The position numbers and the translations under genes are program-made. From Micromonospora echinofusca (GTDB lineage: Bacteria > Actinomycetota > Actinomycetes > Mycobacteriales > Micromonosporaceae): a stretch of 64,000 bases of DNA. Under the pieces are notes generated by a model, which saw nothing but the letters and a program-made list of their open reading frames with translations, made no database searches and was not told where the DNA came from. This document shows positions 1 to 64,000 of this stretch, piece by piece; positions within the stretch are counted from its first letter, which is position 1, and every line of letters begins with the position of its first letter. Where the stretch lies: positions 372,001-436,000 of the forward strand of contig NZ_LT607733.1 in the NCBI RefSeq assembly GCF_900091445.1. Direction: 5' to 3'.

Positions 1-200
1 CGGGCGCCGAGTCCGCCGAGCCAGGCGTGCACGGCCGACTCCAGCCCGGTCAACGCCGCCCCGGCCGACCACTCCGGGGCCGGCACCACCAGCCCGGACG
101 CCCCGGCCAGCCCGTGCCCCAGCCGGTACGCGTCGTCGTCGAGCCCGTGCGCGGCCCGGCGCAGCACGCCGGGTCGTACGGTCAACGGCCCCTCGGTCAT
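1..200 (-). CDS. N-terminal fragment of a WXG100/EspC-like hypothetical protein
   Basis: Only the first 66 codons are inside the window; the gene continues past base 1. The start is ATG at 198-200 read on the minus strand, giving MTEGPLTVRPGVLRRAAHGL and so on. The pattern of a short polar N-terminus, a V-R-P-x-x-L-R-x-A segment and a helical region with hydrophobic heptads and conserved W residues resembles small type VII secretion-associated (WXG100/EspC-like) proteins common beside core genes in actinomycetes. That family link is inference from pattern only; no catalytic motif is visible. A TAGCGT-like box lies upstream on the minus strand near 240-245. Confidence 0.5.
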   Translation of the reverse strand, partial: MTEGPLTVRPGVLRRAAHGLDDDAYRLGHGLAGASGLVVPAPEWSAGAALTGLESAVHAWLGGLGA

Positions 201-270
201 CCTCGGCCCCCCGCCTCGCGAGAACATCGATGGCTGCGACGCTAGGCGCCGTCCACACCCCGGCGCGTGC

Positions 271-315
271 CCTGTGGACGACGGTCCCCGCGGCCCACGG
301 CCGGTCGTCCACAGG
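271..315. repeat. 12-bp perfect inverted repeat with TCCACA cores in the acpS upstream region
   Basis: CCTGTGGACGAC at 271-282 is the exact inverse of GTCGTCCACAGG at 304-315, around a 21-nt GC-rich loop. A third GTCCACA copy lies at 251-257. It sits between two divergent genes and could be an operator, a hairpin, or DnaA-box-like sites; which one is not decidable from sequence. Confidence 0.6.
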
Positions 316-363
316 CGTTGCCGCGCGCGCAACCGGCGGCTAATGTGCGCCCGCCCGCGCCGG

Positions 364-369
364 TAGGGT
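364..369 (+). promoter_or_regulatory. -10 box of a probable leaderless acpS promoter
   Basis: TAGGGT lies exactly 6 nt before the GTG start of acpS and there is no Shine-Dalgarno sequence. In actinobacteria a TAnnnT box at this distance places the transcription start on the start codon. No good -35 is visible. Confidence 0.55.
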
Positions 370-375
370 GAGCGG

Positions 376-744
376 GTGATCGTCGCTGTCGGCATCGACG
401 TCGTCCTCGTCGAGCGGTTCGCCAAGGCACTGGCACGCACACCGCTGCTCGCCGACCGGCTCTTCACGGAGGCCGAGCGCCGCACGCGCTCGGGCAACCC
501 GCGCTCGCCCGAGTCCCTGGCGGCCCGCTTCGCCGCCAAGGAGGCGGTCGCCAAGGCGCTCGGCGCACCGGCAGGCCTGAGCTGGCACGACTGCGAGATC
601 GTGCCGGACCCGGACGGCCGGCCCTGGCTGACCGTCTCCGGCACGGTCGCGGCGGCGGCCACCGAACGCGGGGTCAACCGCTGGCATCTCTCGTTGTCGC
701 ACGACGGCGGGATCGCCTCGGCGATGGTGGTCGCGGAACGGTGA
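376..744 (+). CDS. acpS: Holo-[acyl-carrier-protein] synthase
   Basis: Transfers the 4'-phosphopantetheine arm of coenzyme A to the conserved serine of acyl carrier protein, activating fatty-acid (and possibly polyketide) synthesis in the cytoplasm. The 122-residue length is typical of AcpS-type trimeric phosphopantetheinyl transferases. The metal-binding signature is present: [10 protein letters not shown] with Asp8, then [12 protein letters not shown] with Glu56, and the C-terminal [10 protein letters not shown] segment. The GTG start at 376 is chosen because a TAGGGT box sits 6 nt upstream and the next possible starts would cut off Asp8. nnrD follows after about 50 bp in the same direction, so the two may be co-transcribed. 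Confidence 0.95.
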
Positions 745-795
745 TCGGGGCGGGCCGGTTCGCGGCACGCCGGTAGTCGGACGGGACGGGGCGGC

Positions 796-2265
796 ATGAG
801 ACAGGTGTGGCGGGTCGCGGACGTACGCACGGCGGAGGCGGGCCTGATGGCCACGCTCCCCGCCGGGACGCTGATGAAGCGGGCGGCCGCCGGGCTGGCC
901 CGCCGCTGCGCCCTGTTGCTCGCCGAGCGGGGCGGCGTCTACGCCGCGCGGGTGCTGCTGCTGGTCGGCTCCGGCGACAACGGCGGCGACGCGCTCTACG
1001 CCGGCGCGCACCTGGCCCGGCGGGGCGCGGCCGTGTCGGCGCTGCTGCTGACCCCCGGCCGGGCGCACGCGGAGGGGCTGGCCGCGCTGCGGGCCGCGGG
1101 CGGGCGGACCGTCGACCGGCCGCCGGGGACCGTCGACCTGGTGCTGGACGGCATCGTCGGCATCGGCGGGCGCGGCGGGCTGCGCGACACCGCCGACCAG
1201 CTCGCCGCCAGCCTCGTGCGGCACCGCGGCCGCGACGGCGCCCCCGCCGCGGTCGTCGCCGTGGACGTGCCCAGCGGGGTGGCGGTCGACACCGGCCACG
1301 TGCCGCTGACCGCCTCCGGCCGCCCCAGCGCCGTACGGGCCGACGTGACGGTGACGTTCGGCGGGCTGAAGCCCGCGCTGGTGGTGGGCCCGGCCGCCGT
1401 ACTCGCCGGCGAGGTGGAGCTGGTCGACATCGGGCTCGAGCCGTGGCTGCGGGGCAGCCCGGCGCTGGGCGTCACCGAGTGGTCGGACGTCGCCGACTGG
1501 TGGCCCCGGCTCGGCCCGGCCTCCGAGAAGTACACCCGGGGCGTGGTGGGCGTCGCGACCGGCTCGGCGACCTACCCCGGCGCGGCCGTGCTCTCGGTCG
1601 CGGGCGCGCTGGCCGGCCCGACGGGTCTGGTCCGCTACGCCGGCTCGGCACGGGCCGACGTGCTGCGCCGGCACCCGTCGGTGATCGCGACCGGTCGGGT
1701 CGCCGACGCCGGACGGGTACAGGCGTGGGTCTGCGGCTCCGGCCTGGGCACCGGCGAGGAGGCGGCCCGGGAGCTGCGGGCGGTGCTCGCCGCCCCGGTG
1801 CCGGTGGTGCTCGACGCCGACGCGCTGACCCTGCTGGTCGACGGCTCGCTCGCCGACCGGTTGCGCAGGCGGGACGCCCCGATCGTGGTCACCCCGCACG
1901 ACCGGGAGTTCACCCGGCTCTGTGGGGAGGAACCGGGCGCCGACCGGGTGGGCGCGACGCTGCGGCTGGCCGCCTGGATGAACGCGGTGGTGCTGCTCAA
2001 GGGCGACCGCACGGTGATCGGCACGCCGGACGGCCGGGCGTACGTCAACCCGACCGGCACCTCCGCGCTGGCCACCGGGGGCACGGGCGACGTCCTGGCC
2101 GGGCTGCTCGGCGCGCTGCTCGCGGCCGGGCTGCCTCCGGAGCGGGCGGCGGCCGCCGCCGCGTACCTGCACGGGCTGGCGGGACGGGAGGCGGCCCGGG
2201 GCGGTCCGGTGACGGCGCCCGACGTGGCCGACGCCCTGCGCCCGGTCCTCGCCCGACTGCGCTGA
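796..2265 (+). CDS. nnrD: Bifunctional NAD(P)H-hydrate epimerase / ADP-dependent NAD(P)H-hydrate dehydratase
   Basis: Repairs damaged NAD(P)H: the N-terminal YjeF_N domain (about residues 5-215) epimerises R- and S-NAD(P)HX, and the C-terminal ribokinase-like domain (about 230-485) dehydrates S-NAD(P)HX back to NAD(P)H using ADP. Visible motifs are GSGDNGGDALYAG in the epimerase half and, in the dehydratase half, VVLDADAL, VVTPHDREF and the nucleotide-binding ATGGTGDVLAG loop. Length 489 aa is normal for the fused enzyme. ATG 796 is preceded by a G-rich GGGACGGGGCGGC stretch. It lies between acpS and alr as in many actinomycetes. Confidence 0.95.
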   Translation: MRQVWRVADVRTAEAGLMATLPAGTLMKRAAAGLARRCALLLAERGGVYAARVLLLVGSGDNGGDALYAGAHLARRGAAVSALLLTPGRAHAEGLAALRAAGGRTVDRPPGTVDLVLDGIVGIGGRGGLRDTADQLAASLVRHRGRDGAPAAVVAVDVPSGVAVDTGHVPLTASGRPSAVRADVTVTFGGLKPALVVGPAAVLAGEVELVDIGLEPWLRGSPALGVTEWSDVADWWPRLGPASEKYTRGVVGVATGSATYPGAAVLSVAGALAGPTGLVRYAGSARADVLRRHPSVIATGRVADAGRVQAWVCGSGLGTGEEAARELRAVLAAPVPVVLDADALTLLVDGSLADRLRRRDAPIVVTPHDREFTRLCGEEPGADRVGATLRLAAWMNAVVLLKGDRTVIGTPDGRAYVNPTGTSALATGGTGDVLAGLLGALLAAGLPPERAAAAAAYLHGLAGREAARGGPVTAPDVADALRPVLARLR

Positions 2266-2321
2266 TCCGGCCGCACCCTCCACGTCGGCGATGCCGCGTT
2301 CCCGTGCCCAGGGGACGCGGC

Positions 2322-2361
2322 ACCTGCCACGACCGGCTGCGACCTGCCACGACCGGCTGCG
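2322..2361 (+). repeat. Tandem 20-bp direct repeat (2 copies) before alr
   Basis: ACCTGCCACGACCGGCTGCG occurs at 2322-2341 and again, identical, at 2342-2361, in the 140-bp gap between nnrD and alr. It looks like a recent slippage duplication; no function is evident. Confidence 0.9.
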
Positions 2362-2393
2362 CCGGCCTCGGTCGGGGGGATCGGCGCGGAAAG

Positions 2394-2399
2394 TAGGCT
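2394..2399 (+). promoter_or_regulatory. -10 box of a probable leaderless alr promoter
   Basis: TAGGCT is followed by exactly 6 nt (GGGGGC) and then the alr ATG. No separate ribosome-binding site fits, so alr is probably translated from a leaderless mRNA. Confidence 0.6.
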
Positions 2400-2405
2400 G
2401 GGGGC

Positions 2406-3524
2406 ATGTGGCAGGCCGAGGTGCGCGTGGACCTGGACGCGATCCGCGAGAACGTGAGCCGGCTGAGGTCCGGCACCGGCGCCGAGCTGATGGCGGTGGT
2501 GAAGGCCGACGGCTACGGCCACGGCATGGTCCCGGCCGCCCGCGCCGCCCTCGACGCCGGAGCCGACTGGCTCGGGGTCTGCACGCTGGACGAGGCGCTC
2601 ACGCTGCGCCGGGCCGGGCTCGACGTGCCCGTGCTGGCCTGGCTCCTCGCGCCGGGGCTGCCGCTGCACGAGGGCGTCGCCGCCGGGGTCGACCTCGGCG
2701 TCGCCAGCCTGCCCCAGCTCGCCGAGATGGTCGAGGCGGGCCGCGCCGCCGGCCGGCCGGCCCGGCTGCACCTCAAGATCGACACCGGCCTGGCCCGGGG
2801 CGGCGCGACCGTCGCCGACTGGCCGGCCCTGCTCGACGCCGCCGCCAAGGCACAGGCCGACGGCCTGGTCGAGGTGGTCGGGGTGTGGAGCCACTTCGTG
2901 TACGCGGACTCGCCCGGCCACCCGACCATCGACCGCCAGCTCGCCGTCTTCCACGAGGGGATCGGCATGGCCGAGCAGGCCGGCCTGCGGCCGCGCTACC
3001 GGCACCTGGCCAACTCGGCCGCCACCCTCACCCGGCCCGACACCCACTTCGACCTGGTCCGCCCCGGGCTGGCCGTCTACGGTCTCTCCCCCGTGGCCGG
3101 CGAGCGCTACGGGCTGCGCCCGGCGATGACCGCCCGGGCCCGGGTGATGCTGACCAAGCGCGTCCCCGCCGGCTCCGGCGTCTCGTACGGGCACACCTAC
3201 ACCACCGAGCGGGAGGCGAACCTCGCGGTGGTGCCGCTCGGCTACGCCGACGGGGTGCCCCGGCACGCCTCGAACAGCGGCCCGGTGCAGCTCGGCGGCA
3301 AGCGTCGGACGATCTCGGGTCGGGTCTGCATGGACCAGTTCGTGCTCGACTGCGGCGACGACCCGGTGGCCGCCGGCGACGTCGTCACCCTCTTCGGCGA
3401 CGGCGCCGACGGCGGGCCCACCGCCGACGACTGGGCCGAGGCGGCCGGCACGATCAACTACGAGATCGTCACCCGGTTCGGCGGCACCCGCGTGTCCCGC
3501 GTCTACGACGGCGAGCGCCCGTGA
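2406..3524 (+). CDS. alr: Alanine racemase
   Basis: PLP-dependent interconversion of L- and D-alanine, supplying D-Ala for peptidoglycan. The 372-aa protein has the N-terminal TIM barrel with the PLP lysine Lys33 in MAVVKADGYGHG, the conserved HLANSAA segment, the second catalytic base Tyr261 in SGVSYGHTYTTE, and the C-terminal GRVCMDQFVLD segment. Start ATG 2406 gives the standard WQAEVRVDLDAIREN N-terminus. Its stop overlaps the GTG of the next hydrolase gene by 3 nt (3521-3524), implying translational coupling of alr, hydrolase and tsaE. Confidence 0.97.
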   Translation: MWQAEVRVDLDAIRENVSRLRSGTGAELMAVVKADGYGHGMVPAARAALDAGADWLGVCTLDEALTLRRAGLDVPVLAWLLAPGLPLHEGVAAGVDLGVASLPQLAEMVEAGRAAGRPARLHLKIDTGLARGGATVADWPALLDAAAKAQADGLVEVVGVWSHFVYADSPGHPTIDRQLAVFHEGIGMAEQAGLRPRYRHLANSAATLTRPDTHFDLVRPGLAVYGLSPVAGERYGLRPAMTARARVMLTKRVPAGSGVSYGHTYTTEREANLAVVPLGYADGVPRHASNSGPVQLGGKRRTISGRVCMDQFVLDCGDDPVAAGDVVTLFGDGADGGPTADDWAEAAGTINYEIVTRFGGTRVSRVYDGERP

Positions 3525-4612
3525 CGTCCCGCTCCCGCATCCCGCTGCCGCGTACCGGGCACGCCAGGGCGGCCGTCGGCGCCCTGGCCGCCGTAGGGGT
3601 CGCCGCCGCCGGGCTCGCGGCCGGCGTCGCCACCGAACGTGCCCTGGTCCGCAAGCTCAAGGCCGACCCCGCCGACCCGTACGCGGGCGAGGTCTTCGGC
3701 GACCAGTGGCACGACGAGTCCTTCCGGCTGGAGATGCCCGACGGCACCGACATCCACGTCGAGGTGGTGGAGCCGACCCGGCCCGTGCCCGGCAACCCGA
3801 CCGTGGTGCTGGTGCACGGCTTCTGCCTCGACATGGGCACCTTCCACTTCCAGCGCAAGCTGCTCGCCGAGCGGGGCGAGCACCGGATCGTCGCGTACGA
3901 CCAGCCCGGGCACGGCCGGTCCGGGCGGCTGGAGACCGGCGAGTACGACCTCACCGCGCTCGGCCGGACGCTGCGCGAGGTGATCGACCGGACCGCCCCG
4001 GAGGGGCCGCTGGTGCTGGTCGGCCACTCGATGGGTGGGATGACCATCATGGCGTTCGCCGAGCTGTTTCCGGAGCTGTTCGGCGACCGGGTCGTGGGCA
4101 CCGTACTGATGGCCACCTCGGGCGGCCTGCTCGCCGAGACCAAGCTGGTGGCGCCCGCCCTGCTCGGCCGGGTCGGCGCGCCGGTGCTGCACATGGTCGG
4201 CAACGTCACCCGCTACGGCGGCCCCGTGATCGACCGGGCGCGCCGCTCCACCACCAACGTGGCCTGGCTGCTCACCCGCAAGTACGGCTTCGGCACCCGC
4301 CACCCCAGCGCGGCCCTGGTGTCGTACGTCGAGACGATGAACTCCCGCACGTCCGCCGACACGGTGACGCGCTACCTGCGGACGCTGGCCACGCACTCCC
4401 GGTTCCCGGCGCTCGCCGCGCTGGCGGACACCCCCGTGCTGGTGGTCGTCGGCGACAAGGACATGATCACCCCCGTGACGCACTCCGAGGAGATCGTCCG
4501 GCGGCTGCCGCACGCCGAGTTCGTCAAGATCTCCGACAGTGGGCACGTGGTGATGCTGGAGCACGCCGACGAGGTCGACGCGGCGCTGGTCCGGTTCCTG
4601 GAGGCGCTGTGA
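3521..4612 (+). CDS. Alpha/beta-fold hydrolase with N-terminal membrane anchor
   Basis: A 363-residue serine hydrolase. The first ~45 residues form one Ala/Gly/Val-rich hydrophobic helix (AAVGALAAVGVAAAGLAAGV) that is likely an uncleaved membrane anchor. The hydrolase domain shows VLVHGFCLDMGTFHF (oxyanion loop), the nucleophile elbow GHSMGGM, an Asp-containing VVVGDKDMITP segment and a C-terminal DSGHVVMLE with the catalytic His. GTG 3521 overlaps the alr stop. The gene sits in the alr-hydrolase-tsaE order seen across actinobacteria. Substrate is unknown; an esterase or lipase role is plausible but not shown by the sequence. Confidence 0.88.
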   Translation: MTSRSRIPLPRTGHARAAVGALAAVGVAAAGLAAGVATERALVRKLKADPADPYAGEVFGDQWHDESFRLEMPDGTDIHVEVVEPTRPVPGNPTVVLVHGFCLDMGTFHFQRKLLAERGEHRIVAYDQPGHGRSGRLETGEYDLTALGRTLREVIDRTAPEGPLVLVGHSMGGMTIMAFAELFPELFGDRVVGTVLMATSGGLLAETKLVAPALLGRVGAPVLHMVGNVTRYGGPVIDRARRSTTNVAWLLTRKYGFGTRHPSAALVSYVETMNSRTSADTVTRYLRTLATHSRFPALAALADTPVLVVVGDKDMITPVTHSEEIVRRLPHAEFVKISDSGHVVMLEHADEVDAALVRFLEAL

Positions 4613-5091
4613 GTCACGTCGTGAAGCTGCCGACGGTCGAGGACACCCACGAGTTCGGGCGGCGGCTGGCCGGGCTGCTGCGCGCCGGCGACCTGCTGCT
4701 GCTGACCGGGCCGCTCGGCGCCGGCAAGACCGCGCTGACCCGGGGCATCGGGGCCGGGCTCGGCGTGCTCGGGGACGTCACCTCGCCCACCTTCGTGATC
4801 GCCCGGGTGCACCGGCCCGACCCGGCCCGGGGCGGCACGGTGGCGCTGGTGCACGCCGACGCGTACCGGCTGGGGGACGCCGCCGACCCGCGCGCCGAGA
4901 TCGACGACCTCGACCTGGACGCCTCGGTGGACGAGTCGGTGACCGTGGTGGAGTGGGGCGAGGGACTGGTCGAGCAGCTCGTCGACGCCCACCTGCGGGT
5001 ACGCGTCGACCGCCGCGACGACGACACCCGGGTGGTCGAGCTGGAGCCGGTGGGCGACGACTGGGCACAGCGCCTGGCCGCCCTCGGGTGA
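4609..5091 (+). CDS. tsaE: tRNA (adenosine(37)-N6)-threonylcarbamoyltransferase complex ATPase TsaE
   Basis: P-loop ATPase partner of TsaB and TsaD in making the t6A37 modification of ANN-decoding tRNAs. The 160-aa product carries the Walker A loop GPLGAGKTALTRG, the TSPTFVIAR switch segment, HADAYRL and a VVEWGEGL Walker-B-like segment, all standard for TsaE. GTG 4609 overlaps the preceding stop by 4 nt; a second GTG at 4621 is possible. Its partners tsaB and tsaD lie 2 kb downstream, separated by ung and an XRE-type regulator, an interruption of the tighter cluster found in mycobacteria. Confidence 0.93.
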   Translation: MSHVVKLPTVEDTHEFGRRLAGLLRAGDLLLLTGPLGAGKTALTRGIGAGLGVLGDVTSPTFVIARVHRPDPARGGTVALVHADAYRLGDAADPRAEIDDLDLDASVDESVTVVEWGEGLVEQLVDAHLRVRVDRRDDDTRVVELEPVGDDWAQRLAALG

Positions 5092-5151
5092 GCGCTGTCG
5101 TACCGGCTGCCTAGAGTGCGCGGGACGGACCCGACAGGCGAAAGGTTGCCG

Positions 5152-5853
5152 ATGCCCGACGACGCCCCCACCTTGGACCTGCTGGCGCTGCTGCCGGAGG
5201 ACTGGCGTGCCGTGCTCACCCCGCACCTCGATCCGGCGCGCACGGCCGCCCTGGCCGAGTTCGTCGCGGGGGAGTACGCGACCCGCACCGTCTTCCCGCC
5301 GGTCGAGGACCTCTTCTCGGCCTACCGGCTGTGCGCGCCGGCCGACTGCCGGGTGCTGATCCTCGGGCAGGATCCCTACCACAAGGCGGGGCAGGCGCAC
5401 GGGCTCAGCTTCAGCGTGCGCGAGGGCGTGAGCGTGCCGCCCTCGCTGCGCAACGTCTTCAAGGAGCTGGGCGAGGACCTCGGCGTGCCGAAGCCGCGCG
5501 GCGGCAACCTCAGCGGCTGGGCGGCGCAGGGCGTGCTGCTGCTCAACGCGGTCCTCACCGTCCGCGAGGCGACGCCCGGCTCGCACGCCAACCGGGGCTG
5601 GGAGGAGTTCACCGACGCCACCATCCGGGCGCTCGACGCGATGGACTCCCGGGTGGTCTTCCTGCTCTGGGGCGGCTACGCGCGCAAGAAGGCCGCCCTG
5701 GTCACCAACCCGCAGCACGTGGTGCTGGAGGCCGGGCACCCCAGCCCGATGAACCCGCGTGGCTTCCTCGGCAGCCGCCCGTTCAGCGCCGCCAACAAGG
5801 CGCTCGCCGACGCCGGCCTGCCCACGGTCGACTGGGAACGCTCAGCCGGCTGA
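5152..5853 (+). CDS. ung: Uracil-DNA glycosylase, family 1
   Basis: Removes uracil from DNA as the first step of base excision repair. The 233-aa protein has the family-1 water-activating motif GQDPYH with Asp74, the AHGLSFSV loop, the LLLNAVLTV segment and the HPSPMNPRGF DNA-intercalation loop with His196. ATG 5152 is chosen because GGCGAAAGG lies just upstream; a GTG at 5116 would add 12 residues but coincides with a TAGAGT promoter-like box (5112-5117). The 3' end overlaps the convergent XRE-type gene by 12 bp. Confidence 0.96.
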   Translation: MPDDAPTLDLLALLPEDWRAVLTPHLDPARTAALAEFVAGEYATRTVFPPVEDLFSAYRLCAPADCRVLILGQDPYHKAGQAHGLSFSVREGVSVPPSLRNVFKELGEDLGVPKPRGGNLSGWAAQGVLLLNAVLTVREATPGSHANRGWEEFTDATIRALDAMDSRVVFLLWGGYARKKAALVTNPQHVVLEAGHPSPMNPRGFLGSRPFSAANKALADAGLPTVDWERSAG

Positions 5854-6609
5854 CGACGGGCCGGCACCCGGTCGGCTCCCGCCCTCCGTCGGCGGGTGCT
5901 GACCGCCCGGCGGGTGCTCACCGCCGCCGTCGCGGTAACGGCGCAGCAGCTCGGCGGCGCCCGGATCGGCCAACTCCAGCTCGACGAGCGGTACCACCGG
6001 GTAGCCGCGTCCGCCGTGGCGTACCTCGACGGCCTCCGGTAGCTCGTCGCACATCGTCGCCCGGAGCTCGCCGTACCGGGTCTGCCACCGGTGCTCGCCG
6101 GGCTCCTCGGGTTCGAGCCGCAGCCCACCGAACTCGCCCCAGCGCTCGTTCCACCGCTGCCCGTATGCCGCGTCCAACCAGGCGGTGAACCGGGTCGAGT
6201 CACGCCAGCGGACCGCGATCTCCAGGGCGTCGACCGGTAGGGGCGCGCCCTGGAGCAGCGCGGCCGTGCCGCCCGTGAGCACGTACGGCAGGTCGCCGAG
6301 TTTGTCCAGGAACCGGTCCAGCCCGAGGGCGTCGACCCGGTCGGCGAGCGGCTGGGCGGCCAGCTCGGCGATCTGGGCGTCCAGATGCGCGTCGAGCGGT
6401 TCCACCGCGACGGTCAGCTGGACGTCCATCGCGGCGAGCAGCCGCTCCAGCACCAGCACGCTCGGCGTGCGGTCGCCGCGTTCGATGCGCGCGACCGAGG
6501 CCTGGCTGACGCCTGCCAGCTCGGCCAGTTGTCGTTGGCTGAGCTTGCTCAACTCGCGCTGACGCCGGACGGCGCGGCCGAACAGGGAGACGAGGCGGCT
6601 GGTCGACAT
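5842..6609 (-). CDS. XRE-family helix-turn-helix protein with a C-terminal nucleotidyltransferase-like domain
   Basis: The N-terminus is a clear HTH_3 domain (RQRELSKLSQRQLAELAGVS, then QASVARIERGDRTPS). It is followed by a linker and a region LPYVLTGGTAALLQG with PVDALEIAV, which resembles the GG-and-DxD core of AbiEii/MNT-type nucleotidyltransferases, but the second acidic residue is Glu and the spacing is altered, so catalysis is doubtful. I start it at ATG 6607-6609 (MSTSRLVSLF); ATGs at 6625-6627 or 6655-6657 would add 6 or 16 residues, but a promoter-like TTGTCA-17-TATCGC and a palindrome cover that region. Neighbour of ung and tsaB; could be a stand-alone regulator or a relic of a toxin-antitoxin type system. 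Confidence 0.8.
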   Translation of the reverse strand: MSTSRLVSLFGRAVRRQRELSKLSQRQLAELAGVSQASVARIERGDRTPSVLVLERLLAAMDVQLTVAVEPLDAHLDAQIAELAAQPLADRVDALGLDRFLDKLGDLPYVLTGGTAALLQGAPLPVDALEIAVRWRDSTRFTAWLDAAYGQRWNERWGEFGGLRLEPEEPGEHRWQTRYGELRATMCDELPEAVEVRHGGRGYPVVPLVELELADPGAAELLRRYRDGGGEHPPGGQHPPTEGGSRPGAGPSSAG

Positions 6610-6638
6610 CCCGACATGATGAACCATGTCCTCCCGGG

Positions 6639-6680
6639 TGCGATACCTCTCAGGCATTTTTATGACAAGGAGGTATCACA
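6639..6680. promoter_or_regulatory. Palindromic operator and promoter of the XRE-type gene
   Basis: TGCGATACCTC at 6639-6649 and GAGGTATCACA at 6670-6680 are inverted copies with one mismatch in 11 bp. Between and over them, on the minus strand, TTGTCA (6663-6668) and TATCGC (6640-6645) are spaced 17 bp like -35 and -10 boxes. A second inverted repeat GACATG/CATGTC lies at 6613-6630. This fits autoregulation by the HTH protein; that is inference. Confidence 0.5.
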
Positions 6681-7081
6681 CTCGCTGGGATCGTCGGTGG
6701 GGAGTCCCTGGAAGACGACCGTCGGTGGAGCCTTCCGCGCGAGCCTGAGCCGCGCGAGCCTGAGCCGCGCGACCGGGCTCTACCCGCGCGCCCAACCCGG
6801 CCGCCAGCGGTGGTGACTTCCGGCGGCACCGGCGACGACCTGTCCGGCAGGTGCCGTCGGACAGGCCCGGAACGAGGTGTCCACCGGAATACCGTCGCCG
6901 GCAAACAAACCCTGGCGCCGGCGTATCCCAGCGTCGGCAAACCCGAGCGCCGCATGGCCGGACGCCGGCACGTCCGAGCGCCGGCACGTCCGAGGGCCGG
7001 CTGGTGCGCGTGCCGGCTGGTGCGCGTGCCGGCACACCGGGGGATGGGGAAGGGCGTCACCGGGGGTGACGAAGGGGCGGC
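6681..7081. other. 400-bp non-coding gap with short tandem repeats
   Basis: No open reading frame here has gene-like composition. The stretch holds a 15-bp tandem repeat near 6739-6768 (CGCGCGAGCCTGAGC units) and a cluster of 16-bp repeats at 6963-7027, and GCCGGC-centred degenerate units from about 6898. It separates the XRE-type gene from tsaB. Confidence 0.6.
6963..7027 (+). repeat. Two back-to-back 16-bp tandem duplications sharing a GCCGGC core
   Basis: CGCCGGCACGTCCGAG is repeated exactly at 6963-6978 and 6979-6994, then GCCGGCTGGTGCGCGT is repeated exactly at 6996-7011 and 7012-7027. The two units are different but both are 16 bp and begin at GCCGGC, suggesting a small expanding minisatellite. 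Confidence 0.85.
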
Positions 7082-7087
7082 TAGGCT
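7082..7087 (+). promoter_or_regulatory. -10 box before tsaB
   Basis: TAGGCT ends 8 nt before the tsaB GTG; no Shine-Dalgarno sequence lies between. This is compatible with a leaderless or nearly leaderless tsaB-rimI-tsaD transcript. Confidence 0.5.
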
Positions 7088-7095
7088 GGCTCACC

Positions 7096-7773
7096 GTGCT
7101 GGTACTGGTGGTGGACAGCTCGACGCCTGCGGTGACCGCAGCGTTGGTGGAGGTCGCGGCGGACGGCGTGACGACCCGCGCGCACCGCTGCACGGTCGAC
7201 GCCCGCGCCCACGGCGAACTGCTCGCGCCGCAGGTCGACGCCGTGCTCACCGAGGCCGGTGCCCGTCCCGCCGACCTGGGCGCGATCGTCGCCGGGCTCG
7301 GCCCCGGCCCGTTCACCGGGCTGCGGGTGGGGCTGGTCACCGCCGCCACCATCGGCCAGGTGCTGGGCGTCCCGACGTACGGCGTCTGCTCGCTGGACGC
7401 CATCGGCCACCCGGCGGCCGCCGGCGAGCCGGTGCTGGCGGCGAGCGACGCGCGCCGCCGGGAGATCTACTGGGCGGTGTACGACGGCGCGGGCCAGCGG
7501 ATCGTCGGGCCGGAGGTCTCCGTGCCGGCGGTCGCCGCCGAACGCGCCCGTGGGCTGGCCGTCACGGCCGCGGTCGGTGACGGCGCGCACCGGTACGCGG
7601 ACGCGCTCGGCCTGCCCGTACGGGACGAGCCCCGCTACCCGGACGCGGCCGTGCTGGCGACCCTGGCCGGCGAGCGCATCCGGGCCGGCGCCCCCTCGGA
7701 GGCGCTCACCCCGCTCTACCTGCGCCGACCGGACGCCGTGGCGGCGACCGCCCGAAAGCCGGTACTGCCATGA
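7096..7773 (+). CDS. tsaB: tRNA t6A biosynthesis protein TsaB
   Basis: Non-catalytic ASKHA-fold partner that binds TsaD and TsaE in the t6A complex. The 225-aa protein starts VLVLVVDSSTPAVTAALVEV, the inactive counterpart of the TsaD N-terminal strand, and has the GLGPGPFTGLRVGLVTAATIG helix and SDARRREIYWAVYD strand typical of TsaB. GTG 7096 follows a TAGGCT box by 8 nt; longer in-frame extensions upstream run through repeat DNA and are not credible. The last four bases overlap the rimI start (ATGA). Confidence 0.93.
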   Translation: MLVLVVDSSTPAVTAALVEVAADGVTTRAHRCTVDARAHGELLAPQVDAVLTEAGARPADLGAIVAGLGPGPFTGLRVGLVTAATIGQVLGVPTYGVCSLDAIGHPAAAGEPVLAASDARRREIYWAVYDGAGQRIVGPEVSVPAVAAERARGLAVTAAVGDGAHRYADALGLPVRDEPRYPDAAVLATLAGERIRAGAPSEALTPLYLRRPDAVAATARKPVLP

Positions 7774-8225
7774 CGGTCCGCCTGGAGCGGTTCCGGTGGT
7801 GGCACGTCGACGAGGTGCTGCCGATCGAGGCGGACCTGTTCGGCGCCGAGCAGTGGTCGGCGGCGATGTTCTGGAACGAGCTGGCCAACGGGCACTTCTA
7901 CCTGGTCGCCGTCGACGACGGCGAGGTGCTCGGCTACGCCGGCCTCGCCGTGGCGCCGCCCGACGAGGCGTGGGTGCAGAACGTCGCGGTGCGCCGGGAC
8001 GCCCAGCGGCGCGGCATCGGTCGGCTCCTGGTGGAGGCGCTGCTCGCCGAGGCCGCCCGGCTCGGCGCCCGCAGCACGCTGCTGGAGGTCGCGGCGGACA
8101 ACGCCCCCGCCCAGAAGCTCTACGCGACGTACGGCTTCGAGCCGATCGGCGTGCGGCGCGGCTACTACCAACCGAGCAACACCGACGCGCTGGTCATGCA
8201 GCGCAGCGCAGGATGTGAGCGATGA
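7770..8225 (+). CDS. rimI: Ribosomal protein bS18-alanine N-acetyltransferase
   Basis: GNAT-fold acetyltransferase of 151 aa. The acetyl-CoA loop [14 protein letters not shown] and the upstream strand [10 protein letters not shown] are classical RimI features, as are [18 protein letters not shown] and the C-terminal YY motif. It is translationally coupled to tsaB (ATGA, 7770-7773) and to tsaD (ATGA, 8222-8225), the arrangement expected for the RimI of the tsaB-rimI-tsaD operon. In actinobacteria the target may be broader than S18. Confidence 0.92.
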
Positions 8226-9268
8226 CTGACGAACCCCTGATCCTCGGCATCGAGACCTCCTGCGACGAGACCGGGGTCGGCATCGTACGCGGGCACACCC
8301 TGCTGGCCGACGCGCTCGCCTCCAGCGTCGAACAGCACGCCCGCTTCGGCGGTGTGGTGCCCGAGGTGGCCAGCCGGGCCCACCTGGAGGCCATCGTGCC
8401 GACCATGCAGCGGGCGTTGACGGAAGCGGGGGTGACCCTCGCCGACATCGACGCGATCGCGGTCACCTCGGGACCGGGGCTGGCCGGCGCGCTGCTCGTC
8501 GGGGTGGCCGCCGCGAAGGGCTACGCCATCGCCGCCGAGAAGCCGGTCTACGGCGTCAACCACCTGGCCGCGCACGTCGCCGTGGACACCCTGGAACACG
8601 GCCCGCTGCCCGAGCCGGCGATCGCCCTGCTGGTCTCCGGCGGGCACTCCTCCCTGCTGCTCGTCGACGACCTGGCCCGGGGCGTCACCCCGCTCGGCGC
8701 CACCATCGACGACGCGGCCGGCGAGGCGTTCGACAAGGTGGCCCGGCTGCTCGGGCTGCCGTTCCCCGGCGGCCCGTACATCGACCGGGAGGCCCGGGCC
8801 GGCGACCCGGCCGCCATCGGGTTTCCGCGCGGCCTGACCGCCGCCAAGGACCTCGTGGCCCACCGCTACGACTTCTCCTTCTCGGGGCTGAAGACGGCGG
8901 TGGCCCGGTGGGTCGAGGCGCGGCAGCGGGCCGGCGAGCCGGTGCCGGTCGCCGACGTCGCCGCGTCCTTCCAGGAGGCGGTCTGCGACGTGCTGGTACG
9001 CAAGGCGCTGGACGCCTGCCGGGCCAACGGCGTGGAGACGCTGGTGATCGGCGGCGGCGTGGCGGCCAACTCCCGGCTGCGGGCGATGGCCGAGCACCGC
9101 GCCGCCGCACACGGCATCCGCGTCCGGGTGCCCCGCCCCGGGCTCTGCACGGACAACGGCGCGATGGTCGCCGCCCTCGGCTCGCACCTGGTCGCCGCCG
9201 GTGTCGCGCCGAGCCGGCTGGACCTGCCCGCCGACTCCGCCATGCCGCTGACCACGGTCAGCGTGTGA
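8222..9268 (+). CDS. tsaD: tRNA (adenosine(37)-N6)-threonylcarbamoyltransferase TsaD
   Basis: Catalytic subunit that moves the threonylcarbamoyl group from TC-AMP to A37 of tRNA. The 348-aa ASKHA protein starts [16 protein letters not shown], has the metal-binding His pair in [10 protein letters not shown], the phosphate loops [13 protein letters not shown] and [13 protein letters not shown], and the late CTDNGAMVA metal ligand. Length and start are normal. With tsaB and rimI it forms one translationally coupled operon; tsaE lies 3.6 kb upstream. Confidence 0.97.
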
Positions 9269-9286
9269 ACCCCGAGGATGGCTGAC

Positions 9287-9541
9287 GTGATCGTGCGGAT
9301 GTGGGAGGCGCGGGCGGAGCCGTACGGCGTCACGGACCTGATCACCTGGGTCTGCGACACCGCCCTGCCGGAGTTCGAGCACGACCCGATGCACCTGTCC
9401 AGCGAGGTGTTCTCCTCCACCGACCACCGGGTGGTGGTCATCTCCAAGTGGCGCAGCAACCCGCGCCCGCTGCCGGCGCCGCCCGCGATGCTGCTCGCCC
9501 GCCCGCCGCACTCGTGGGACTTCACCCAGGTCGACCGCTGA
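9287..9541 (+). CDS. Small hypothetical protein with ABM-like (ferredoxin-fold) pattern
   Basis: An 84-residue protein, VIVRMWEARAEPYGVTDLI onward, with strands VIVRMWEAR and HRVVVISKWRS that resemble antibiotic-biosynthesis-monooxygenase-type alpha+beta barrels. The family link is weak. GTG 9287 is chosen because GAGG (9274-9277) sits 9 nt upstream; ATG 9278 directly abuts that GAGG, leaving no room for ribosome binding. Coding bias is strong and the gene follows tsaD by 18 bp, so it probably shares the operon. Function unknown. Confidence 0.7.
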   Translation: MIVRMWEARAEPYGVTDLITWVCDTALPEFEHDPMHLSSEVFSSTDHRVVVISKWRSNPRPLPAPPAMLLARPPHSWDFTQVDR

Positions 9542-9629
9542 GGCGGGGCCGGCCGGGCGACGGCGGAAGACGCGTGAGCCACGGCACGCCGAGGCGGTAA
9601 ATGGTTGGCGGGGTGACCAGCCCGCCACC

Positions 9630-9635
9630 TAGCGT
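9630..9635 (+). promoter_or_regulatory. -10 box before the ABC exporter pair
   Basis: TAGCGT lies 9 nt before the ATG of the first exporter gene and no Shine-Dalgarno sequence intervenes, again suggesting a near-leaderless transcript. Confidence 0.45.
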
Positions 9636-9644
9636 CGGTGGGCC

Positions 9645-11345
9645 ATGCGCTTCACACCGGCCGGGGACCCCGGCGTACCCGACATCCGCTCGGCGACCCG
9701 CTACCTCGTGTGGCTCGCCGGGCGGCACAAGGCGCTGCTCACCGTCGGCATCCTGCTGGGCGTCGTGTGGATGGTCGCCCAGGCGCTGGTGCCGGCGGCC
9801 GTCGGCCGGGCCGTCGACGGGCTCACCCGCCGCGACGAGGACGCCCTGCTCACCTGGGGACTGGTGCTGTTCGGGCTGGGCGTGCTCCAGGCGGTCGCGG
9901 GGATCCTGCGGCACCGCTGCGCGGTGCACAACTTCCTCGCCGGCGCGTACGGGACGGTGCAGTTGACCGTTGGCGCGGCGAACCGGCTCGGCGCCGCGCT
10001 GCCCCGCCGCGTCTCCGCCGGCGAGGTGGTGAGCATCGGTACGGCCGACATCAGCCAGATCGGTTCGGCCATCGACATCACCGCCCGGGGCGCCGGCGCG
10101 GTCGTGGCGATCGTGACCGTCGGGGTGATCCTGCTCGGCGCCTCCGTGCCGCTCGGGCTGGTCGTGGTGCTGGGCGTACCGCTGCTGATGGCGGTCGTCG
10201 GGCTGCTCATCCGGCCGCTGCACCGGCAGCAGCAGGCGTACCGGGACTCGGAGGGGGCGCTGACCGCGCGGGCCGGCGACATCGTCTCCGGGCTGCGGGT
10301 GCTGCGCGGCGTCGGCGGCGAACCGGTGCTCTCCAACCACTACCGGGTGCGCTCGCAGGCGCTGCGCGCCGACGGGCTGCGGGTGGCCCGCATCGAGTCG
10401 CTGCTGGAGGCGGCCCAGGTGCTGCTCCCGGGGGCCTTCCTGGTGCTGGTCACCTGGCTCGGCGCCCGGTTCGCGCTGCGCGGCGAGATCAGCGCCGGCG
10501 AACTCGTGGCGTTCTACGGCTACACCGCGTTCCTGGTCAGCCCGCTGCGGCAGCTCACCGAGGCGGTGGACAAGCTGACCCGTGGGCACGTCGCCGCCCG
10601 GCGGGTGGTGCGGCTGCTGCGGCTCACCCCGGAACTGCTCGACCCGGCGCGCCCGGCCGCCCTGCCGGACGGCCCCGGCGAGCTGGTCGACGTGGCCTCC
10701 GGCGTGACGGTACGGCCGGGCCGGCTCACCGCGCTCGCGGCCACCGCGCCCGAGGACGCGGTGGCGATCGTGGACCGCCTCGGCCGGTACGTCGACTCGG
10801 ACGCGACGCTGCACGGCGTACCGCTGCGGGAGGTGGCGCTGGCGACGGTGCGCGAGCGGATCCTGGTGGCCGACAACGACGCGCACCTGTTCACCGGCCC
10901 GCTCCGCGCGGAGCTGGACCCGCACGACCGGGCCGACGACGCGACGATCGCGGCGGCGCTGGCGGCGGCGAGCGCGACCGACATCGTCGAGGCGCTGCCG
11001 GCGGGGCTGGACAGCCTGGTCGCCGAGCGCGGCCGGGAGTTCTCCGGCGGCCAGCAGCAGCGGCTGCGGCTGGCCCGGGCCCTGGTCGCCGACCCGGAGA
11101 CCCTGCTGCTGGTGGAGCCGACGAGCGCCGTGGACGCGCACACCGAGGCCCGGATCGCCGACCGGCTCGGCGCCGCCCGGGCGGGCCGGACCACCCTGGT
11201 CTGCACCACCAGCCCGCTCGTGCTGCACCGTGCCGACCACGTGATCTTCGTGGAGGACGGCAAGGTGGTGGCCGAGGGGGCGCACACCGCACTGCTCGAC
11301 GGCGAGCCGCGCTACCGGGCGACGGTCAGCCGGGGGGAGGACTGA
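9645..11345 (+). CDS. ABC exporter half-transporter with degenerate nucleotide-binding domain
   Basis: A 566-aa TMD-NBD protein: six hydrophobic helices in residues ~25-310 and an NBD at ~345-560. The NBD keeps the ABC signature FSGGQQQRLRLARAL (~residue 464) and the D-loop SAVD, but the Walker A loop is gone (TALAATAPEDAVAIV where GxxGxGKST should be), the Q-loop Gln is Asn (VADNDAHLF), the Walker B Asp is Val (TLLLVEPTS) and the switch His is missing (CTTSPLVL). So it cannot bind and hydrolyse ATP by itself but can complete the site of a partner. The partner gene follows with a 1-nt overlap (TGATG). Substrate unknown. Confidence 0.92.
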   Translation: MRFTPAGDPGVPDIRSATRYLVWLAGRHKALLTVGILLGVVWMVAQALVPAAVGRAVDGLTRRDEDALLTWGLVLFGLGVLQAVAGILRHRCAVHNFLAGAYGTVQLTVGAANRLGAALPRRVSAGEVVSIGTADISQIGSAIDITARGAGAVVAIVTVGVILLGASVPLGLVVVLGVPLLMAVVGLLIRPLHRQQQAYRDSEGALTARAGDIVSGLRVLRGVGGEPVLSNHYRVRSQALRADGLRVARIESLLEAAQVLLPGAFLVLVTWLGARFALRGEISAGELVAFYGYTAFLVSPLRQLTEAVDKLTRGHVAARRVVRLLRLTPELLDPARPAALPDGPGELVDVASGVTVRPGRLTALAATAPEDAVAIVDRLGRYVDSDATLHGVPLREVALATVRERILVADNDAHLFTGPLRAELDPHDRADDATIAAALAAASATDIVEALPAGLDSLVAERGREFSGGQQQRLRLARALVADPETLLLVEPTSAVDAHTEARIADRLGAARAGRTTLVCTTSPLVLHRADHVIFVEDGKVVAEGAHTALLDGEPRYRATVSRGED

Positions 11346-13135
11346 TGGCCACCGAGCTGCCCGTCGCCGACGCGCGCCAGGTGCGCCGCTACGCACGCAC
11401 GCTCGTCCACCGGCACCCGAGGGCGCTCGGGGCCGCGCTCGGCCTGCACGCGCTGGCCGCCGCGGCCGGGCTCGTCGCGCCGTGGCTGCTCGGCGACCTG
11501 GTCGAGGGGATCGCGGGCGGCACGTCCGGCGTCACCGTCGACCGCATCGCCCTGCTGATCGCCGGGTTCGTGCTGGTGCAGTCGGTGCTGGTCCGCTTCG
11601 CCCACCTGGCGTCGGCACGGCTGGGCGAGCGGGTGCTGGCCGAGCTGCGCGAGGAGTTCGTCGACCGGATCCTGGCGCTGCCGCTGGCCACCGTGGAGCG
11701 GGCCGGCACGGGCGACCTGCTCACCCGGACGTCCCGGGACGTCTCCGCGCTGTCGCGGACGGTCCGGTTCGCCGTACCGGAGACGCTGATCGCGGTGGTC
11801 ACCGGCTGCTTCATCGTCGGCGCGCTGCTCCTGGTCGACCCGCTCTTCGCGTTGCCCTGCCTGCTCGCGGTGCCGCTGCTGTGGGCGGGCACCCGCTGGT
11901 ACCTGCGCCGCGCCCCTGCCGGCTACCTGCGGGAGAACGCCGCCTACTCCGACATCACCGACGGCATCAGCGAGACCGTCGAGGGCTCGCGGACCACGGA
12001 GGCGCTGCGGCAGCAGGCGCGCCGCCGGGCCCGCACCGACGCCGACATCCGCCGGTCGTACGCGGCCGAGCGCTACACCCTGCGGCTGCGCACGGTGTTC
12101 TTCCCGGTCGCCGAGATCGGCTACGTGCTGCCGGTGGTGGCGACGCTGCTCATCGGCGGCTGGTTCTACCTGAAGGGCTGGGTGAGCCTCGGCGAGGTCA
12201 CCGCCGCCACCCTCTACGTGCAGCAGCTGATCGACCCGGTCGACCGGCTGCTCTCCTGGCTGGACGAGTTGCAGGTCGGCGGCGCCTCGATGGCCCGCCT
12301 GCTCGGGGTGGCCGCCGCCGACGCACCGGCCCCGCCCGTCGGCGCTCCGGCCCCAGCCGTCGTGGGTTCCCCGGGCCCGGCCGATCCCGCGCCACCGGGG
12401 GACCGGCGGCTCGCCGCCCGGGACGTCCGGTACGCGTACCGGGAGGGCCGGGACGTGCTGCACGGGGTGACCCTGGTGCCGGAACCGGGGGAGAAGCTGG
12501 CCATGGTGGGTCCCTCGGGCGCCGGCAAGTCCACCCTCGGTCGGCTGCTCGCCGGGGTGCACGCGCCCCGCACCGGCTCGGTCACCGTGGCCGGTCGACG
12601 CCTCGACGAGCTGCCCCTGGCCGAGCTGCGTACGCACGTCGCCCTGGTCACCCAGGAACACCACGTCTTCATCGGTACGCTGCGCGAGAACGTGGCGATG
12701 GTGCGGCCGGGGGCCGACGAGTCGGCGGTCCGGTCGGCGCTGGCCGCCGTCGACGCGCTCGACTGGGCCGACGGGCTGCCGGACGGGCTGGACACGGTGG
12801 TCGGCGCCGGCGGGCACCCGCTGTCGCCCGCGCAGGCGCAGCAGCTGGCGCTGGCCCGGCTGGTGCTGGCCGACCCGCACACCCTGGTGCTCGACGAGGC
12901 CACCTCGTTGATCGATCCCCGCGCGGCCCGGCACCTGGAACGGTCCCTCGCGGCCGTCCTCGCGGGCCGTACGGTCGTGGCCATCGCGCACCGCCTCTTC
13001 TCGGCGCACGACGCGGACCGGGTGGCGGTGGTGGAGGACGGGCGGATCGCCGAGATCGGCTCGCACGACGAGCTGGTCGCGGCCGACGGCTCCTACGCGG
13101 CCCTCTGGCGCTCCTGGCACGGCACCGCCTCCTGA
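11345..13135 (+). CDS. ABC exporter half-transporter with intact Walker motifs and degenerate signature
   Basis: A 596-aa TMD-NBD protein that pairs with the preceding gene. Here the Walker A loop GPSGAGKSTLGRLL (~residue 388), Q-loop (ALVTQEHHVF), Walker B and catalytic Glu (TLVLDEATS) and switch His (IAHRLF) are intact, but the ABC signature is LSPAQAQQL instead of LSGGQ. Together with the first subunit this builds one complete ATP site (its Walker A with the partner's FSGGQ) and one fully dead site. ATG 11345 overlaps the upstream stop by one base. Likely drug, lipid or peptide export; the substrate cannot be read from sequence. Confidence 0.93.
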   Translation: MATELPVADARQVRRYARTLVHRHPRALGAALGLHALAAAAGLVAPWLLGDLVEGIAGGTSGVTVDRIALLIAGFVLVQSVLVRFAHLASARLGERVLAELREEFVDRILALPLATVERAGTGDLLTRTSRDVSALSRTVRFAVPETLIAVVTGCFIVGALLLVDPLFALPCLLAVPLLWAGTRWYLRRAPAGYLRENAAYSDITDGISETVEGSRTTEALRQQARRRARTDADIRRSYAAERYTLRLRTVFFPVAEIGYVLPVVATLLIGGWFYLKGWVSLGEVTAATLYVQQLIDPVDRLLSWLDELQVGGASMARLLGVAAADAPAPPVGAPAPAVVGSPGPADPAPPGDRRLAARDVRYAYREGRDVLHGVTLVPEPGEKLAMVGPSGAGKSTLGRLLAGVHAPRTGSVTVAGRRLDELPLAELRTHVALVTQEHHVFIGTLRENVAMVRPGADESAVRSALAAVDALDWADGLPDGLDTVVGAGGHPLSPAQAQQLALARLVLADPHTLVLDEATSLIDPRAARHLERSLAAVLAGRTVVAIAHRLFSAHDADRVAVVEDGRIAEIGSHDELVAADGSYAALWRSWHGTAS

Positions 13136-13153
13136 CCCGCCGCGCCCTGTTCG

Positions 13154-13306
13154 AAGGCGCCGCCGGTTTCCCGGGTCATCCGGGCCCGCTCCCGGGTGCT
13201 GGCGTACGGCTTCTGGGACCTCGCCACGTTCCTGATCAACGGTGGGCTCTTCGTGCCGGGACCCGAGCTGGTTTCCGAGCGGGACTGCCATGACTACCGG
13301 AAGTGA
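13154..13306 (+). pseudogene. Remnant of a Na+/H+ antiporter-type gene
   Basis: In one frame the segment reads RVIRARSRVLAYGFWDLA followed by TFLINGGLFV, which closely resembles the FWxxxTFLINGxLFVLxG transmembrane segment of CPA1/NhaP-type Na+/H+ antiporters, and it then hits a stop at 13304-13306. Nothing else of the antiporter is present. It is a short decayed fragment after the ABC exporter; the assignment is by pattern only. Confidence 0.4.
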
Positions 13307-13451
13307 CGAAGTCGAGGAGGGGCGCCATTCTCACGCACGGTAGTCACTTTCTGTCGGCCCGGAGGACGCGTCAGGCGACGATCTCGACGCGGTGCCCGCT
13401 GACCAGCGGTTTCTTCTGAGCGCTGTCGAGCCGGCCGACACCCCTCACACT

Positions 13452-13524
13452 CCCTTTGCTCTGCAGCCACCGACGCACCGGCCACCGGGTGTAGTCGGTG
13501 CGTGGATGGCTGCAGAGCAAAGGG
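13452..13524. repeat. Large imperfect inverted repeat (29-bp arms, 15-nt loop)
   Basis: The arm at 13452-13480 (beginning CCCTTTGCTCTGCAGCCA) is the inverse of 13496-13524 with only two mismatches in 29 bp; the outer 18 bp match perfectly. The arms are less GC-rich than the surroundings. It lies in gene debris between the exporter and the DUF4142 gene, with no transposase nearby. It could be a REP/MITE-like palindromic element or a strong bidirectional terminator. Confidence 0.8.
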
Positions 13525-13656
13525 GGCGAGGCGGGTGGCCGGCGGCGACGCGGAAACGCCCATGACGACTACTCACGGTCACGCCGATGGTCGCCTCGCC
13601 AGCAACGTGCGCGGCCGTCGGCCCGCCGCAGGACGGGGCGGCGGGCCGGGCGGCGG

Positions 13657-14394
13657 TCAGGTGCGGCGCAGGATGCGGTACGTGGCGACGCCGCCCGTGC
13701 CGAGGGCGGCGAGGAAGACCAGCCAGACCACCGTGCTACTGACCCCGATCGGCGGGCCGGAGTTGGCGGAGGCGGCGGCGAGCAGGCCGTCTTCGCCGGG
13801 GGCGGGCAGGGCGGCCGGCGGCAGTTCCGGCCAGCGCACCAGTCCGGTGCTCTCCAGCATCTGCATGTGGTGCAGGACGAAGCGGTTGGCGTCGTCGGCG
13901 AGCCGGCGGATCACCGGGTCGCGGGTGCCGGCGCGGACCGCTCCGATGACCGGGAAGATCTTGCCGTGGGCGACCCGGAGCCGGGTGACGAAGAGCTGGT
14001 CGAAGCGGGCGCCGGAGGCGGTCTGCATCTCCGTCAGCCAGCCCTTCTGCTCGGCGGTCGGGTCGCTCGGGATGCTCGCCCCGAGCTTGTTGGCCGCCTC
14101 GACCGTCAGCCGGTCCAGTTCCTCGTGCTCGGTGGCGATGCCGGCGCCGATCTCGCGTACCTTCGGGCTCTGCCCCTTCTCGGCGGCCATCTGCCCGGCC
14201 GGCATCTCCCAGAGCCCCGCCAGGCGCACCCCGTTGAGCAGGGCGGCGTCGGCCGCGTTGAGCTGCTGGCCGCCCGGAGCGGCGACGGCCACGCCGGGTA
14301 GCGGGCCGAGTCCGGCGGCGACGGCGACGAGCAGCACCGCCAGGCGGAGACTCCGGTGTCCGCGCGGGCGACGGGCGGATCTGAGCGGTGCCAT
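13657..14394 (-). CDS. DUF4142 domain-containing exported, membrane-anchored protein
   Basis: A 245-aa protein with a basic N-terminus and a signal-like helix (LAVLLVAVAAGLGPLPGVAVA), a helical DUF4142 (ferritin-like) domain at about 45-185 with repeated E/H/D positions (ATEHEELDRL, LHHMQMLES), and a C-terminal transmembrane helix ending RILRRT. The ferritin-like metal ligands of true ferritins are not obviously complete. The role is unknown; such proteins are periplasmic or envelope-associated and often lie near stress genes. Monocistronic, convergent with nothing intact on its 3' side. Confidence 0.85.
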   Translation of the reverse strand: MAPLRSARRPRGHRSLRLAVLLVAVAAGLGPLPGVAVAAPGGQQLNAADAALLNGVRLAGLWEMPAGQMAAEKGQSPKVREIGAGIATEHEELDRLTVEAANKLGASIPSDPTAEQKGWLTEMQTASGARFDQLFVTRLRVAHGKIFPVIGAVRAGTRDPVIRRLADDANRFVLHHMQMLESTGLVRWPELPPAALPAPGEDGLLAAASANSGPPIGVSSTVVWLVFLAALGTGGVATYRILRRT

Positions 14395-14567
14395 GTCCGT
14401 GGTGCCTCCTCGGTCCGGTCCGAAACGGGTCGGGCCGGGCGACGCTGCGCCCTCGCCCGTCCGCGCACTGGTACGGACGGGTCGACCGATCGGTTCACCG
14501 GACCGGCCCCGCCGTGCCCTCCGGGCCGAGGGGCGGGACGGCGCCCCCGGGCCGGGGGCGGGACCGG

Positions 14568-15761
14568 TCAGCCGGCGTCGAGGGGGTCGGCGAGCAGGCG
14601 TTCGAAGGCCAGCTCAGCGGCGCCGATCAGGGCCGCGTCGTCGCCGAGTTTCGGGGTGCGCAGTCGGACGTGCTCCAGGCAGGCGGGCAGGGCGACCGAG
14701 TTGAGCCGGCTGCGTACCTGGGCCGCCGACGCGAGGTAGAGGTCCCGCATGCCGCCGCCGAAGATGACCATCTCCGGGTTGAAGATGTTGACCAGGTTGG
14801 CCACCCCGAAGCCGAGCCAGTCGCCGGCCTGGCGTACCGCCGTCTGGGCCCGCAGGTCGCCCCGGTCGGCGGCGTCGAAGACGGCCAGCAGCGCGTCGCG
14901 GCCCCGCGCGTCGGAGCGGCCGGCCGCCCTCAGCAGCGCGTACTCCCCGATCTCGGTCTCCCAGCAGCCCCGGGAGCCGCACTCGCAGGGCGCGCCGTCC
15001 CGGACGACCACCATGTGGCCGACCTCGCCGCCGTAGCCGCCGTGCCCGGTCAGCCGGCGCCCGCCGGCGATGATGCCGGCGCCGACGCCCACGTCCCCGT
15101 ACAGGTAGATGACGTTGTCGCAGCCGGCGGCCGCGCCCCGGGCGTGCTCGGCGAAGGCCGCCACGTCGGCCACGTTGCCCACGGTGACGGGCACGTCGCA
15201 GCCCAGCTCGGCGCCGAGCGCCGCGCCGATCGGCTCGTCCACCCACCCGGTGGTCGGGCCCAGCCGGACCAGCCCGTCGTCGCGCCGGACCATGCCGCAG
15301 ACGGCGACGCCCGCGCCGACGCAGACGGCGTCCGCCGGCGCGCTCTGCTGCATCTCCTTGACCGCCCCGGCCAGCAGCGGGGCGGCCTCCGCGGCGGTCA
15401 GACCGCGGGGGCGGTCCAGCTCCCGGCGGTCGAGCACCGCGCCGCCCAGACCGATCCGCGCGGCCCGCAGCCGGTCCACCTCGATGCTGTACGCGTACGC
15501 GTGCACCCGGTCCGACTCGGGCCGGACGACCAGCGACGGTCGTCCGGCCCGGCCGGTCTCCTTCGGGGTCCCCTCGCTGACCAGCCCGGCGCCGGCCAGG
15601 TCGGCGGTCAGCGCGCCGATGGTGCTGCGGTTGAGCCCCAGCGCGGTGGTCAGCTCGGCGCGGGTGGTGGCCCCGTGCACGTGCACGTAGCGCAGCAACG
15701 CGCCCAGGTTCTGCCGACGGATCTCGTCCTGGCTCGGTCCTGCGCGCATCGCCGTCGTCAC
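14568..15761 (-). CDS. ROK-family transcriptional regulator
   Basis: A 397-aa XylR/NagC-type repressor. Residues ~10-75 form a winged helix (GALLRYVHVHGATTRAEL, then LTTALGLNRSTIGAL); the rest is a ROK sugar-kinase-like domain with GVGAGIIAGGRRLTG and the Cys-rich zinc motif CECGSRGCWE, with the upstream EVGH metal/sugar-binding segment. It follows the CUT2 sugar ABC genes by 16 bp on the same strand, so it very likely senses the transported sugar and represses that operon. GTG 15761 is used; ATG 15749 is an alternative. Confidence 0.92.
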   Translation of the reverse strand: MTTAMRAGPSQDEIRRQNLGALLRYVHVHGATTRAELTTALGLNRSTIGALTADLAGAGLVSEGTPKETGRAGRPSLVVRPESDRVHAYAYSIEVDRLRAARIGLGGAVLDRRELDRPRGLTAAEAAPLLAGAVKEMQQSAPADAVCVGAGVAVCGMVRRDDGLVRLGPTTGWVDEPIGAALGAELGCDVPVTVGNVADVAAFAEHARGAAAGCDNVIYLYGDVGVGAGIIAGGRRLTGHGGYGGEVGHMVVVRDGAPCECGSRGCWETEIGEYALLRAAGRSDARGRDALLAVFDAADRGDLRAQTAVRQAGDWLGFGVANLVNIFNPEMVIFGGGMRDLYLASAAQVRSRLNSVALPACLEHVRLRTPKLGDDAALIGAAELAFERLLADPLDAG

Positions 15762-15777
15762 TTCCGGTGCCGCGCGG

Positions 15778-17037
15778 TCAACGGTTGCCGGTGGCGGTGG
15801 AGCGCCGGCGGGAGAACGCGTCCACGCTCGCGGCGAGCAGCAGCACCACGCCGGTGACCACGTACTTCACCCCCGAGCTGTATCCCATCAGGCCCATCCC
15901 GTTGTCGATGACCGCGACGACCGCGCCACCGAGGACGGCGTCGAGCACCCGGCCCTTGCCGCCGAAGAGGCTGGTGCCTCCGATGACCGCCGCGCCGACC
16001 GCGTAGAGCAGTACGTTACTGCCACCCGTGTTCGGGTCCACCGAGTTGGCCCGGCTGGCGGCGACGATGCCGCCGACGGCCGCCATCGAGGAGCAGATCA
16101 CGAAGACCGAGATGCGGATGCGGTCCACGTTGATGCCCGCCCGGCGCGCCGCCTCCTTGTTGCCGCCCACGGCATAGACGTGCCGGCCGTAGCTGGTGCG
16201 CTGGAGCACGAAGGTCCAGAAGATCAGCAGCAGGGCGATGATCGGCACCACGATCGGCACGCCCTTGAGCGAGCTGATCACGACGTTGCGGCTGCGCTCC
16301 AGGTTGAGGATGAAGACCGCCGCGCCGAGGACGAGCGCCAGCCCGCCGATCCGGGCGAACACCACCGCGATCGGGTCGGTCGTCAGGCCCCGAGCGGCCC
16401 GCTTACGGTGCCGGAGCAACTGCACGGCCGCGTAGCCGGCGACCGCCACGGCGGCCAGCAGCCAGCCCAGGACGGGCGGGAGGTTGCGGTTGGCGATGGC
16501 CACCAGCACCTCGTCGCGGACCGAGATGTTGGTGCCCTCCTCCATGAGCATCAGCACGATGCCCTGGAAGGCGAGGAACCCGGCGAGGGTCACCACGAAG
16601 GACGGGATGCCGATCTTCGCCACCAGGAAGCCCAGGGTGGTGCCGATCGCCACGCCGGTGACGAGGGCGGCGAGCACGGCCACGTACCACGGGTAGCCGA
16701 GCACGGTGACGACGTTGGCGAGGATGGCGGCGCAGACGCCGCTGGCGAAGCCGGCGGAGAGGTCGATCTCGCCGAGCAGCAGGACGAAGACCAGCCCCAT
16801 CGCGATCAGCGTGACCGCGGCGCCCTGGGTGAACAGGTTGGCGAAGTTGCCGGCGGTGAGGAAGGACGGCCGCATGATCGAGAAGACCGTGCAGAGCACG
16901 ACCAGGCCGAGTACGGCGGGCAGCGCACCGATGTCGCCGCCGCGTACCCGGCTGACGTAGTTGCGGGCGTGGCTGCCGAGGGTGGGCGGCGGTGTGGCGG
17001 CCGCCGGGCCGTCCTTGTGCACGACGGTGGTGGTCAT
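15778..17037 (-). CDS. CUT2 sugar ABC transporter permease (XylH-like)
   Basis: A 419-aa polytopic permease with about ten to twelve membrane helices, belonging to the BPD_transp_2 family used for pentoses and similar sugars. Visible family hallmarks are LLLGEIDLSAGF in the first half and YAVGGNKEAARRAGI followed by GGTSLFGGKGR near the end. ATG 17035-17037 follows a perfect AGGAGG 6 nt upstream and overlaps the ATPase stop by 4 nt (ATGA). Sugar identity is most likely xylose or a related pentose by similarity of the binding protein. Confidence 0.93.
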   Translation of the reverse strand: MTTTVVHKDGPAAATPPPTLGSHARNYVSRVRGGDIGALPAVLGLVVLCTVFSIMRPSFLTAGNFANLFTQGAAVTLIAMGLVFVLLLGEIDLSAGFASGVCAAILANVVTVLGYPWYVAVLAALVTGVAIGTTLGFLVAKIGIPSFVVTLAGFLAFQGIVLMLMEEGTNISVRDEVLVAIANRNLPPVLGWLLAAVAVAGYAAVQLLRHRKRAARGLTTDPIAVVFARIGGLALVLGAAVFILNLERSRNVVISSLKGVPIVVPIIALLLIFWTFVLQRTSYGRHVYAVGGNKEAARRAGINVDRIRISVFVICSSMAAVGGIVAASRANSVDPNTGGSNVLLYAVGAAVIGGTSLFGGKGRVLDAVLGGAVVAVIDNGMGLMGYSSGVKYVVTGVVLLLAASVDAFSRRRSTATGNR

Positions 17038-17858
17038 CGGACGCCTCCTGGGTTGCTGTCGGCCGGCTCCGCGCCGTGCCCGTTGCCGCCGTTGGCCGGC
17101 TCGGCGGCGAGCCCGAGCCCGCCGGAGCGGCCGGCGGTGATCAGCTCGACGACCTGCGAGTGGGTGATGTCGGTGGTCTTCACCTGGGCGACCATCTGGC
17201 CGAGGTAGAGCGCGGCGATCCGGTCGGAGACGGCGAAGACGTCGTTCATGTTGTGCGAGATGAGCACCACGGCCAGGCCGTTGTCGGCGAGCCGGCGGAC
17301 CAGTTCGAGCACCTGGGCGGTCTGCGCGACGCCGAGCGCGGCGGTCGGCTCGTCGAGGATGACGAGCCTGCTGTTCCAGAGCACGGCCTTGGCGATCGCG
17401 ACGGTCTGGCGCTGGCCGCCGGAGAGGCTGGAGACGTGCTGCCGCAGCGACTTCACGGTCCGTACGCTGAGCCCGGCGAGGGTGTCGGCGGCCATCTGCT
17501 CCATGGTCGGCTCGTCGAGCACGATGCCGCTGCGCTTCTCCCGGCCGAGGAACATGTTCTGCACGATGTCGAGGTTGTCGCAGAGCGCGAGGTCCTGGTA
17601 GACGACCTCGATGCCGAGCGCCGCGGCGTCGCGGGGGCTGTTGATGCCCACGGGCCGGCCGTCGAAGTGGAACTCGCCGGCGTCGGTGGGGTAGATGCCG
17701 CTGATGCACTTGACGAGGGTCGACTTGCCGGCGCCGTTGTCGCCGACCAGCGCGGTCACCTCGCCCGGGTGGGCGGAGAAGGCGACGTCGCGCAGGACCT
17801 GGACGGGACCGAAGCTCTTGTCGATCCCGCGTAGTTCCAGCAGGGGGGTTGCGGACAC
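17034..17858 (-). CDS. CUT2 sugar ABC transporter ATP-binding protein, single-NBD type
   Basis: A 274-aa ATPase with Walker A GDNGAGKSTLVKCI, signature SSLSGGQRQTVAIAKA, Walker B LVILDEPTAAL and switch SHNMNDV. CUT2 systems of the XylG/RbsA type usually carry two fused ABC domains (~500 aa); this one has only one, as in the FrcA-like subgroup, so it should act as a homodimer. GTG 17858 is chosen because AGGAG lies 5 nt upstream. It is the middle gene of the binding protein-ATPase-permease-ROK operon. Confidence 0.93.
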   Translation of the reverse strand: MSATPLLELRGIDKSFGPVQVLRDVAFSAHPGEVTALVGDNGAGKSTLVKCISGIYPTDAGEFHFDGRPVGINSPRDAAALGIEVVYQDLALCDNLDIVQNMFLGREKRSGIVLDEPTMEQMAADTLAGLSVRTVKSLRQHVSSLSGGQRQTVAIAKAVLWNSRLVILDEPTAALGVAQTAQVLELVRRLADNGLAVVLISHNMNDVFAVSDRIAALYLGQMVAQVKTTDITHSQVVELITAGRSGGLGLAAEPANGGNGHGAEPADSNPGGVR

Positions 17859-17963
17859 GGGGGCTCCTTCAGGTGGAGGGGAGGTCTCGGATCCCGTCCG
17901 GCGCGAACCGCCGCCCGGCACAGGGTCCGTGCCGGGCGGCGTGCGCGTGGAATCGGTTACGGG

Positions 17964-19061
17964 TCAGCTGATGCCGGCGTCGGCGCAGAGCTTGGCGTAC
18001 GCCCCGGCGCAGACCTCGTCCTTGGTGACGAAGCCGTCGGCGATGACGTCCTTGACGTTCTCCTTGAAGATCAGCTTCGGGGTCAGCAGCACCGCCGGGA
18101 CGTCCCGGCCGCCCTCCGGGTCCTTGACCGTCTGGGCGGTCTCCTTCTTCTCACCCTTGGCCACCGCGATGGCCAGGTCCGAGGCGGCCTTCGCCTCCTC
18201 CTTGATCGCCTTGTAGACGGTCATGCACTGGTCGCCGGCGAGGATGTTCTGCAGGCCCTGCGGGGTGGCGTCCTGGCCGGTCACCGGGACCTTGCCGTTG
18301 AGCTTGTTCTTCTTCAGCACCGAGATGGCCGCGTTGCCGAGGCCGTCGTTGGCGGCGAGCACGCCGTCGATCTTGCCACCGGTCTGGGTCAGCATCTGCT
18401 CGAAGATGGTGGCGGCCTGGGTGTTGTCCCACTCCGGCACGTTCTGGTCCGGGCCCTTGGTGTACTCCTTCGAGTCGAACTTCGGCTTGAGCACCGAGTC
18501 GTACCCGTTCTTGAACAGGGTGGCGTTGTTGTCGGTCGGCGAGCCGTTGAGGTACGCCACGACCGGGTTCTTGACGCCCTTGTCGGTCAGGCACTTGCTC
18601 AGGCCCTCGCCCTGGAGCTTGCCGACGGCCTCGTTGTCGAAGCTGACGTAGTAGGTGGCCGAGCCGCCCAGCGTGAGCCGGTCGTAGTCGATCGTGGCCA
18701 CACCCTGGGACTTGGCCTTGTCGAGCACGGCCTTGCCGGTGCCGGAGTCCAGGTTGACGATCATCAGGGCGGTCACGCCGTTGGTGATCATCTGGTCGGC
18801 GATGGTCTGGAACGCCGTCTTGTCGCCCTGGGCGTTCTGGATGTCGTAGTCGACGCCGGCGGCCTTGAACGCCTCCTCCAGGAACTTGCGGTCGGCGCCC
18901 TCCCAGCGGGCGGAGGACTTGCTGTCCGGAAGGATCACGCCGATCTTCGGCTTCTTCTCGGAGGAGCCGCCGGCGTCGGAGCCGGAGTCGTCGCCGCAGG
19001 CGGCCAGGCCGCCGGTGGCCAGCAGGCCCACGGCGGCGAAGGTGAGGAAGCCCTTGCGCAT
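17964..19061 (-). CDS. Sugar ABC transporter substrate-binding lipoprotein (XylF-like)
   Basis: A 365-aa periplasmic-binding-protein-like lipoprotein. The signal peptide ends in the lipobox LAAC (GGLAACGDD). The mature part has KIGVILPDS, IDYDRLTLGG and YVSFDNEAVGKLQG, matching the XylF subgroup of CUT2 binding proteins, hence probably a pentose. Start ATG 19061 has AAAGGA 8 nt upstream. First gene of the operon; the 193-bp upstream region carries a candidate operator for the ROK repressor. Confidence 0.92.
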   Translation of the reverse strand: MRKGFLTFAAVGLLATGGLAACGDDSGSDAGGSSEKKPKIGVILPDSKSSARWEGADRKFLEEAFKAAGVDYDIQNAQGDKTAFQTIADQMITNGVTALMIVNLDSGTGKAVLDKAKSQGVATIDYDRLTLGGSATYYVSFDNEAVGKLQGEGLSKCLTDKGVKNPVVAYLNGSPTDNNATLFKNGYDSVLKPKFDSKEYTKGPDQNVPEWDNTQAATIFEQMLTQTGGKIDGVLAANDGLGNAAISVLKKNKLNGKVPVTGQDATPQGLQNILAGDQCMTVYKAIKEEAKAASDLAIAVAKGEKKETAQTVKDPEGGRDVPAVLLTPKLIFKENVKDVIADGFVTKDEVCAGAYAKLCADAGIS

Positions 19062-19161
19062 CTGCAGGGTCCTTTCGGGGGTGGGGGACGATGTTGTTTT
19101 GTTGTGTCCGGCAACGTATTCCGCGTCGCGCCGTGGGCACAAGACCACCGAGGTCGCGAGT

Positions 19162-19180
19162 TTGTTGTCGGCAGTAACAA
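19162..19180. promoter_or_regulatory. Candidate ROK operator upstream of the sugar ABC operon
   Basis: TTGTT at 19162-19166 and AACAA at 19176-19180 are inverted copies with a 9-nt spacer; a related GTTG...CAAC arrangement lies nearer the gene at about 19091-19113. XylR/NagC-type ROK repressors bind AT-rich inverted repeats of this style. Assignment is inference. Confidence 0.4.
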
Positions 19181-19254
19181 TTCAGCAACGTCCCTGAGAC
19201 CCGGCCGACGTCGACCGGGGAGCGCTCTCCCGGCGCGCGCCGGAGCGGCGCAGC

Positions 19255-19734
19255 TCAGTGGGCGGCCAGCGGGGCCGTGACCGCCCCGGTGAGCGCCACC
19301 AGATCCTGCGGGGCGAGCTGGAGCTGGAGCCCGCGCCGGCCCGCCGAGACGTAGACGGTGGGATGGTCGAGCGCCGACGAGTCGAGCACGGTGGGCAGCC
19401 GCCGCCGTTGCCCGAGCGGGCTGATCCCGCCGCGTACGTAGCCGGTGGCCCGTTCGGCCACCGCCCGGTCGGCCATGGCGGCCCGCTTGCCGCCGACGGC
19501 CGCGGCGAGCGCCTTGAGGTCCAGCTCGCCCGTGACCGGCACGACCGCCACCGTCAGCGCGCCGTCGACCTCGGCGACCAGCGACTTGAACACCCGCTCC
19601 GGCGGCACCCCCAGCGCCGCCGCGACCAGCGCGCCGTAGTGGGGCGCGTCCGGCGAGACGTCGTACGGATGGGTGCTGTGCGGCACCTTCCGCTTCGTCA
19701 GCAGCGCGGTCGCCGGAGTGCCCTGTCCCGCCAT
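19255..19734 (-). CDS. ybaK: Cys-tRNA(Pro)/Cys-tRNA(Cys) deacylase, YbaK/EbsC family
   Basis: A 159-aa trans-editing domain that hydrolyses mischarged Cys-tRNA(Pro). The protein shows the YbaK fold hallmarks: an N-terminal ATALLTKRKVPHSTH, the catalytic lysine segment VFKSLVAEVDG, and GYVRGGISPLGQRRRLPT with the conserved GGISP. ATG 19734 is the natural start; longer frames upstream run antisense through the methyltransferase. It is followed (on its 5' side) by the methyltransferase gene on the same strand with an 83-bp gap. Confidence 0.93.
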   Translation of the reverse strand: MAGQGTPATALLTKRKVPHSTHPYDVSPDAPHYGALVAAALGVPPERVFKSLVAEVDGALTVAVVPVTGELDLKALAAAVGGKRAAMADRAVAERATGYVRGGISPLGQRRRLPTVLDSSALDHPTVYVSAGRRGLQLQLAPQDLVALTGAVTAPLAAH

Positions 19735-19817
19735 GACGGTCAAGCTAACCCGCGGTCGCCCGACCCGCGAGCCGAAACGGCCGGGCGGTCGACACCCGCG
19801 CCGGCCCCGGCCGCGCG

Positions 19818-21068
19818 CTATCCGACCGGGCGGCAGACGAGCACCGTCGGCGCCCCGGCGACCCGGGTCAGCACCAGGCTGGCCGGCTCGTCCCCGGCCA
19901 GCCGCAGGTCCCGCCGGAGCTTCTCCGGCTCCAGCGCCGACCCGCGCTTGAGGATCTCCACCCGCCCGACCTGACGCTCCCGCAGCAGCGACCGCAGCCG
20001 CTTGAGCGAGAACGGCAGCACGTCGGTGACCTCCAGGCAGCGGGCGAACGGCGTCGGCGTCGGGGCGTCCGCGTAGAGGTAGGCGATGCTCGGGTCGGCC
20101 AGCGTCGCGCCCAGGACGTCCGCCAGTTCCGCGACCAGGTGCGCGCGGACGACCGCCGGGTCCGGGTCGTACAGGAAGCGGCGCGGCGGGCCGACGGCGG
20201 CCTCGGTGACGCCGGAGCCGGTCAGCTGGTGGCAGCCGTCGGGGCCGGTCGGTCGACCGGAGGCCTCCGCCGCCACGCCGGGGGCGTCGGCCGGAAGCCC
20301 TGCCCTGCCGCGCAGCACGGTGGCCCGGCGGGGGACCCGCGCCAGCTCGCCGCACCACAGGGCCGCCTCGACCAGGTCGCCGTCGACGCTCACCCACTCG
20401 GCCTCGGCGCCCGCCGGGACGAGCGCGTGGTCGATGCCGGGGGCCACCTTCACGACCGTGTACGGCACCCGCTCGGCCAGCCCGACCACGAAGTCCCAGG
20501 GCGGGGAGTAGGCGTTGGGGTCGAAGATCCGCCGTCCGGTGCCCGCCCTGCGGCGCGCCGGGTCGCAGAACACCCCGTCGACCCGGCCGACGTCGAACGC
20601 GGTGGCGTCGCCGCACTCCACGGTGAACAGCTCGGCCAGCCCGGTTGCCTCGGCGTTCGCGGCGGCCATCGCGGCGGTCACCGGGTCGGCCTCCACGCCG
20701 TACACCCGGATGCCGGCGCGGGCGGCGGCGAGCGCGTCCGTGCCGAGGCCGCAGCCGAGGTCGGCGAGGGTGCGCACCCCGGCGGCCCGCAACCGGTCGG
20801 CCCGCCGCGCCGCGACGACCCCCCGGGTCGCCTGCTCCAGCCCGGGCCGGGTGAGGAACATGCGCGCGGCGGCTGGCCCGAACTTGCCGACCGCCCGGCG
20901 CCGCAGCTCGGCCTGGGTGAGCGCGGCCGACGCCAGCCCGGCCGGCAGCCCGGCCGAGCGGAGCGCGGCCGCCGCGGTCAACGGGTCGCCGCCGGCCACC
21001 CGCGCGGCGGCGTCGAGCGCGGCCGACCCCTCGGGCGTACGCAGGGCGGCGAGCTGGTCGAGATCCAC
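19818..21068 (-). CDS. Class I SAM-dependent methyltransferase with THUMP-like C-terminal domain
   Basis: A 416-aa protein. Motif I LADLGCGLGTDALAAARAG, acidic post-I GVEADP, and motif IV FCDPARRRAG define the Rossmann methyltransferase fold (residues ~100-260). The C-terminal part, with VEILKRGSALEPEKLRR and ASLVLTRVAG, matches the THUMP-like domain found in actinobacterial relatives, so the substrate is probably RNA. N-terminal ~95 residues are helical. ATG 21068 lies about 45 bp from the groES operator region, so this gene and groES are divergent. Confidence 0.85.
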   Translation of the reverse strand: MDLDQLAALRTPEGSAALDAAARVAGGDPLTAAAALRSAGLPAGLASAALTQAELRRRAVGKFGPAAARMFLTRPGLEQATRGVVAARRADRLRAAGVRTLADLGCGLGTDALAAARAGIRVYGVEADPVTAAMAAANAEATGLAELFTVECGDATAFDVGRVDGVFCDPARRRAGTGRRIFDPNAYSPPWDFVVGLAERVPYTVVKVAPGIDHALVPAGAEAEWVSVDGDLVEAALWCGELARVPRRATVLRGRAGLPADAPGVAAEASGRPTGPDGCHQLTGSGVTEAAVGPPRRFLYDPDPAVVRAHLVAELADVLGATLADPSIAYLYADAPTPTPFARCLEVTDVLPFSLKRLRSLLRERQVGRVEILKRGSALEPEKLRRDLRLAGDEPASLVLTRVAGAPTVLVCRPVG

Positions 21069-21110
21069 CCGGTCATTGTGGTCGTCGGACCCGACGCGCC
21101 GGTCGGCGGG

Positions 21111-21137
21111 TTGGCACTCTCCTTGACGGAGTGCTAG
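21111..21137. promoter_or_regulatory. CIRCE element 1 (HrcA operator) of groES-groEL
   Basis: TTGGCACTC-N9-GAGTGCTAG differs from the CIRCE consensus TTAGCACTC-N9-GAGTGCTAA at one base in each outer arm. A -35-like TTGACG (21123-21128) and -10-like TAACCT (21146-21151), spaced 17 bp, overlap it, so HrcA binding would block the promoter. Confidence 0.92.
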
Positions 21138-21155
21138 CCGAGGAATAACCTGCGA

Positions 21156-21182
21156 TTAGCACTCTCGCCCTGAGGGTGCCAG
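21156..21182. promoter_or_regulatory. CIRCE element 2 (degenerate)
   Basis: TTAGCACTC-N9-GGGTGCCAG: left arm perfect, right arm three mismatches. It lies just downstream of the inferred -10 box, about where transcription should start. Two tandem CIRCE sites are known from Streptomyces groES regions. Confidence 0.85.
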
Positions 21183-21317
21183 CTTCCGGGCCTCGTGGCC
21201 CGGGCGCTGAACGCCAGGCGGACCGGCACCCGCGACGACGGCCCCGCCCGGTGGCATGTGGCAGATTGACGCCGGTCGGCTCGCCGACCGGTAACGAAAC
21301 CAGTACCCCAGGAGGGT

Positions 21318-23349
<2,032 letters not shown>

Positions 23350-23365
23350 CCCTCGCCGTACGCCT

Positions 23366-23404
23366 CGTCGGGGCGCACCGTCCACGTGACGGTGCGCCCC
23401 GACG
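23366..23404 (+). terminator. Rho-independent-type terminator after groEL1
   Basis: A perfect 17-bp stem (23366-23382 with 23388-23404) with a 5-nt loop, followed by CCTTTG. Strong GC-rich hairpin typical of actinomycete terminators. Confidence 0.85.
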
Positions 23405-23461
23405 CCTTTGCGGGCGTCGACGCGACTACCGGCCGGCCGGTGCATCGGAAACACTGGCCCG

Positions 23462-25105
23462 ATGAGCAGCACGACGCGCGGCTACGCCGCCCTGGCCGGG
23501 GTCACCGCCGCCGCGGTGGCGATCGGCTCCGCCGAACTGGTGGCGGTGCTGACCGGCCCCCGTTCGGCGCCACTGGTCGCCGTCGGAGGGCTCGTGGTCG
23601 ACACGGTGCCCGAGCCGCTCAAGCAGCTCGGCATCGCCCTCTTCGGCACGTACGACAAGATCGCCCTGCTGGTCGGGACGGGCCTGCTGCTCGCCGCCTT
23701 CGCCGCGCTGCTCGGCGTGCTGTCCCGGCGCCGGCTGGCGATCGGCCTCGCCGGCGTCGCCGCCTTCGCGGCCCTCGGCGTGGCCGCCGCCGTGACCCGG
23801 GCGGGCGTCGGCCCCGCCGACGCGCTGCCCTCGCTGCTCGGCGCGGGGCTCGGCGCGGCGGTGCTCTGGGCCTTCGTCGCCGGCCCGCTCGAACTCGACC
23901 CGTGGCCCTGGTCCCCGCCGACGCCGCCGGCCGCCGAGGACCCGCCGCCGTCCACCGCGCCGCCCACGAGCCCGTCCGTCGGGGCACCGCCGCCGACCTC
24001 CGCCGGGGCGTCCCCGCCGCCGTCGGAGCCCGGCGACCCGGCGTCGCGGCGGCGGTTCCTGACCGGGGCCGGGGCGCTGGTCGGCGCGGCCGGGGTGGCC
24101 GGTCTGGGCGGTCGCTGGCTCGCCGGCCGGCGGGGCGTGTCGGCGGCCCGGGAGGCCGTCGTGCTGCCGGCCCCGGTGGCGCCCGCCCCGGCGCTGCCGG
24201 CGGGGGCGGACCTGTCACTGACCCAGCTCGCGCCCTACGTCACGCCGAACCTCGGCTTCTACCGGATCGACACCGCGCTGGTGGTGCCGCAGGTGGACCC
24301 GGAGACGTGGCGGCTGCGCATCCACGGCCGGGTACGCAACGAGATCGAGCTGAGCTTCGCCGACCTGCTCGCCCGCCCGATGGTCGAGCGGTACGTCACC
24401 CTCGCCTGCGTCTCCAACGAGGTGGGTGGGGACCTCGTGGGCAACGCGCGCTGGCTGGGCGTGCCGATCCGGGAACTGCTCGACGAGGCGGAGCCGCAGG
24501 AGGGCGCCGACCAGGTCGTCGGCCGCTCGGTGGACGGCTGGACCTGCGGCACGCCGACCGCCGTGCTCCGGGACGGGCGCGACGCGCTGCTGGCGGTGGG
24601 GATGAACGGCGAGCCGCTGCCGGTGGAGCACGGCTTCCCGGCGCGGATGGTGGTGCCCGGCCTGTACGGGTACGTGTCGGCCTGCAAGTGGATCACCGAG
24701 CTGGAGCTGACCAGCTTCGCGGACTTCGACGCGTACTGGGTGCCGCGCGGCTGGTCGGCGCAGGGGCCCGTGAAGACCCAGTCGCGCATCGACACGCCCC
24801 GCCCGCGCAACCGGCTCACCGCCGGTGCCGTCACCGTGGCCGGGGTGGCCTGGGCGCAGCACCGTGGCATCAGCCGCGTCGAGGTACGCGTCGACGACGG
24901 GCCGTGGCGCTAGGCGGAGCTGGCACCCGTGGTCTCGGTGGACACCTGGGTCCAGTGGTCGTGGCGGTGGGACGCGACACCGGGGGAGCACACCCTCACC
25001 GTCCGGGCGACCGACGTCACCGGCGAGACGCAGACCGGGCGGCGGCAGGCGGTCGCCCCGGACGGCGCCACCGGCTGGCACACCGTCACCGTCACGGTGC
25101 GCTGA
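23462..25105 (+). pseudogene. Membrane-anchored molybdopterin-dependent (sulfite-oxidase-type) oxidoreductase interrupted by an in-frame TAG
   Basis: The gene encodes four N-terminal membrane helices, a Pro-rich linker, a twin-arginine-like SRRRFLTGAGALVGAAGVAG, then an oxidoreductase molybdopterin domain with VTLACVSNEVGGDLVGNARW, where the Cys would ligate molybdenum. The Mo-co dimerisation domain begins at VTVAGVAWAQHRGI, but after VDDGPWR codon 24911-24913 is TAG. Reading past it in the same frame gives AELAPVVSVDTWVQWSW and a normal C-terminus to a TGA at 25103-25105. So the stop removes the last ~64 residues of an otherwise intact gene. It may be a genuine nonsense mutation, a sequencing error, or readthrough. 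ATG 23462 is the start. Confidence 0.85.
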
Positions 25106-25211
25106 GCGCCCCGGAGGCCTGACGGGGCGGTGCCGGCCCGGCCGGGAACGCCGCGACGCCGCGCCCCCGGGTGGGGACGCGGCGTCGGTGTGGTCTTCGG
25201 AGGCCGGCGGC

Positions 25212-25595
25212 TCAGGCGATCTTGCGTTGGGCGGGGACGGTCGACCGGTGCGGCTGGCCCAGGCGGGCCTCCAGCCGGGCCACGTCCACCCTGCTCTGCC
25301 GGCGGTCGGCCAGGTCCTCCCAGCCCACGGCGAGCAGGCGCAGCCGCTCCGACTCGCTGAACCCGCCCCACACGCCGTACGGCTCGCGGACGGCGAGGGC
25401 GTGGGCGGCGCACTCGGCCCGTACGGGGCAGGCGCGGCAGACGGCCTTGGCGCCGGACTCCCGGCGCAGGCGGGACGAGCCGCGCTCCCCGTCCGGGTGG
25501 AAGAACTGCGCGCTGTCCCGGCCCCGGCAGGCACCGAGCCGCTGCCAGTCCCAGAGGTCGACGATGGGTCCGGGCAGTCTGCGTACGTTCGACAT
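25212..25595 (-). CDS. whiD: WhiB-family iron-sulfur regulator, WhiD/WhiB3 type
   Basis: A 127-aa Wbl protein that should hold a [4Fe-4S] cluster through four Cys (ACRGRD, then VCRACPVRAEC). The N-terminus LPGPIVDLWDWQRLGACRG, FFHPDGERG and EPYGVWGGFSESER match the WhiD/WhiB3 subgroup very closely; the G-V-W-G-G turn binds the sigma factor. SD GGAGGAGGG precedes ATG 25595. Location beside groEL1 and divergent to a bldM-like gene matches Streptomyces whiD-bldM and mycobacterial whiB3. Expected role: late sporulation septation and redox sensing, binding sigma-A. Confidence 0.93.
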   Translation of the reverse strand: MSNVRRLPGPIVDLWDWQRLGACRGRDSAQFFHPDGERGSSRLRRESGAKAVCRACPVRAECAAHALAVREPYGVWGGFSESERLRLLAVGWEDLADRRQSRVDVARLEARLGQPHRSTVPAQRKIA

Positions 25596-25735
25596 CAGCA
25601 CCCCTCCTCCCGCGCGGCACCGCGCAGATCCTGGTGAATCGGCGTCCGGGCGACGGTCCGCGCAGGCGCGCCGTTTCCGGCCTGGAGCCTGGAGTACCCG
25701 GGCGGTCGCCGGCTCACACACCTGTGATCGAAAAC

Positions 25736-25793
25736 TTCCGGCAACTGGTGGCATATGCCCCACTTGTCGGAAAAGTTCGGAGGATTGCCGGAA
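25736..25793. promoter_or_regulatory. Three-copy TTGYCGGAA operator array in the whiD-bldM-like divergent promoter
   Basis: TTCCGGCAA (25736-25744) is the inverse of TTGCCGGAA (25785-25793), and a third copy TTGTCGGAA lies at 25764-25772. The two direct copies are 21 bp apart, two helical turns. The AT-rich centre holds CATATG (25752-25757) with flanking dyad symmetry (AACTT...AAGTT at 25733-25777). No other part of the 253-bp gap has such structure, so this is a strong operator candidate. Confidence 0.6.
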
Positions 25794-25848
25794 CCCCCTC
25801 GCGACCCGACCCGGTCATGGTCTGCTCTTGGGCGGAGAGGAGACCACT

Positions 25849-26673
25849 GTGCGTACGGTTCTCGTGTGCGTTCGGACCCCGCTCGCGGCGCAGCATCTCG
25901 CGTCCGCGGCGGCACGGCTCGGTTTGTCCGCCGTGGTGCGGACGGCCGTCTCCGATCCCGAGGTGATGTTGCGGCTGGCCGAGCGCCCGGCCGACGTGGT
26001 GCTCGCGGACACCGCCCTCACCCGGCCGGACAGCGCGGGCTTCGTCCGGCGGGTGCTCGCCCGCGCGCCGCAGGCCTCCGTGCTGCTGCTCGGCACGGAG
26101 GAGTCCGAGGCGGCCGCGGCCACGATCAGCGCGGGCGCCCGGGGCCTGATCCAGGGCGTCGACCACGACCTGACCAGCGCGGTCGCCAAGGCCCTGCTGC
26201 TGCTCTCCGCACCCGGACGGCCGGCCCGGCGCGCGGTCACCGACCCGGCCCGGGACACCGCCGCGGTCGGCGGTCCCGCCCGGACCGCGACGGCCAAGCG
26301 CGCGCCGGCCGAGCCCGGCCCCACCTGGTCGGCGACGTCCCCCGACGGCTCCGGCGGCGCGCCGACCGTGGTGCCGGCGCAGCGCGGCGACGACCCCGCC
26401 GAGGCCGCCGACGAGCCGGCCGAGGCCGCGCCCGCGGGACGGCGGGGCGGGCCCGGTCAGCGCGGCGGCCGGTCCCAGGTCGGGCTGACCGAACGCGAGC
26501 TCCAGGTGCTGCTGGGCATGGCGGAGGGCAAGAGCAACGCCGAGATCGGCCGCGAGCTGTTCGTCTCGGAGGACACCGTGAAGACCCACGCCCGGCGGCT
26601 GTTCCGCAAGCTCGGCGCCCGCGACCGCGCCCACGCCGTGGCGGCCGGCTTCCGCGCCGGCCTGGTGGCCTGA
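25849..26673 (+). CDS. BldM-like LuxR-family regulator with atypical receiver domain
   Basis: A 274-aa orphan response regulator. The C-terminal HTH (LTERELQVLLGMAEGKSNAE, then IGRELFVSEDTVKTHARRLF and ARDRAHAVAAGFRAGLV) is nearly the signature of Streptomyces BldM. The N-terminal receiver-like fold keeps the Asp at the phosphorylation position (VVLADTAL) but lacks the acidic pair after strand 1 (VLVCVRTPL) and the conserved Lys (GLIQGVD), so it is probably not phosphorylated. A ~65-residue Ala/Pro-rich linker makes it longer than BldM (~200 aa). GTG 25849 has GGAG/AGGAG upstream. Divergent from whiD as expected for bldM. Confidence 0.9.
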   Translation: MRTVLVCVRTPLAAQHLASAAARLGLSAVVRTAVSDPEVMLRLAERPADVVLADTALTRPDSAGFVRRVLARAPQASVLLLGTEESEAAAATISAGARGLIQGVDHDLTSAVAKALLLLSAPGRPARRAVTDPARDTAAVGGPARTATAKRAPAEPGPTWSATSPDGSGGAPTVVPAQRGDDPAEAADEPAEAAPAGRRGGPGQRGGRSQVGLTERELQVLLGMAEGKSNAEIGRELFVSEDTVKTHARRLFRKLGARDRAHAVAAGFRAGLVA

Positions 26674-26756
26674 GCCGTACGGCCCGCCGCAAGGCCCCCG
26701 GCGCGCGAAACGGGGCGAGTGGCCCGAGCCGTACCGCCGGAAGGCCCCGGCGCGCG

Positions 26757-26790
26757 GAGCCGGGCGGCGGGCTGAGCCGGGCGGCGGGCT
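26757..26790 (+). repeat. 17-bp tandem direct repeat between two convergent genes
   Basis: GAGCCGGGCGGCGGGCT is repeated exactly at 26757-26773 and 26774-26790. A looser direct repeat beginning GAGCCGTAC also spans 26672-26710 and 26728-26756. The 146-bp gap between the bldM-like gene and the DUF5319 gene seems to have grown by slippage. Confidence 0.8.
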
Positions 26791-26819
26791 GAGCCCACCC
26801 GACGCGGCCCCGGCCCGCC

Positions 26820-27230
26820 TCAGCGTTCGGCGTCGGGCTCCTCGTCGGTGCCCTCGGTCAGCGTGTCGTGCACCCCGTCGGCGTAGCCGCGCGCGTAGTC
26901 CCAGGTGACGTAGTGGTCCGGGTCGGGGTCGTAGGCCGGCTCGTGCACCCGGGGACGCCCCGAGCTGAGCAGGTGGCGCAGGTTGCCCCGCAGCAGGTCC
27001 CAGTCGAAGTAGTGCGGCTCCCGGCAGTCCTCGCACTCGATGACCAGCCCGCGCACCCCGATCGGCGCCAACAGCGCCTGGTAGATCTCCAGGTCGGCGA
27101 GATCCTCCAGCACGTCCTGTCGCTCGACGTCGGTCAGCGGGTCGAGTGGGGCGTCGTCGCCCGGATCGTGCAGGCCGGCTGCCGGATCGGCCGGGTCGCC
27201 GTTGAAGGGGTCGATGGGCTCGTCGTGCAC
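26820..27230 (-). CDS. DUF5319 domain-containing protein
   Basis: A 136-aa acidic protein (VHDEPIDPFNGDPADP start; 'DVLEDLADLEIYQALLAPIG', then IECEDCREPHYFDWDLLR). The CxxC pair in ECEDC and the conserved HYFDWDLL segment define DUF5319, whose mycobacterial member Rv3412 lies between guaB2 and sigD. Function unknown; the Cys pair suggests metal binding. GTG 27230 is chosen because TACGGT lies 6 nt upstream on the minus strand, a leaderless-type promoter, and a longer frame upstream reads into low-quality Arg-rich sequence. sigD and its anti-sigma gene, present next to it in mycobacteria, are absent here. Confidence 0.9.
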   Translation of the reverse strand: MHDEPIDPFNGDPADPAAGLHDPGDDAPLDPLTDVERQDVLEDLADLEIYQALLAPIGVRGLVIECEDCREPHYFDWDLLRGNLRHLLSSGRPRVHEPAYDPDPDHYVTWDYARGYADGVHDTLTEGTDEEPDAER

Positions 27231-27236
27231 CCCCTC

Positions 27237-27242
27237 ACCGTA
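27237..27242 (-). promoter_or_regulatory. -10 box of a probable leaderless DUF5319 promoter
   Basis: On the minus strand TACGGT is followed by 6 nt (GAGGGG) and the GTG start, the same geometry as acpS and alr. Confidence 0.5.
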
Positions 27243-27385
27243 GACCCAACGCCGGGGCCGCGTCCGCCCCCGGCTACCGGTGACCTGGGCCGCCACCGGC
27301 CGGGGACGGCCCGGGCCGGTGGGTACGATGGGACGACGCGCCGTCACCCGGCGTGTGCCGGTGCCCGCCCGCGCCACCTCGCTGA

Positions 27386-28978
<1,593 letters not shown>

Positions 28979-29007
28979 CCATCCCCCTGCGACAACTGGA
29001 GTCCCCC

Positions 29008-30126
29008 ATGCGTGACGTGGTCGAGATCGGGCTGGGCAAGACCGCGCAGCGCGGTTACCACCTGGACGACATCGCCATCGTGCCGAGCCGCCGGACCCGG
29101 GACGTCGACGACGTCTCCACCGCCTGGCAGCTCGACGCGTACCAGTTCGGCATCCCCTGCGTCGGGCACCCCTCGGACGCGACGATGAGCCCGGCCTCCG
29201 CCGTCCGGCTCGGCCAGCTCGGCGGTCTCGGCGTGCTCAACGTCGAGGGCCTGTGGACCCGCTACGAGAACCCGACCAAGGTCCTGGAGGAGCTGTCCGG
29301 GCTCGACGAGGACGCCCGCACCACCAAGCGGCTCCAGGAGGTGTACGCGGAGCCGATCCGCCCCGACCTGATCGCCGAGCGGGTGCGCGAGCTGCGCGCC
29401 GGCGGCGGCACGGTGGCGGTGCGGGTCTCCCCGCAGCACACCCTGGCGCTGGCCCCGGTGATCCTCGACGCCGGCGTGGACATCCTGGTCATCCAGGGCA
29501 CCATCGTCTCCGCCGAGCACGTCTCGACCACCGACGAGCCGCTCAACCTGAAGGAGTTCATCGCCGACCTGGACCTCCCGGTCGTCGTGGGCGGCTGCAC
29601 CGACTACAAGACCGCCCTGCACCTGATGCGTACGGGCGCGGCCGGCGTGATCGTCGGCATCGGCGGCGACGAGTGGTCCACCACCGAGTCGGTGCTGGGC
29701 ATCCGGGTGCCGATGGCGACCGCCATCGCCGACGCGGCGGCCGCCCGCCGGGACTACCTCGACGAGACCGGTGGCCGGTACGTGCACCTGATCGCCGACG
29801 GCGACATCCAGACCTCGGGCGACATCGCCAAGGCCCTCGGCTGCGGCGCCGACGCGGTGATGCTCGGCGAGCCGCTGTCGCTCTGTGCCGAGGCGCCGGC
29901 CGGTGGCGCCTGGTGGCACTCCGCCGCCAGCCACCCGTCGCTGCCCCGGGGCGCGTTCGAGACCGCCGGCGACCCGCTCGGCTCGATGGAGCAGCTGCTC
30001 TTCGGCCCGGCCGACGAGCCGGACGGCCAGCTCAACCTCTTCGGCGGCCTGCGCCGCGCGATGGCCAAGTGCGGCTACCGCGACCTCAAGGAGTTCCAGA
30101 AGGTCGGCCTGGTCCTCGACCGCTGA
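29008..30126 (+). CDS. guaB3: GuaB3 family IMP dehydrogenase-like protein
   Basis: A 372-aa IMPDH/GMPR-family TIM barrel without CBS domains. It starts MRDVVEIGLGKTAQRGY as GuaB3 proteins do, keeps phosphate-binding loops (GCGADAVMLGEPL) but where GuaB has the catalytic Cys loop it reads VGIGGDEWSTTESVLG, so the canonical nucleophilic Cys is missing. Activity is therefore uncertain; cyanobacterial GuaB3 has been reported active but mycobacterial GuaB3 is not thought to be a functional IMPDH. Probably co-transcribed with guaB. Confidence 0.95.
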   Translation: MRDVVEIGLGKTAQRGYHLDDIAIVPSRRTRDVDDVSTAWQLDAYQFGIPCVGHPSDATMSPASAVRLGQLGGLGVLNVEGLWTRYENPTKVLEELSGLDEDARTTKRLQEVYAEPIRPDLIAERVRELRAGGGTVAVRVSPQHTLALAPVILDAGVDILVIQGTIVSAEHVSTTDEPLNLKEFIADLDLPVVVGGCTDYKTALHLMRTGAAGVIVGIGGDEWSTTESVLGIRVPMATAIADAAAARRDYLDETGGRYVHLIADGDIQTSGDIAKALGCGADAVMLGEPLSLCAEAPAGGAWWHSAASHPSLPRGAFETAGDPLGSMEQLLFGPADEPDGQLNLFGGLRRAMAKCGYRDLKEFQKVGLVLDR

Positions 30127-30163
30127 CCTGCGCAAGCAGCACCACCCGCACCGGCCGCGCCGA

Positions 30164-30169
30164 TAGGCT
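30164..30169 (+). promoter_or_regulatory. -10 box of a probable leaderless M1 peptidase promoter
   Basis: TAGGCT is 6 nt before the GTG at 30176; there is no Shine-Dalgarno sequence in the interval. Confidence 0.55.
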
Positions 30170-30175
30170 CGGCCG

Positions 30176-31588
30176 GTGCGTCGTACCCGCCGTCGGATCC
30201 GTCCCGCGCTCGCCGTCGCCGTCGTCGCGGCGCTGGTGTTCGCGGCCTGCACCGACGGCGGCGACGAGCGGGGCGACTTCCGGCCGGGAGCGGCCGACCT
30301 CGCCGACCCGTACGTGCCGGGGGCCGGCAACGGCGGCTACGACGTCGCGGGCTACCGCCTCGCCGTGCGCTACGACCCGGCGACCGACCGGCTCTCCGGG
30401 CGGGCCACGCTCACGGCCACCGCGACCGCGGCGCTGTCCCGGTTCAACCTGGACCTCGCCGGGCTGGACGTGTCGCGGGTGGCCGTCGACGGCCGGCCGG
30501 CCGGGTCCGCCCGCGACGGCGACGAGCTGGTGGTCACCCCGCGCGACGGGCTCTCCCGGGGCGCCCGGTTCACCGTCGAGGTGGACTACTCCGGCGTGCC
30601 GGCGGCGAAGACCGACGGGCAGCTCGGCAGCGGCGGCTTCCTGCACTCCGCCGACGGGGCGATCGCGCTCGGCCAGCCCTGGTCGGCGGCCACCTGGTTC
30701 CCGGTCAACGACCACCCGTCCGACAAGGCCACGTACGACATCGAGGTGACCGTCCCGGAGGGGCTGGCCGCGCTGAGCAACGGGGTGCCGGGGCAACGGA
30801 CGAGCGCCGACGGCTGGACGACCTGGCGCTGGGCCGAGCGGGCGCCGATGGCCAGCTACCTGACGACCCTGGTGATCGGCGACTACCGGGTGCAGAGCGG
30901 CACGCACGCCGGCAGGCCGATGGTCACGGCGGTGCCGGCGAGCCTGCCGGCGACCGGGCCGGAGGCCGCCTCGCTGGCCCGCACCGGCGAGATCGCCGAC
31001 TTCCTGGCCACCCGGTTCGGGCCGTACCCGTTCGACTCCTACGGCGGCGTGGTGGTCACCGACGGCCGGGTCGGCTACGCGCTGGAGACCCAGTCGCGGC
31101 CGGTCTACGGGCCGGGCTTCTTCCGCGGCGGCCGGCCCAACCTGGGCGTGGTCGCGCACGAGCTGGCCCACCAGTGGTTCGGCAACAGCGTGGCGCTGAG
31201 CCGGTGGAGCGACATCTGGCTCAACGAGGGCTTCGCCAGCTACGCGGAGTGGCTGTGGGAGGAGCACGACGGCGGTCGCACCGCGCAGCGCACCTTCGAG
31301 CTGGAGTACGCCGGCACCGACTGGTCCCGGCCGTCCGTCGACCCCGGACGGTCCCGGTTGTTCGGTGCGGCCGTCTACAAGCGCGGCGCGCTGGCCGTGC
31401 ACGCCCTGCGCCGTACGGTCGGCGACGACACGTTCTTCCGCATCCTGCGGACCTGGACCGCCGAGCGACGCGACGGCAACGCCACCACCGACGACCTGGT
31501 CGCGCTGGCCGAGCGGGTCGCCGGGAGGCCCCTGCGTCCGGTCTTCGACGCCTGGCTCGTCGGCGGCACCGCCCCCGCGTTGCCCTGA
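30176..31588 (+). CDS. M1-family zinc metallopeptidase lipoprotein (copy 1)
   Basis: A 470-aa exported aminopeptidase-like protein. Signal peptide with lipobox FAAC (VFAACTDGG). The gluzincin motif HELAHQWFGNS (from ~residue 328) plus NEGFASYAEWLW supplies both zinc His and the third Glu ligand. The exopeptidase GxMEN motif is replaced by a GYALETQSRP segment, a variant seen in bacterial secreted M1 relatives. Probably trims extracellular peptides. The next gene is a paralog with the same architecture, so this is a tandem duplication. Confidence 0.93.
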   Translation: MRRTRRRIRPALAVAVVAALVFAACTDGGDERGDFRPGAADLADPYVPGAGNGGYDVAGYRLAVRYDPATDRLSGRATLTATATAALSRFNLDLAGLDVSRVAVDGRPAGSARDGDELVVTPRDGLSRGARFTVEVDYSGVPAAKTDGQLGSGGFLHSADGAIALGQPWSAATWFPVNDHPSDKATYDIEVTVPEGLAALSNGVPGQRTSADGWTTWRWAERAPMASYLTTLVIGDYRVQSGTHAGRPMVTAVPASLPATGPEAASLARTGEIADFLATRFGPYPFDSYGGVVVTDGRVGYALETQSRPVYGPGFFRGGRPNLGVVAHELAHQWFGNSVALSRWSDIWLNEGFASYAEWLWEEHDGGRTAQRTFELEYAGTDWSRPSVDPGRSRLFGAAVYKRGALAVHALRRTVGDDTFFRILRTWTAERRDGNATTDDLVALAERVAGRPLRPVFDAWLVGGTAPALP

Positions 31589-31773
31589 GCCGGGCGGGCA
31601 GGGTCCGGGCCCCCGGCGACGCTCGGTAGGCTGCCGCCGGACCCCGGCGCCGCACCGCCCGGTTCGCGCCGGCCGCCTCCGCGCCGCCGGCCCGGGCGAG
31701 CGGCACCCGCCGGGCGCGGGTCCGCTAGGGCGTGGCCGGTGGGGCAGCCGGCGGCGCAGGGAGGGGCGAGGCG

Positions 31774-33237
31774 ATGACGCTGTCGCGGCGGACGCTGTGT
31801 GCGGGCACCGGCCTGCTGCTGGCCGGGACGCTCGGGCTGACCGCGTGCGGGTCGGCCGACGAGCCGACCCCGGCACCGACCCCGGCCGCCGCCTCGCCGG
31901 GCGCGTCGCGTCAGTTCAGCCCAGGGGCGGCCGGCTCCGGCGACGAGTACTTCCCGACCTACGGCAACGGCGGGTACGACGTCAGCCGCTACACCGTCAA
32001 GGTGCGCTACGACCCGGCGGAGGACCGCCTGAGCGGAACCACCACCGTGCAGGCGGCGGCGACCAGTGACCTGTCCGCGTTCAACCTGGACCTGGCCGGG
32101 CTGACCGTGCGGTCCGTGACGGTGGACGGGGCCCCGGCGAAGCACGGCCGCAAGGGCGACGAGCTGGTCGTCACGCCGGCCCGCGGCCTGATCGCCGGCA
32201 ACGGCTTCGTCGCCGAGATCGTGTACGAGGGCGAGCCGGAGCCGCTGCGCAACGAGGCACTCGGCGTCGGTGGCTTCCTGCACACCGAGGACGGGGCCAT
32301 CGCCCTCGGGCAGCCCGAGTCGGCGAGCACGTGGTTCCCGGTCAACGACCACCCCTCGGACAAGGCCACGTACGACATCGAGATCACCGTGCCGGAGGGG
32401 TTGACGGCGGTCAGCAACGGCGTGCCGGCGGGGAAGAGCACGACCGGCGGCTGGACCACCTGGAAGTGGGCCGAGCGCAGCCCGATGGCGAGCTACCTGA
32501 GCACCGTGGTCATCGGCAGGTTCCGGATCACCGAGGGCGAGCACAAGGGACGGCCGGTGTTCCACGCGGTCACCACGGACCTGCCGAAGGGCGCGGCGGA
32601 CCGGTCGATCGCCGGCACGGTCGAGGTGGCCGACTACCTGGAGAGCGTGTTCGGGCCGTACCCGGTCGGGGCGTACGGCGGCGTCGTGGTCGCCGACGAC
32701 CGGATCCGGTACGCGCTGGAGACGCAGAGCCGCCCGGTCTACGGCGCGAGCTTCTTCTCCCGGGGCGAGAACACCGGCGTGGTGGCCCACGAGCTGGCGC
32801 ACCAGTGGTTCGGCAACAGCGTGTCGCTGGCGAAGTGGCAGGACATCTGGCTCAACGAGGGCCTGGCCACGTACGCGGAGTGGCTGTGGGCCGAGCACGA
32901 CGGCGGGCGTACCGCCCAGCAGGCGTTCGACGTCCGCTACGCCGGCTCGTCCGGCCAGGTGTGGCGTACGCCGCCGGGCGAGCCGGGGGCGGAGAACCTG
33001 TTCAGCGAGTCGGTCTACCAGCGCGGCGGGATGACCGTGCACGCGCTGCGGGTGGCCGTCGGCGACAAGGCGTTCTTCGAGATCCTGAAGACCTGGGCGG
33101 CGCAGAAGCGCGACGCGAACGCGACCACGGCCGAGTTCGTCGCGTTGGCCGAGCGGGTCTCGGGTGAGCAGCTCGACGACCTCTTCGAGGCGTGGCTGTA
33201 CGGCACCCAGCGCCCCGCGCGCCCCGAGCGCCGGTGA
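31774..33237 (+). CDS. M1-family zinc metallopeptidase lipoprotein (copy 2)
   Basis: A 487-aa paralog of the preceding gene with long identical stretches (ATWFPVNDHPSDKATYDIE region, HELAHQWFGNSV, YAEWLW). The signal peptide SRRTLCAGTGLLLAGTLG ends at lipobox LTAC and starts with a twin-arginine-like SRRT, so it may use Tat whereas copy 1 looks Sec-type. A Ser/Pro/Ala linker follows the Cys. ATG 31774 has GGGGCGAGG upstream; a TAGGCT promoter-like box lies at about 31626. Metal ligands are complete. Confidence 0.93.
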   Translation: MTLSRRTLCAGTGLLLAGTLGLTACGSADEPTPAPTPAAASPGASRQFSPGAAGSGDEYFPTYGNGGYDVSRYTVKVRYDPAEDRLSGTTTVQAAATSDLSAFNLDLAGLTVRSVTVDGAPAKHGRKGDELVVTPARGLIAGNGFVAEIVYEGEPEPLRNEALGVGGFLHTEDGAIALGQPESASTWFPVNDHPSDKATYDIEITVPEGLTAVSNGVPAGKSTTGGWTTWKWAERSPMASYLSTVVIGRFRITEGEHKGRPVFHAVTTDLPKGAADRSIAGTVEVADYLESVFGPYPVGAYGGVVVADDRIRYALETQSRPVYGASFFSRGENTGVVAHELAHQWFGNSVSLAKWQDIWLNEGLATYAEWLWAEHDGGRTAQQAFDVRYAGSSGQVWRTPPGEPGAENLFSESVYQRGGMTVHALRVAVGDKAFFEILKTWAAQKRDANATTAEFVALAERVSGEQLDDLFEAWLYGTQRPARPERR

Positions 33238-33271
33238 CGGTGCCCGTGCGCCCCGAGCGCCGGTGACGGTG
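33219..33271 (+). repeat. 24-bp direct repeat duplicating the stop-codon region
   Basis: A 24-bp segment ending CGCCGGTGACGGTG occurs at 33219-33242 (containing the TGA of the M1 peptidase gene) and again at 33248-33271. It is a local duplication in the gap to the LCP gene. Confidence 0.85.
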
Positions 33272-33272
33272 G

Positions 33273-34397
33273 TCAGCGCGTGATGCGCAGCTTCGGGTTG
33301 GCGGCCAGGTAGGCGTCCGCCCGGCCGGCGCGCAGCTCGGTGAGGAACTTCCGCCCCGTCGACGTGAGTTCCTCGCCCCGGTAGGCGCTGCCCCGGCCCA
33401 CGCCCGCGCCGGGCAGGTCGACCAGCACGAACCTCTCCGGCGTGAGCCCGCCGAGGGCGTACGCCACGTCGACGACGCGCGGCCCGCCCGCGTAGACCAG
33501 GGTGTCGCCGAGCGCGTCGACCACCTGCTGGACGCGTTCCGGCTGCCGGGCCAGGTTCTCGTCGAGGATCTTCGTGGCCATTGCCTTGATCAGTTGCTGC
33601 TGGTGGCGCTGCCGGGCGTAGCCGCCGCCGGTGACGTAGCGCTGCCGCGCGTAGTCCAGCGCCTGCCAGCCGGTGAGGTGCCGCTCGCCCTTCTCGTACA
33701 CCATCTGCGGACCGACGTAGCCGCCGCCGCCCGGCGCGGGCTCCCGGTGCCGGCCGTCGGGGCGGCGGTGCAGCGAGACCACCCGCTGGTCGACGTAGAG
33801 GTCCACCCCGCCGAGGCTGTCCACGAGCCGGTCGAAGCCGTTGAAGGTGAGCACCGCACCGGCGTCGAAGCGCAGCCCGGTGTAGCCGCTGACCGTGCTC
33901 CGCAGCAGCTCGTACCCCTGGGCGGTGCTCGGCTGCTTGGGCTTGCCGGGCACCCGGCTGCCGTAGCTCATCGCGTGGGTGAGCTTGGTCTTCCCGCCGC
34001 GGTAGCCGGCCTTCGGGAAGGCCGGGATGTCGACCAGCAGGTCGCGGGGGAGGGAGAAGAGGTACGCGCGGTCGAGACCCTTCGGCACGTGCAGCACCAG
34101 TACGGCGTCGCCGTGCGGCTCCCAGCCCGGCACGCTGACCCGGGTGTCCACCCCGACGAGCAGGAGGTTGAGCGGGCCGGTGATGCCGGCGCCCGGCGGC
34201 ACGGTCGGGCTCGGGCTGGGCGTGGGGCTCGCCTGCGGTGTCCCGGTGGCAGCCGTCGGCCCGCCGCCGCGCTGCGGCCCGTCGTCGCGGACGAGCCGGG
34301 TCACCACCAGCGTGCCCACGGCCACCAGGACCACGGCCGCGAGGACGGCCAGCCCCAGCATCCAGCGCGGGCGTGGTGCCCCTGTCCGCTCCGTCAT
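33273..34397 (-). CDS. LytR-CpsA-Psr (LCP) family cell-wall glycopolymer ligase
   Basis: A 374-aa membrane protein: short cytoplasmic N-terminus, one transmembrane helix (LGLAVLAAVVLVAVGTLVV), a Ser/Thr/Pro linker, then an LCP domain with LNLLLVGVDTR, YLFSLPRDLLVDIP, FNGFDRLVDSLGGVDLYV and the Arg-rich catalytic stretch LTGWQALDYARQRY. LCP enzymes attach teichoic-acid-like or arabinogalactan polymers to peptidoglycan outside the cell. ATG 34397 (MTERTGAPRPRW) follows GGGGGTG by 5 nt. It lies alone between the M1 pair and the divergent GMC oxidase. Confidence 0.93.
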   Translation of the reverse strand: MTERTGAPRPRWMLGLAVLAAVVLVAVGTLVVTRLVRDDGPQRGGGPTAATGTPQASPTPSPSPTVPPGAGITGPLNLLLVGVDTRVSVPGWEPHGDAVLVLHVPKGLDRAYLFSLPRDLLVDIPAFPKAGYRGGKTKLTHAMSYGSRVPGKPKQPSTAQGYELLRSTVSGYTGLRFDAGAVLTFNGFDRLVDSLGGVDLYVDQRVVSLHRRPDGRHREPAPGGGGYVGPQMVYEKGERHLTGWQALDYARQRYVTGGGYARQRHQQQLIKAMATKILDENLARQPERVQQVVDALGDTLVYAGGPRVVDVAYALGGLTPERFVLVDLPGAGVGRGSAYRGEELTSTGRKFLTELRAGRADAYLAANPKLRITR

Positions 34398-34532
34398 GCG
34401 ACACCCCCGTGTTGACAACGTCCGGACGGGGGCACCGAGTTGCGGGCGGGCGCCTCCGGATCGCGGACCGCGTGCATGATCCCGCGAAAACGGGCGCTGG
34501 CGCGATGGCTACTGAGCGGTAATGATGCGGTC

Positions 34533-36230
34533 ATGCGGTACGACGTGCTCGTCATCGGGTCCGGCTTCGGCGGCAGCGTCACCGCGCTGCGGCTGGCGGA
34601 GAAGGGCTATTCCGTCGGGGTGCTGGAGGCGGGCCGGCGCTTCGCCGACGACGAGTTCCCGCAGACCTCCTGGCGGCTGCGGCGGTTCCTGTGGGCGCCC
34701 CGCCTCGGCTGCTACGGCCTCCAGCGGCTCACCCTGCTGCGCCCGGCCGACCGGAAGGCCGGCGGCGGCGTGCTGGTGCTCTCCGGCGCCGGGGTCGGCG
34801 GCGGCTCGCTGGTCTACGCCAACACGCTCTACGAGCCGCTGGACGCCTTCTACGACGACCCGCAGTGGCGGGACGTCACCGACTGGCGCGACGAGCTGGC
34901 CCGCCACTACGACCAGGCGAAGCGGATGCTCGGCGCCACCACGTACCCGCTGGTCACCCGCGCGGACCGGGCGATGCGGGCGGTGGCCGACCGGATGGGG
35001 GTGGGGCACACCTACCACGCCACCCCGGTCGGCGTGTTCATCGGCAGTCCCGGCCGGCGGGCCGCCGACCCGTACTTCGGCGGCGCGGGGCCGGAGCGCA
35101 CCGGCTGCACGCACTGCGGGGGGTGCATGACCGGCTGCCGGCAGGGGGCGAAGAACACGCTGGTCAAGAACTACCTGTGGCTGGCCGAGCGGCTGGGCGC
35201 GCGGGTGCACCCGCTGACCACGGTCACCGCCGTGCGCCCGGCCGAGGGCGGCGGGTACGCGGTGCACACCGTGCGTACCGGGGCCTGGCTGCGTACGCGG
35301 CGGCAGGTGATCCACGCCGACCAGGTGGTCTTCGCCGCAGGCGCGCTCGGCACCCAGCGGCTGCTGCACTCGATGCGGGCGGAGGGTGCGCTGCCCGCGC
35401 TCTCGCCCCGCCTCGGCGAGCTGACCCGGACCAACTCGGAGGCGATCCTCGGCGCCTCGGTACCCCGCCGGCGGGCCCGCGAGCAGGGGCTGGACTTCAC
35501 CGAGGGGGTGGCGATCACCAGCTCGTTCCACCCCGACCCGCAGACCCACATCGAGCCGGTCCGCTACGGGCGGGGCTCCAACGCGATGGGGCTGCTCCAG
35601 TCGCTGCTGGTCGACGGCGGGCCGCACCGGGTACGCCGCTGGCTGGGGACCCTGCTGCGTCAGCCCGGCACGGCGGCCCGGCTGGCCTCGGTGCGCGGCT
35701 GGTCGGAGCGTACGGTGATCGCCCTGGTCATGCAGTCGGCGGACAACTCGCTGACCACCCGGCTGCGGCGGGGCCTGCTCGGCCGGCGCCTGGTCTCCGG
35801 GCCGGGGCACGGCGCGCCCAACCCGACCTGGATCCCGGCCGGCAACGAGGCGGCGCGCCTACTGGCCGAGGAGATCGGCGGTACGCCCGGCGGCGCGCTG
35901 ACCGAGCCGTTCGACATCCCGCTGACCGCGCACATCCTCGGCGGGGCCGTGATCGGCGCCACCCCGGCCGACGGCGTCATCGACCCGTGGCACCGGGTCT
36001 TCGGCCACCCGGGGCTGCACGTGGTCGACGGGGCGGCGGTGTCGGCGAACCTCGGGGTGAACCCGTCGCTGACCATCACCGCCCAGGCGGAGCGGGCGAT
36101 GTCGTTCTGGCCCAACAAGGGCGAGCAGGACCCGAGACCGCCCGTGGGCTCGCCGTACCGTCGCCTTCCCCCGGTGCCGCCGCGCCACCCCGCCGTCCCC
36201 CCGGACGCCCCGGGCGCCCTGCGGACGTGA
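34533..36230 (+). CDS. GMC-family FAD oxidoreductase (ChoD-like)
   Basis: A 565-aa flavoprotein. FAD-binding dinucleotide loop VLVIGSGFGGSVTALRLAEKG, second GMC signature GAGVGGGSLVYANT, and a Cys cluster GCTHCGGCMTGCRQGAKNTL that could hold an iron-sulfur centre. It is the ortholog by position and motif of mycobacterial Rv3409c (ChoD), which also lies between guaB3 and guaA; despite the name ChoD is not a proven cholesterol oxidase, so the substrate is open. C-terminus DGAAVSANLGVNPSLTITA is standard GMC. The last ~35 residues are Pro-rich. ATG 34533 chosen from the FAD motif. Confidence 0.92.
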   Translation: MRYDVLVIGSGFGGSVTALRLAEKGYSVGVLEAGRRFADDEFPQTSWRLRRFLWAPRLGCYGLQRLTLLRPADRKAGGGVLVLSGAGVGGGSLVYANTLYEPLDAFYDDPQWRDVTDWRDELARHYDQAKRMLGATTYPLVTRADRAMRAVADRMGVGHTYHATPVGVFIGSPGRRAADPYFGGAGPERTGCTHCGGCMTGCRQGAKNTLVKNYLWLAERLGARVHPLTTVTAVRPAEGGGYAVHTVRTGAWLRTRRQVIHADQVVFAAGALGTQRLLHSMRAEGALPALSPRLGELTRTNSEAILGASVPRRRAREQGLDFTEGVAITSSFHPDPQTHIEPVRYGRGSNAMGLLQSLLVDGGPHRVRRWLGTLLRQPGTAARLASVRGWSERTVIALVMQSADNSLTTRLRRGLLGRRLVSGPGHGAPNPTWIPAGNEAARLLAEEIGGTPGGALTEPFDIPLTAHILGGAVIGATPADGVIDPWHRVFGHPGLHVVDGAAVSANLGVNPSLTITAQAERAMSFWPNKGEQDPRPPVGSPYRRLPPVPPRHPAVPPDAPGALRT

Positions 36231-36248
36231 CCAGGGCCCGGCGCCCGG

Positions 36249-37358
36249 TCAACTGCGGCGCCGGGTGCCCCGGTGGGGGAGCAGCCCGCCACCCGCCCGG
36301 CCCGGGGGCCCGGACCCGCGTCGGTCCGTCCAGGCGACCAGCGCCGCGTGCGGGAGGGTCAGCGCGGCCAGCACGGCGAACGTCGCGGGCAGCGGGTCCG
36401 CCCGGTGGCCGGGCCAGGTGACCAGGGCGATCAGGGCGACGACGGCGAGCACCGTGGGAACCGCGGCCTGTCGGGCGAAGCGACGCAGCGGCGGTCCGAC
36501 CCGTCCGGTCGCCAGGTCTGCCGTGTTGCGCGGGTCGTGCCGCAGCAACCGGGCGACGTGGCGGCAGGAGTGCCAGAGCGCGAAGTACGCACCGATGGCC
36601 AGGGCCGGCGGCACGGTGCCGAACAGTGCGACGAGGAGGACGGGTTCGGCCGCGTCGCGGGTGCGTCCGGCACGCAGGTCCCGGCTCACGGTGAGCACGA
36701 CCGCGTACAGCACGGTGGCCAACGCCAGTGCCCGCACCTCGACGGCGATCAGGCCCGGGACCCGAGGGGAGACAGCGGCCAGCACCGGGTCGACCTGGTC
36801 CCGCCAGAGCGCCAACGGAACGACCACCGGCGGTCCGCCGTATGCGAGCGTGGCGGCCACCGTCACGCGGGTGGGCCGCCGGTCCCGCTCGGCGTGGAAC
36901 GCCACGTCGGCGGTGCCGAAGTGGACGACCGACACGACGAGGAACCCGACCAGCGCCACGTCCGGCGCGGCCTGGAAGGCCACCAGCCCGGCACCGGCCA
37001 CGGCGGTGTAGACCACCAGCAGCGCCACGCGCGCCGGCATCGGCCGGACGCGTGCCGACAGCCAGGCGGGCACGAGGTGGTCGACCGCGCCGTGCGGGAG
37101 CCCGAGGAGCAGCCCGGCGACCAGGAAGGCCGGCGAGCCGCCCAGCCCGGCGGCGCCGATCAGCGGCGCCAGCGCCAGCAGCCCGCCGAGCGCGAACTGC
37201 GAGGCGGTCCCGGCACCTCGCAGCAGCCGGTCCGGCTGCGCCGGCGCCCCGGTTCCGTACGCGGACGACGGTCGGCGTCGGGGACGGGCCCCTTCCTGGG
37301 CCACCGGCACCGGAGGGGCGACGCCCCTGGCCGGGTCAGACGACGGTGAGGTGACCAC
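36249..37358 (-). CDS. blh: Brp/Blh-family beta-carotene 15,15'-dioxygenase
   Basis: Integral-membrane iron enzyme that cleaves beta-carotene into two retinal molecules. The 369-aa protein has eight or so hydrophobic helices and the four conserved His segments: GLPHGAVDHLVP, VVHFGTADV, FALWHSCRHVARLL and LTLPHAALVAW. The first ~45 residues are Arg/Pro-rich and may not all be translated; GTG 37358 overlaps the stop of the rhodopsin gene by 23 bp, so both are one transcription unit. It provides chromophore for the two neighbouring rhodopsins. No carotenoid-forming crt genes are in the window. Confidence 0.93.
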   Translation of the reverse strand: MVTSPSSDPARGVAPPVPVAQEGARPRRRPSSAYGTGAPAQPDRLLRGAGTASQFALGGLLALAPLIGAAGLGGSPAFLVAGLLLGLPHGAVDHLVPAWLSARVRPMPARVALLVVYTAVAGAGLVAFQAAPDVALVGFLVVSVVHFGTADVAFHAERDRRPTRVTVAATLAYGGPPVVVPLALWRDQVDPVLAAVSPRVPGLIAVEVRALALATVLYAVVLTVSRDLRAGRTRDAAEPVLLVALFGTVPPALAIGAYFALWHSCRHVARLLRHDPRNTADLATGRVGPPLRRFARQAAVPTVLAVVALIALVTWPGHRADPLPATFAVLAALTLPHAALVAWTDRRGSGPPGRAGGGLLPHRGTRRRS

Positions 37359-38034
37359 GGTCGGACAGGGTGCGTAGCCGGCTGAGATCGACGATGCTCC
37401 AGCCCACCTTCGACAGGATGGACAGCCCGACGAAGAGCATGCTCGTGGTGGTGGAACCGAGCAGGCCCACCCCGGACGGGCCGAGGAGCCAGAACAGCGG
37501 GTAACCGACCCAGAGCACGCTGAGCAGAAGGGCAGCCTCCGTGTAGACGGCCGCGATCCGTTCCGGCTGGCGGTGGGCGTGGGCGCGCAGCGGTCCCCAG
37601 ACCAGAGCGAAGACCGCGAGCAGGGACAGCATCCCGATCGCGTACAGGCCGTAGCGGGATGTGGCGTTCGCGGTGAGATCGGCTGCCAGGCCGCTGAGGA
37701 TCACCACCACGTTCGCCCCGACGAGGGCGGTCATCAACCGCCAGCGGCGTCCGGGCAGGGAATGCGTGCCGGTCAGCATCAGGGCCACCAGCAACAGCGG
37801 GGCGGTGACCACCCAGTCGACGTAGCGCGCCCAGTAGACCGTGTGGCCGGCCACCTCCGCCCGTCCGCCGCCGAGCGCCATGACGAGATACCAGAAGCCG
37901 GACCAGAGCGGGATCGCGATCGCCACCCGGTATTCGCTGCGCGGAACTCCCCGTGGGTCCGCGCGCCACCGGTTGAACAGCAGGACCCCGCCCGCCATGG
38001 CGGCCACGTACGTCCACAGCCACCACTCGGTCAT
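37336..38034 (-). CDS. Bacteriorhodopsin-family microbial rhodopsin with D-T-A motif and no Asp-212 equivalent
   Basis: A 232-aa seven-helix protein. Helix C reads YWARYVDWVVTAPLLL: Arg70, Asp73, Thr77, Ala84 equal bacteriorhodopsin R82, D85, T89, D96A. Helix F has LWVGYPLFWLLGP and helix G TSMLFVGLSILSKVGW with the retinal lysine Lys209. Four residues before it stands Ser205 where nearly all type-1 rhodopsins have Asp (D212). BR Asp115 is Asn and the proton-release Glu residues are absent. This looks like a sensory or slow-cycling form rather than a typical proton pump, but function is open. Co-transcribed with blh and divergent from the NDQ rhodopsin. Confidence 0.93.
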   Translation of the reverse strand: MTEWWLWTYVAAMAGGVLLFNRWRADPRGVPRSEYRVAIAIPLWSGFWYLVMALGGGRAEVAGHTVYWARYVDWVVTAPLLLVALMLTGTHSLPGRRWRLMTALVGANVVVILSGLAADLTANATSRYGLYAIGMLSLLAVFALVWGPLRAHAHRQPERIAAVYTEAALLLSVLWVGYPLFWLLGPSGVGLLGSTTTSMLFVGLSILSKVGWSIVDLSRLRTLSDRGHLTVV

Positions 38035-38244
38035 GTCCGCTCCTCGGCCGGTTCTGGGCGGCGCCGCGCCCGTCGGGCGGCGCTTGTGGCGGCCCGGAGG
38101 TGAGCGGGGCGCCGCTGCCGGCACGCCGGTGGAGATCTCGTTCGGGAGTCCGGTGCCGGCTGGCACAGATAACCTATACGCGTCAAAAGCCACTAAGTGG
38201 GCAATGGCGGCGGTTCGTGCCGCGAAGAAAGCCGTGAGGTCGCC
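38035..38244. promoter_or_regulatory. Divergent promoter region of the two rhodopsin genes
   Basis: A 210-bp gap, mostly GC-rich except for an A/T-rich island at 38168-38210. That island contains TAACCT (38170-38175), TATACG, ACGCGT and an exact palindrome CCACTAAGTGG (38190-38200). This is the only structured part and the probable control site for light- or carotenoid-responsive expression; the regulator is not in the window. Confidence 0.5.
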
Positions 38245-39069
38245 GTGAACGTCGAGAACCTGTTCGGTTACAACGTGATCCAGTACACGCTGGTGTCCCA
38301 CGTGCTCACCCTGGGCTTCGCGGTGATGGCTGCCGGGCTCGTCTACTTCCTCGCGACCCGCGGCTCCGCCGCACCGCGTTACCAGCTCGCCTCGGTGCTC
38401 TCCGCCGTGGTGATGGTGTCGGCCTTCTTCGAGCTGTGGGTGCTCTCGGAACGCTGGCGCCAGGCGTTCACCTGGAACGGGACGGCCTACGTCCAGACGG
38501 ACGTGCTCTTCTCCAACGGCTACCGGTACATGAACTGGTCCATCGACGTCCCCGTCCTGCTGATCCAGTTGCTCATCGTGCTGGGGATCACCGGTCGGGC
38601 GTTCCACCTCAACTGGGCGATGTTCGTGGTCGGCGGCCTCGGGATGATCTACACCGGCTACGCCGGGCAGTTCTACGAGGTGGACCGCTCGGCCCCGTAC
38701 TGGATCTGGGGCCTGGTCAGCACGGCGTTCTTCCTGTTCCTGCTCGTCCTGGTCGCCCGGGTCATCTTCGGCAGCCTGGCCCGGCTGCCGGAGTCCGCCC
38801 GGGGCCCCGCGCGCGCCGTCTGGTGGCTGGTGCTCGTCTCCTGGCTGCTCTACCCGGGTGCCTATCTGATGCCGGCGATGTGGGACTCCGCCGACGGGGT
38901 GGTGGCGAGGCAGATCACCTACACCGTGGCCGACATCACCTCCAAGGTGATCTACGGCGTGCTGCTCAGCGTCATCGCGCGCAAGGTCAGCGCCGCCGAG
39001 GGGTACGCCCCGGCGGTCGAGGACGACGTCGCCCGCCCTCGCGGGGGGATCACCGCGGCGGCGCGGTGA
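38245..39069 (+). CDS. NDQ-motif rhodopsin, probable light-driven sodium pump
   Basis: A 274-aa seven-helix rhodopsin. Helix C is [18 protein letters not shown]: Asn97, Asp101 and Gln108 form the NDQ triad that defines sodium-pumping rhodopsins such as KR2 (N112/D116/Q123), with Arg94 and Asp86 (KR2 R109, D102). The N-terminal [11 protein letters not shown] keeps the KR2 His30 equivalent; KR2 Asn61 is Ser50. Helix G is [13 protein letters not shown] with Asp230 and retinal Lys234, and the YPGAYLMP and [11 protein letters not shown] segments are near identical to KR2. GTG 38245 gives an N-terminus matching the family; an upstream ATG at 38197 would add a polar 16-residue tail. Confidence 0.95.
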
Positions 39070-39101
39070 CGGACCGGCGGGGGTGGCGCGGGTGCCGTCG
39101 G

Positions 39102-39107
39102 TAGGAT
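39102..39107 (+). promoter_or_regulatory. -10 box before guaA
   Basis: TAGGAT lies 8 nt before the guaA ATG with no Shine-Dalgarno sequence; probable leaderless or near-leaderless start. Confidence 0.5.
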
Positions 39108-39115
39108 CTGCTGCC

Positions 39116-40669
<1,554 letters not shown>

Positions 40670-40676
40670 TCCCGCC

Positions 40677-40994
40677 TCACGCCGCCGGCGGGTAGGCCGG
40701 CGGTGCCGGCTGCGCGCCGTCGGCCGGCGGCACGGTGGTCGACGCGGCCTGCGCCGGGTGCGGCCAGGCCGGCGCGCCGGCCGGCTCCTCGGGCATCAGG
40801 AACCACATGATCGGGTACGCGAGCAGCGCGAGCCCGCCGGTGAGCAGGCCGACGACGGCGAACACCACCCGGACCAGGGTGGGGTCGACGGCGAAGTACC
40901 GGCCGAGGCCGCTGGCCACGCCGGCGACCATCCGGTCCGTGACGGGCCGGCGCAGCTGCTTGTACGGGGGCTGGGGCGGGGTGGTGTAGGTCAT
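40677..40994 (-). CDS. Small PspC-domain membrane protein
   Basis: A 105-aa protein: PspC domain (LRRPVTDRMVAGVASGLGRY, then VDPTLVRVVFAVVGLLTGG) with a Gly/Leu-rich membrane hairpin ending AYPIMWFLMPEEP, then a Pro/Ala tail. PspC proteins take part in envelope-stress responses. ATG 40994 follows GGAG closely. It converges on guaA with a 7-bp gap. Two further PspC genes lie at 46.7-49.8 kb, so the window has three. Confidence 0.88.
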   Translation of the reverse strand: MTYTTPPQPPYKQLRRPVTDRMVAGVASGLGRYFAVDPTLVRVVFAVVGLLTGGLALLAYPIMWFLMPEEPAGAPAWPHPAQAASTTVPPADGAQPAPPAYPPAA

Positions 40995-41138
40995 GTCTCC
41001 ACGGTCCGCGCCGGTCGTCGGGTCGGCCTCGGTGACCGCCCGGATCCCTACCCTGAGCCGGCCCTGAGGCGCGAGCATTCAGTCAGGAATCTGACTCTTA
41101 TCGATGGAGACAACCTGGGCCGAGGAGAATTTGGCCCC

Positions 41139-42086
41139 GTGACCACCATGCTGGAGCCGCTCCGCAGGATCGCGGCATACGCAGTTTGTGCTGATTCAGT
41201 CGGCCGGGTGTTGCTGGTCCGCGCATCGGAGCGCTCCGGCACCCCCGGCACGTGGTCGCTGCCCGGCGGGGCGGTCGACCACGGTGAGGACCCCCACCAC
41301 ACCGTCGTCCGGGAGACCGCCGCCGAGACCGGCCTCTCCGTCACCGTCGCCGGCCTGCACGACGTGCTCGCCGACATGCGGGCGCTGCCGGAGCGGGGCA
41401 TCACCATCCACACCGACCGCCTGATCTACCAGGTCTCGGTGCGGGGCGGGACGCTCGCCGACCGGGTCGACCGGCCCACCGACCTGGCCCGCTGGTTCAC
41501 CCCGGCGGAGGCGCGCGAGCTGCCGCTGCGCTCGTTCACCGCCCGGGCGCTGGGCCTGCCCGCCTCGTCGGCCGACATCGTGCCGGACGAGGCGCCGGAG
41601 TTCCCCTCGTTCTACGCCGTGCCCGGCCCCGACGGGCTGCACCGCGCCCAGCGCTTCGCCGCGTACGCCGTGGTGACCGACCCGGACGGGCGGGTGCTGC
41701 TCACCCGCGTCTCCGACGGCTACCCGGGCGCGGGCTGCTGGCACCTGCCCGGCGGCGGCACCGACTACGGCGAGCAGCCCGGCGCCGCCCTGATCCGGGA
41801 GCTGGTCGAGGAGACCGGGCAGAACGGCCGCCTCGTCGAGCTGCTCGGCGTGGCCAGCCACCGCGATGCCGCCTCCCTCGGCCCTGAGGGCTACCCGATC
41901 GACTGGCACGGCGTACGCGCCTTCTACCGGGTCGTCGTCGACAAGCCCGCTCCGCCCACCGTCGCCGACGTCGGCGGTTCCACCTGTGAGGCCCGCTGGT
42001 TCGCCCGCGACGAGCTGGGGGCCCTGCCGACCGACCGGCTGACCGAGGTGACGGCGGAGGCCGTCCAGGCCGCCCGCCTGGCCTGA
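41139..42086 (+). CDS. Double-Nudix-domain hydrolase, N-terminal Nudix box degenerate (copy 1)
   Basis: A 315-aa protein with two Nudix domains. The second box GGGTDYGEQPGAALIRELVE followed by ETG fits GX5EX7REUXEEXGU fully. The first box, GGAVDHGEDPHHTVVRETAA then ETG, has Ala in place of one metal-binding Glu (RETAAE for RExxEE), so the N-domain may bind but not hydrolyse. Similar sequence of both halves points to internal duplication. GTG 41139 is chosen with GAGGAG about 12 nt upstream; ATG 41148 is possible. Likely substrate is a nucleoside diphosphate derivative; specificity unknown. The next gene is a paralog. Confidence 0.88.
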   Translation: MTTMLEPLRRIAAYAVCADSVGRVLLVRASERSGTPGTWSLPGGAVDHGEDPHHTVVRETAAETGLSVTVAGLHDVLADMRALPERGITIHTDRLIYQVSVRGGTLADRVDRPTDLARWFTPAEARELPLRSFTARALGLPASSADIVPDEAPEFPSFYAVPGPDGLHRAQRFAAYAVVTDPDGRVLLTRVSDGYPGAGCWHLPGGGTDYGEQPGAALIRELVEETGQNGRLVELLGVASHRDAASLGPEGYPIDWHGVRAFYRVVVDKPAPPTVADVGGSTCEARWFARDELGALPTDRLTEVTAEAVQAARLA

Positions 42087-42113
42087 CTCTCCCACCCCCT
42101 GCCTCCCGTTCGC

Positions 42114-42170
42114 CGATCATGAGGTTGACCGGGCGGCGCGCGAGCTGCGCTGCGACTAGCCTCATGATCG
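42114..42170. repeat. 11-bp perfect inverted repeat with 35-nt loop between the Nudix genes
   Basis: CGATCATGAGG (42114-42124) and CCTCATGATCG (42160-42170) are exact inverses, with a TAGCCT promoter-like box (42156-42161) at the edge of the right arm. It could be an operator, an attenuator hairpin or a genomic palindromic repeat. Confidence 0.7.
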
Positions 42171-42216
42171 ACGGGGCAACCCGGGAGCGGCTGGGCAGGC
42201 GGGGGAGTGCGAGCGG

Positions 42217-43143
42217 GTGGAGCAGCGGCGGCGGGTCGGCGCGTACGGGGTGTGTCGGCGTTCGGACGGGCGGGTGTTGTTGGCCCGCGGCTCGGGCTCG
42301 TGCCCGTTCCCGGGCGTCTGGCAGCTTCCCGGGCGCGGGGTCGAGCACGCCGAGCATCCGGCGCACGCGGTGGTCCGTGGGTTCGCCGAGGAGACCGGCC
42401 TCACGGTGGAGGTGACGGGGCTGCGGGCCGCGCTCGCCGACGTGACGACCTTCCGGGACGCCGGCGTCGAGGTGCACACCGACCGCCTGGTATTCGACGT
42501 CGTCGCGCGCGGCGGCGAGCAGCGACCGGCGCAGGCCGGCGGCAGCGACGAGCTGGGCTGGTTCACGACCGACGAGGCGGCGGCGGTGCCGCTGATGCCG
42601 TTCACCGCCGAGCTGCTCGACCTGCCCGTGACGCCCCTGCCGTCCGATCTGCCCCGTTCGTCGGCGACCGAGCCCGCCGCCGCGCTCCCGCCCGACCGGC
42701 GGCAGCGCTTCGGGGCGTACGGCCTGGTCACGGACCCCGCCGGCCGGGTGCTGCTCACCATGATCGCCGACGGCTATCCGGGCGCGGGCCGGTGGCACCT
42801 GCCCGGCGGCGGGACCGACCACGGCGAGCAGCCCGTGTCCGCCCTGCTGCGCGAGCTGGTCGAGGAGTCCGGTCAGCTCGGTCGGGTGGTCGAGCTGGTC
42901 GGCGTCGACAACCTGCACAATCCGGCCGCGCTGGGCCCGGAGGGACGCCCGCTCGACTGGCACGGCGTCCGGGTGGTCTACCGGGTGGCGGTCGACGTGC
43001 CCACCGAGCCACGGGTGACCGAACTCGCCGGCGGCTCCACCGCCCGGGCGGCCTGGTTCACGCCCGGGCAGCTCCTCGGGCTGCCGCTGACCGAGATCGC
43101 CGTACTGGCGCTGGCCGGGGGCCCCGCCGCCGGCCGTCCGTAA
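42217..43143 (+). CDS. Double-Nudix-domain hydrolase, N-terminal Nudix box degenerate (copy 2)
   Basis: A 308-aa paralog of the preceding gene. The C-terminal Nudix box GGGTDHGEQPVSALLRELVE then ESG is complete. The N-terminal box, GRGVEHAEHPAHAVVRGFAE then ETG, has lost the first Glu of the RE pair (RGFAEE) and the second Gly of the entry GG, a different defect from copy 1. This suggests N-domains decay in parallel while C-domains stay under selection. GTG 42217 starts EQRRRVGAYGVC. The 130-bp gap before it holds the CGATCATGAGG inverted repeat. Confidence 0.88.
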   Translation: MEQRRRVGAYGVCRRSDGRVLLARGSGSCPFPGVWQLPGRGVEHAEHPAHAVVRGFAEETGLTVEVTGLRAALADVTTFRDAGVEVHTDRLVFDVVARGGEQRPAQAGGSDELGWFTTDEAAAVPLMPFTAELLDLPVTPLPSDLPRSSATEPAAALPPDRRQRFGAYGLVTDPAGRVLLTMIADGYPGAGRWHLPGGGTDHGEQPVSALLRELVEESGQLGRVVELVGVDNLHNPAALGPEGRPLDWHGVRVVYRVAVDVPTEPRVTELAGGSTARAAWFTPGQLLGLPLTEIAVLALAGGPAAGRP

Positions 43144-43430
43144 CCGGACATCGGCGTCCCTGACGCCCGCTCACCGAGCCGGTGGAGACGGGGTCCGGTA
43201 CATTCGATGTGGGGTTGGTGGAGGAAACGGGCGATGGAGCCCGAGATGGGAATAAGAGCGCGGTTCGAGCGGTTAGACCAGATATAAGTACCGCCGGCAG
43301 CTATCGCCAACCCCCGTTCCCCTATGCGATGGTGTACTCCGCAAAACGGCTGCCGGGCCAGAAAGGTCCGGCACGAGACAGCCGGACACCCGCCCTCGCG
43401 GCGGTAAGCCGATCCGGTGATGGAGGAAAC
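43144..43430. other. 287-bp leader region before pssA
   Basis: Contains two GGAGGAAACG ribosome-site-like sequences (about 43218 and 43422). The first precedes a 17-codon frame at 43234-43287 (MEPEMGIRARFERLDQI) that uses rare codons AGA, ATA and TTA; the second precedes the pssA GTG. The sequence is less GC-rich than average (TATAAG near 43283). I recognise no riboswitch fold. Confidence 0.45.
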
Positions 43431-44426
43431 GTGCCGAGAGCCCCATGGCGCCGGCGTCGTACCACTGACAGTCCGCGTCCCGCAGGGCGTCGTTGGGCGG
43501 GCCCGTTGCGCCGCAGCAGCACGCTCGCCCGGCAGGTGCTGCTGGTCCGGGTGGGGCGCCGCGACGGTGACCTGCACGGAGGCAGCGACCTGTCGATGCC
43601 CGAGCACCGCTACGCCGACCGGCCGCGCCGCCGCAACGGGTTGACCCGCGTCGAGCGCGCCGAGGTCGCCTCGATCGTCCCGGTCAGCCCCGCCCTCGGC
43701 CCCACGACACCGGTCGACGACGATGCCGCGATGTCGATCCCGCTGCTTCCGGGCGAGCGGACGGTCGCCCGCCGGATGAAGTTCGCGGTGGTCAACGCCT
43801 GCACCCTCAGCAGCCTGATGCTCGGCATGCTGGCCATCTTCCTGGCGATGCAGGGCGAGGTGCGCGTCGCCGCGCTCTTCCTGATCGCCTGCGTCATCTT
43901 CGACGGCCTCGACGGCGCGCTCGCCCGCAAGTTCGGCGTGGCCAGCCCGTTCGGCGCGCAGATGGACTCGCTGGCCGACATGTGCTCGTTCGGCCTCGCC
44001 GCCCCGGTGGTCGTCTACGCCTCGCTGGCCGGCTCGGTCTCGACACCGGCCGCCGCGGTGGCCTGCGCCCTCGTGGCGGCGTGCGCGGCGATCCGGCTCG
44101 CCCGGTTCAACGTCTCGCCGAAGGACGGCAGGTTCTTCTGCGGCGTGCCCACCACCATGGCGGCCGCCGTGCTCGCCCTGACCGTCGCCATCGGGCTGCC
44201 CGTGCCGGGCATCGTCCTGGTCGCCGGCGTGGCGCTGCTGGCCTTCGCCATGGTCTCCAGCTTCCCCTACGCGAAGCTCGCCCGGCTGGTGAAGCTGCCG
44301 CCGTGGCTGTGGCTGGCCCCGGTGATCGGCGCGCTGATCGACATCCGGCTCACCTTCGCCCTGATCGTGGTCGGTTACCTGGTCAGCGGCCCGGTGCTCT
44401 GGCTGCGTCAGCGTCGCACCGCCTGA
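43431..44426 (+). CDS. pssA: CDP-diacylglycerol--serine O-phosphatidyltransferase
   Basis: Makes phosphatidylserine from CDP-diacylglycerol and serine at the membrane. The CDP-alcohol phosphotransferase motif is visible as DGLDGALARKFGVASPFGAQ then MDSLADM, fitting D-G-x2-A-R-x8-G-x3-D-x3-D, and about six membrane helices follow. At 331 aa it has a ~100-residue basic N-terminal extension (PRAPWRRRRTTDSPRPAGRR) of no known fold; GTG 43431 is supported by a perfect GGAGG 5 nt away, but ATG 43732 would give the usual short form. It converges on psd, which uses its product. Confidence 0.92.
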   Translation: MPRAPWRRRRTTDSPRPAGRRWAGPLRRSSTLARQVLLVRVGRRDGDLHGGSDLSMPEHRYADRPRRRNGLTRVERAEVASIVPVSPALGPTTPVDDDAAMSIPLLPGERTVARRMKFAVVNACTLSSLMLGMLAIFLAMQGEVRVAALFLIACVIFDGLDGALARKFGVASPFGAQMDSLADMCSFGLAAPVVVYASLAGSVSTPAAAVACALVAACAAIRLARFNVSPKDGRFFCGVPTTMAAAVLALTVAIGLPVPGIVLVAGVALLAFAMVSSFPYAKLARLVKLPPWLWLAPVIGALIDIRLTFALIVVGYLVSGPVLWLRQRRTA

Positions 44427-44439
44427 GGCACGTACGCGA

Positions 44440-44470
44440 GAAGGGGCGCCGCGATCCGCGGCGCCCCTTC
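44440..44470. terminator. Bidirectional terminator between pssA and psd
   Basis: A perfect 14-bp stem GAAGGGGCGCCGCG / CGCGGCGCCCCTTC with a 3-nt loop, followed by TTCGT on the plus strand and preceded by an A-containing stretch that reads as T-rich on the minus strand. It lies between two convergent genes and probably serves both. Confidence 0.9.
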
Positions 44471-44492
44471 TTCGTGTCGTCCGTCCGGTCCG

Positions 44493-45746
44493 TCAGCGCC
44501 AGCGGGCGATGACGCTCGAACCCCCGACGACCTTGTCCCCGGGGCCGACCAGCGGCTCCGCGGCGTCGGCCGGCAGGTAGACGTCGGTGCGCGAGCCGAA
44601 CCGGATCAGGCCGAAGCGCTCGCCCCGGGCCAGCAGCGCGCCGATCGGCGCCCGCTGCACGATCCGCCGGGCGATGAGGCCGGTGCGCTGCGCCACGACC
44701 ACCGTGCCGTGCGCGGTGTCCAGCACCGTATACGCGGCCACGTTGTGCTCCGCCGCCGGCTTCATGGCGTTGGCGAAGCCACCGTCGGCGACGAAGTAGT
44801 CGACCACCTTGCCGGCCACCGGGGCACGGTTGACGTGCACGTCCAGCACCGACAGGAAGACCGCGATCCGCAGCCACTCACCCTCGCCGAAGCGCTCGTC
44901 GTGCAGCCGCTGCACCGACAGCACCCGACCGTCGGCCGAGGCGACCACCGCCGACGCGTCCTCCGGTACGTCGCGCTCCGGGTCCCGGAAGAAGGCGGCC
45001 ACCGGGGCGGCGGCCAGGGCCGGGAGCAGCCAGAGCTTCGACTTCGGCCGGGTGGCCCGGGCCACCGCGGCCAGGCCCAGCGCGATGCCGGCTGCGGCCA
45101 CCCCGTTGGAGTCGATGTGCATGCCGCGGGTCAGCGGGACGCTGGACGGGCGGTACGCCGGGGCCAGCCCGACCGCCGACGCGGCGTCGGCCGGGGTGTA
45201 GCGGAGCCGGTACACCCGCAGCGGCGGCGTGTTGCGCAGCACCAGGTCGACGCCGACGCCGTACAGCGCACCCTGCCGGTCCAACTCGGCGGCCGCGCCC
45301 GCGGTGCGCCCCGGCGTGGCGGTCGTGGCCACGCTCAGCACCGCGCCGTCGGTGAGGTACTTCGTCAGGCCCTCGACGGTGGCGCGGGTCTCGTCGGCCG
45401 TGCCGGTGAGCGGCTCCGCGGCGACGACCACCGCGGCGGGCTCGGCCTCGGCGAGGGTGTCGACCACTCGGACCCGGTCGGCCACCCAGCGGCCCTGGGC
45501 GGTGACGTGCTCGCGCAGGGCCGCCGCGGACGCCGACCCGGCGGGCACCAGGGTGAGGGTGTCGCCGGGCAGCAGCGCGTCGATCGCCGCGGCCAGCACC
45601 GCGGACTCGGGCGTCGCGCCGACCAGCAGCGCGGCCTTCGGGTCGTTGATCCGGGCGAGCTCGGAGACGAGGGTACGGGCGGCTCGCTCGCCGATGCGGA
45701 CCGGACCGGAGCGGCCGGAGGTGCGCACGGCGGGGGACTGCGTCAT
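44493..45746 (-). CDS. psd: Phosphatidylserine decarboxylase with N-terminal extra domain
   Basis: Decarboxylates phosphatidylserine to phosphatidylethanolamine; pyruvoyl enzyme made by self-cleavage. The C-terminal ~200 residues carry AAFFRDPERDVPEDASAVV, ASADGRVLSV, FLSVLDVHVNRAPVAG and the cleavage site VGGSSVIARWR, where the internal Ser becomes the pyruvoyl group. The first ~200 residues (417 in total, versus ~230 for the usual short form) form a Rossmann-like alpha/beta region (AALLVGATPESAVLAAA; AVVVAAEPL) without a recognised motif, suggestive of a degenerate methyltransferase-like fold. SD AGGAG lies 10 nt before ATG 45746. Confidence 0.92.
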   Translation of the reverse strand: MTQSPAVRTSGRSGPVRIGERAARTLVSELARINDPKAALLVGATPESAVLAAAIDALLPGDTLTLVPAGSASAAALREHVTAQGRWVADRVRVVDTLAEAEPAAVVVAAEPLTGTADETRATVEGLTKYLTDGAVLSVATTATPGRTAGAAAELDRQGALYGVGVDLVLRNTPPLRVYRLRYTPADAASAVGLAPAYRPSSVPLTRGMHIDSNGVAAAGIALGLAAVARATRPKSKLWLLPALAAAPVAAFFRDPERDVPEDASAVVASADGRVLSVQRLHDERFGEGEWLRIAVFLSVLDVHVNRAPVAGKVVDYFVADGGFANAMKPAAEHNVAAYTVLDTAHGTVVVAQRTGLIARRIVQRAPIGALLARGERFGLIRFGSRTDVYLPADAAEPLVGPGDKVVGGSSVIARWR

Positions 45747-45909
45747 GTCGGACGGACTCCTGACGGGGTAGAGACGGGAATCGCGGCGGGACCGCCACGG
45801 CGGCGCGGTCCGGCCGGCGCGGCGGCCAGGTCGGCGCGGGCCGGCCGGCGGAGGGCGAGTTCTCCACGGCCAGCATAGGCCGCCGCCGACAGCGTCCGCA
45901 CCGCTGTGG

Positions 45910-46662
45910 TCAGCCGCGCGGGCGTTCCTCGTCGGCCAGCGACCGGTCGGTGTGCCGCTGCGGCGCGCCCTCGTCGGCGGCGCGGTCCTCCACCGCCTCG
46001 GGCCGGACGTCGGTGACGGCCTCCGTCGGCCACTCGTCGGCCTCGCCCCCGGCCCGGAGTCCGCCTGCCGTCGGCCCGTCCGTCGTCTGCCCGGTGGCCG
46101 TCGGCTCCTCCGTCGTCGGTCCGGCGGTGGCCGGCTCCTCCGTCGTCGGTCCGGCGGTGGCCGGCTCCTCCGTCGTCGGTCCGCTCGGCGGCCATCCGGC
46201 CGTCGTCGGTGCGCCGGTCGTCGGCGCGGAGACGTCCCACTCGGACCGCGTGCCCCAGTCGGTCGGTTCGCCCCAGTCGGAGCGCCGGCCGCCCCACGCC
46301 GTCGGCTCGTCGGCCGGCGCGGGCCGGTCGAGGTCCCAGCGGGTCGGGTCGACCTCGGCGGGCTGGTCCGTCCCCACGCGGCCCGACGGCTCGGGCGGGG
46401 CCGAGGCGGAGCCGACCGGTTCCGAGGCCCCGGGGCCGTCGTCGGGGGCGGCGGCGTCGCGGGGTGGGGCCGTGTCGGCGCGCCCGTAGCGCAGCGCGCC
46501 CACCAGGCCCAGCAGGCCGATCAGGATCAGCGCGCCGGCCAGGAACCAACCCACCGCCGGGAGGGCGAGCCCGAGCAGCTGCGCGAGCAGCCACCACGCG
46601 GCGAGGCCGAGGAAGATCAGCCCGAAGGCGAACGACACGATGTCGGTGCGGTGGGCCTTCAC
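45910..46662 (-). CDS. Hypothetical membrane protein with Thr/Pro/Glu repeat tail
   Basis: A 250-aa protein: a short basic N-terminus, two hydrophobic helices (FGLIFLGLAAWWLLAQLLGL and GWFLAGALILIGLLGLVGAL), then a long polar tail with near-identical GPTTEEPATA repeats encoded by 30-bp DNA repeats. No enzyme motif. GTG 46662 overlaps the stop of the PspC gene (GTGA) and has GGAGG 7 nt upstream, so it is translationally coupled to that gene and probably works with it in the envelope. Tail repeats may vary in number between strains. Confidence 0.8.
   Translation of the reverse strand: MKAHRTDIVSFAFGLIFLGLAAWWLLAQLLGLALPAVGWFLAGALILIGLLGLVGALRYGRADTAPPRDAAAPDDGPGASEPVGSASAPPEPSGRVGTDQPAEVDPTRWDLDRPAPADEPTAWGGRRSDWGEPTDWGTRSEWDVSAPTTGAPTTAGWPPSGPTTEEPATAGPTTEEPATAGPTTEEPTATGQTTDGPTAGGLRAGGEADEWPTEAVTDVRPEAVEDRAADEGAPQRHTDRSLADEERPRG
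46103..46183 (-). repeat. 30-bp in-frame tandem repeat (2.7 units) in the hypothetical membrane protein gene
   Basis: The unit beginning GGCTCCTCCGTCGTCGGTCC is repeated at 46103-46132 and 46133-46162 and partly at 46163-46183. Each unit encodes ten residues of the GPTTEEPATA repeat, so copy-number change keeps the frame. Confidence 0.88.
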
Positions 46663-48329
46663 CGGGTCACCTCCAGGTTGCCGGCGTTGACGTGGATGTA
46701 GAGCCGCAGCGCGCCGCCGCCGGCGCCGTCCGGGCCGAGGTCGGTGGTCTCCCGCAGCTCGCCGGCGAGCCCGCCGGAGCGCTTGCCGAAGACGAGCGCG
46801 TCGCCGGCGTTGACGTCGGCCACGGTGGTGACGTCGACGTTGGGCGGCACGACCACCGTGCACTCGCCGAAGTTGACGGCGACGGTGATCTCGGTGTTCT
46901 TCTTGTCGAAGTCGACCGCGCGCAGGTCCAGCACGGTGTCACCGAAGCTGTTCTCGTACCGCAGGGCCAGGTCGCGGTGGTCGGTGGGCGCCCAGGTGAC
47001 GTTGCCGTCGACGCCCCGGATCCGGTCGTAGGACTCGGCGACGGTGGCCACCCCGAGCGCGGCGGCGGCCACCACGCCGAGCGCGATCAGCCAGCGGGCC
47101 CGCCCGAACCAGGTGCCGACCAGCAGCCCGAACCCGATGGTGGCCACCGTGGCGGCGAAGTACGCCGACGCCCCGACGTCGAAGACGTCCAGCAGGTCGA
47201 CGACGGCGACCACGCCCAGGGCGAGGAAGATCAGCGAGAACGTCACCGCGCCGAGCGGGGAGCGCTCGCGGGGTCGCTTCGGCGGCTTCACCCGCGGCTT
47301 GGGCGGCGCCGGCGGCACGGGGGTCTGCGCGGCGTACGGGCCGTGCGGGGCGAACGGGGGCCGGTAGCCCGGTGGCCGCGGCGAGGCGACGGGGTGGGCC
47401 GGTGCCCCCGACGTCGCGGCCGGCCAGCCCGAGGTCGGGGCGGGCCAGCCCGAGGTGGGCGGGGCCGGCGGCCAGCCGGCGGTCGGCGTACCCGGCGAGG
47501 GGCGGACGGGCGCGACCGGGACGGCCGGCGGCCAGGCGGGCAGCTCGGCGGTCTGCCCGGCCGGCGGGGTCGCGACCGGGGCGTTCCAGGCGGCCTGGGT
47601 GGCGGTCCCCGGCGGGGACGGGGCCGTGACGGGGGGCACGATCACGGTCGGCGGGGCCGCGTACGCGACCGGAGCGGGGTGGGCGACCGGCGGCACCGGC
47701 CCGGGCGGAGCACCGGGCGGCCCGGGCACGACGGGGCCGGCCGGAGCCTGCTGGGCGCCCCTGTTGTCGCGGTTGAGCAGCAGCGCGCCGCCGACCAGGA
47801 TGGTGGCGCCGAGCAGCACCGCCCGGAACGCGTCCGTGACGATGTAGCCGAAGCTGATCGCGACCAGGATGCTCAGCACGATAACGGTGACCGGGGACAT
47901 GCTGGACCGGCCCCGGCCCAGCATGGACTCGACGGGGGAGGCGCTGTCGCCCTCGCCCGGGATGATCAGCCACGCGGTGACGTAGACCAGGATGCCGATG
48001 CCGCCGAAGAAGCCGAGCACCGCCAGCAGCACCCGCCAGAGGACGGGGTCCGTGTTCGTGGCCCGGCCGATCGCCGCGCAGACGCCGGCCAGGTAGCGGC
48101 CGTCGCGGGGGCGCACCAACCCGTACCGCGAGGTGAAGCCGGCGCCGCCGAACGACGGCTGCGGTCCGGGGCCGGGCCCGGGCGGTGGCGGCGCACCCGT
48201 GCCCCCGGCGGCGGCCGGTGCGGCCACGGGCGGCGGTGTCGCGGAGCCGCCGGGTGGTGTCGCGGCGGCCGGTGGCCCACCCGGCTGTGCCGCCCCGGGA
48301 CCGGCGGACTGGGCAGCTTCCTCGCTCAT
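46659..48329 (-). CDS. PspC-domain membrane protein with C-terminal LiaF/toastrack-like domain
   Basis: A 556-aa protein. Long Pro/Ala N-terminus, PspC domain (YGLVRPRDGRYLAGVCAAIG, WRVLLAVLGFFGGIGILVYV), two further membrane helices, a Pro-rich linker with GWPAPTSGWPAATSG repeats, two more helices, then a beta-rich end (FGDTVLDLRAVDFDKKNTEI, FGECTVVVPPNVDV) matching the DUF2154/toastrack fold of LiaF-type proteins. It is divergent from a PspC sensor kinase and its LuxR regulator, the layout of the corynebacterial EsrI/EsrSR envelope-stress system, so it may be an antagonist of the kinase. ATG 48329. Confidence 0.88.
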   Translation of the reverse strand: MSEEAAQSAGPGAAQPGGPPAAATPPGGSATPPPVAAPAAAGGTGAPPPPGPGPGPQPSFGGAGFTSRYGLVRPRDGRYLAGVCAAIGRATNTDPVLWRVLLAVLGFFGGIGILVYVTAWLIIPGEGDSASPVESMLGRGRSSMSPVTVIVLSILVAISFGYIVTDAFRAVLLGATILVGGALLLNRDNRGAQQAPAGPVVPGPPGAPPGPVPPVAHPAPVAYAAPPTVIVPPVTAPSPPGTATQAAWNAPVATPPAGQTAELPAWPPAVPVAPVRPSPGTPTAGWPPAPPTSGWPAPTSGWPAATSGAPAHPVASPRPPGYRPPFAPHGPYAAQTPVPPAPPKPRVKPPKRPRERSPLGAVTFSLIFLALGVVAVVDLLDVFDVGASAYFAATVATIGFGLLVGTWFGRARWLIALGVVAAAALGVATVAESYDRIRGVDGNVTWAPTDHRDLALRYENSFGDTVLDLRAVDFDKKNTEITVAVNFGECTVVVPPNVDVTTVADVNAGDALVFGKRSGGLAGELRETTDLGPDGAGGGALRLYIHVNAGNLEVTR

Positions 48330-48491
48330 GCCTCGATCCTGCTGCCCCGACCCGCCGGACGGCCTCAGGAGCCGACCCTGACCCCACCCTGAGATCCCGG
48401 TGGCCCGAATGTCGGGGGCGTCCCCGTGGTCGGGCGACGGCGCGCCGTGTGACGATCGATCCGGCGCCGGCGACGGACCGTCGCCCGCCGC

Positions 48492-49769
48492 GTGCCCGTC
48501 GTGACCAGGGAGTCTCCGATCAGTGCCGTGACCCAGCCACCGCGCCTCTACCGCGCCCCCGAGCACCGGATGGCCGCGGGGGTGGCCGCCGGCATCGCCG
48601 ACCACCTCGGCATCTCGGTGCTGCGGGTACGCGTCGCCTTCATGGTGCTGCTCGGGCTGAGCGGTCTCGGCCTGCTGCTCTACGCGGCCTTCTGGGCGGT
48701 CGTGCCGCTGCGCCCGGGCGACACCGCCGTACCGCCCCGCAGGGACGTCGCCCAGCTGCTGCCGTTCGTGGTCATCGGCCTCGGCGTGCTGCTGGTGCAG
48801 GTGATGGTCTTCGACTCGATCGGTGCGGCGGGCACCGCCGGCTGGCTGGTTGCGATCATCGCGGTCGGCGCCGGCGTGATCTGGCACCAGTCGGCCCCGG
48901 AGCGGCGGCGGCAGTGGGGCGACTCCATGCCGGTGCCCTGGCTGGGCGCGGTCGTGGAGGAGAGCGACCGGCGGGCCTTCGTGCTCCGGTTCATCGGCGG
49001 TGGGGTGCTGGTCGCGGTCGGCATCATCGGTGTCGCCGCGGTCTACTCCCCGGCGCAGAACTTCGACGCCGTGCTCAACGGCGTGATCTTCGCTCTGGTG
49101 GGGCTCGCCGGGGTCGGCGTGGTGGCCGCGCCGGTGCTGTGGCGGACGTACAACCAGCTCCGCTCGGAGCGCGAGGGGCGCATCCGCGAGCAGGAGCGGG
49201 CCGAGCTGGCCGCCATGGTGCACGACCAGGTGCTGCACACCCTGGCCCTGATCCAGCGCAACGCGAGCGACGTGAAGACCGTCCAGCGGCTCGCCCGGGG
49301 GCAGGAACGCTCGCTGCGCAACTGGCTCTACAAGCCCACCGGCTCGCCCACCGAGCGGTTCGCCGCCGCCCTGGAGCAGGCCGCCGCCGAGGTCGAGGAC
49401 ACGTTCGCGATCACCGTGGAGGCGGTGGTGGTCGGCGACCGGGAGACCGACGAACGGGTCGGCGCCCTGGTGGCGGCGGCGCGCGAGGCGCTGGTGAACG
49501 CCGCCCGGCACGCGGGGGTGCAGACCGTCTCGCTCTATGCCGAGGTCGAGCCCGAACAGGTCAGCGTCTTCGTCCGGGACCGGGGGAAGGGCTTCGACCC
49601 GGATACGGTGGAGGATCACCGGCACGGGGTCCGGGGTTCGATCATCGGGCGGATGAAGCGGCACGGCGGCCGGGCGGAGATCCGCTCCGGGCCGGGGGAA
49701 GGGACCGAGGTCCGGTTGATCCTGCCGATCAGCCGGGACTCGGCAACGGCGGAAAGGGACAAGGGATGA
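48492..49769 (+). CDS. PspC-domain sensor histidine kinase (EsrS-like)
   Basis: A 425-aa kinase. PspC domain at ~20-75 (LYRAPEHRMAAGVAAGIADH), several membrane helices to ~220, then a HisKA_3-type dimerisation segment with the phospho-acceptor His in AAMVHDQVLHTLALIQ and an HATPase_c domain (REALVNAARHAG; VRDRGKGFDP; GSIIGRMKRHGGRAE; GEGTEVRL). It phosphorylates the response regulator encoded immediately downstream (ATGA overlap). Expected stimulus is cell-envelope stress such as antibiotics. GTG 48492 is the start used; GTG 48501 is an alternative. Confidence 0.93.
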   Translation: MPVVTRESPISAVTQPPRLYRAPEHRMAAGVAAGIADHLGISVLRVRVAFMVLLGLSGLGLLLYAAFWAVVPLRPGDTAVPPRRDVAQLLPFVVIGLGVLLVQVMVFDSIGAAGTAGWLVAIIAVGAGVIWHQSAPERRRQWGDSMPVPWLGAVVEESDRRAFVLRFIGGGVLVAVGIIGVAAVYSPAQNFDAVLNGVIFALVGLAGVGVVAAPVLWRTYNQLRSEREGRIREQERAELAAMVHDQVLHTLALIQRNASDVKTVQRLARGQERSLRNWLYKPTGSPTERFAAALEQAAAEVEDTFAITVEAVVVGDRETDERVGALVAAAREALVNAARHAGVQTVSLYAEVEPEQVSVFVRDRGKGFDPDTVEDHRHGVRGSIIGRMKRHGGRAEIRSGPGEGTEVRLILPISRDSATAERDKG

Positions 49770-50452
49770 CCGAGCAGTCGATGGAACCGGTCGAGGGGGC
49801 GGCTGCCCGTACCGAGCGGCTGCGGGTCTTCCTCGTCGACGACCACGCCATGTTCCGGGCGGGGGTCCGCGCCGAGCTGGGCGCGCACGTCGAGGTGGTG
49901 GGCGAGGCGAGCACCGTCGGCGAGGCGGTCACCCGGATCGCCGTCACGCTGCCCGACGTGGTGCTGCTCGACGTGCACATGCCCGACGGCGGCGGCCGCG
50001 CGGTGCTGGAGGCGATGCGGCGTACCCACCCGCAGGTCAAGTTCCTGGCGCTGAGCGTCTCGGATGCGGCGGAGGACGTGATCGGGCTGATCCGGGCCGG
50101 CGCGCGGGGCTACGTCACCAAGACGATCTCCCCGGAGGAGCTGGCCGCCGCGGTCCGGCGGGTGGCCGACGGCGACGCGGTGTTCAGCCCCCGGTTGGCG
50201 GGGTTCGTGCTCGACGCGTTCGCGGCCCGTCCGGACGCCCCGGTGGCCGACCCCGAGCTGGACCAGCTCACCAACCGCGAGCGCGAGGTGCTGCGGCTGC
50301 TCGCCCGGGGGTACGCGTACAAGGAGATCGCCAAGGAGCTCTACATCTCCATCAAGACCGTGGAGACGCACGTGTCGAACGTGCTGCGCAAGCTCCAGAT
50401 GTCCAACAGGTACGAGCTGTCCCGCTGGGCGGCCGACCGTCGGCTCGTGTGA
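49766..50452 (+). CDS. LuxR-family response regulator (EsrR-like)
   Basis: A 228-aa NarL-type regulator. Receiver domain with the acidic pair VFLVDDHAMFRAG, phospho-acceptor Asp in VVLLDVHMPDGGG and Lys in GYVTKTISPEEL are complete. The HTH is LTNREREVLRLLARGYAYKE followed by IAKELYISIKTVETHVSNVL. It overlaps the kinase gene by 4 nt. Probable targets include the divergent PspC gene and other envelope genes. Confidence 0.95.
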   Translation: MTEQSMEPVEGAAARTERLRVFLVDDHAMFRAGVRAELGAHVEVVGEASTVGEAVTRIAVTLPDVVLLDVHMPDGGGRAVLEAMRRTHPQVKFLALSVSDAAEDVIGLIRAGARGYVTKTISPEELAAAVRRVADGDAVFSPRLAGFVLDAFAARPDAPVADPELDQLTNREREVLRLLARGYAYKEIAKELYISIKTVETHVSNVLRKLQMSNRYELSRWAADRRLV

Positions 50453-50507
50453 TCCATTTCTTTTCCCCGTCATTTGGGACGGAAGCGACGAATGTGGCCC
50501 ACAGGGG

Positions 50508-50537
50508 CTGACAAACGATCAACTGCCGTCACATAAT
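50508..50537 (+). promoter_or_regulatory. Sigma-70-type promoter upstream of the thioester surface protein
   Basis: CTGACA (50508-50513) and CATAAT (50532-50537) with an 18-nt spacer, in a locally A/T-rich stretch. Transcription would start about 100 nt before ATG 50643. Confidence 0.5.
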
Positions 50538-50642
50538 GCCCCGTCGCGTTCTCGCGTGCGGGTGGTGCGCATCCCGCGGGAATGGCGGCTTCACGCAACC
50601 CGCCGTACGCGGGTCACCCCTGGGGAGAGGTGCACGAATCTG

Positions 50643-51803
50643 ATGTTCGGACAACGAGGACGGCGCTGGGCGCGGATCGCCCTGGCGACCGTCGCCGGTG
50701 GCGCGCTGGCACTCGGCGCGGTGGCGCCGGCCGCCGCCGCCGACAAGACCGGCGTGGCCAAGTCGGTCAAGGGCAGCAACGTCACGCTCATGCTCAACGG
50801 GCAGCCGAAGAGCACCGGTGCGCTGGCGCTCAAGATCGATGGCAAGCTCGTCCCCGCCTTCTGCATCGACTACCACACCAACGTGGCGATCGACGGCAAG
50901 TACAAGGAGGGCACCTGGGACGAGTCCCAGGTGAAGAACCTCGGCAAGGTGCAGTGGGTGCTCACCCACGGCTACCCGAACGCCGACGCCGCCAAGCTGC
51001 TGGCCGCCGCCGGCGCCACCGCCCCGGCGCAGGCCGACGCCGACAAGCTGCTCTACTTCGGCACCCAGACCGCCATCTGGAACTTCAGCGACGGCATCAA
51101 GCTGGGTGACTGGGTCGACAACTCGAAGCTGCTCGGCAAGAAGCAGTACGACGTGGTCAAGAAGGTCCACGACTACCTGGTCGCCAACGCCACCGACCAG
51201 CCCGAGCCGAAGGCCGAGCTGAGCGTCGACCCGGCCAGCGCCAAGGCCACCGTCGGCGAGAAGGCCGGTCCCTTCACCGTCAAGGGTCCGGCGGGCGAGA
51301 TCACCGTCGCGGTCGACGGCGGCTCGGCGGTCGACGCCGAGGGCAAGCCGGTAACCACGACCACCAACGGCGGGCAGTTCTGGCTGGTCGCCGACGGCGC
51401 CGGCGAGGTGAAGGTGACCGTTTCCGCCCAGGACTCGGTCTCCTTCGGCCGGGTGTTCCTCTTCACCGGCGAGCGCGCCGCGCAGAAGCTGATCCTCGGT
51501 GGCAGCACCGGCGCCACCGTGACCGCCAAGGCCGAGGCCGCGTTCGCCGCCGCCCCGTCCGAGTCGCCGTCGCCGAGCGCGCCGGCGGAGTCGCCGTCGC
51601 CCAGCGCCCCGGCGGAGTCGCCGTCGCCGAGCGCCCCGGTCGACAGCCCGGCCCCGTCGACCTCGCCCGCGAGCAGCGGCGGGGACCTGCCGCTGACCGG
51701 CTCGCCGATCGCCGCCTCGATCGCCGCCGGTGTGGCGCTGCTGGCCGCCGGCGCGGTCGCCGTGCTGCTGTTCCGCCGTCGCAAGCTGCGCTTCACGGCC
51801 TGA
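50643..51803 (+). CDS. Thioester-domain (TQXA) surface protein with LPLTG sortase signal
   Basis: A 386-aa secreted, wall-anchored protein. Signal peptide ALATVAGGALALGAVAPAAA; thioester domain with Cys74 in PAFCIDYHTN and Gln142 in FGTQTAIWNF, which should form an internal Cys-Gln thioester able to bond covalently to amines on surfaces. A beta-sandwich domain follows, then ESPSPSAPA repeats and LPLTG, a hydrophobic helix and RRRK tail: a sortase substrate. No sortase gene is in the window. ATG 50643 chosen. It may help hyphae adhere; target unknown. Confidence 0.93.
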   Translation: MFGQRGRRWARIALATVAGGALALGAVAPAAAADKTGVAKSVKGSNVTLMLNGQPKSTGALALKIDGKLVPAFCIDYHTNVAIDGKYKEGTWDESQVKNLGKVQWVLTHGYPNADAAKLLAAAGATAPAQADADKLLYFGTQTAIWNFSDGIKLGDWVDNSKLLGKKQYDVVKKVHDYLVANATDQPEPKAELSVDPASAKATVGEKAGPFTVKGPAGEITVAVDGGSAVDAEGKPVTTTTNGGQFWLVADGAGEVKVTVSAQDSVSFGRVFLFTGERAAQKLILGGSTGATVTAKAEAAFAAAPSESPSPSAPAESPSPSAPAESPSPSAPVDSPAPSTSPASSGGDLPLTGSPIAASIAAGVALLAAGAVAVLLFRRRKLRFTA

Positions 51804-51824
51804 TCGACGCCCGCTCCACGGCCC

Positions 51825-51858
51825 CGGCCCCGGCACCGCCCGCGCGGTGTCGGGGCCG
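51825..51858 (+). terminator. Terminator after the thioester surface protein gene
   Basis: A 13-bp stem (51825-51837 with 51846-51858; one G-T wobble) and 8-nt loop directly after the stop codon at 51803. Confidence 0.75.
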
Positions 51859-52084
51859 TCCGCTGTCCGGCCTGCCCGGCGTGTCGGATCGCCCGGACCA
51901 CCCATGGCACCAGCCCCCCGAAGGCGACCGCACCACCCTGGCCGACGCCACCATCGACCGACTCCTGAGCGGCGACCGCGCCACGGCCCTCGGCCAGCAG
52001 TCCCGGGGGCGGCCGCCGCCCCCGGCTCCTGTCGTCGCAGCCGCCGCCCCCTCGACGCGCGGGGTGCCGCGTCGCAACCGTCGG

Positions 52085-52207
52085 GTCACCCTGGGTGGCG
52101 AGCGGGTGCGTGACGTCTCTGACCTCGTCCACCCGGATGGCGATGATGCCCGCACAGCCGGGGTCGGCATCCTCCGGATGGGCAAAAACGGCCAACGCCC
52201 GGACGGC
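52085..52207 (-). pseudogene. Possible fragment of a PIG-L-type deacetylase gene
   Basis: The minus strand reads AVRALAVFAHPEDADPGCAG followed by IIAIRVDEVRDVTHPLATQG, resembling the N-terminal AHPDDxxxGxxG metal-site region of LmbE/PIG-L deacetylases, then becomes low-complexity. No start, no C-terminal part. Resemblance is by eye only. Confidence 0.3.
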
Positions 52208-52317
52208 GTCCGTAACGCCGGAGCAGGCGCGGGGAAGGTCACAGCCGCAGCGCCCGCACCTGGGGTGGCGCCCCCGCTGAACCATGTCTTTCCTGCTCAG
52301 AGCGGTACGACCGGCGT

Positions 52318-52335
52318 AGATCATGATCTTTTTTC
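52318..52335 (+). terminator. 12-bp palindrome followed by a T-run
   Basis: AGATCATGATCT at 52318-52329 is a perfect palindrome and is followed by TTTTT. Without a loop the stem would be short, so it may instead be a protein-binding site. Confidence 0.35.
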
Positions 52336-52670
52336 AAGTATCGGCAACGTGGCGACCAACTAACGGCTTGATAACGGCACCTTCACGGAACGGGCCGGTG
52401 GGTGTCACAGTGGCAGCACCTCACCCCTCATGTGAGGCACTCCGTACGGCCTGACGACCATGGGCCCGCCTGTTGACGGTGCTCCGTGGTGGTCTCGTGT
52501 GCGCGGTGCCGAGCGTCAAGGGCGGGGCGGCCCGGCGGATTCGTACAACATCTTGTCCCGAATTCTCTGCGGTGAAACCGGCTCCCGCGGTGCGGGCGCC
52601 GGACGTGTCACCCCCCAACGTGCGTGATACCCACGACGGAACCAGGTTCAGAAAGAGGAGGCCCCTCGGA

Positions 52671-54314
52671 ATGAGAGTCTCGAAGCGGGCAAGCAGCGCG
52701 GTCGCGCTGGGCGCGGCGTTCGCGCTCGTCGCGTCCGGTTGCTCGAGCAGTGACGGCGACGGCGGCGACGCCGGCGCGAGCTCGGACGGCGCGATCACCA
52801 TCGACGGCACGCAGCCGGAGGTCGGCCTGGTCCCGTCGAACACCACCGAGACCGGTGGTGGGGCGATCATCGACTGGATCTGGACCGGTCTGGTCGAGTA
52901 CCCGAACGACGGCAGCGCCCCGCGCAACGCGGTCGCCGAGTCGATCGAGACGACCGACTCCAAGGTCTACACGATCAAGATCAAGAAGGACACGAAGTTC
53001 CACGACGGCACCGTCGTCAAGGCCAAGAACTTCGTGGACGCCTGGAACTGGGGCGCCTACTCGCCGAACGGCGCGCAGAACGGCAGCTTCTTCGGCGACA
53101 TCCAGGGCTTCGCGGACGTCCACACCGAGGACCCGGACGGCGCCGACGGCCCGCAGAAGGCCCCGGAGCCGAAGGCCAAGGAGATGTCCGGCCTGAAGGT
53201 CGTCGACGACTTCACCTTCGAGGTCACCCTCGCGGCGCCGACCGCCGTGTTCCCGACCAAGCTCGGCTACAGCACCTTCATGCCGCTGCCGGACGCGTTC
53301 TTCACCCAGGGCGCCGAGGCGTTCGGCAAGAAGCCGATCGGCAACGGCCCGATCAAGTTCGTGTCGTGGGAAGACGACGTCCAGATCAAGCTGACGCGCT
53401 TCGATGACTACTCCTTGAACGACAAGATGAAGATCAAGGACGTCAACATCAAGCTCTACCAGGACGACACGGCGGCGTACAACGACCTGCTCGCCGGCAA
53501 CCTGGACTTCCAGCAGCAGGTTCCGGTCTCCGCGATCGCGGGCGACAAGTGGAAGACCGACCTGGCTGACCGGGCCATCGCCTCCACCACGCCGTCGACC
53601 GGCATCATCGCCTTCCCGATCTACGACAAGCGCTTCCAGAACCCGAAGCTGCGTCGGGCGATCTCGATGTCGATCAACCGCCAGGAGATCAGCGACAAGA
53701 TCTTCTTCGGTTCGCGCAAGCCGGCCGACAGCTGGGCCAACCCGCTGACCCCGGGCGCCAAGGCGGGCAACTGCACCGCGTGCCAGTTCAACGTCGAGGA
53801 GGCCAAGAAGCTCTACGCCGAGTCCGGTGGCTTCTCCGGCGAGCTGGTCATGTACTACAACGCCGACGCCAGCCACAAGGAGTGGATGGAGGCCGTCGCG
53901 CAGCAGGTCAAGACGAACCTCGGCATCAACGCCCGCGCCGAGGGTGTGCCGACCTTCGCGGTGTTCCGCCAGAACATCAACGCCGGCAAGATGACCGGTA
54001 TGTACCGCGCCGGCTGGCAGCAGGACTACCCGGACGTCGAGAACTGGGTCGGCCCGCTCTACGTGACCGGCGGTTCCTCGAACGACGGCAAGTACAGCAA
54101 CCCGCAGGTCGACGCGCTGGCCAAGGAAGCCGCCTCCGCGCCGAGCCTGGAGGCCTCGCACGCCAAGTACGCCGAGGCGGTCGCCCTGATCGACCAGGAC
54201 GTTCCCTCGATCCCGGTCTACTTCGGTGGTCAGCAGTCCGGCCACTCGGAGAAGATCAAGAAGCTCGAGCTCTCCAACGTCGGCGAACTCGACCTCACCT
54301 CGGTCGAGCTCTGA
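52671..54314 (+). CDS. oppA: Oligopeptide ABC transporter substrate-binding lipoprotein
   Basis: A 547-aa SBP_bac_5 family lipoprotein: signal peptide with lipobox VASGC, GGGAIIDWIWTGLVEY, VYTIKIKKDTKFHDGT, and later PTFAVFRQNINAGKMTGMYR. It captures peptides outside the membrane and hands them to the downstream permease. ATG 52671 follows GAGGAGG by about 9 nt. It is the first gene of a five-gene operon (A-B-C-D-F); a perfect 17-bp hairpin after the stop may raise its expression relative to the rest. Peptide size range and other ligands cannot be read from sequence. Confidence 0.93.
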   Translation: MRVSKRASSAVALGAAFALVASGCSSSDGDGGDAGASSDGAITIDGTQPEVGLVPSNTTETGGGAIIDWIWTGLVEYPNDGSAPRNAVAESIETTDSKVYTIKIKKDTKFHDGTVVKAKNFVDAWNWGAYSPNGAQNGSFFGDIQGFADVHTEDPDGADGPQKAPEPKAKEMSGLKVVDDFTFEVTLAAPTAVFPTKLGYSTFMPLPDAFFTQGAEAFGKKPIGNGPIKFVSWEDDVQIKLTRFDDYSLNDKMKIKDVNIKLYQDDTAAYNDLLAGNLDFQQQVPVSAIAGDKWKTDLADRAIASTTPSTGIIAFPIYDKRFQNPKLRRAISMSINRQEISDKIFFGSRKPADSWANPLTPGAKAGNCTACQFNVEEAKKLYAESGGFSGELVMYYNADASHKEWMEAVAQQVKTNLGINARAEGVPTFAVFRQNINAGKMTGMYRAGWQQDYPDVENWVGPLYVTGGSSNDGKYSNPQVDALAKEAASAPSLEASHAKYAEAVALIDQDVPSIPVYFGGQQSGHSEKIKKLELSNVGELDLTSVEL

Positions 54315-54329
54315 TCCGAACGGTCTGAC

Positions 54330-54367
54330 CCCGGGTCGGGCTCACCTACCGGTGAGCCCGACCCGGG
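54330..54367 (+). terminator. Strong intra-operon hairpin after oppA
   Basis: Perfect 17-bp stem (54330-54346 with 54351-54367), 4-nt loop, no T-run after it. Located between the binding-protein gene and the permease, it probably attenuates transcription or protects the oppA mRNA end. Confidence 0.8.
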
Positions 54368-54462
54368 CCGTTCCGTGAGGAAGTGTCACCACACTTCCTC
54401 GCCACGTCTGTCATCCCCGTGTCGGCCGTCCGACGCGCGCCCCCTGTCTGGAGGACCACCCC

Positions 54463-55389
54463 ATGGGCCGTTATCTGTTGAGACGGCTACTCCAACTCGT
54501 TCCGGTCTTCATCGGGACGACGTTCCTGATCTACTGGCTCGTGTGGTCGGTGCCAGGCGATCCCTTCGCCGGCAAGTGTGGCGAGCGACGCTGCCCCGAT
54601 GCCTTCGTCAACAAGATGACCGAGCAGTTCAAGCTCGACGAGCCGCTGATCGTGCAGTACGGCAACTACATGAAGAACCTGTTCCAGGGTGACTTCGGGC
54701 AGACGTTCAACAACCGGGACATCGGCGAGATCATCGCCACGGCGTACCCGAACACCCTGAAGCTGGCGCTGGTGGCGCTGGCCATCGAGGCGGTCATCGG
54801 CCTCACCGCCGGTGTGCTCACCGGCCTGCGCCGCAACGGCTTCCTGGACAACCTGGTCCTGGTCTCCAGCCTCTTCCTGATCGCGCTGCCGATCTTCGTC
54901 ATCGGCTTCGTGGCCCAGTGGCTGCTCGGCGTGCAGTGGGGCATCGTCAAGCCGACGGTCTCCAGCGAGATGCGGCTCTCCGAGCTGATCGTGCCCGGCT
55001 TCGTGCTGGGCAGCGCCTCGATGGCGTACATCGCCCGGTTGGCCCGCACGAGCATCGCGGAGAACCGCCGCGCCGACTACGTGCGCACCGCGATCGCCAA
55101 GGGTCTGCCGATGCGCCGGGTGGTCGGAATCCACCTGCTGCGCAACTCGCTCATCCCGGTGGTGACGCTGCTCGGCACCGACCTCGGCGCCCTGATGGGC
55201 GGCGCGATCGTCACCGAGGGCATCTTCCAGATCAACGGGATCGGCCGCCAGGTCTACCGCGCGATCGTCACCAAGGAGAGCGCTACCGTTGTCTCCATCG
55301 TGGTGGTCCTGGTGCTCGTCTACCTGGTGATGAACCTGCTGGTCGACCTGCTCTACGCCGCCCTGGACCCGAGGATCCGCTATGAGTGA
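54463..55389 (+). CDS. oppB: Oligopeptide ABC transporter permease (OppB-like)
   Basis: A 308-aa inner-membrane permease with six helices. N-terminus GRYLLRRLLQLVPVFIGTTF is the family hallmark; the cytoplasmic EAA loop is DYVRTAIAKGLPMRRVVGIH, which docks the ATPases. A CGERRC segment after helix 1 is unusual and could form a disulfide outside the membrane. ATG 54463 follows CTGGAGG. It ends at 55389, overlapping a short linker frame that leads into oppC. Confidence 0.93.
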   Translation: MGRYLLRRLLQLVPVFIGTTFLIYWLVWSVPGDPFAGKCGERRCPDAFVNKMTEQFKLDEPLIVQYGNYMKNLFQGDFGQTFNNRDIGEIIATAYPNTLKLALVALAIEAVIGLTAGVLTGLRRNGFLDNLVLVSSLFLIALPIFVIGFVAQWLLGVQWGIVKPTVSSEMRLSELIVPGFVLGSASMAYIARLARTSIAENRRADYVRTAIAKGLPMRRVVGIHLLRNSLIPVVTLLGTDLGALMGGAIVTEGIFQINGIGRQVYRAIVTKESATVVSIVVVLVLVYLVMNLLVDLLYAALDPRIRYE

Positions 55390-55465
55390 GCGCAGCGAAC
55401 GAACCATGATTGCAGCGTCCGCGGGTACGAGCGCCCGCGCCGAGCGGAGTGAGGTGCGGGCATGA
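55382..55465 (+). other. Small 27-codon linker frame coupling oppB to oppC
   Basis: ATG at 55382 overlaps the oppB stop, and the frame MSERSERTMIAASAGTSARA followed by ERSEVRA ends in TGA that overlaps the oppC ATG (ATGA, 55462-55465). The DNA contains GAGTGAGCGCAGCGAAC and GAGCGGAGTGAGG plus a CGCGGG/CCCGCG hairpin. It is more likely a translational-coupling spacer or a dispersed repeat than a working peptide. Confidence 0.4.
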
Positions 55466-56439
55466 GCGACCCGAGTTCCGCCTCGATCGTCAGCACGCCG
55501 CCCGCGCAGGCCCCCGACGAGATCGGGGCGCCGACCAACGCCGGCCTGCCGGAGAACGCCCGCAAGGAGAAGCCGCGCGGCCTGCTCGGCGACGCGTGGC
55601 GCGACCTGCGGCGCAAGCCGCTGTTCTGGATCTCCGCGACGTTCATCCTCATCTTCATGCTGATGACCGCGTTCCCCTCGCTGTTCAGCTCCGGCGACCC
55701 GGAGAACGGCAACCTGCAGAACAGCCTGGTCGGCCCGTCGTCGGAGGCGTGGTTCGGCTACGACTTCCAGGGCCGCGACGTCTTCGCCCGGGTGATCTAC
55801 GGCGCCCGCGCGTCCATCGTGGTGTCTCTGCTCTCCGTGCTCGGCGTGCTGCTCTTCGGTGGCGCGATGGGCATCGTCGCGGGCTACCGGGGCGGCTGGG
55901 TGGACGCGCTGCTCTCCCGCATCGCCGACGTCTTCTTCGGTCTGCCGTTCGTGCTGGGCGCCATCGTCATCCTGACCACCTTCAACGGGTCGGGCACGAG
56001 CAACAGCAAGGCCGAGATCATGGCCCTGGTGAGCATCTCGCTGATCGTGCTGGGCTGGCCGGTCGTGATGCGGCTGATGCGCTCCTCGGTGCTGGCCACC
56101 AAGGAGGCGGACTACATCGTCGCCGCCCGCGCGCTGGGCGCCGGCACCGGCCGGATCATCCTCAAGCACCTGCTGCCGAACTGCCTCGCGCCGCTGCTTG
56201 TCTACGGGACGATCCTGGTCGGCTCGTACATCGGCGCCGAGGCGACGCTGTCCTTCCTGGGCGTCGGCCTGAAGAGCCCGGTGGTCTCCTGGGGCATCAT
56301 GATCAACGAGGCGCAGAACCTCCTGCGCGTGGCGCCCTACCTGCTCTTCTTCCCCGCCGGGTTCCTCGTCGCCGCCGTCCTGAGCTTCGTGATGCTCGGT
56401 GAGGCGGTCCGCGAGGCCCTCGATCCGAAACTCCGCTAG
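55462..56439 (+). CDS. oppC: Oligopeptide ABC transporter permease (OppC-like)
   Basis: A 325-aa permease with an ~45-residue polar N-terminus, then WRDLRRKPLFWISATFILIF and five more helices. The EAA loop is DYIVAARALGAGTGRIILKH, followed by GAEATLSFLGVGLKSPVVSW, typical of OppC/DppC. ATG 55462 has GAGTGAGG shortly upstream. Forms the heterodimeric membrane channel with OppB. Confidence 0.93.
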   Translation: MSDPSSASIVSTPPAQAPDEIGAPTNAGLPENARKEKPRGLLGDAWRDLRRKPLFWISATFILIFMLMTAFPSLFSSGDPENGNLQNSLVGPSSEAWFGYDFQGRDVFARVIYGARASIVVSLLSVLGVLLFGGAMGIVAGYRGGWVDALLSRIADVFFGLPFVLGAIVILTTFNGSGTSNSKAEIMALVSISLIVLGWPVVMRLMRSSVLATKEADYIVAARALGAGTGRIILKHLLPNCLAPLLVYGTILVGSYIGAEATLSFLGVGLKSPVVSWGIMINEAQNLLRVAPYLLFFPAGFLVAAVLSFVMLGEAVREALDPKLR

Positions 56440-56450
56440 GGGAGATTCAG

Positions 56451-57488
56451 TTGTCCGACATTCTGGTGTCCGAGCAGTCCGCGGCCGGTGCGTCCGGCCG
56501 CCCCTCGGGCAGGTTGCTCGAGGTCGAAGACCTCCGGGTGGAGTTCCGCACCCGGGACGGCATCGCCAAGGTCATCAACGGGGTCACGTACCACGTCGAC
56601 GCGGGGGAGACCCTCGCCGTGCTCGGCGAATCCGGCTCCGGTAAGAGCGTCACCGCGCAGACCATCATGGGCATCCTCGACACGCCGCCCGGCTACGTCA
56701 CCGGCGGCCAGGTCCGCTTCCACGGCAAGGACATGCTCGCCATGTCCTTCGAGGAGCGGCGCCGCATCCGCGGCGAGGGCATCGCGATGATCTTCCAGGA
56801 CGCGCTCTCGGCGCTGAACCCGGTCTTCACCGTCGGGTTCCAGATCGCCGAGCAGTTCCGGGTGCGGCGCGGCATGAGCCGGGCCGACGCGAAGAAGCGC
56901 GCGATCGAGATGCTCGACCAGGTCAAGATCCCGAACGCCAAGGGGCGGTTCAGCAGCTACCCGCACCAGTTCTCGGGCGGTATGCGGCAGCGCGCGATGA
57001 TCGCGATGTCGCTCGCCCTGGACCCGGAGGTGCTGATCGCGGACGAGCCGACCACCGCGCTCGACGTGACGGTGCAGGCGCAGATCATGGACCTGCTCGC
57101 CGAACTCCAGCGGGAGCGGCAGATGGGCCTGATCCTGATCACCCACGACCTCGGCGTGGTCGCCGACGTCGCGGACCGGATCGCGGTGATGTACGCGGGC
57201 CGGATCGTCGAGGAAGCCGACGTCTACGACCTGTACGCCAAGCCGGCGCACCCGTACACGATCGGCCTGATCAACTCGATCCCGCGGCTCGACGAGAAGG
57301 GGCAGCAGCTCCGGACGATCAAGGGTCTCCCGCCGAACCTGATGAACATCCCGCCGGGCTGCCCGTTCAACCCGCGCTGCCCCATGGCGCAGCCGGTCTG
57401 CCGGGAGAAGGTCCCGCCGCTGCTGCAGGTCGGCTCCGGCCGGGCCAGCGCCTGCCACTTCGCCGAGGAGCTGGTGAACCGTGACTGA
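56451..57488 (+). CDS. oppD: Oligopeptide ABC transporter ATP-binding protein (OppD-like)
   Basis: A 345-aa ATPase. Walker A GESGSGKSVTAQTIMG, signature HQFSGGMRQRAMIAMSLAL, Walker B LIADEPTTALDV, switch ITHDLGVVADV and the C-terminal oligopeptide-binding (OPD) Cys cluster CPFNPRCPMAQPVC that holds an iron-sulfur centre in related transporters. The start is TTG 56451, with GGGGAGA upstream. Its 3' end overlaps oppF by 8 nt. Confidence 0.94.
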   Translation: MSDILVSEQSAAGASGRPSGRLLEVEDLRVEFRTRDGIAKVINGVTYHVDAGETLAVLGESGSGKSVTAQTIMGILDTPPGYVTGGQVRFHGKDMLAMSFEERRRIRGEGIAMIFQDALSALNPVFTVGFQIAEQFRVRRGMSRADAKKRAIEMLDQVKIPNAKGRFSSYPHQFSGGMRQRAMIAMSLALDPEVLIADEPTTALDVTVQAQIMDLLAELQRERQMGLILITHDLGVVADVADRIAVMYAGRIVEEADVYDLYAKPAHPYTIGLINSIPRLDEKGQQLRTIKGLPPNLMNIPPGCPFNPRCPMAQPVCREKVPPLLQVGSGRASACHFAEELVNRD

Positions 57489-58494
57489 GAACATCCTCGA
57501 GGTCCGTGACCTGGTCAAGCACTATCCCGTGACCCGGGGCGTGGTGTTCAAGAAGACCATCGGTCACGTCAAGGCGGTCGACGGGGTCTCCTTCGAGCTC
57601 AAGGCCGGCGAGACCCTGGGTGTGGTCGGCGAGTCGGGCTGCGGCAAGTCGACGCTGGCCCGGGTCCTGATGAACCTGGAGAAGCCGACGGGTGGCAGCG
57701 TCCACTACAAGGGCCAGGACATCTCGAAGTTCTCCGGCCCGGCGCTGCGCCGGTTGCGGCGGCAGATCCAGCTGGTGATGCAGGACCCGTACACCTCGCT
57801 GAACCCGCGGATGACGGTCGGCGACCTGATCGGCGAGCCGTTCGAGATCCACCCGGAGGTGGCGCCGAAGGCCAGCCGCCGGGACAAGGTCAAGGAACTG
57901 CTCGACCTGGTGGGTCTGAACCCGGAGCACATCAACCGGTACCCGCACCAGTTCTCCGGCGGTCAGCGCCAGCGCATCGGCATCGCCCGCGCACTCGCCC
58001 TGCGGCCGGAGATCATCGTCTGCGACGAGCCGGTGTCCGCGCTGGACGTGTCGATCCAGGCCCAGGTGATGAACCTGCTGGAGAAGCTCCAGGGCGAGTT
58101 CGGCCTGTCGTACGTGTTCATCGCGCACGATCTGTCGGTGGTCCGGCACCTGTCGGACCGGGTGGCGGTCATGTACCTCGGCAAGATCGCCGAGATCGGC
58201 ACCGAGGACGAGATCTACGAGCGGCCGACCCACCCGTACACCCAGGCGCTGCTCTCGGCCGTGCCGGTGCCGGACCCGACCGTGCGGGACAACAAGGCGA
58301 TCATCCGGCTCACCGGTGACGTGCCCTCGCCGGTGAGCCCGCCGTCGGGCTGCCGGTTCCGGACCCGCTGCTGGAAGGCGCAGGACATCTGCGCCGAGCA
58401 GGTCCCGCTGTTGGAGATCCGCCCGAGCTCGGACCACCCGAGCGCCTGCCACTTCGCGGAGAAGCGCGAGATCGTGCAGACGCACGAGGTGTGA
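57481..58494 (+). CDS. oppF: Oligopeptide ABC transporter ATP-binding protein (OppF-like)
   Basis: A 337-aa ATPase, second nucleotide-binding subunit of the importer. Walker [16 protein letters not shown], signature [19 protein letters not shown], Walker [15 protein letters not shown], switch [11 protein letters not shown], and C-terminal [14 protein letters not shown]ys cluster. The ISKF and VRDN insertions are within normal range. GTG 57481 overlaps oppD. Last gene before a strong terminator. Confidence 0.94.
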
Positions 58495-58499
58495 GCCCC

Positions 58500-58546
58500 A
58501 CGGAACCGCCCGCCGACGTCACCGCGACGACGGCGGGCGGTTCCGT
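58500..58546 (+). terminator. Terminator of the opp operon
   Basis: Perfect 16-bp stem (58500-58515 with 58531-58546), 15-nt loop, followed by CGTTTCC. Starts five bases after the oppF stop. Confidence 0.88.
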
Positions 58547-58616
58547 CGTTTCCGGGGACGGGCGACCCGCCCGGGCCCCCACGGGGGCGCGGGGCGGGCC
58601 GCTGCCGGCGTACGCC

Positions 58617-59009
58617 TCACAGGGGGCCGCGGCCGGCGCGGAGCAGCAGCAACGCGAGCTGCGTGCCGTCGGCGCCGAGGGCGGCCCGGAAGCGCTCCAG
58701 GATCTCCCGCTCCCGGGACAGCACCAGCCGGGTGCCGCCGGAGGCCATCCGCGTCACCCCGACCTCCTGGGAGAGCCGGGCCCGCTCCTGCCAGAGCTCG
58801 ATCAACGCCCGGTCGATCTCGTCGATCCGCTCCCGGATCTCGACGATCCGGGCGGCCGCGGCCGGCTCCGGGGTGCCGGTGCCCGCCTCCGGCCTGGCGT
58901 CGTCGGCGCCGCTCGGGCCGTCGACCGGGGACCCGGGGGCACCCGGGCCGGGCCGGCCCGCCTCGGGTCGCGTCAGGCTGCCGTTGGACTCCACCACGTC
59001 TGTCATCAT
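58617..59009 (-). CDS. Chorismate mutase, AroQ type
   Basis: Converts chorismate to prephenate, the branch toward Phe and Tyr. The 130-aa protein has a ~45-residue disordered Gly/Pro N-terminus and a helical CM_2 domain: RIVEIRERIDEIDRALIELW, QERARLSQEVGVTR, LVLSREREILERFRAAL, ending LLLRAGRGPL. Catalytic basic and Glu positions are present, with Arg where Lys is commoner. The short C-terminus resembles the intracellular actinobacterial type that is activated by complexing with DAHP synthase. Starts at ATG 59007-59009 (or 59004-59006). The 160-nt leader contains an aromatic leader peptide and a terminator. Confidence 0.9.
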   Translation of the reverse strand: MMTDVVESNGSLTRPEAGRPGPGAPGSPVDGPSGADDARPEAGTGTPEPAAAARIVEIRERIDEIDRALIELWQERARLSQEVGVTRMASGGTRLVLSREREILERFRAALGADGTQLALLLLRAGRGPL

Positions 59010-59055
59010 CGGGTACCCCTCGCCGTCAGGTGCCCGGTGCCCGGATCCCGGGACG

Positions 59056-59093
59056 GAGAAAGCCCCGGGCTTCCAGGAGCCCGGGGCTTTCTC
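59056..59093 (-). terminator. Attenuator terminator upstream of the chorismate mutase gene
   Basis: Perfect 16-bp stem (59056-59071 with 59078-59093) and 6-nt loop. Adjacent bases 59093-59100 (CGTAGGTC on plus) can instead pair with 59116-59123 (GACCTACG on plus), which would break the stem base and form an antiterminator. A third hairpin at 59120-59146 competes with that. Confidence 0.8.
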
Positions 59094-59107
59094 GTAGGTC
59101 TTGTCGA

Positions 59108-59173
59108 TCAGGCGCGACCTACGGCTGCCGGACTCCCGGTGCCGTAGTAAAAGTAGAAGCGCTGACCGAACAC
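59108..59173 (-). CDS. Phe/Tyr-rich attenuation leader peptide
   Basis: A 21-codon frame starting GTG 59173: VFGQRFYFYYGTGSPAAVGR plus a final A and TGA. Residues 6-10 are F-Y-F-Y-Y. It begins 7 nt after a CATACT -10 box (59181-59186), with -35-like TTGCGC (GCGCAA on plus, 59205-59210) 18 bp further up, so the mRNA would be leaderless, as reported for Streptomyces trp leaders. Ribosome stalling at the Tyr/Phe codons would cover 59136-59146 and favour the antiterminator. It explains control of the chorismate mutase by charged tRNA-Phe/Tyr. Recognition is from sequence logic, not homology. Confidence 0.7.
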   Translation of the reverse strand: MFGQRFYFYYGTGSPAAVGRA

Positions 59174-59180
59174 GTCGTCG

Positions 59181-59210
59181 AGTATGCCGACCCCGGCCCG
59201 GCCGGCGCAA
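59181..59210 (-). promoter_or_regulatory. Promoter of the chorismate mutase leader
   Basis: On the minus strand TTGCGC (59205-59210) and CATACT (59181-59186), 18 bp apart, 7 nt before the leader-peptide GTG. Confidence 0.5.
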
Positions 59211-59239
59211 GGATTCGGCGCAACCCGTGCCCGGACGGG

Positions 59240-59270
59240 CGGCCCCGGCGCCGTTGCGACGCCGGGGCCG
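59240..59270 (-). terminator. Terminator of the 5'-nucleotidase gene
   Basis: Perfect 11-bp stem (59240-59250 with 59260-59270), 9-nt loop, just past the nucleotidase stop on the minus strand. Confidence 0.75.
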
Positions 59271-59278
59271 TCCGCGCC

Positions 59279-61129
59279 TCAGCCGAGGCGGGTGATCCGG
59301 TCGGCCGGCCCGGGGGCGACCGGGGCGCCGGCGCCCAGGTAGGCGATCAGGGCGTCGACGTCGAAGCCGGGGGCGGTGGTCCGCGCCGTGCCGGCCTGCA
59401 ACTCGGTGAACCCGTCCCCGCCGTTGGCCAGGAAGTCGTTCGTGGTGACCCGGTAGCTGGCGGCGGGGTCGACCGGCGCGCCGTCGAACGCCAGGGCGCT
59501 GACCCGCGAGCCCGCCGGGGCGGTGCTGTCGTACGAGTAGGTCAGCCCGGCCGAGACCTGGAGGATGCGCTGGGTGGTCTGCCCCTTGAAGCCCACGAAC
59601 TGCTGCTCCAGCACGTTGCGCAGTTGCGCGCCGGTGAGGGTCTGGGTGACCACCAGGTTGTTGAACGGCTGGACGGTGAACGCCTCGCCGTAGGTGACCT
59701 CACCCGGCGCCTCGCCCCCGGCCGAGGCCGCGTACGGCAGGGACGCCCGGATGCCGCCCGGGTTCATCAGCGCGATCTGCGCCCCGTTCGAGCGGGTGTA
59801 CGCGAGCTGGGCGTCGGCGATGACGTCACCGAGCGGGCTCTCCCCGCTGGGGCGGGCGTCGCGGACGATGTCGGCCGAGATCCGGCCCACCACGCGGTTG
59901 GCGATGGGCGCGACGGCCGCCCGGTACTTGTCGGCCAGGGCCTTGGCGCCCGGGTCCACCAGGTCGGGGTTGCGCACGTACGTGCCCGGGGCGCTCTGCT
60001 GCCAGGTGCCGTCCGGGTTGCGGACGCCGTTCTCGACGACCACGTTGCGGGCGGTGATCCCGGTGAACCGGCCCGTACGCCGGTCCAGCGAGTAGTCGAC
60101 GTCGGTGATCAGCTGACCGTTGTTGCCGGCGCTGGTGACCACGCTCGGGGCACCCGAGGAGTTCGGCAGCGAGCAGGAGTAGAAGCGGTGGGTGTGGCCG
60201 GAGACGACCAGCCCGAACTCCGGCCGCAGGCCGCGGACGATGTCCACGATCGGGCCGGAGAAGTTGGCGCAGTCCGAGACGCCCGGGGTGGCCGGCGGCG
60301 GCGACTGGGCGCCGCCCTCGTGCACCAGCAGCACCATCGCCTTGACGCCGAAGAGCTTGAGCAGGCCGCCCCACTTGTTGGCGGTCGCCACCTCGTCGGT
60401 GAAGCGTACGGAGGCGATGCCGGCCGGGTTGACGATGCCCGGGGTGCCCTCCAGGGTCACGCCGACGAAGCCGACCGGCACGCCGCCGACGAACCGCACG
60501 TCCACCGGGGGCAGGATCGGCAGGCCGGTCTTCCTGCTCACGGTGTTGGCGGCCAGGTACGTGAACTTCGCGCCGGCGAAACCGTCGCCGTCCTGGCAGC
60601 CGTCGACCGGGTGGCAGCCGCCCTTGTTGATCCGGATCAGCTCGTCGACGCCCTCGTCGAACTCGTGGTTGCCGACGCTGCTGACGTCCAGGCCGATCTC
60701 GTCCATCAGCTCGATGGTCGGCTCGTCGTGGAAGGCGGCGCTGACGAGCGGGGTGGCGCCGATCAGGTCGCCGGCCCCGACGGTGGTGGTGCTCCGCCCC
60801 TCGGCCTTGGCCTCGGCGCGCAGCTTCCTCAGCCAGGTGGCGAGGTACTCCACGCCTCCGGCGGGGGTGCCGTTGACCGCCGCGCCGCTGCCGCCGGGCG
60901 GGTCGATGGCGCCGTGGAAGTCGTTGTAGCTCAGGAAGTTGCCCTTGACCTCGCCGCCGCTCGGGGCGGCGTAGGAGACCGAGACGGGGGTGAGGCCGGC
61001 CGTCTGGTCGCCGGCGGGACCCGGCGCGGGCCGGGAAGCGGGGGACAGCGTGGCGACGACGGCCAACGCGAGGGTGGGCGCGGCGAGGTGGCGCAGCGCC
61101 GCCCGACCGCGCGAACGCGGCTGAGTCAT
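59279..61129 (-). CDS. Secreted bifunctional metallophosphatase / 5'-nucleotidase
   Basis: A 616-aa exported UshA-like enzyme. Signal-type N-terminus (RALRH-like basic stretch, then LAAPTLALAVVATLSP). Metallophosphatase domain at ~60-340 with FLSYNDFHGAI, GNHEFDEG, VLLVHEGG and SGHTHRFYSC metal-binding motifs; 5'-nucleotidase C-domain at ~390-590 with LMNPGGIRASLPYA, VQPFNNLVVTQTLTG and TTNDFLANGGDGF. It should dephosphorylate extracellular nucleotides for phosphate and nucleoside uptake. ATG 61129 has GGAG 7 nt upstream. Divergent from pcrA. Confidence 0.94.
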   Translation of the reverse strand: MTQPRSRGRAALRHLAAPTLALAVVATLSPASRPAPGPAGDQTAGLTPVSVSYAAPSGGEVKGNFLSYNDFHGAIDPPGGSGAAVNGTPAGGVEYLATWLRKLRAEAKAEGRSTTTVGAGDLIGATPLVSAAFHDEPTIELMDEIGLDVSSVGNHEFDEGVDELIRINKGGCHPVDGCQDGDGFAGAKFTYLAANTVSRKTGLPILPPVDVRFVGGVPVGFVGVTLEGTPGIVNPAGIASVRFTDEVATANKWGGLLKLFGVKAMVLLVHEGGAQSPPPATPGVSDCANFSGPIVDIVRGLRPEFGLVVSGHTHRFYSCSLPNSSGAPSVVTSAGNNGQLITDVDYSLDRRTGRFTGITARNVVVENGVRNPDGTWQQSAPGTYVRNPDLVDPGAKALADKYRAAVAPIANRVVGRISADIVRDARPSGESPLGDVIADAQLAYTRSNGAQIALMNPGGIRASLPYAASAGGEAPGEVTYGEAFTVQPFNNLVVTQTLTGAQLRNVLEQQFVGFKGQTTQRILQVSAGLTYSYDSTAPAGSRVSALAFDGAPVDPAASYRVTTNDFLANGGDGFTELQAGTARTTAPGFDVDALIAYLGAGAPVAPGPADRITRLG

Positions 61130-61379
61130 GGTCGTTCTCCCAGTCGTGTACGGGGGAGGAGCCGGATTTTCACCGTCATCGTTCTGCACGGGGGACGGCG
61201 GCACCAGACACGACAGGGTGACATCTTCGTCTCGACCGGTTGAGTCGGGGCACGATTCCCTCCACCACGCGCCCGCGGCGGGCAGCCGGCGTCGACGCGG
61301 ACCGGGCGGATCGACCGGCCCGGGAACGGCTCGGGCGAGCCGGGGTACGCGTGGCGGGGGAACTGTCCGCCCGGCGGCA

Positions 61380-61385
61380 TAGACT
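61380..61385 (+). promoter_or_regulatory. -10 box before pcrA
   Basis: TAGACT ends 9 nt before ATG 61395 and there is no Shine-Dalgarno sequence; near-leaderless transcript likely. Confidence 0.45.
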
Positions 61386-61394
61386 CGCCGTGCG

Positions 61395-63836
61395 ATGCAT
61401 CCTCTCTTCGACATCCCCGCGTCCCCGCCCGCGCCGATGCCTGCCCCGACCTCGCCGCACCGGCCCAGGTCGTCGGCCGTCCACCTCGACCCGCAGGCCC
61501 TGGTCGAGGGCCTGAACGGCCCGCAGCGCGACGCCGTCACCCATGCCGGCTCGCCGCTGCTGATCGTGGCCGGTGCGGGCTCGGGCAAGACCCGGGTCCT
61601 CACCCACCGGATCGCCTACCTGCTGGCCGCCCGGGACGTGCACCCCGGCGAGATCATCGCGATCACCTTCACCAACAAGGCCGCCGGTGAGATGAAGGAG
61701 CGCGTCGCCCACCTGGTGGGTCCCCGCGCCCGCCTGATGTGGGTGTCGACGTTCCATTCGGCGTGCGTACGCATCCTGCGCGCCGAGCACGAGCACGCCG
61801 GGCTGAAGTCGACCTTCTCGATCTACGACGCGGACGACTCCCGCCGACTGATGCAGATGGTCGCCAGGGAGCTGGACCTCGACCCGAAGCGCTACCCGGC
61901 GCGCGGGCTGGCCGCCCAGGTCTCCAACCTGAAGAACGAGCTGGTCGACCCCGAGGAGTTCGCGGGCCGCGCCAAGGGGCCCAACGAGCGGGCGCTGGCG
62001 GAGGCCTACACGCTCTACCAGCGGCGGCTGCGCGAGGCGCACGCGCTGGACTTCGACGACCTGATCATGACGACGGTGCACCTGCTCCAGTCCCACCCGC
62101 ACGTCGCGGAGAGCTACCGCCGACGGTTCCGGCACGTCCTGGTCGACGAATACCAGGACACCAACCACGCCCAGTACGTGCTGATCAAGGAGCTGGTCGC
62201 CGGCACGGAGGGGATCGAGCCGGCGGAACTCTGCGTGGTCGGTGACGCCGACCAGTCGATCTACGCGTTCCGGGGCGCCACGATCCGCAACATCTTGGAG
62301 TTCGAGCGCGACTTCAGCGACGCCCGGACGATCCTGCTGGAGCAGAACTACCGCTCCACCCAGACCATCCTCAACGCGGCCAACGCGGTGATCGACCGCA
62401 ACACGTCGCGCAAGCCGAAGCGGCTGTGGAGCGAGGCGGGCGCCGGCGAGCCGATCGTCGGCTACGTGGCCGACACCGAGCACGCCGAGGCCGACTGGGT
62501 GGCCCGCGAGATCGACCGGCTGGTCGACGCCGACGAGACCCGCCCCGGCGACGTGGCCGTCTTCTACCGCACCAACGCCCAGTCCCGGGTCTTCGAGGAG
62601 GTGTTCATCCGCGTCGGCCTGCCCTACAAGGTGGTCGGCGGGGTGCGCTTCTACGAGCGCAAGGAGGTCCGCGACGCGCTGGCCTACCTGCGCGCGGTGG
62701 TCAACGACGACGACACGGTCAGCCTGCGCCGGATCCTCAACACGCCGCGCCGCGGCATCGGCGACCGGGCCGAGGCGTGCGTGGAGGCGCTGTCCAGCCG
62801 CGACCGGGTCTCCTTCGGGGCGGCGCTGCGGCGGGCCAAGGACGCCCCGGGCATCTCCACGCGGGCGGCCAACGGCATCGCCGACTTCGTGGCCCTGCTC
62901 GACGGCGCCCGCGAGCTGGCCGAGACGGGCACCCCGGAGGAGGTGCTGGAGGCGCTGCTGACCCGCTCGGGCTACCTCACCGAGCTGGAGGAGAGCCTCG
63001 ACCCGCAGGACGCGGGGCGGGTCGACAACCTCCAGGAGCTGGTCAGCGTCGCCCGGGAGTACACCGAGCGGATCGAGGCCCTCGGCGAGGAGGGGGAGCG
63101 GGCCACCCTGGCCGGCTTCCTGGAGCAGGTCGCGCTGGTCGCCGACGCCGACCAGGTGCCCGCGCCACCCGGCTCGTCGCCTGACGGCGCCGAGGCGGAC
63201 GACGCCGCGCCTCAACAGGGCGTGGTCACGCTGATGACGCTGCACACCGCCAAGGGGCTGGAGTTCCCGGTGGTCTTCCTGACGGGCCTGGAGGACGGCG
63301 TCTTCCCGCACCTGCGCTCGCTGGGCGACAGCCGGGAGTTGGAGGAGGAGCGCCGGCTGGCGTACGTCGGCATCACCCGGGCCCGCCAGCGTCTCTACCT
63401 CTCCCGGGCGGTCACCCGCTCGGCGTGGGGGCAGCCGGCCTACAACCCGCCGTCGCGCTTCCTGGAGGAGCTGCCGCCGGAGCTGGTGCGCTGGGAGCGC
63501 ACCGAGGGGTCGTACACCTCGTGGGCCGGCGGGGGCGGCGGCGTGGGTGGCCGCGCGGACCGGGTGCCCGGCGGCCGCGTGGGCTTCAACGGCGGCACGC
63601 CCAAGGCCGCGCAGTTGGCGAAGCGGCTGGGGGTCGACGCCAGCCGCCTCACCACGGCGAGCGAGCTGCCGCAGGGGCCGAAGGTCTCCGTCGGCGACCG
63701 GGTCAACCACCAGCGCTACGGCCTGGGCCGGGTGCTCGCCGTCGAGGGGCACGGCCCGGGCGCGCGGGCGCAGATCGACTTCGGCGACCAGACGATGTGG
63801 CTGGTGCTCCGGCACGCCCCGATCGACAAGCTCTGA
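61395..63836 (+). CDS. pcrA: ATP-dependent DNA helicase PcrA/UvrD
   Basis: Superfamily 1A 3'-5' helicase for repair and replication restart. The 813-aa protein shows all motifs: Q-motif LNGPQRDAV, I AGAGSGKTRVLTHR, Ia TFTNKAAGEMKER, II VDEYQDTN, III GDADQSIYAFRGA, IV EQNYRSTQ, V VTLMTLHTAKGLEFPVVFL and VI RRLAYVGITRARQRLYL. A ~35-residue Pro-rich N-terminus precedes the Q-motif, and the C-terminal ~120 residues include a Gly-rich linker and the RNA-polymerase-binding Tudor-like fold (VSVGDRVNHQRYGLGRVLAV). ATG 61395. Confidence 0.96.
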   Translation: MHPLFDIPASPPAPMPAPTSPHRPRSSAVHLDPQALVEGLNGPQRDAVTHAGSPLLIVAGAGSGKTRVLTHRIAYLLAARDVHPGEIIAITFTNKAAGEMKERVAHLVGPRARLMWVSTFHSACVRILRAEHEHAGLKSTFSIYDADDSRRLMQMVARELDLDPKRYPARGLAAQVSNLKNELVDPEEFAGRAKGPNERALAEAYTLYQRRLREAHALDFDDLIMTTVHLLQSHPHVAESYRRRFRHVLVDEYQDTNHAQYVLIKELVAGTEGIEPAELCVVGDADQSIYAFRGATIRNILEFERDFSDARTILLEQNYRSTQTILNAANAVIDRNTSRKPKRLWSEAGAGEPIVGYVADTEHAEADWVAREIDRLVDADETRPGDVAVFYRTNAQSRVFEEVFIRVGLPYKVVGGVRFYERKEVRDALAYLRAVVNDDDTVSLRRILNTPRRGIGDRAEACVEALSSRDRVSFGAALRRAKDAPGISTRAANGIADFVALLDGARELAETGTPEEVLEALLTRSGYLTELEESLDPQDAGRVDNLQELVSVAREYTERIEALGEEGERATLAGFLEQVALVADADQVPAPPGSSPDGAEADDAAPQQGVVTLMTLHTAKGLEFPVVFLTGLEDGVFPHLRSLGDSRELEEERRLAYVGITRARQRLYLSRAVTRSAWGQPAYNPPSRFLEELPPELVRWERTEGSYTSWAGGGGGVGGRADRVPGGRVGFNGGTPKAAQLAKRLGVDASRLTTASELPQGPKVSVGDRVNHQRYGLGRVLAVEGHGPGARAQIDFGDQTMWLVLRHAPIDKL

Positions 63837-63849
63837 GATCGGCCCGGCC

Positions 63850-63877
63850 CGGCCCGGCAGCGCGCCGGACCGGGCCG
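63850..63877. terminator. Hairpin between pcrA and the M23 peptidase gene
   Basis: CGGCCCGG (63850-63857) pairs with CCGGGCCG (63870-63877), followed by TTTCC; lies between two convergent genes. Confidence 0.65.
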
Positions 63878-63894
63878 TTTCCGGTGGTCGGGGG

Positions 63895-64000
63895 TCAGCA
63901 GGCCACGTCGATGCCCCGGGCGCGCAGGAACGGCGCGGGGTCGATCTGGTTCCACATCTGGCCCTGGTGCACCTCGAAGTGCAGGTGCGGGCCGGTGGAG
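63895..64000 (-). CDS. C-terminal fragment of an M23-family peptidoglycan endopeptidase
   Basis: Only the last 34 codons are in the window; the gene extends past base 64000. The minus strand reads STGPHLHFEVHQGQMWNQID then PAPFLRARGIDVAC and a TGA at 63895-63897. G-x-H-L-H-F-E is the second zinc-ligand motif of lysostaphin-type M23 peptidases, and P-A-P-F-L is the typical ending. Convergent with pcrA. Confidence 0.88.
   Translation of the reverse strand, partial: STGPHLHFEVHQGQMWNQIDPAPFLRARGIDVAC

Follow-up and report, generated by a model that had tools for sequence, protein, structure and literature searches.

Introduction

According to the accessible text of PMC11006869, NDQ rhodopsins are split by the residue at the position of KR2 L74, and Subgroup 2 carries Glu there as an extra counterion of the Schiff base. 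The same text describes KR2 D102 as absent or replaced in Subgroup 2, and reports Na+ pumping by ErNaR, which belongs to Subgroup 2, at pH values as low as 5. SrNaR, which also belongs to Subgroup 2, turns over about 4 Na+ per minute, as stated in the accessible part of its description. A Micromonospora relative, the pump of strain CNB394, when expressed in mammalian cells gave currents of 1-2 pA and a weak membrane signal, and KR2 and the Indibacter pump were equal in the same screen (PMC5531490, accessible text). For the xenorhodopsins, Pro at the position of BR Asp212 was present in all members treated in the accessible text of PMC3198991 and is given for the family in that of PMC5118547, where this Pro in place of BR Asp212 is held to set the direction of the xenorhodopsins.

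Here we describe a locus of Micromonospora echinofusca in which rhodopsin genes of both kinds stand side by side. The window, that is, the whole stretch of DNA that was analysed, has 64,000 nucleotides (contig NZ_LT607733.1, positions 372,001 to 436,000 of the forward strand), and all coordinates below are those of the window. Judged by its sequence, the NDQ rhodopsin appears to be an ordinary one, a sodium pump of a known subgroup, and the two-rhodopsin module with its atypical partner seems the more interesting part.

The NDQ rhodopsin gene and its conserved residues

The gene at 38245..39069 (plus strand) encodes an NDQ rhodopsin of 274 aa of the Subgroup 2 type, a predicted light-driven outward Na+ pump. 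Its frame is open and intact from the GTG start at 38245 to the stop at 39069, and the start is backed by an upstream GAGG and by close relatives, whose starts align with it. The protein matched the Pfam Bac_rhodopsin profile with 132.8 bits (cut-off 24.6), and an NCBIfam profile search gave no match for it or for the partner rhodopsin described below. The solved structures closest to it by sequence were 8jh0, a chloride-pump set (5g2c and others), 8qle and the KR2 set. We take 8jh0 to be IaNaR of Indibacter and the chloride-pumping set to be NM-R3 of Nonlabens. The structure 8qle was judged to be ErNaR by its residues (E64, D105 etc.), as given in the accessible text of PMC11006869. Identity was 44% with KR2 over 255 aa (E 7e-71 in a single comparison) and 42% with ErNaR, and the gene was under purifying selection within the genus (dN/dS 0.14-0.21, 3 pairs); with this identity, E value and dN/dS, the likeness to KR2 is not due to chance.

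The letters of KR2 and other PDB chains were aligned by MAFFT with 140 NDQ-type sequences, namely the NDQ protein, the best 120 of 1633 matches (E <= 1e-30) and 19 loci; all 140 were distinct, with some near-copies among them. The alignment confirmed the sequence-only reading of helix C, as the NDQ triad was in the KR2 register (N97=N112, D101=D116, Q108=Q123; codons from N97 over D101 to Q108 at 38533..38568, plus strand). It also confirmed that the equivalents of four further KR2 residues are kept, namely R94=R109, D230=D251, H19=H30 and K234=K255, the last being the retinal Schiff-base lysine Lys234 (codon 38944..38946, plus strand), and S59=S70 and Tyr14=Y25 were in register as well. Asp86 had been listed among the kept residues too, but it lies one column off KR2 Asp102, where Val87 aligns. 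Among the segments that had been quoted as matching KR2, YPGAYLMP and GQFYEV were identical, but DITSKVIYG reads DVSSKVIYG in KR2. The triad and KR2 R109, D251, K255 and S70 were invariant in 140/140 aligned sequences (including the best 120 of 1633), and in the same set H30 (86/140) and Y25 (83/140) were not.

KR2 Asn61 is replaced by Ser50 in the NDQ protein, as had been noticed before, and this had been offered as a hint that ion selectivity might differ. However, Ser was found at this position in 130/140 relatives (including the best 120 of 1633) and in 8jh0, and the Na+-pumping ErNaR has Ala; since Ser is the norm among relatives, the replacement says little about selectivity, and we set this hint aside.

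What had been overlooked is Glu63 in helix B (codon 38431..38433, plus strand), which by the alignments and the accessible text of PMC11006869 stands where KR2 has Leu74 and ErNaR has E64. Among the 140 aligned sequences (including the best 120 of 1633), this position held Glu in 125, Ile in 8, Gln in 5 and Ala in 2. Thus the NDQ protein has both marks of Subgroup 2, E63 at the L74 position and V87 at the D102 position. At the position of ErNaR R19, a positive residue near the protomer interface, it has Ser18, which speaks against full likeness to ErNaR; in the accessible text of PMC11006869 this Arg is highlighted in a figure legend and is not stated as universal. Trees were quick ones with SH-aLRT support alone, and the NDQ tree had 76 rows (39 of the best 120 of 1633 matches, 22 loci, 11 site genomes and 4 references). 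In it the NDQ protein and ErNaR fell into a clade of 61 rows without KR2 and IaNaR (support 89), and other Glu rows lay outside this clade.

A divergent rhodopsin gene, followed by a Blh gene, adjoins the NDQ gene

The gene had been placed within a conserved chromosomal block, and this stands: by Pfam, it is flanked on the left by a GMC-type oxidoreductase gene (34533..36230, plus strand), which usually adjoins guaA in the genus, and on the right by guaA for GMP synthase (39116..40669, plus strand). The sequence-only reading had missed that the NDQ gene is one half of a divergent pair with a second rhodopsin gene, which is followed by Blh. The second rhodopsin gene (37336..38034, minus strand; Pfam 156 bits) encodes 232 aa of the Anabaena sensory rhodopsin/xenorhodopsin clade, with Ser205 in helix G. 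The region between the two divergent start codons has 210 bp (38035..38244) and is expected to hold both promoters; no conserved promoter motif was found between the divergent rhodopsin genes, and the sequence blocks seen there were common to close relatives only. The Blh/Brp gene (36249..37358, minus strand) encodes a beta-carotene 15,15'-dioxygenase for retinal formation (PF15461, 171.4 bits; TIGR03753, 173.7 bits with a cut-off of 95.25). The last 23 bp of the second rhodopsin gene also lie within its longest frame, whose start is a candidate one. The dN/dS of Blh was 0.50-0.72 in five pairs, which is high for an enzyme.

Beyond the left flank, two adjoining related frames at 30176-31588 and 31732-33237 (plus strand) both contain HELAHQWFG, presumably a zinc-metallopeptidase (M1-like) motif, and they are probably a tandem duplication.

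In the host genome (7.0 Mb, one contig) PF01036 matched only twice, and these matches were the two rhodopsins. A lycopene-cyclase-like gene was found with PF05834 (232.9 bits), a profile which also rings in E. coli and other controls, and it scored 90 bits against TIGR01790, under the cut-off of 209.5. There is one phytoene/squalene-synthase-like gene, whose top NCBIfam score was HpnD, under the cut-off (CrtB or HpnD). As both carotenoid candidates stayed below every NCBIfam cut-off, the supply of beta-carotene falls short of proof, and on these genes a supply of retinal in the host is plausible.

The partner rhodopsin

The nearest solved relatives of the partner were Anabaena sensory rhodopsin (ASR) and the xenorhodopsin 7zmy, which we take to be BcXeR. 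Counting Met as 1, the partner keeps the counterion Asp73, Lys209, Glu34 and Asp216, and it differs from its class at three positions, with Ser205 for Pro, Asn108 for Asp and Ala78 for Thr. The Thr/Asp pair of the partner clade presumably corresponds to BR T90/D115. Glu34 and Asp216 take the position of the cytoplasmic proton acceptor pair, E36/D217 in ASR and E35/D216 in PoXeR, which the accessible text of PMC5118547 describes as the cytoplasmic acceptor system. Asn108 aligns with BcXeR Asp107, and with an alignment made to BcXeR only, its position is taken to be that of PoXeR Asp108, where mutation to E or N reduces pumping (PMC5118547, accessible text).

To follow these residues, 79 distinct sequences were aligned (76 homologue matches, the partner, ASR and BcXeR), and the helix-G residue was Pro in 46, Ser in 32 and Asp in 1. 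Asp109 and Thr80 (ASR numbers) were kept together in 45/46 Pro-type rows, the exception being ASR itself with Gln and Thr, and both were lost in 31/32 Ser-type rows, P0156 being the one that keeps both. Of the 31 changed rows, 27 had Asn with Ala or Ser and four had others, and 7/31 retained a hydroxyl as Ser80. The partner tree had 64 rows, with 36 of the 76 homologue matches used and P0156 left out. Rooted on ASR/7zmy, it put the Ser rows among the Pro rows within the Anabaena sensory rhodopsin clade, and the 34 Ser rows were one side of a single branch (SH-aLRT 95). Because of this single branch and the coupled loss of residues, a single origin of the Ser type in Micromonosporaceae, accompanied by a coupled change of the retinal pocket, is most likely as far as sequences tell. 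The dN/dS of the partner gene was 0.26-0.43 in five pairs.

With one negative charge near the Schiff base and the cytoplasmic acceptor kept, the partner could be a weak inward H+ pump, or else a sensor. A circuit with an ASR-type transducer is unlikely, since a profile search of the host genome for the ASRT transducer (PF07100) did not find it.

Distribution across genomes

The genome collections held one genome per species. A profile search of 160 genomes of the genus gave PF01036 matches above the cut-off in 24, and three weak matches (G006, G023, G109) were set aside and counted as rhodopsin-free. The two rhodopsins were typed by place, match length and tblastn, which gave the NDQ rhodopsin in 17 genomes, the xenorhodopsin-like partner in 23 and both in 16. 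The two genes were divergent neighbours in 14 of these 16 and stood apart in G064 and G077; 11 of the 14 pairs were at the GMC-guaA site, and those of G072, G092 and G119 were elsewhere with no GMC or guaA gene adjoining. The NDQ rhodopsin without the partner was found in G135, and the partner without the NDQ rhodopsin in seven genomes; G068, G099 and G111 carry the partner alone, with 48-50% identity and outside the GMC-guaA site. Blh (PF15461) was found in 25/160 genomes, that is, in 24/24 with a rhodopsin and in 1/136 others (G071). Fisher tests gave p 1e-27 for Blh with rhodopsin and p 1e-15 for NDQ with partner, and both values are overstated, since the genomes are related to one another and do not count as independent.

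Of 397 genomes sampled from the order, 17 had an NDQ relative with >60% identity, nine belonging to the genus and eight to one other family; the partner at E <= 1e-40 was found in 11, all within the genus. Matches of the NDQ query at E <= 1e-40 were found in 11 genomes besides the host in a phylum sample of 396, with 40-44% identity. Relatives of 60-80% identity and more came from named Micromonospora, Verrucosispora, Modestobacter, Blastococcus and Pseudokineococcus genomes, and other named relatives were from a filamentous cyanobacterium, Erythrobacteraceae and a Phycisphaerales MAG. The label Geodermatophilaceae for the second NDQ-bearing family was inferred from the named relatives. Rhodopsins of Geodermatophilaceae are reportedly also the subject of Tarlachkov et al. 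2020, and rhodopsin genes in this family are reported in PMC10190537. An NDQ rhodopsin in an actinomycete had been called unexpected, which these named actinomycete relatives contradict, as does the pump of Micromonospora sp. CNB394, expressed in 2017 (PMC5531490, accessible text).

In L005, L006 and L007 (Verrucosispora-type, sp. C95) a three-gene module without adjoining GMC/guaA genes lies at about 4040-6820 and has a canonical Pro-type partner. Six frames surround this module in L005, a LuxR-type regulator, a pyridine nucleotide-disulphide oxidoreductase and four without a Pfam match.

The GMC-guaA site and the history of the module

The GMC-guaA gap was computed for 132/160 genomes (135 guaA and 132 GMC placements were typed). 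In rhodopsin-free genomes it was <= 600 bp in 104/111 (median 121 bp). The 11 genomes that have both rhodopsins at the site showed 2.7-3.5 kb, four that have the partner and Blh there showed about 2.1 kb, and two that have only the partner there showed 0.9-1.0 kb. In G064, G077 and G135, NDQ and Blh lie away from the site.

Some genomes had other arrangements. G071 (L128) has Blh alone in a gap of 1.1 kb, with no rhodopsin found in the genome, and this could be a partly deleted module. G134 (L129) and G135 (L107) have a gap of 5.0 kb without a match to NDQ, partner or Blh, so the site may accept other insertions. G077 (L104) has a Pro-type partner without Blh at the site, and its NDQ and Blh are on another contig; this partner is unlike those of the 16 other occupied sites.

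The host tree was made from GMC and guaA DNA of 61 genomes, 21/24 rhodopsin-bearing ones and 40 without (G071 and G134 were picked for their odd gaps). Occupied sites were scattered on it, yet somewhat clustered, with 12 changes for a shuffled mean of 15.8, and a number as low was reached in 8/500 shuffles. Distances were correlated between NDQ and host (r 0.41, p 0.0018, n 11), which is moderate congruence, between partner and host (r 0.54, p 0.0001, n 17) and between NDQ and partner (r 0.81, n 11). GC3 was 0.964 for NDQ and 0.90-0.91 for the partner and Blh, and the seven flanking genes had 0.87-0.98.

A phylogeny had been proposed as a way to see whether the actinomycete NDQ rhodopsins form one transferred clade. 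In the NDQ tree the Micromonosporaceae rows were one clade (SH-aLRT 99), adjoined by a weaker clade (85) of Geodermatophilaceae, Kineosporiaceae, Aquipuribacter and metagenome sequences, and KR2 and IaNaR lay outside the actinomycete clade. The suggested acquisition is not supported as a recent event, since the GC3 of the gene is within the range of its neighbours and its clade stands apart from KR2 and IaNaR. On the same grounds, a recent transfer from marine Bacteroidetes was rejected as the simplest reading.

It could still be that single strains of the genus took up a gene cassette through the GMC-guaA site in recent, separate events. The patchy occurrence of NDQ (17/160), the scatter of occupied sites with its 12 changes, the module standing elsewhere in three genomes, NDQ and Blh standing elsewhere in G064, G077 and G135, and the deviating Pro-type partner of G077 would all suit such a history, but distant species have the same site and gene order, GC3 is like that of the neighbours, gene and host distances correlate, and the incomplete sets (in G064 and G077 the site has the partner but no Blh, in G071 it has Blh alone) could be steps of deletion, so we regard it as possible but doubtful. 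That the family has long had the module, which was then repeatedly lost and to some extent exchanged in the genus, fits better than recent acquisition, because there is one Micromonosporaceae clade, codon use is native, and NDQ and host distances correlate. It is possible that actinomycetes received the gene by an ancient transfer, or that it was exchanged within the genus, and the site counts cannot separate gain from loss.

Proposed function of the NDQ rhodopsin

The gene at 38245-39069 very probably encodes an outward Na+ pump driven by green light, a member of NDQ family Subgroup 2. This prediction is based on the triad and the Arg, Asp and Lys of the Schiff-base region, which are in the KR2 register and invariant in 140/140 sequences (including the best 120 of 1633), and it is supported by Glu at KR2 L74, the identity with KR2 (44%) and ErNaR (42%), the co-occurrence with Blh, the carotenoid-like genes and purifying selection. 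In the proposed mechanism, retinal made from beta-carotene by the neighbouring Blh would bind Lys234, light would isomerise it, and the Schiff-base proton would pass to Asp101, whose pKa would be kept low by Glu63 near the Schiff base. Na+ would then enter from the cytoplasm past Asn97/Asp101 and leave to the outside past Arg94 and Asp230. The pump would work alongside the divergently transcribed second rhodopsin of xenorhodopsin descent. Some species of the genus would have kept the module at the GMC-guaA site, and most would have lost it or had it exchanged by recombination.

Since the Subgroup 2 protein SrNaR has a turnover of about 4 Na+ per minute, a weak pump or a sensor is possible for the NDQ protein, and the describers of SrNaR, in the accessible text, name sensing among its possible roles. 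If the NDQ protein were a slow photoreceptor or sensor with residual Na+ transport, as they speculated for SrNaR, this would also agree with the 1-2 pA of the CNB394 pump, though KR2 was alike in that screen (accessible text). However, ErNaR is of Subgroup 2 too and pumps Na+ well (accessible text), the triad, Arg, Asp and Lys are invariant in the 140 aligned sequences (including the best 120 of 1633), and by Pfam the immediate neighbour genes are no transducers, which makes a sensor unlikely. Still less likely is that the protein is mainly an outward H+ pump in a host where Na+ is too scarce: KR2 moves H+ without Na+ (PMC5531490, PMC9728251, accessible texts), but ErNaR with the same Glu stays Na+-selective at acidic pH, and almost no H+ pumping is given for SrNaR in the accessible texts. 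A pseudogene or inactive remnant, for which the patchy distribution only would speak, can practically be dismissed in view of the open frame, the conserved active site and the dN/dS of 0.14-0.21.

Beyond the Na+ pump, it is conceivable, though rather improbable, that the divergent genes form one device in which NDQ moves Na+ out and the partner moves H+ in, a Na+/H+ exchange without net charge with retinal from Blh for both, and that the Ser-type partner is a new functional class of rhodopsin with a new direction, ion or signalling mode. The theme of Na+ out and H+ in has precedents, as Parvularcula oceani has three rhodopsins, a sodium pump, a chloride pump and an inward H+ pump (PMC5118547, accessible text), and a putative Na+/H+ antiporter gene lies in nanohaloarchaeal xenorhodopsin neighbourhoods (PMC3198991, accessible text).

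What makes the locus valuable is its module: in Micromonospora-type actinomycetes, a Subgroup 2 sodium pump and a xenorhodopsin-like protein form a natural, conserved pair. Our searches of the open-access literature, subscription papers and supplements aside, turned up no account of the divergent gene arrangement or of Ser-type xenorhodopsins. With its Ser type, the partner clade offers a natural test of the residue that is held to determine the direction of xenorhodopsins (PMC5118547, accessible text), and the physiological role can be tested in related species, which have only the NDQ gene, only the partner, both or neither.

Comparison with known systems

ErNaR (Erythrobacter sp. HL-111; 8qle) shares with the NDQ protein the NDQ triad and, in KR2 numbers, Glu at L74, Leu at Q78, no Asp at D102 and Ser at G263; unlike ErNaR, to which its identity is 42%, the NDQ protein has Ser18 for Arg19, Ser50 for Ala51 and shorter loops. 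KR2 (Krokinobacter eikastus; 4xtl, 3x3b) has the triad and the Schiff-base surroundings in common with it at 44% identity, and the changes from KR2 are Leu74 to Glu, Asn61 to Ser, Gln78 to Leu, Asp102 to Val and Gly263 to Ser. NaR of Micromonospora sp. CNB394 (WP_018784639.1) is of the same genus by name and an NDQ sodium pump by its authors' description (PMC5531490, accessible text). The partner has the counterion Asp and the cytoplasmic Glu and Asp in common with ASR and BcXeR (7zmy), but unlike them it has Ser for Pro in helix G, Ala for Thr80 in helix C, and Asn at position 109, where ASR has Gln and BcXeR has Asp.
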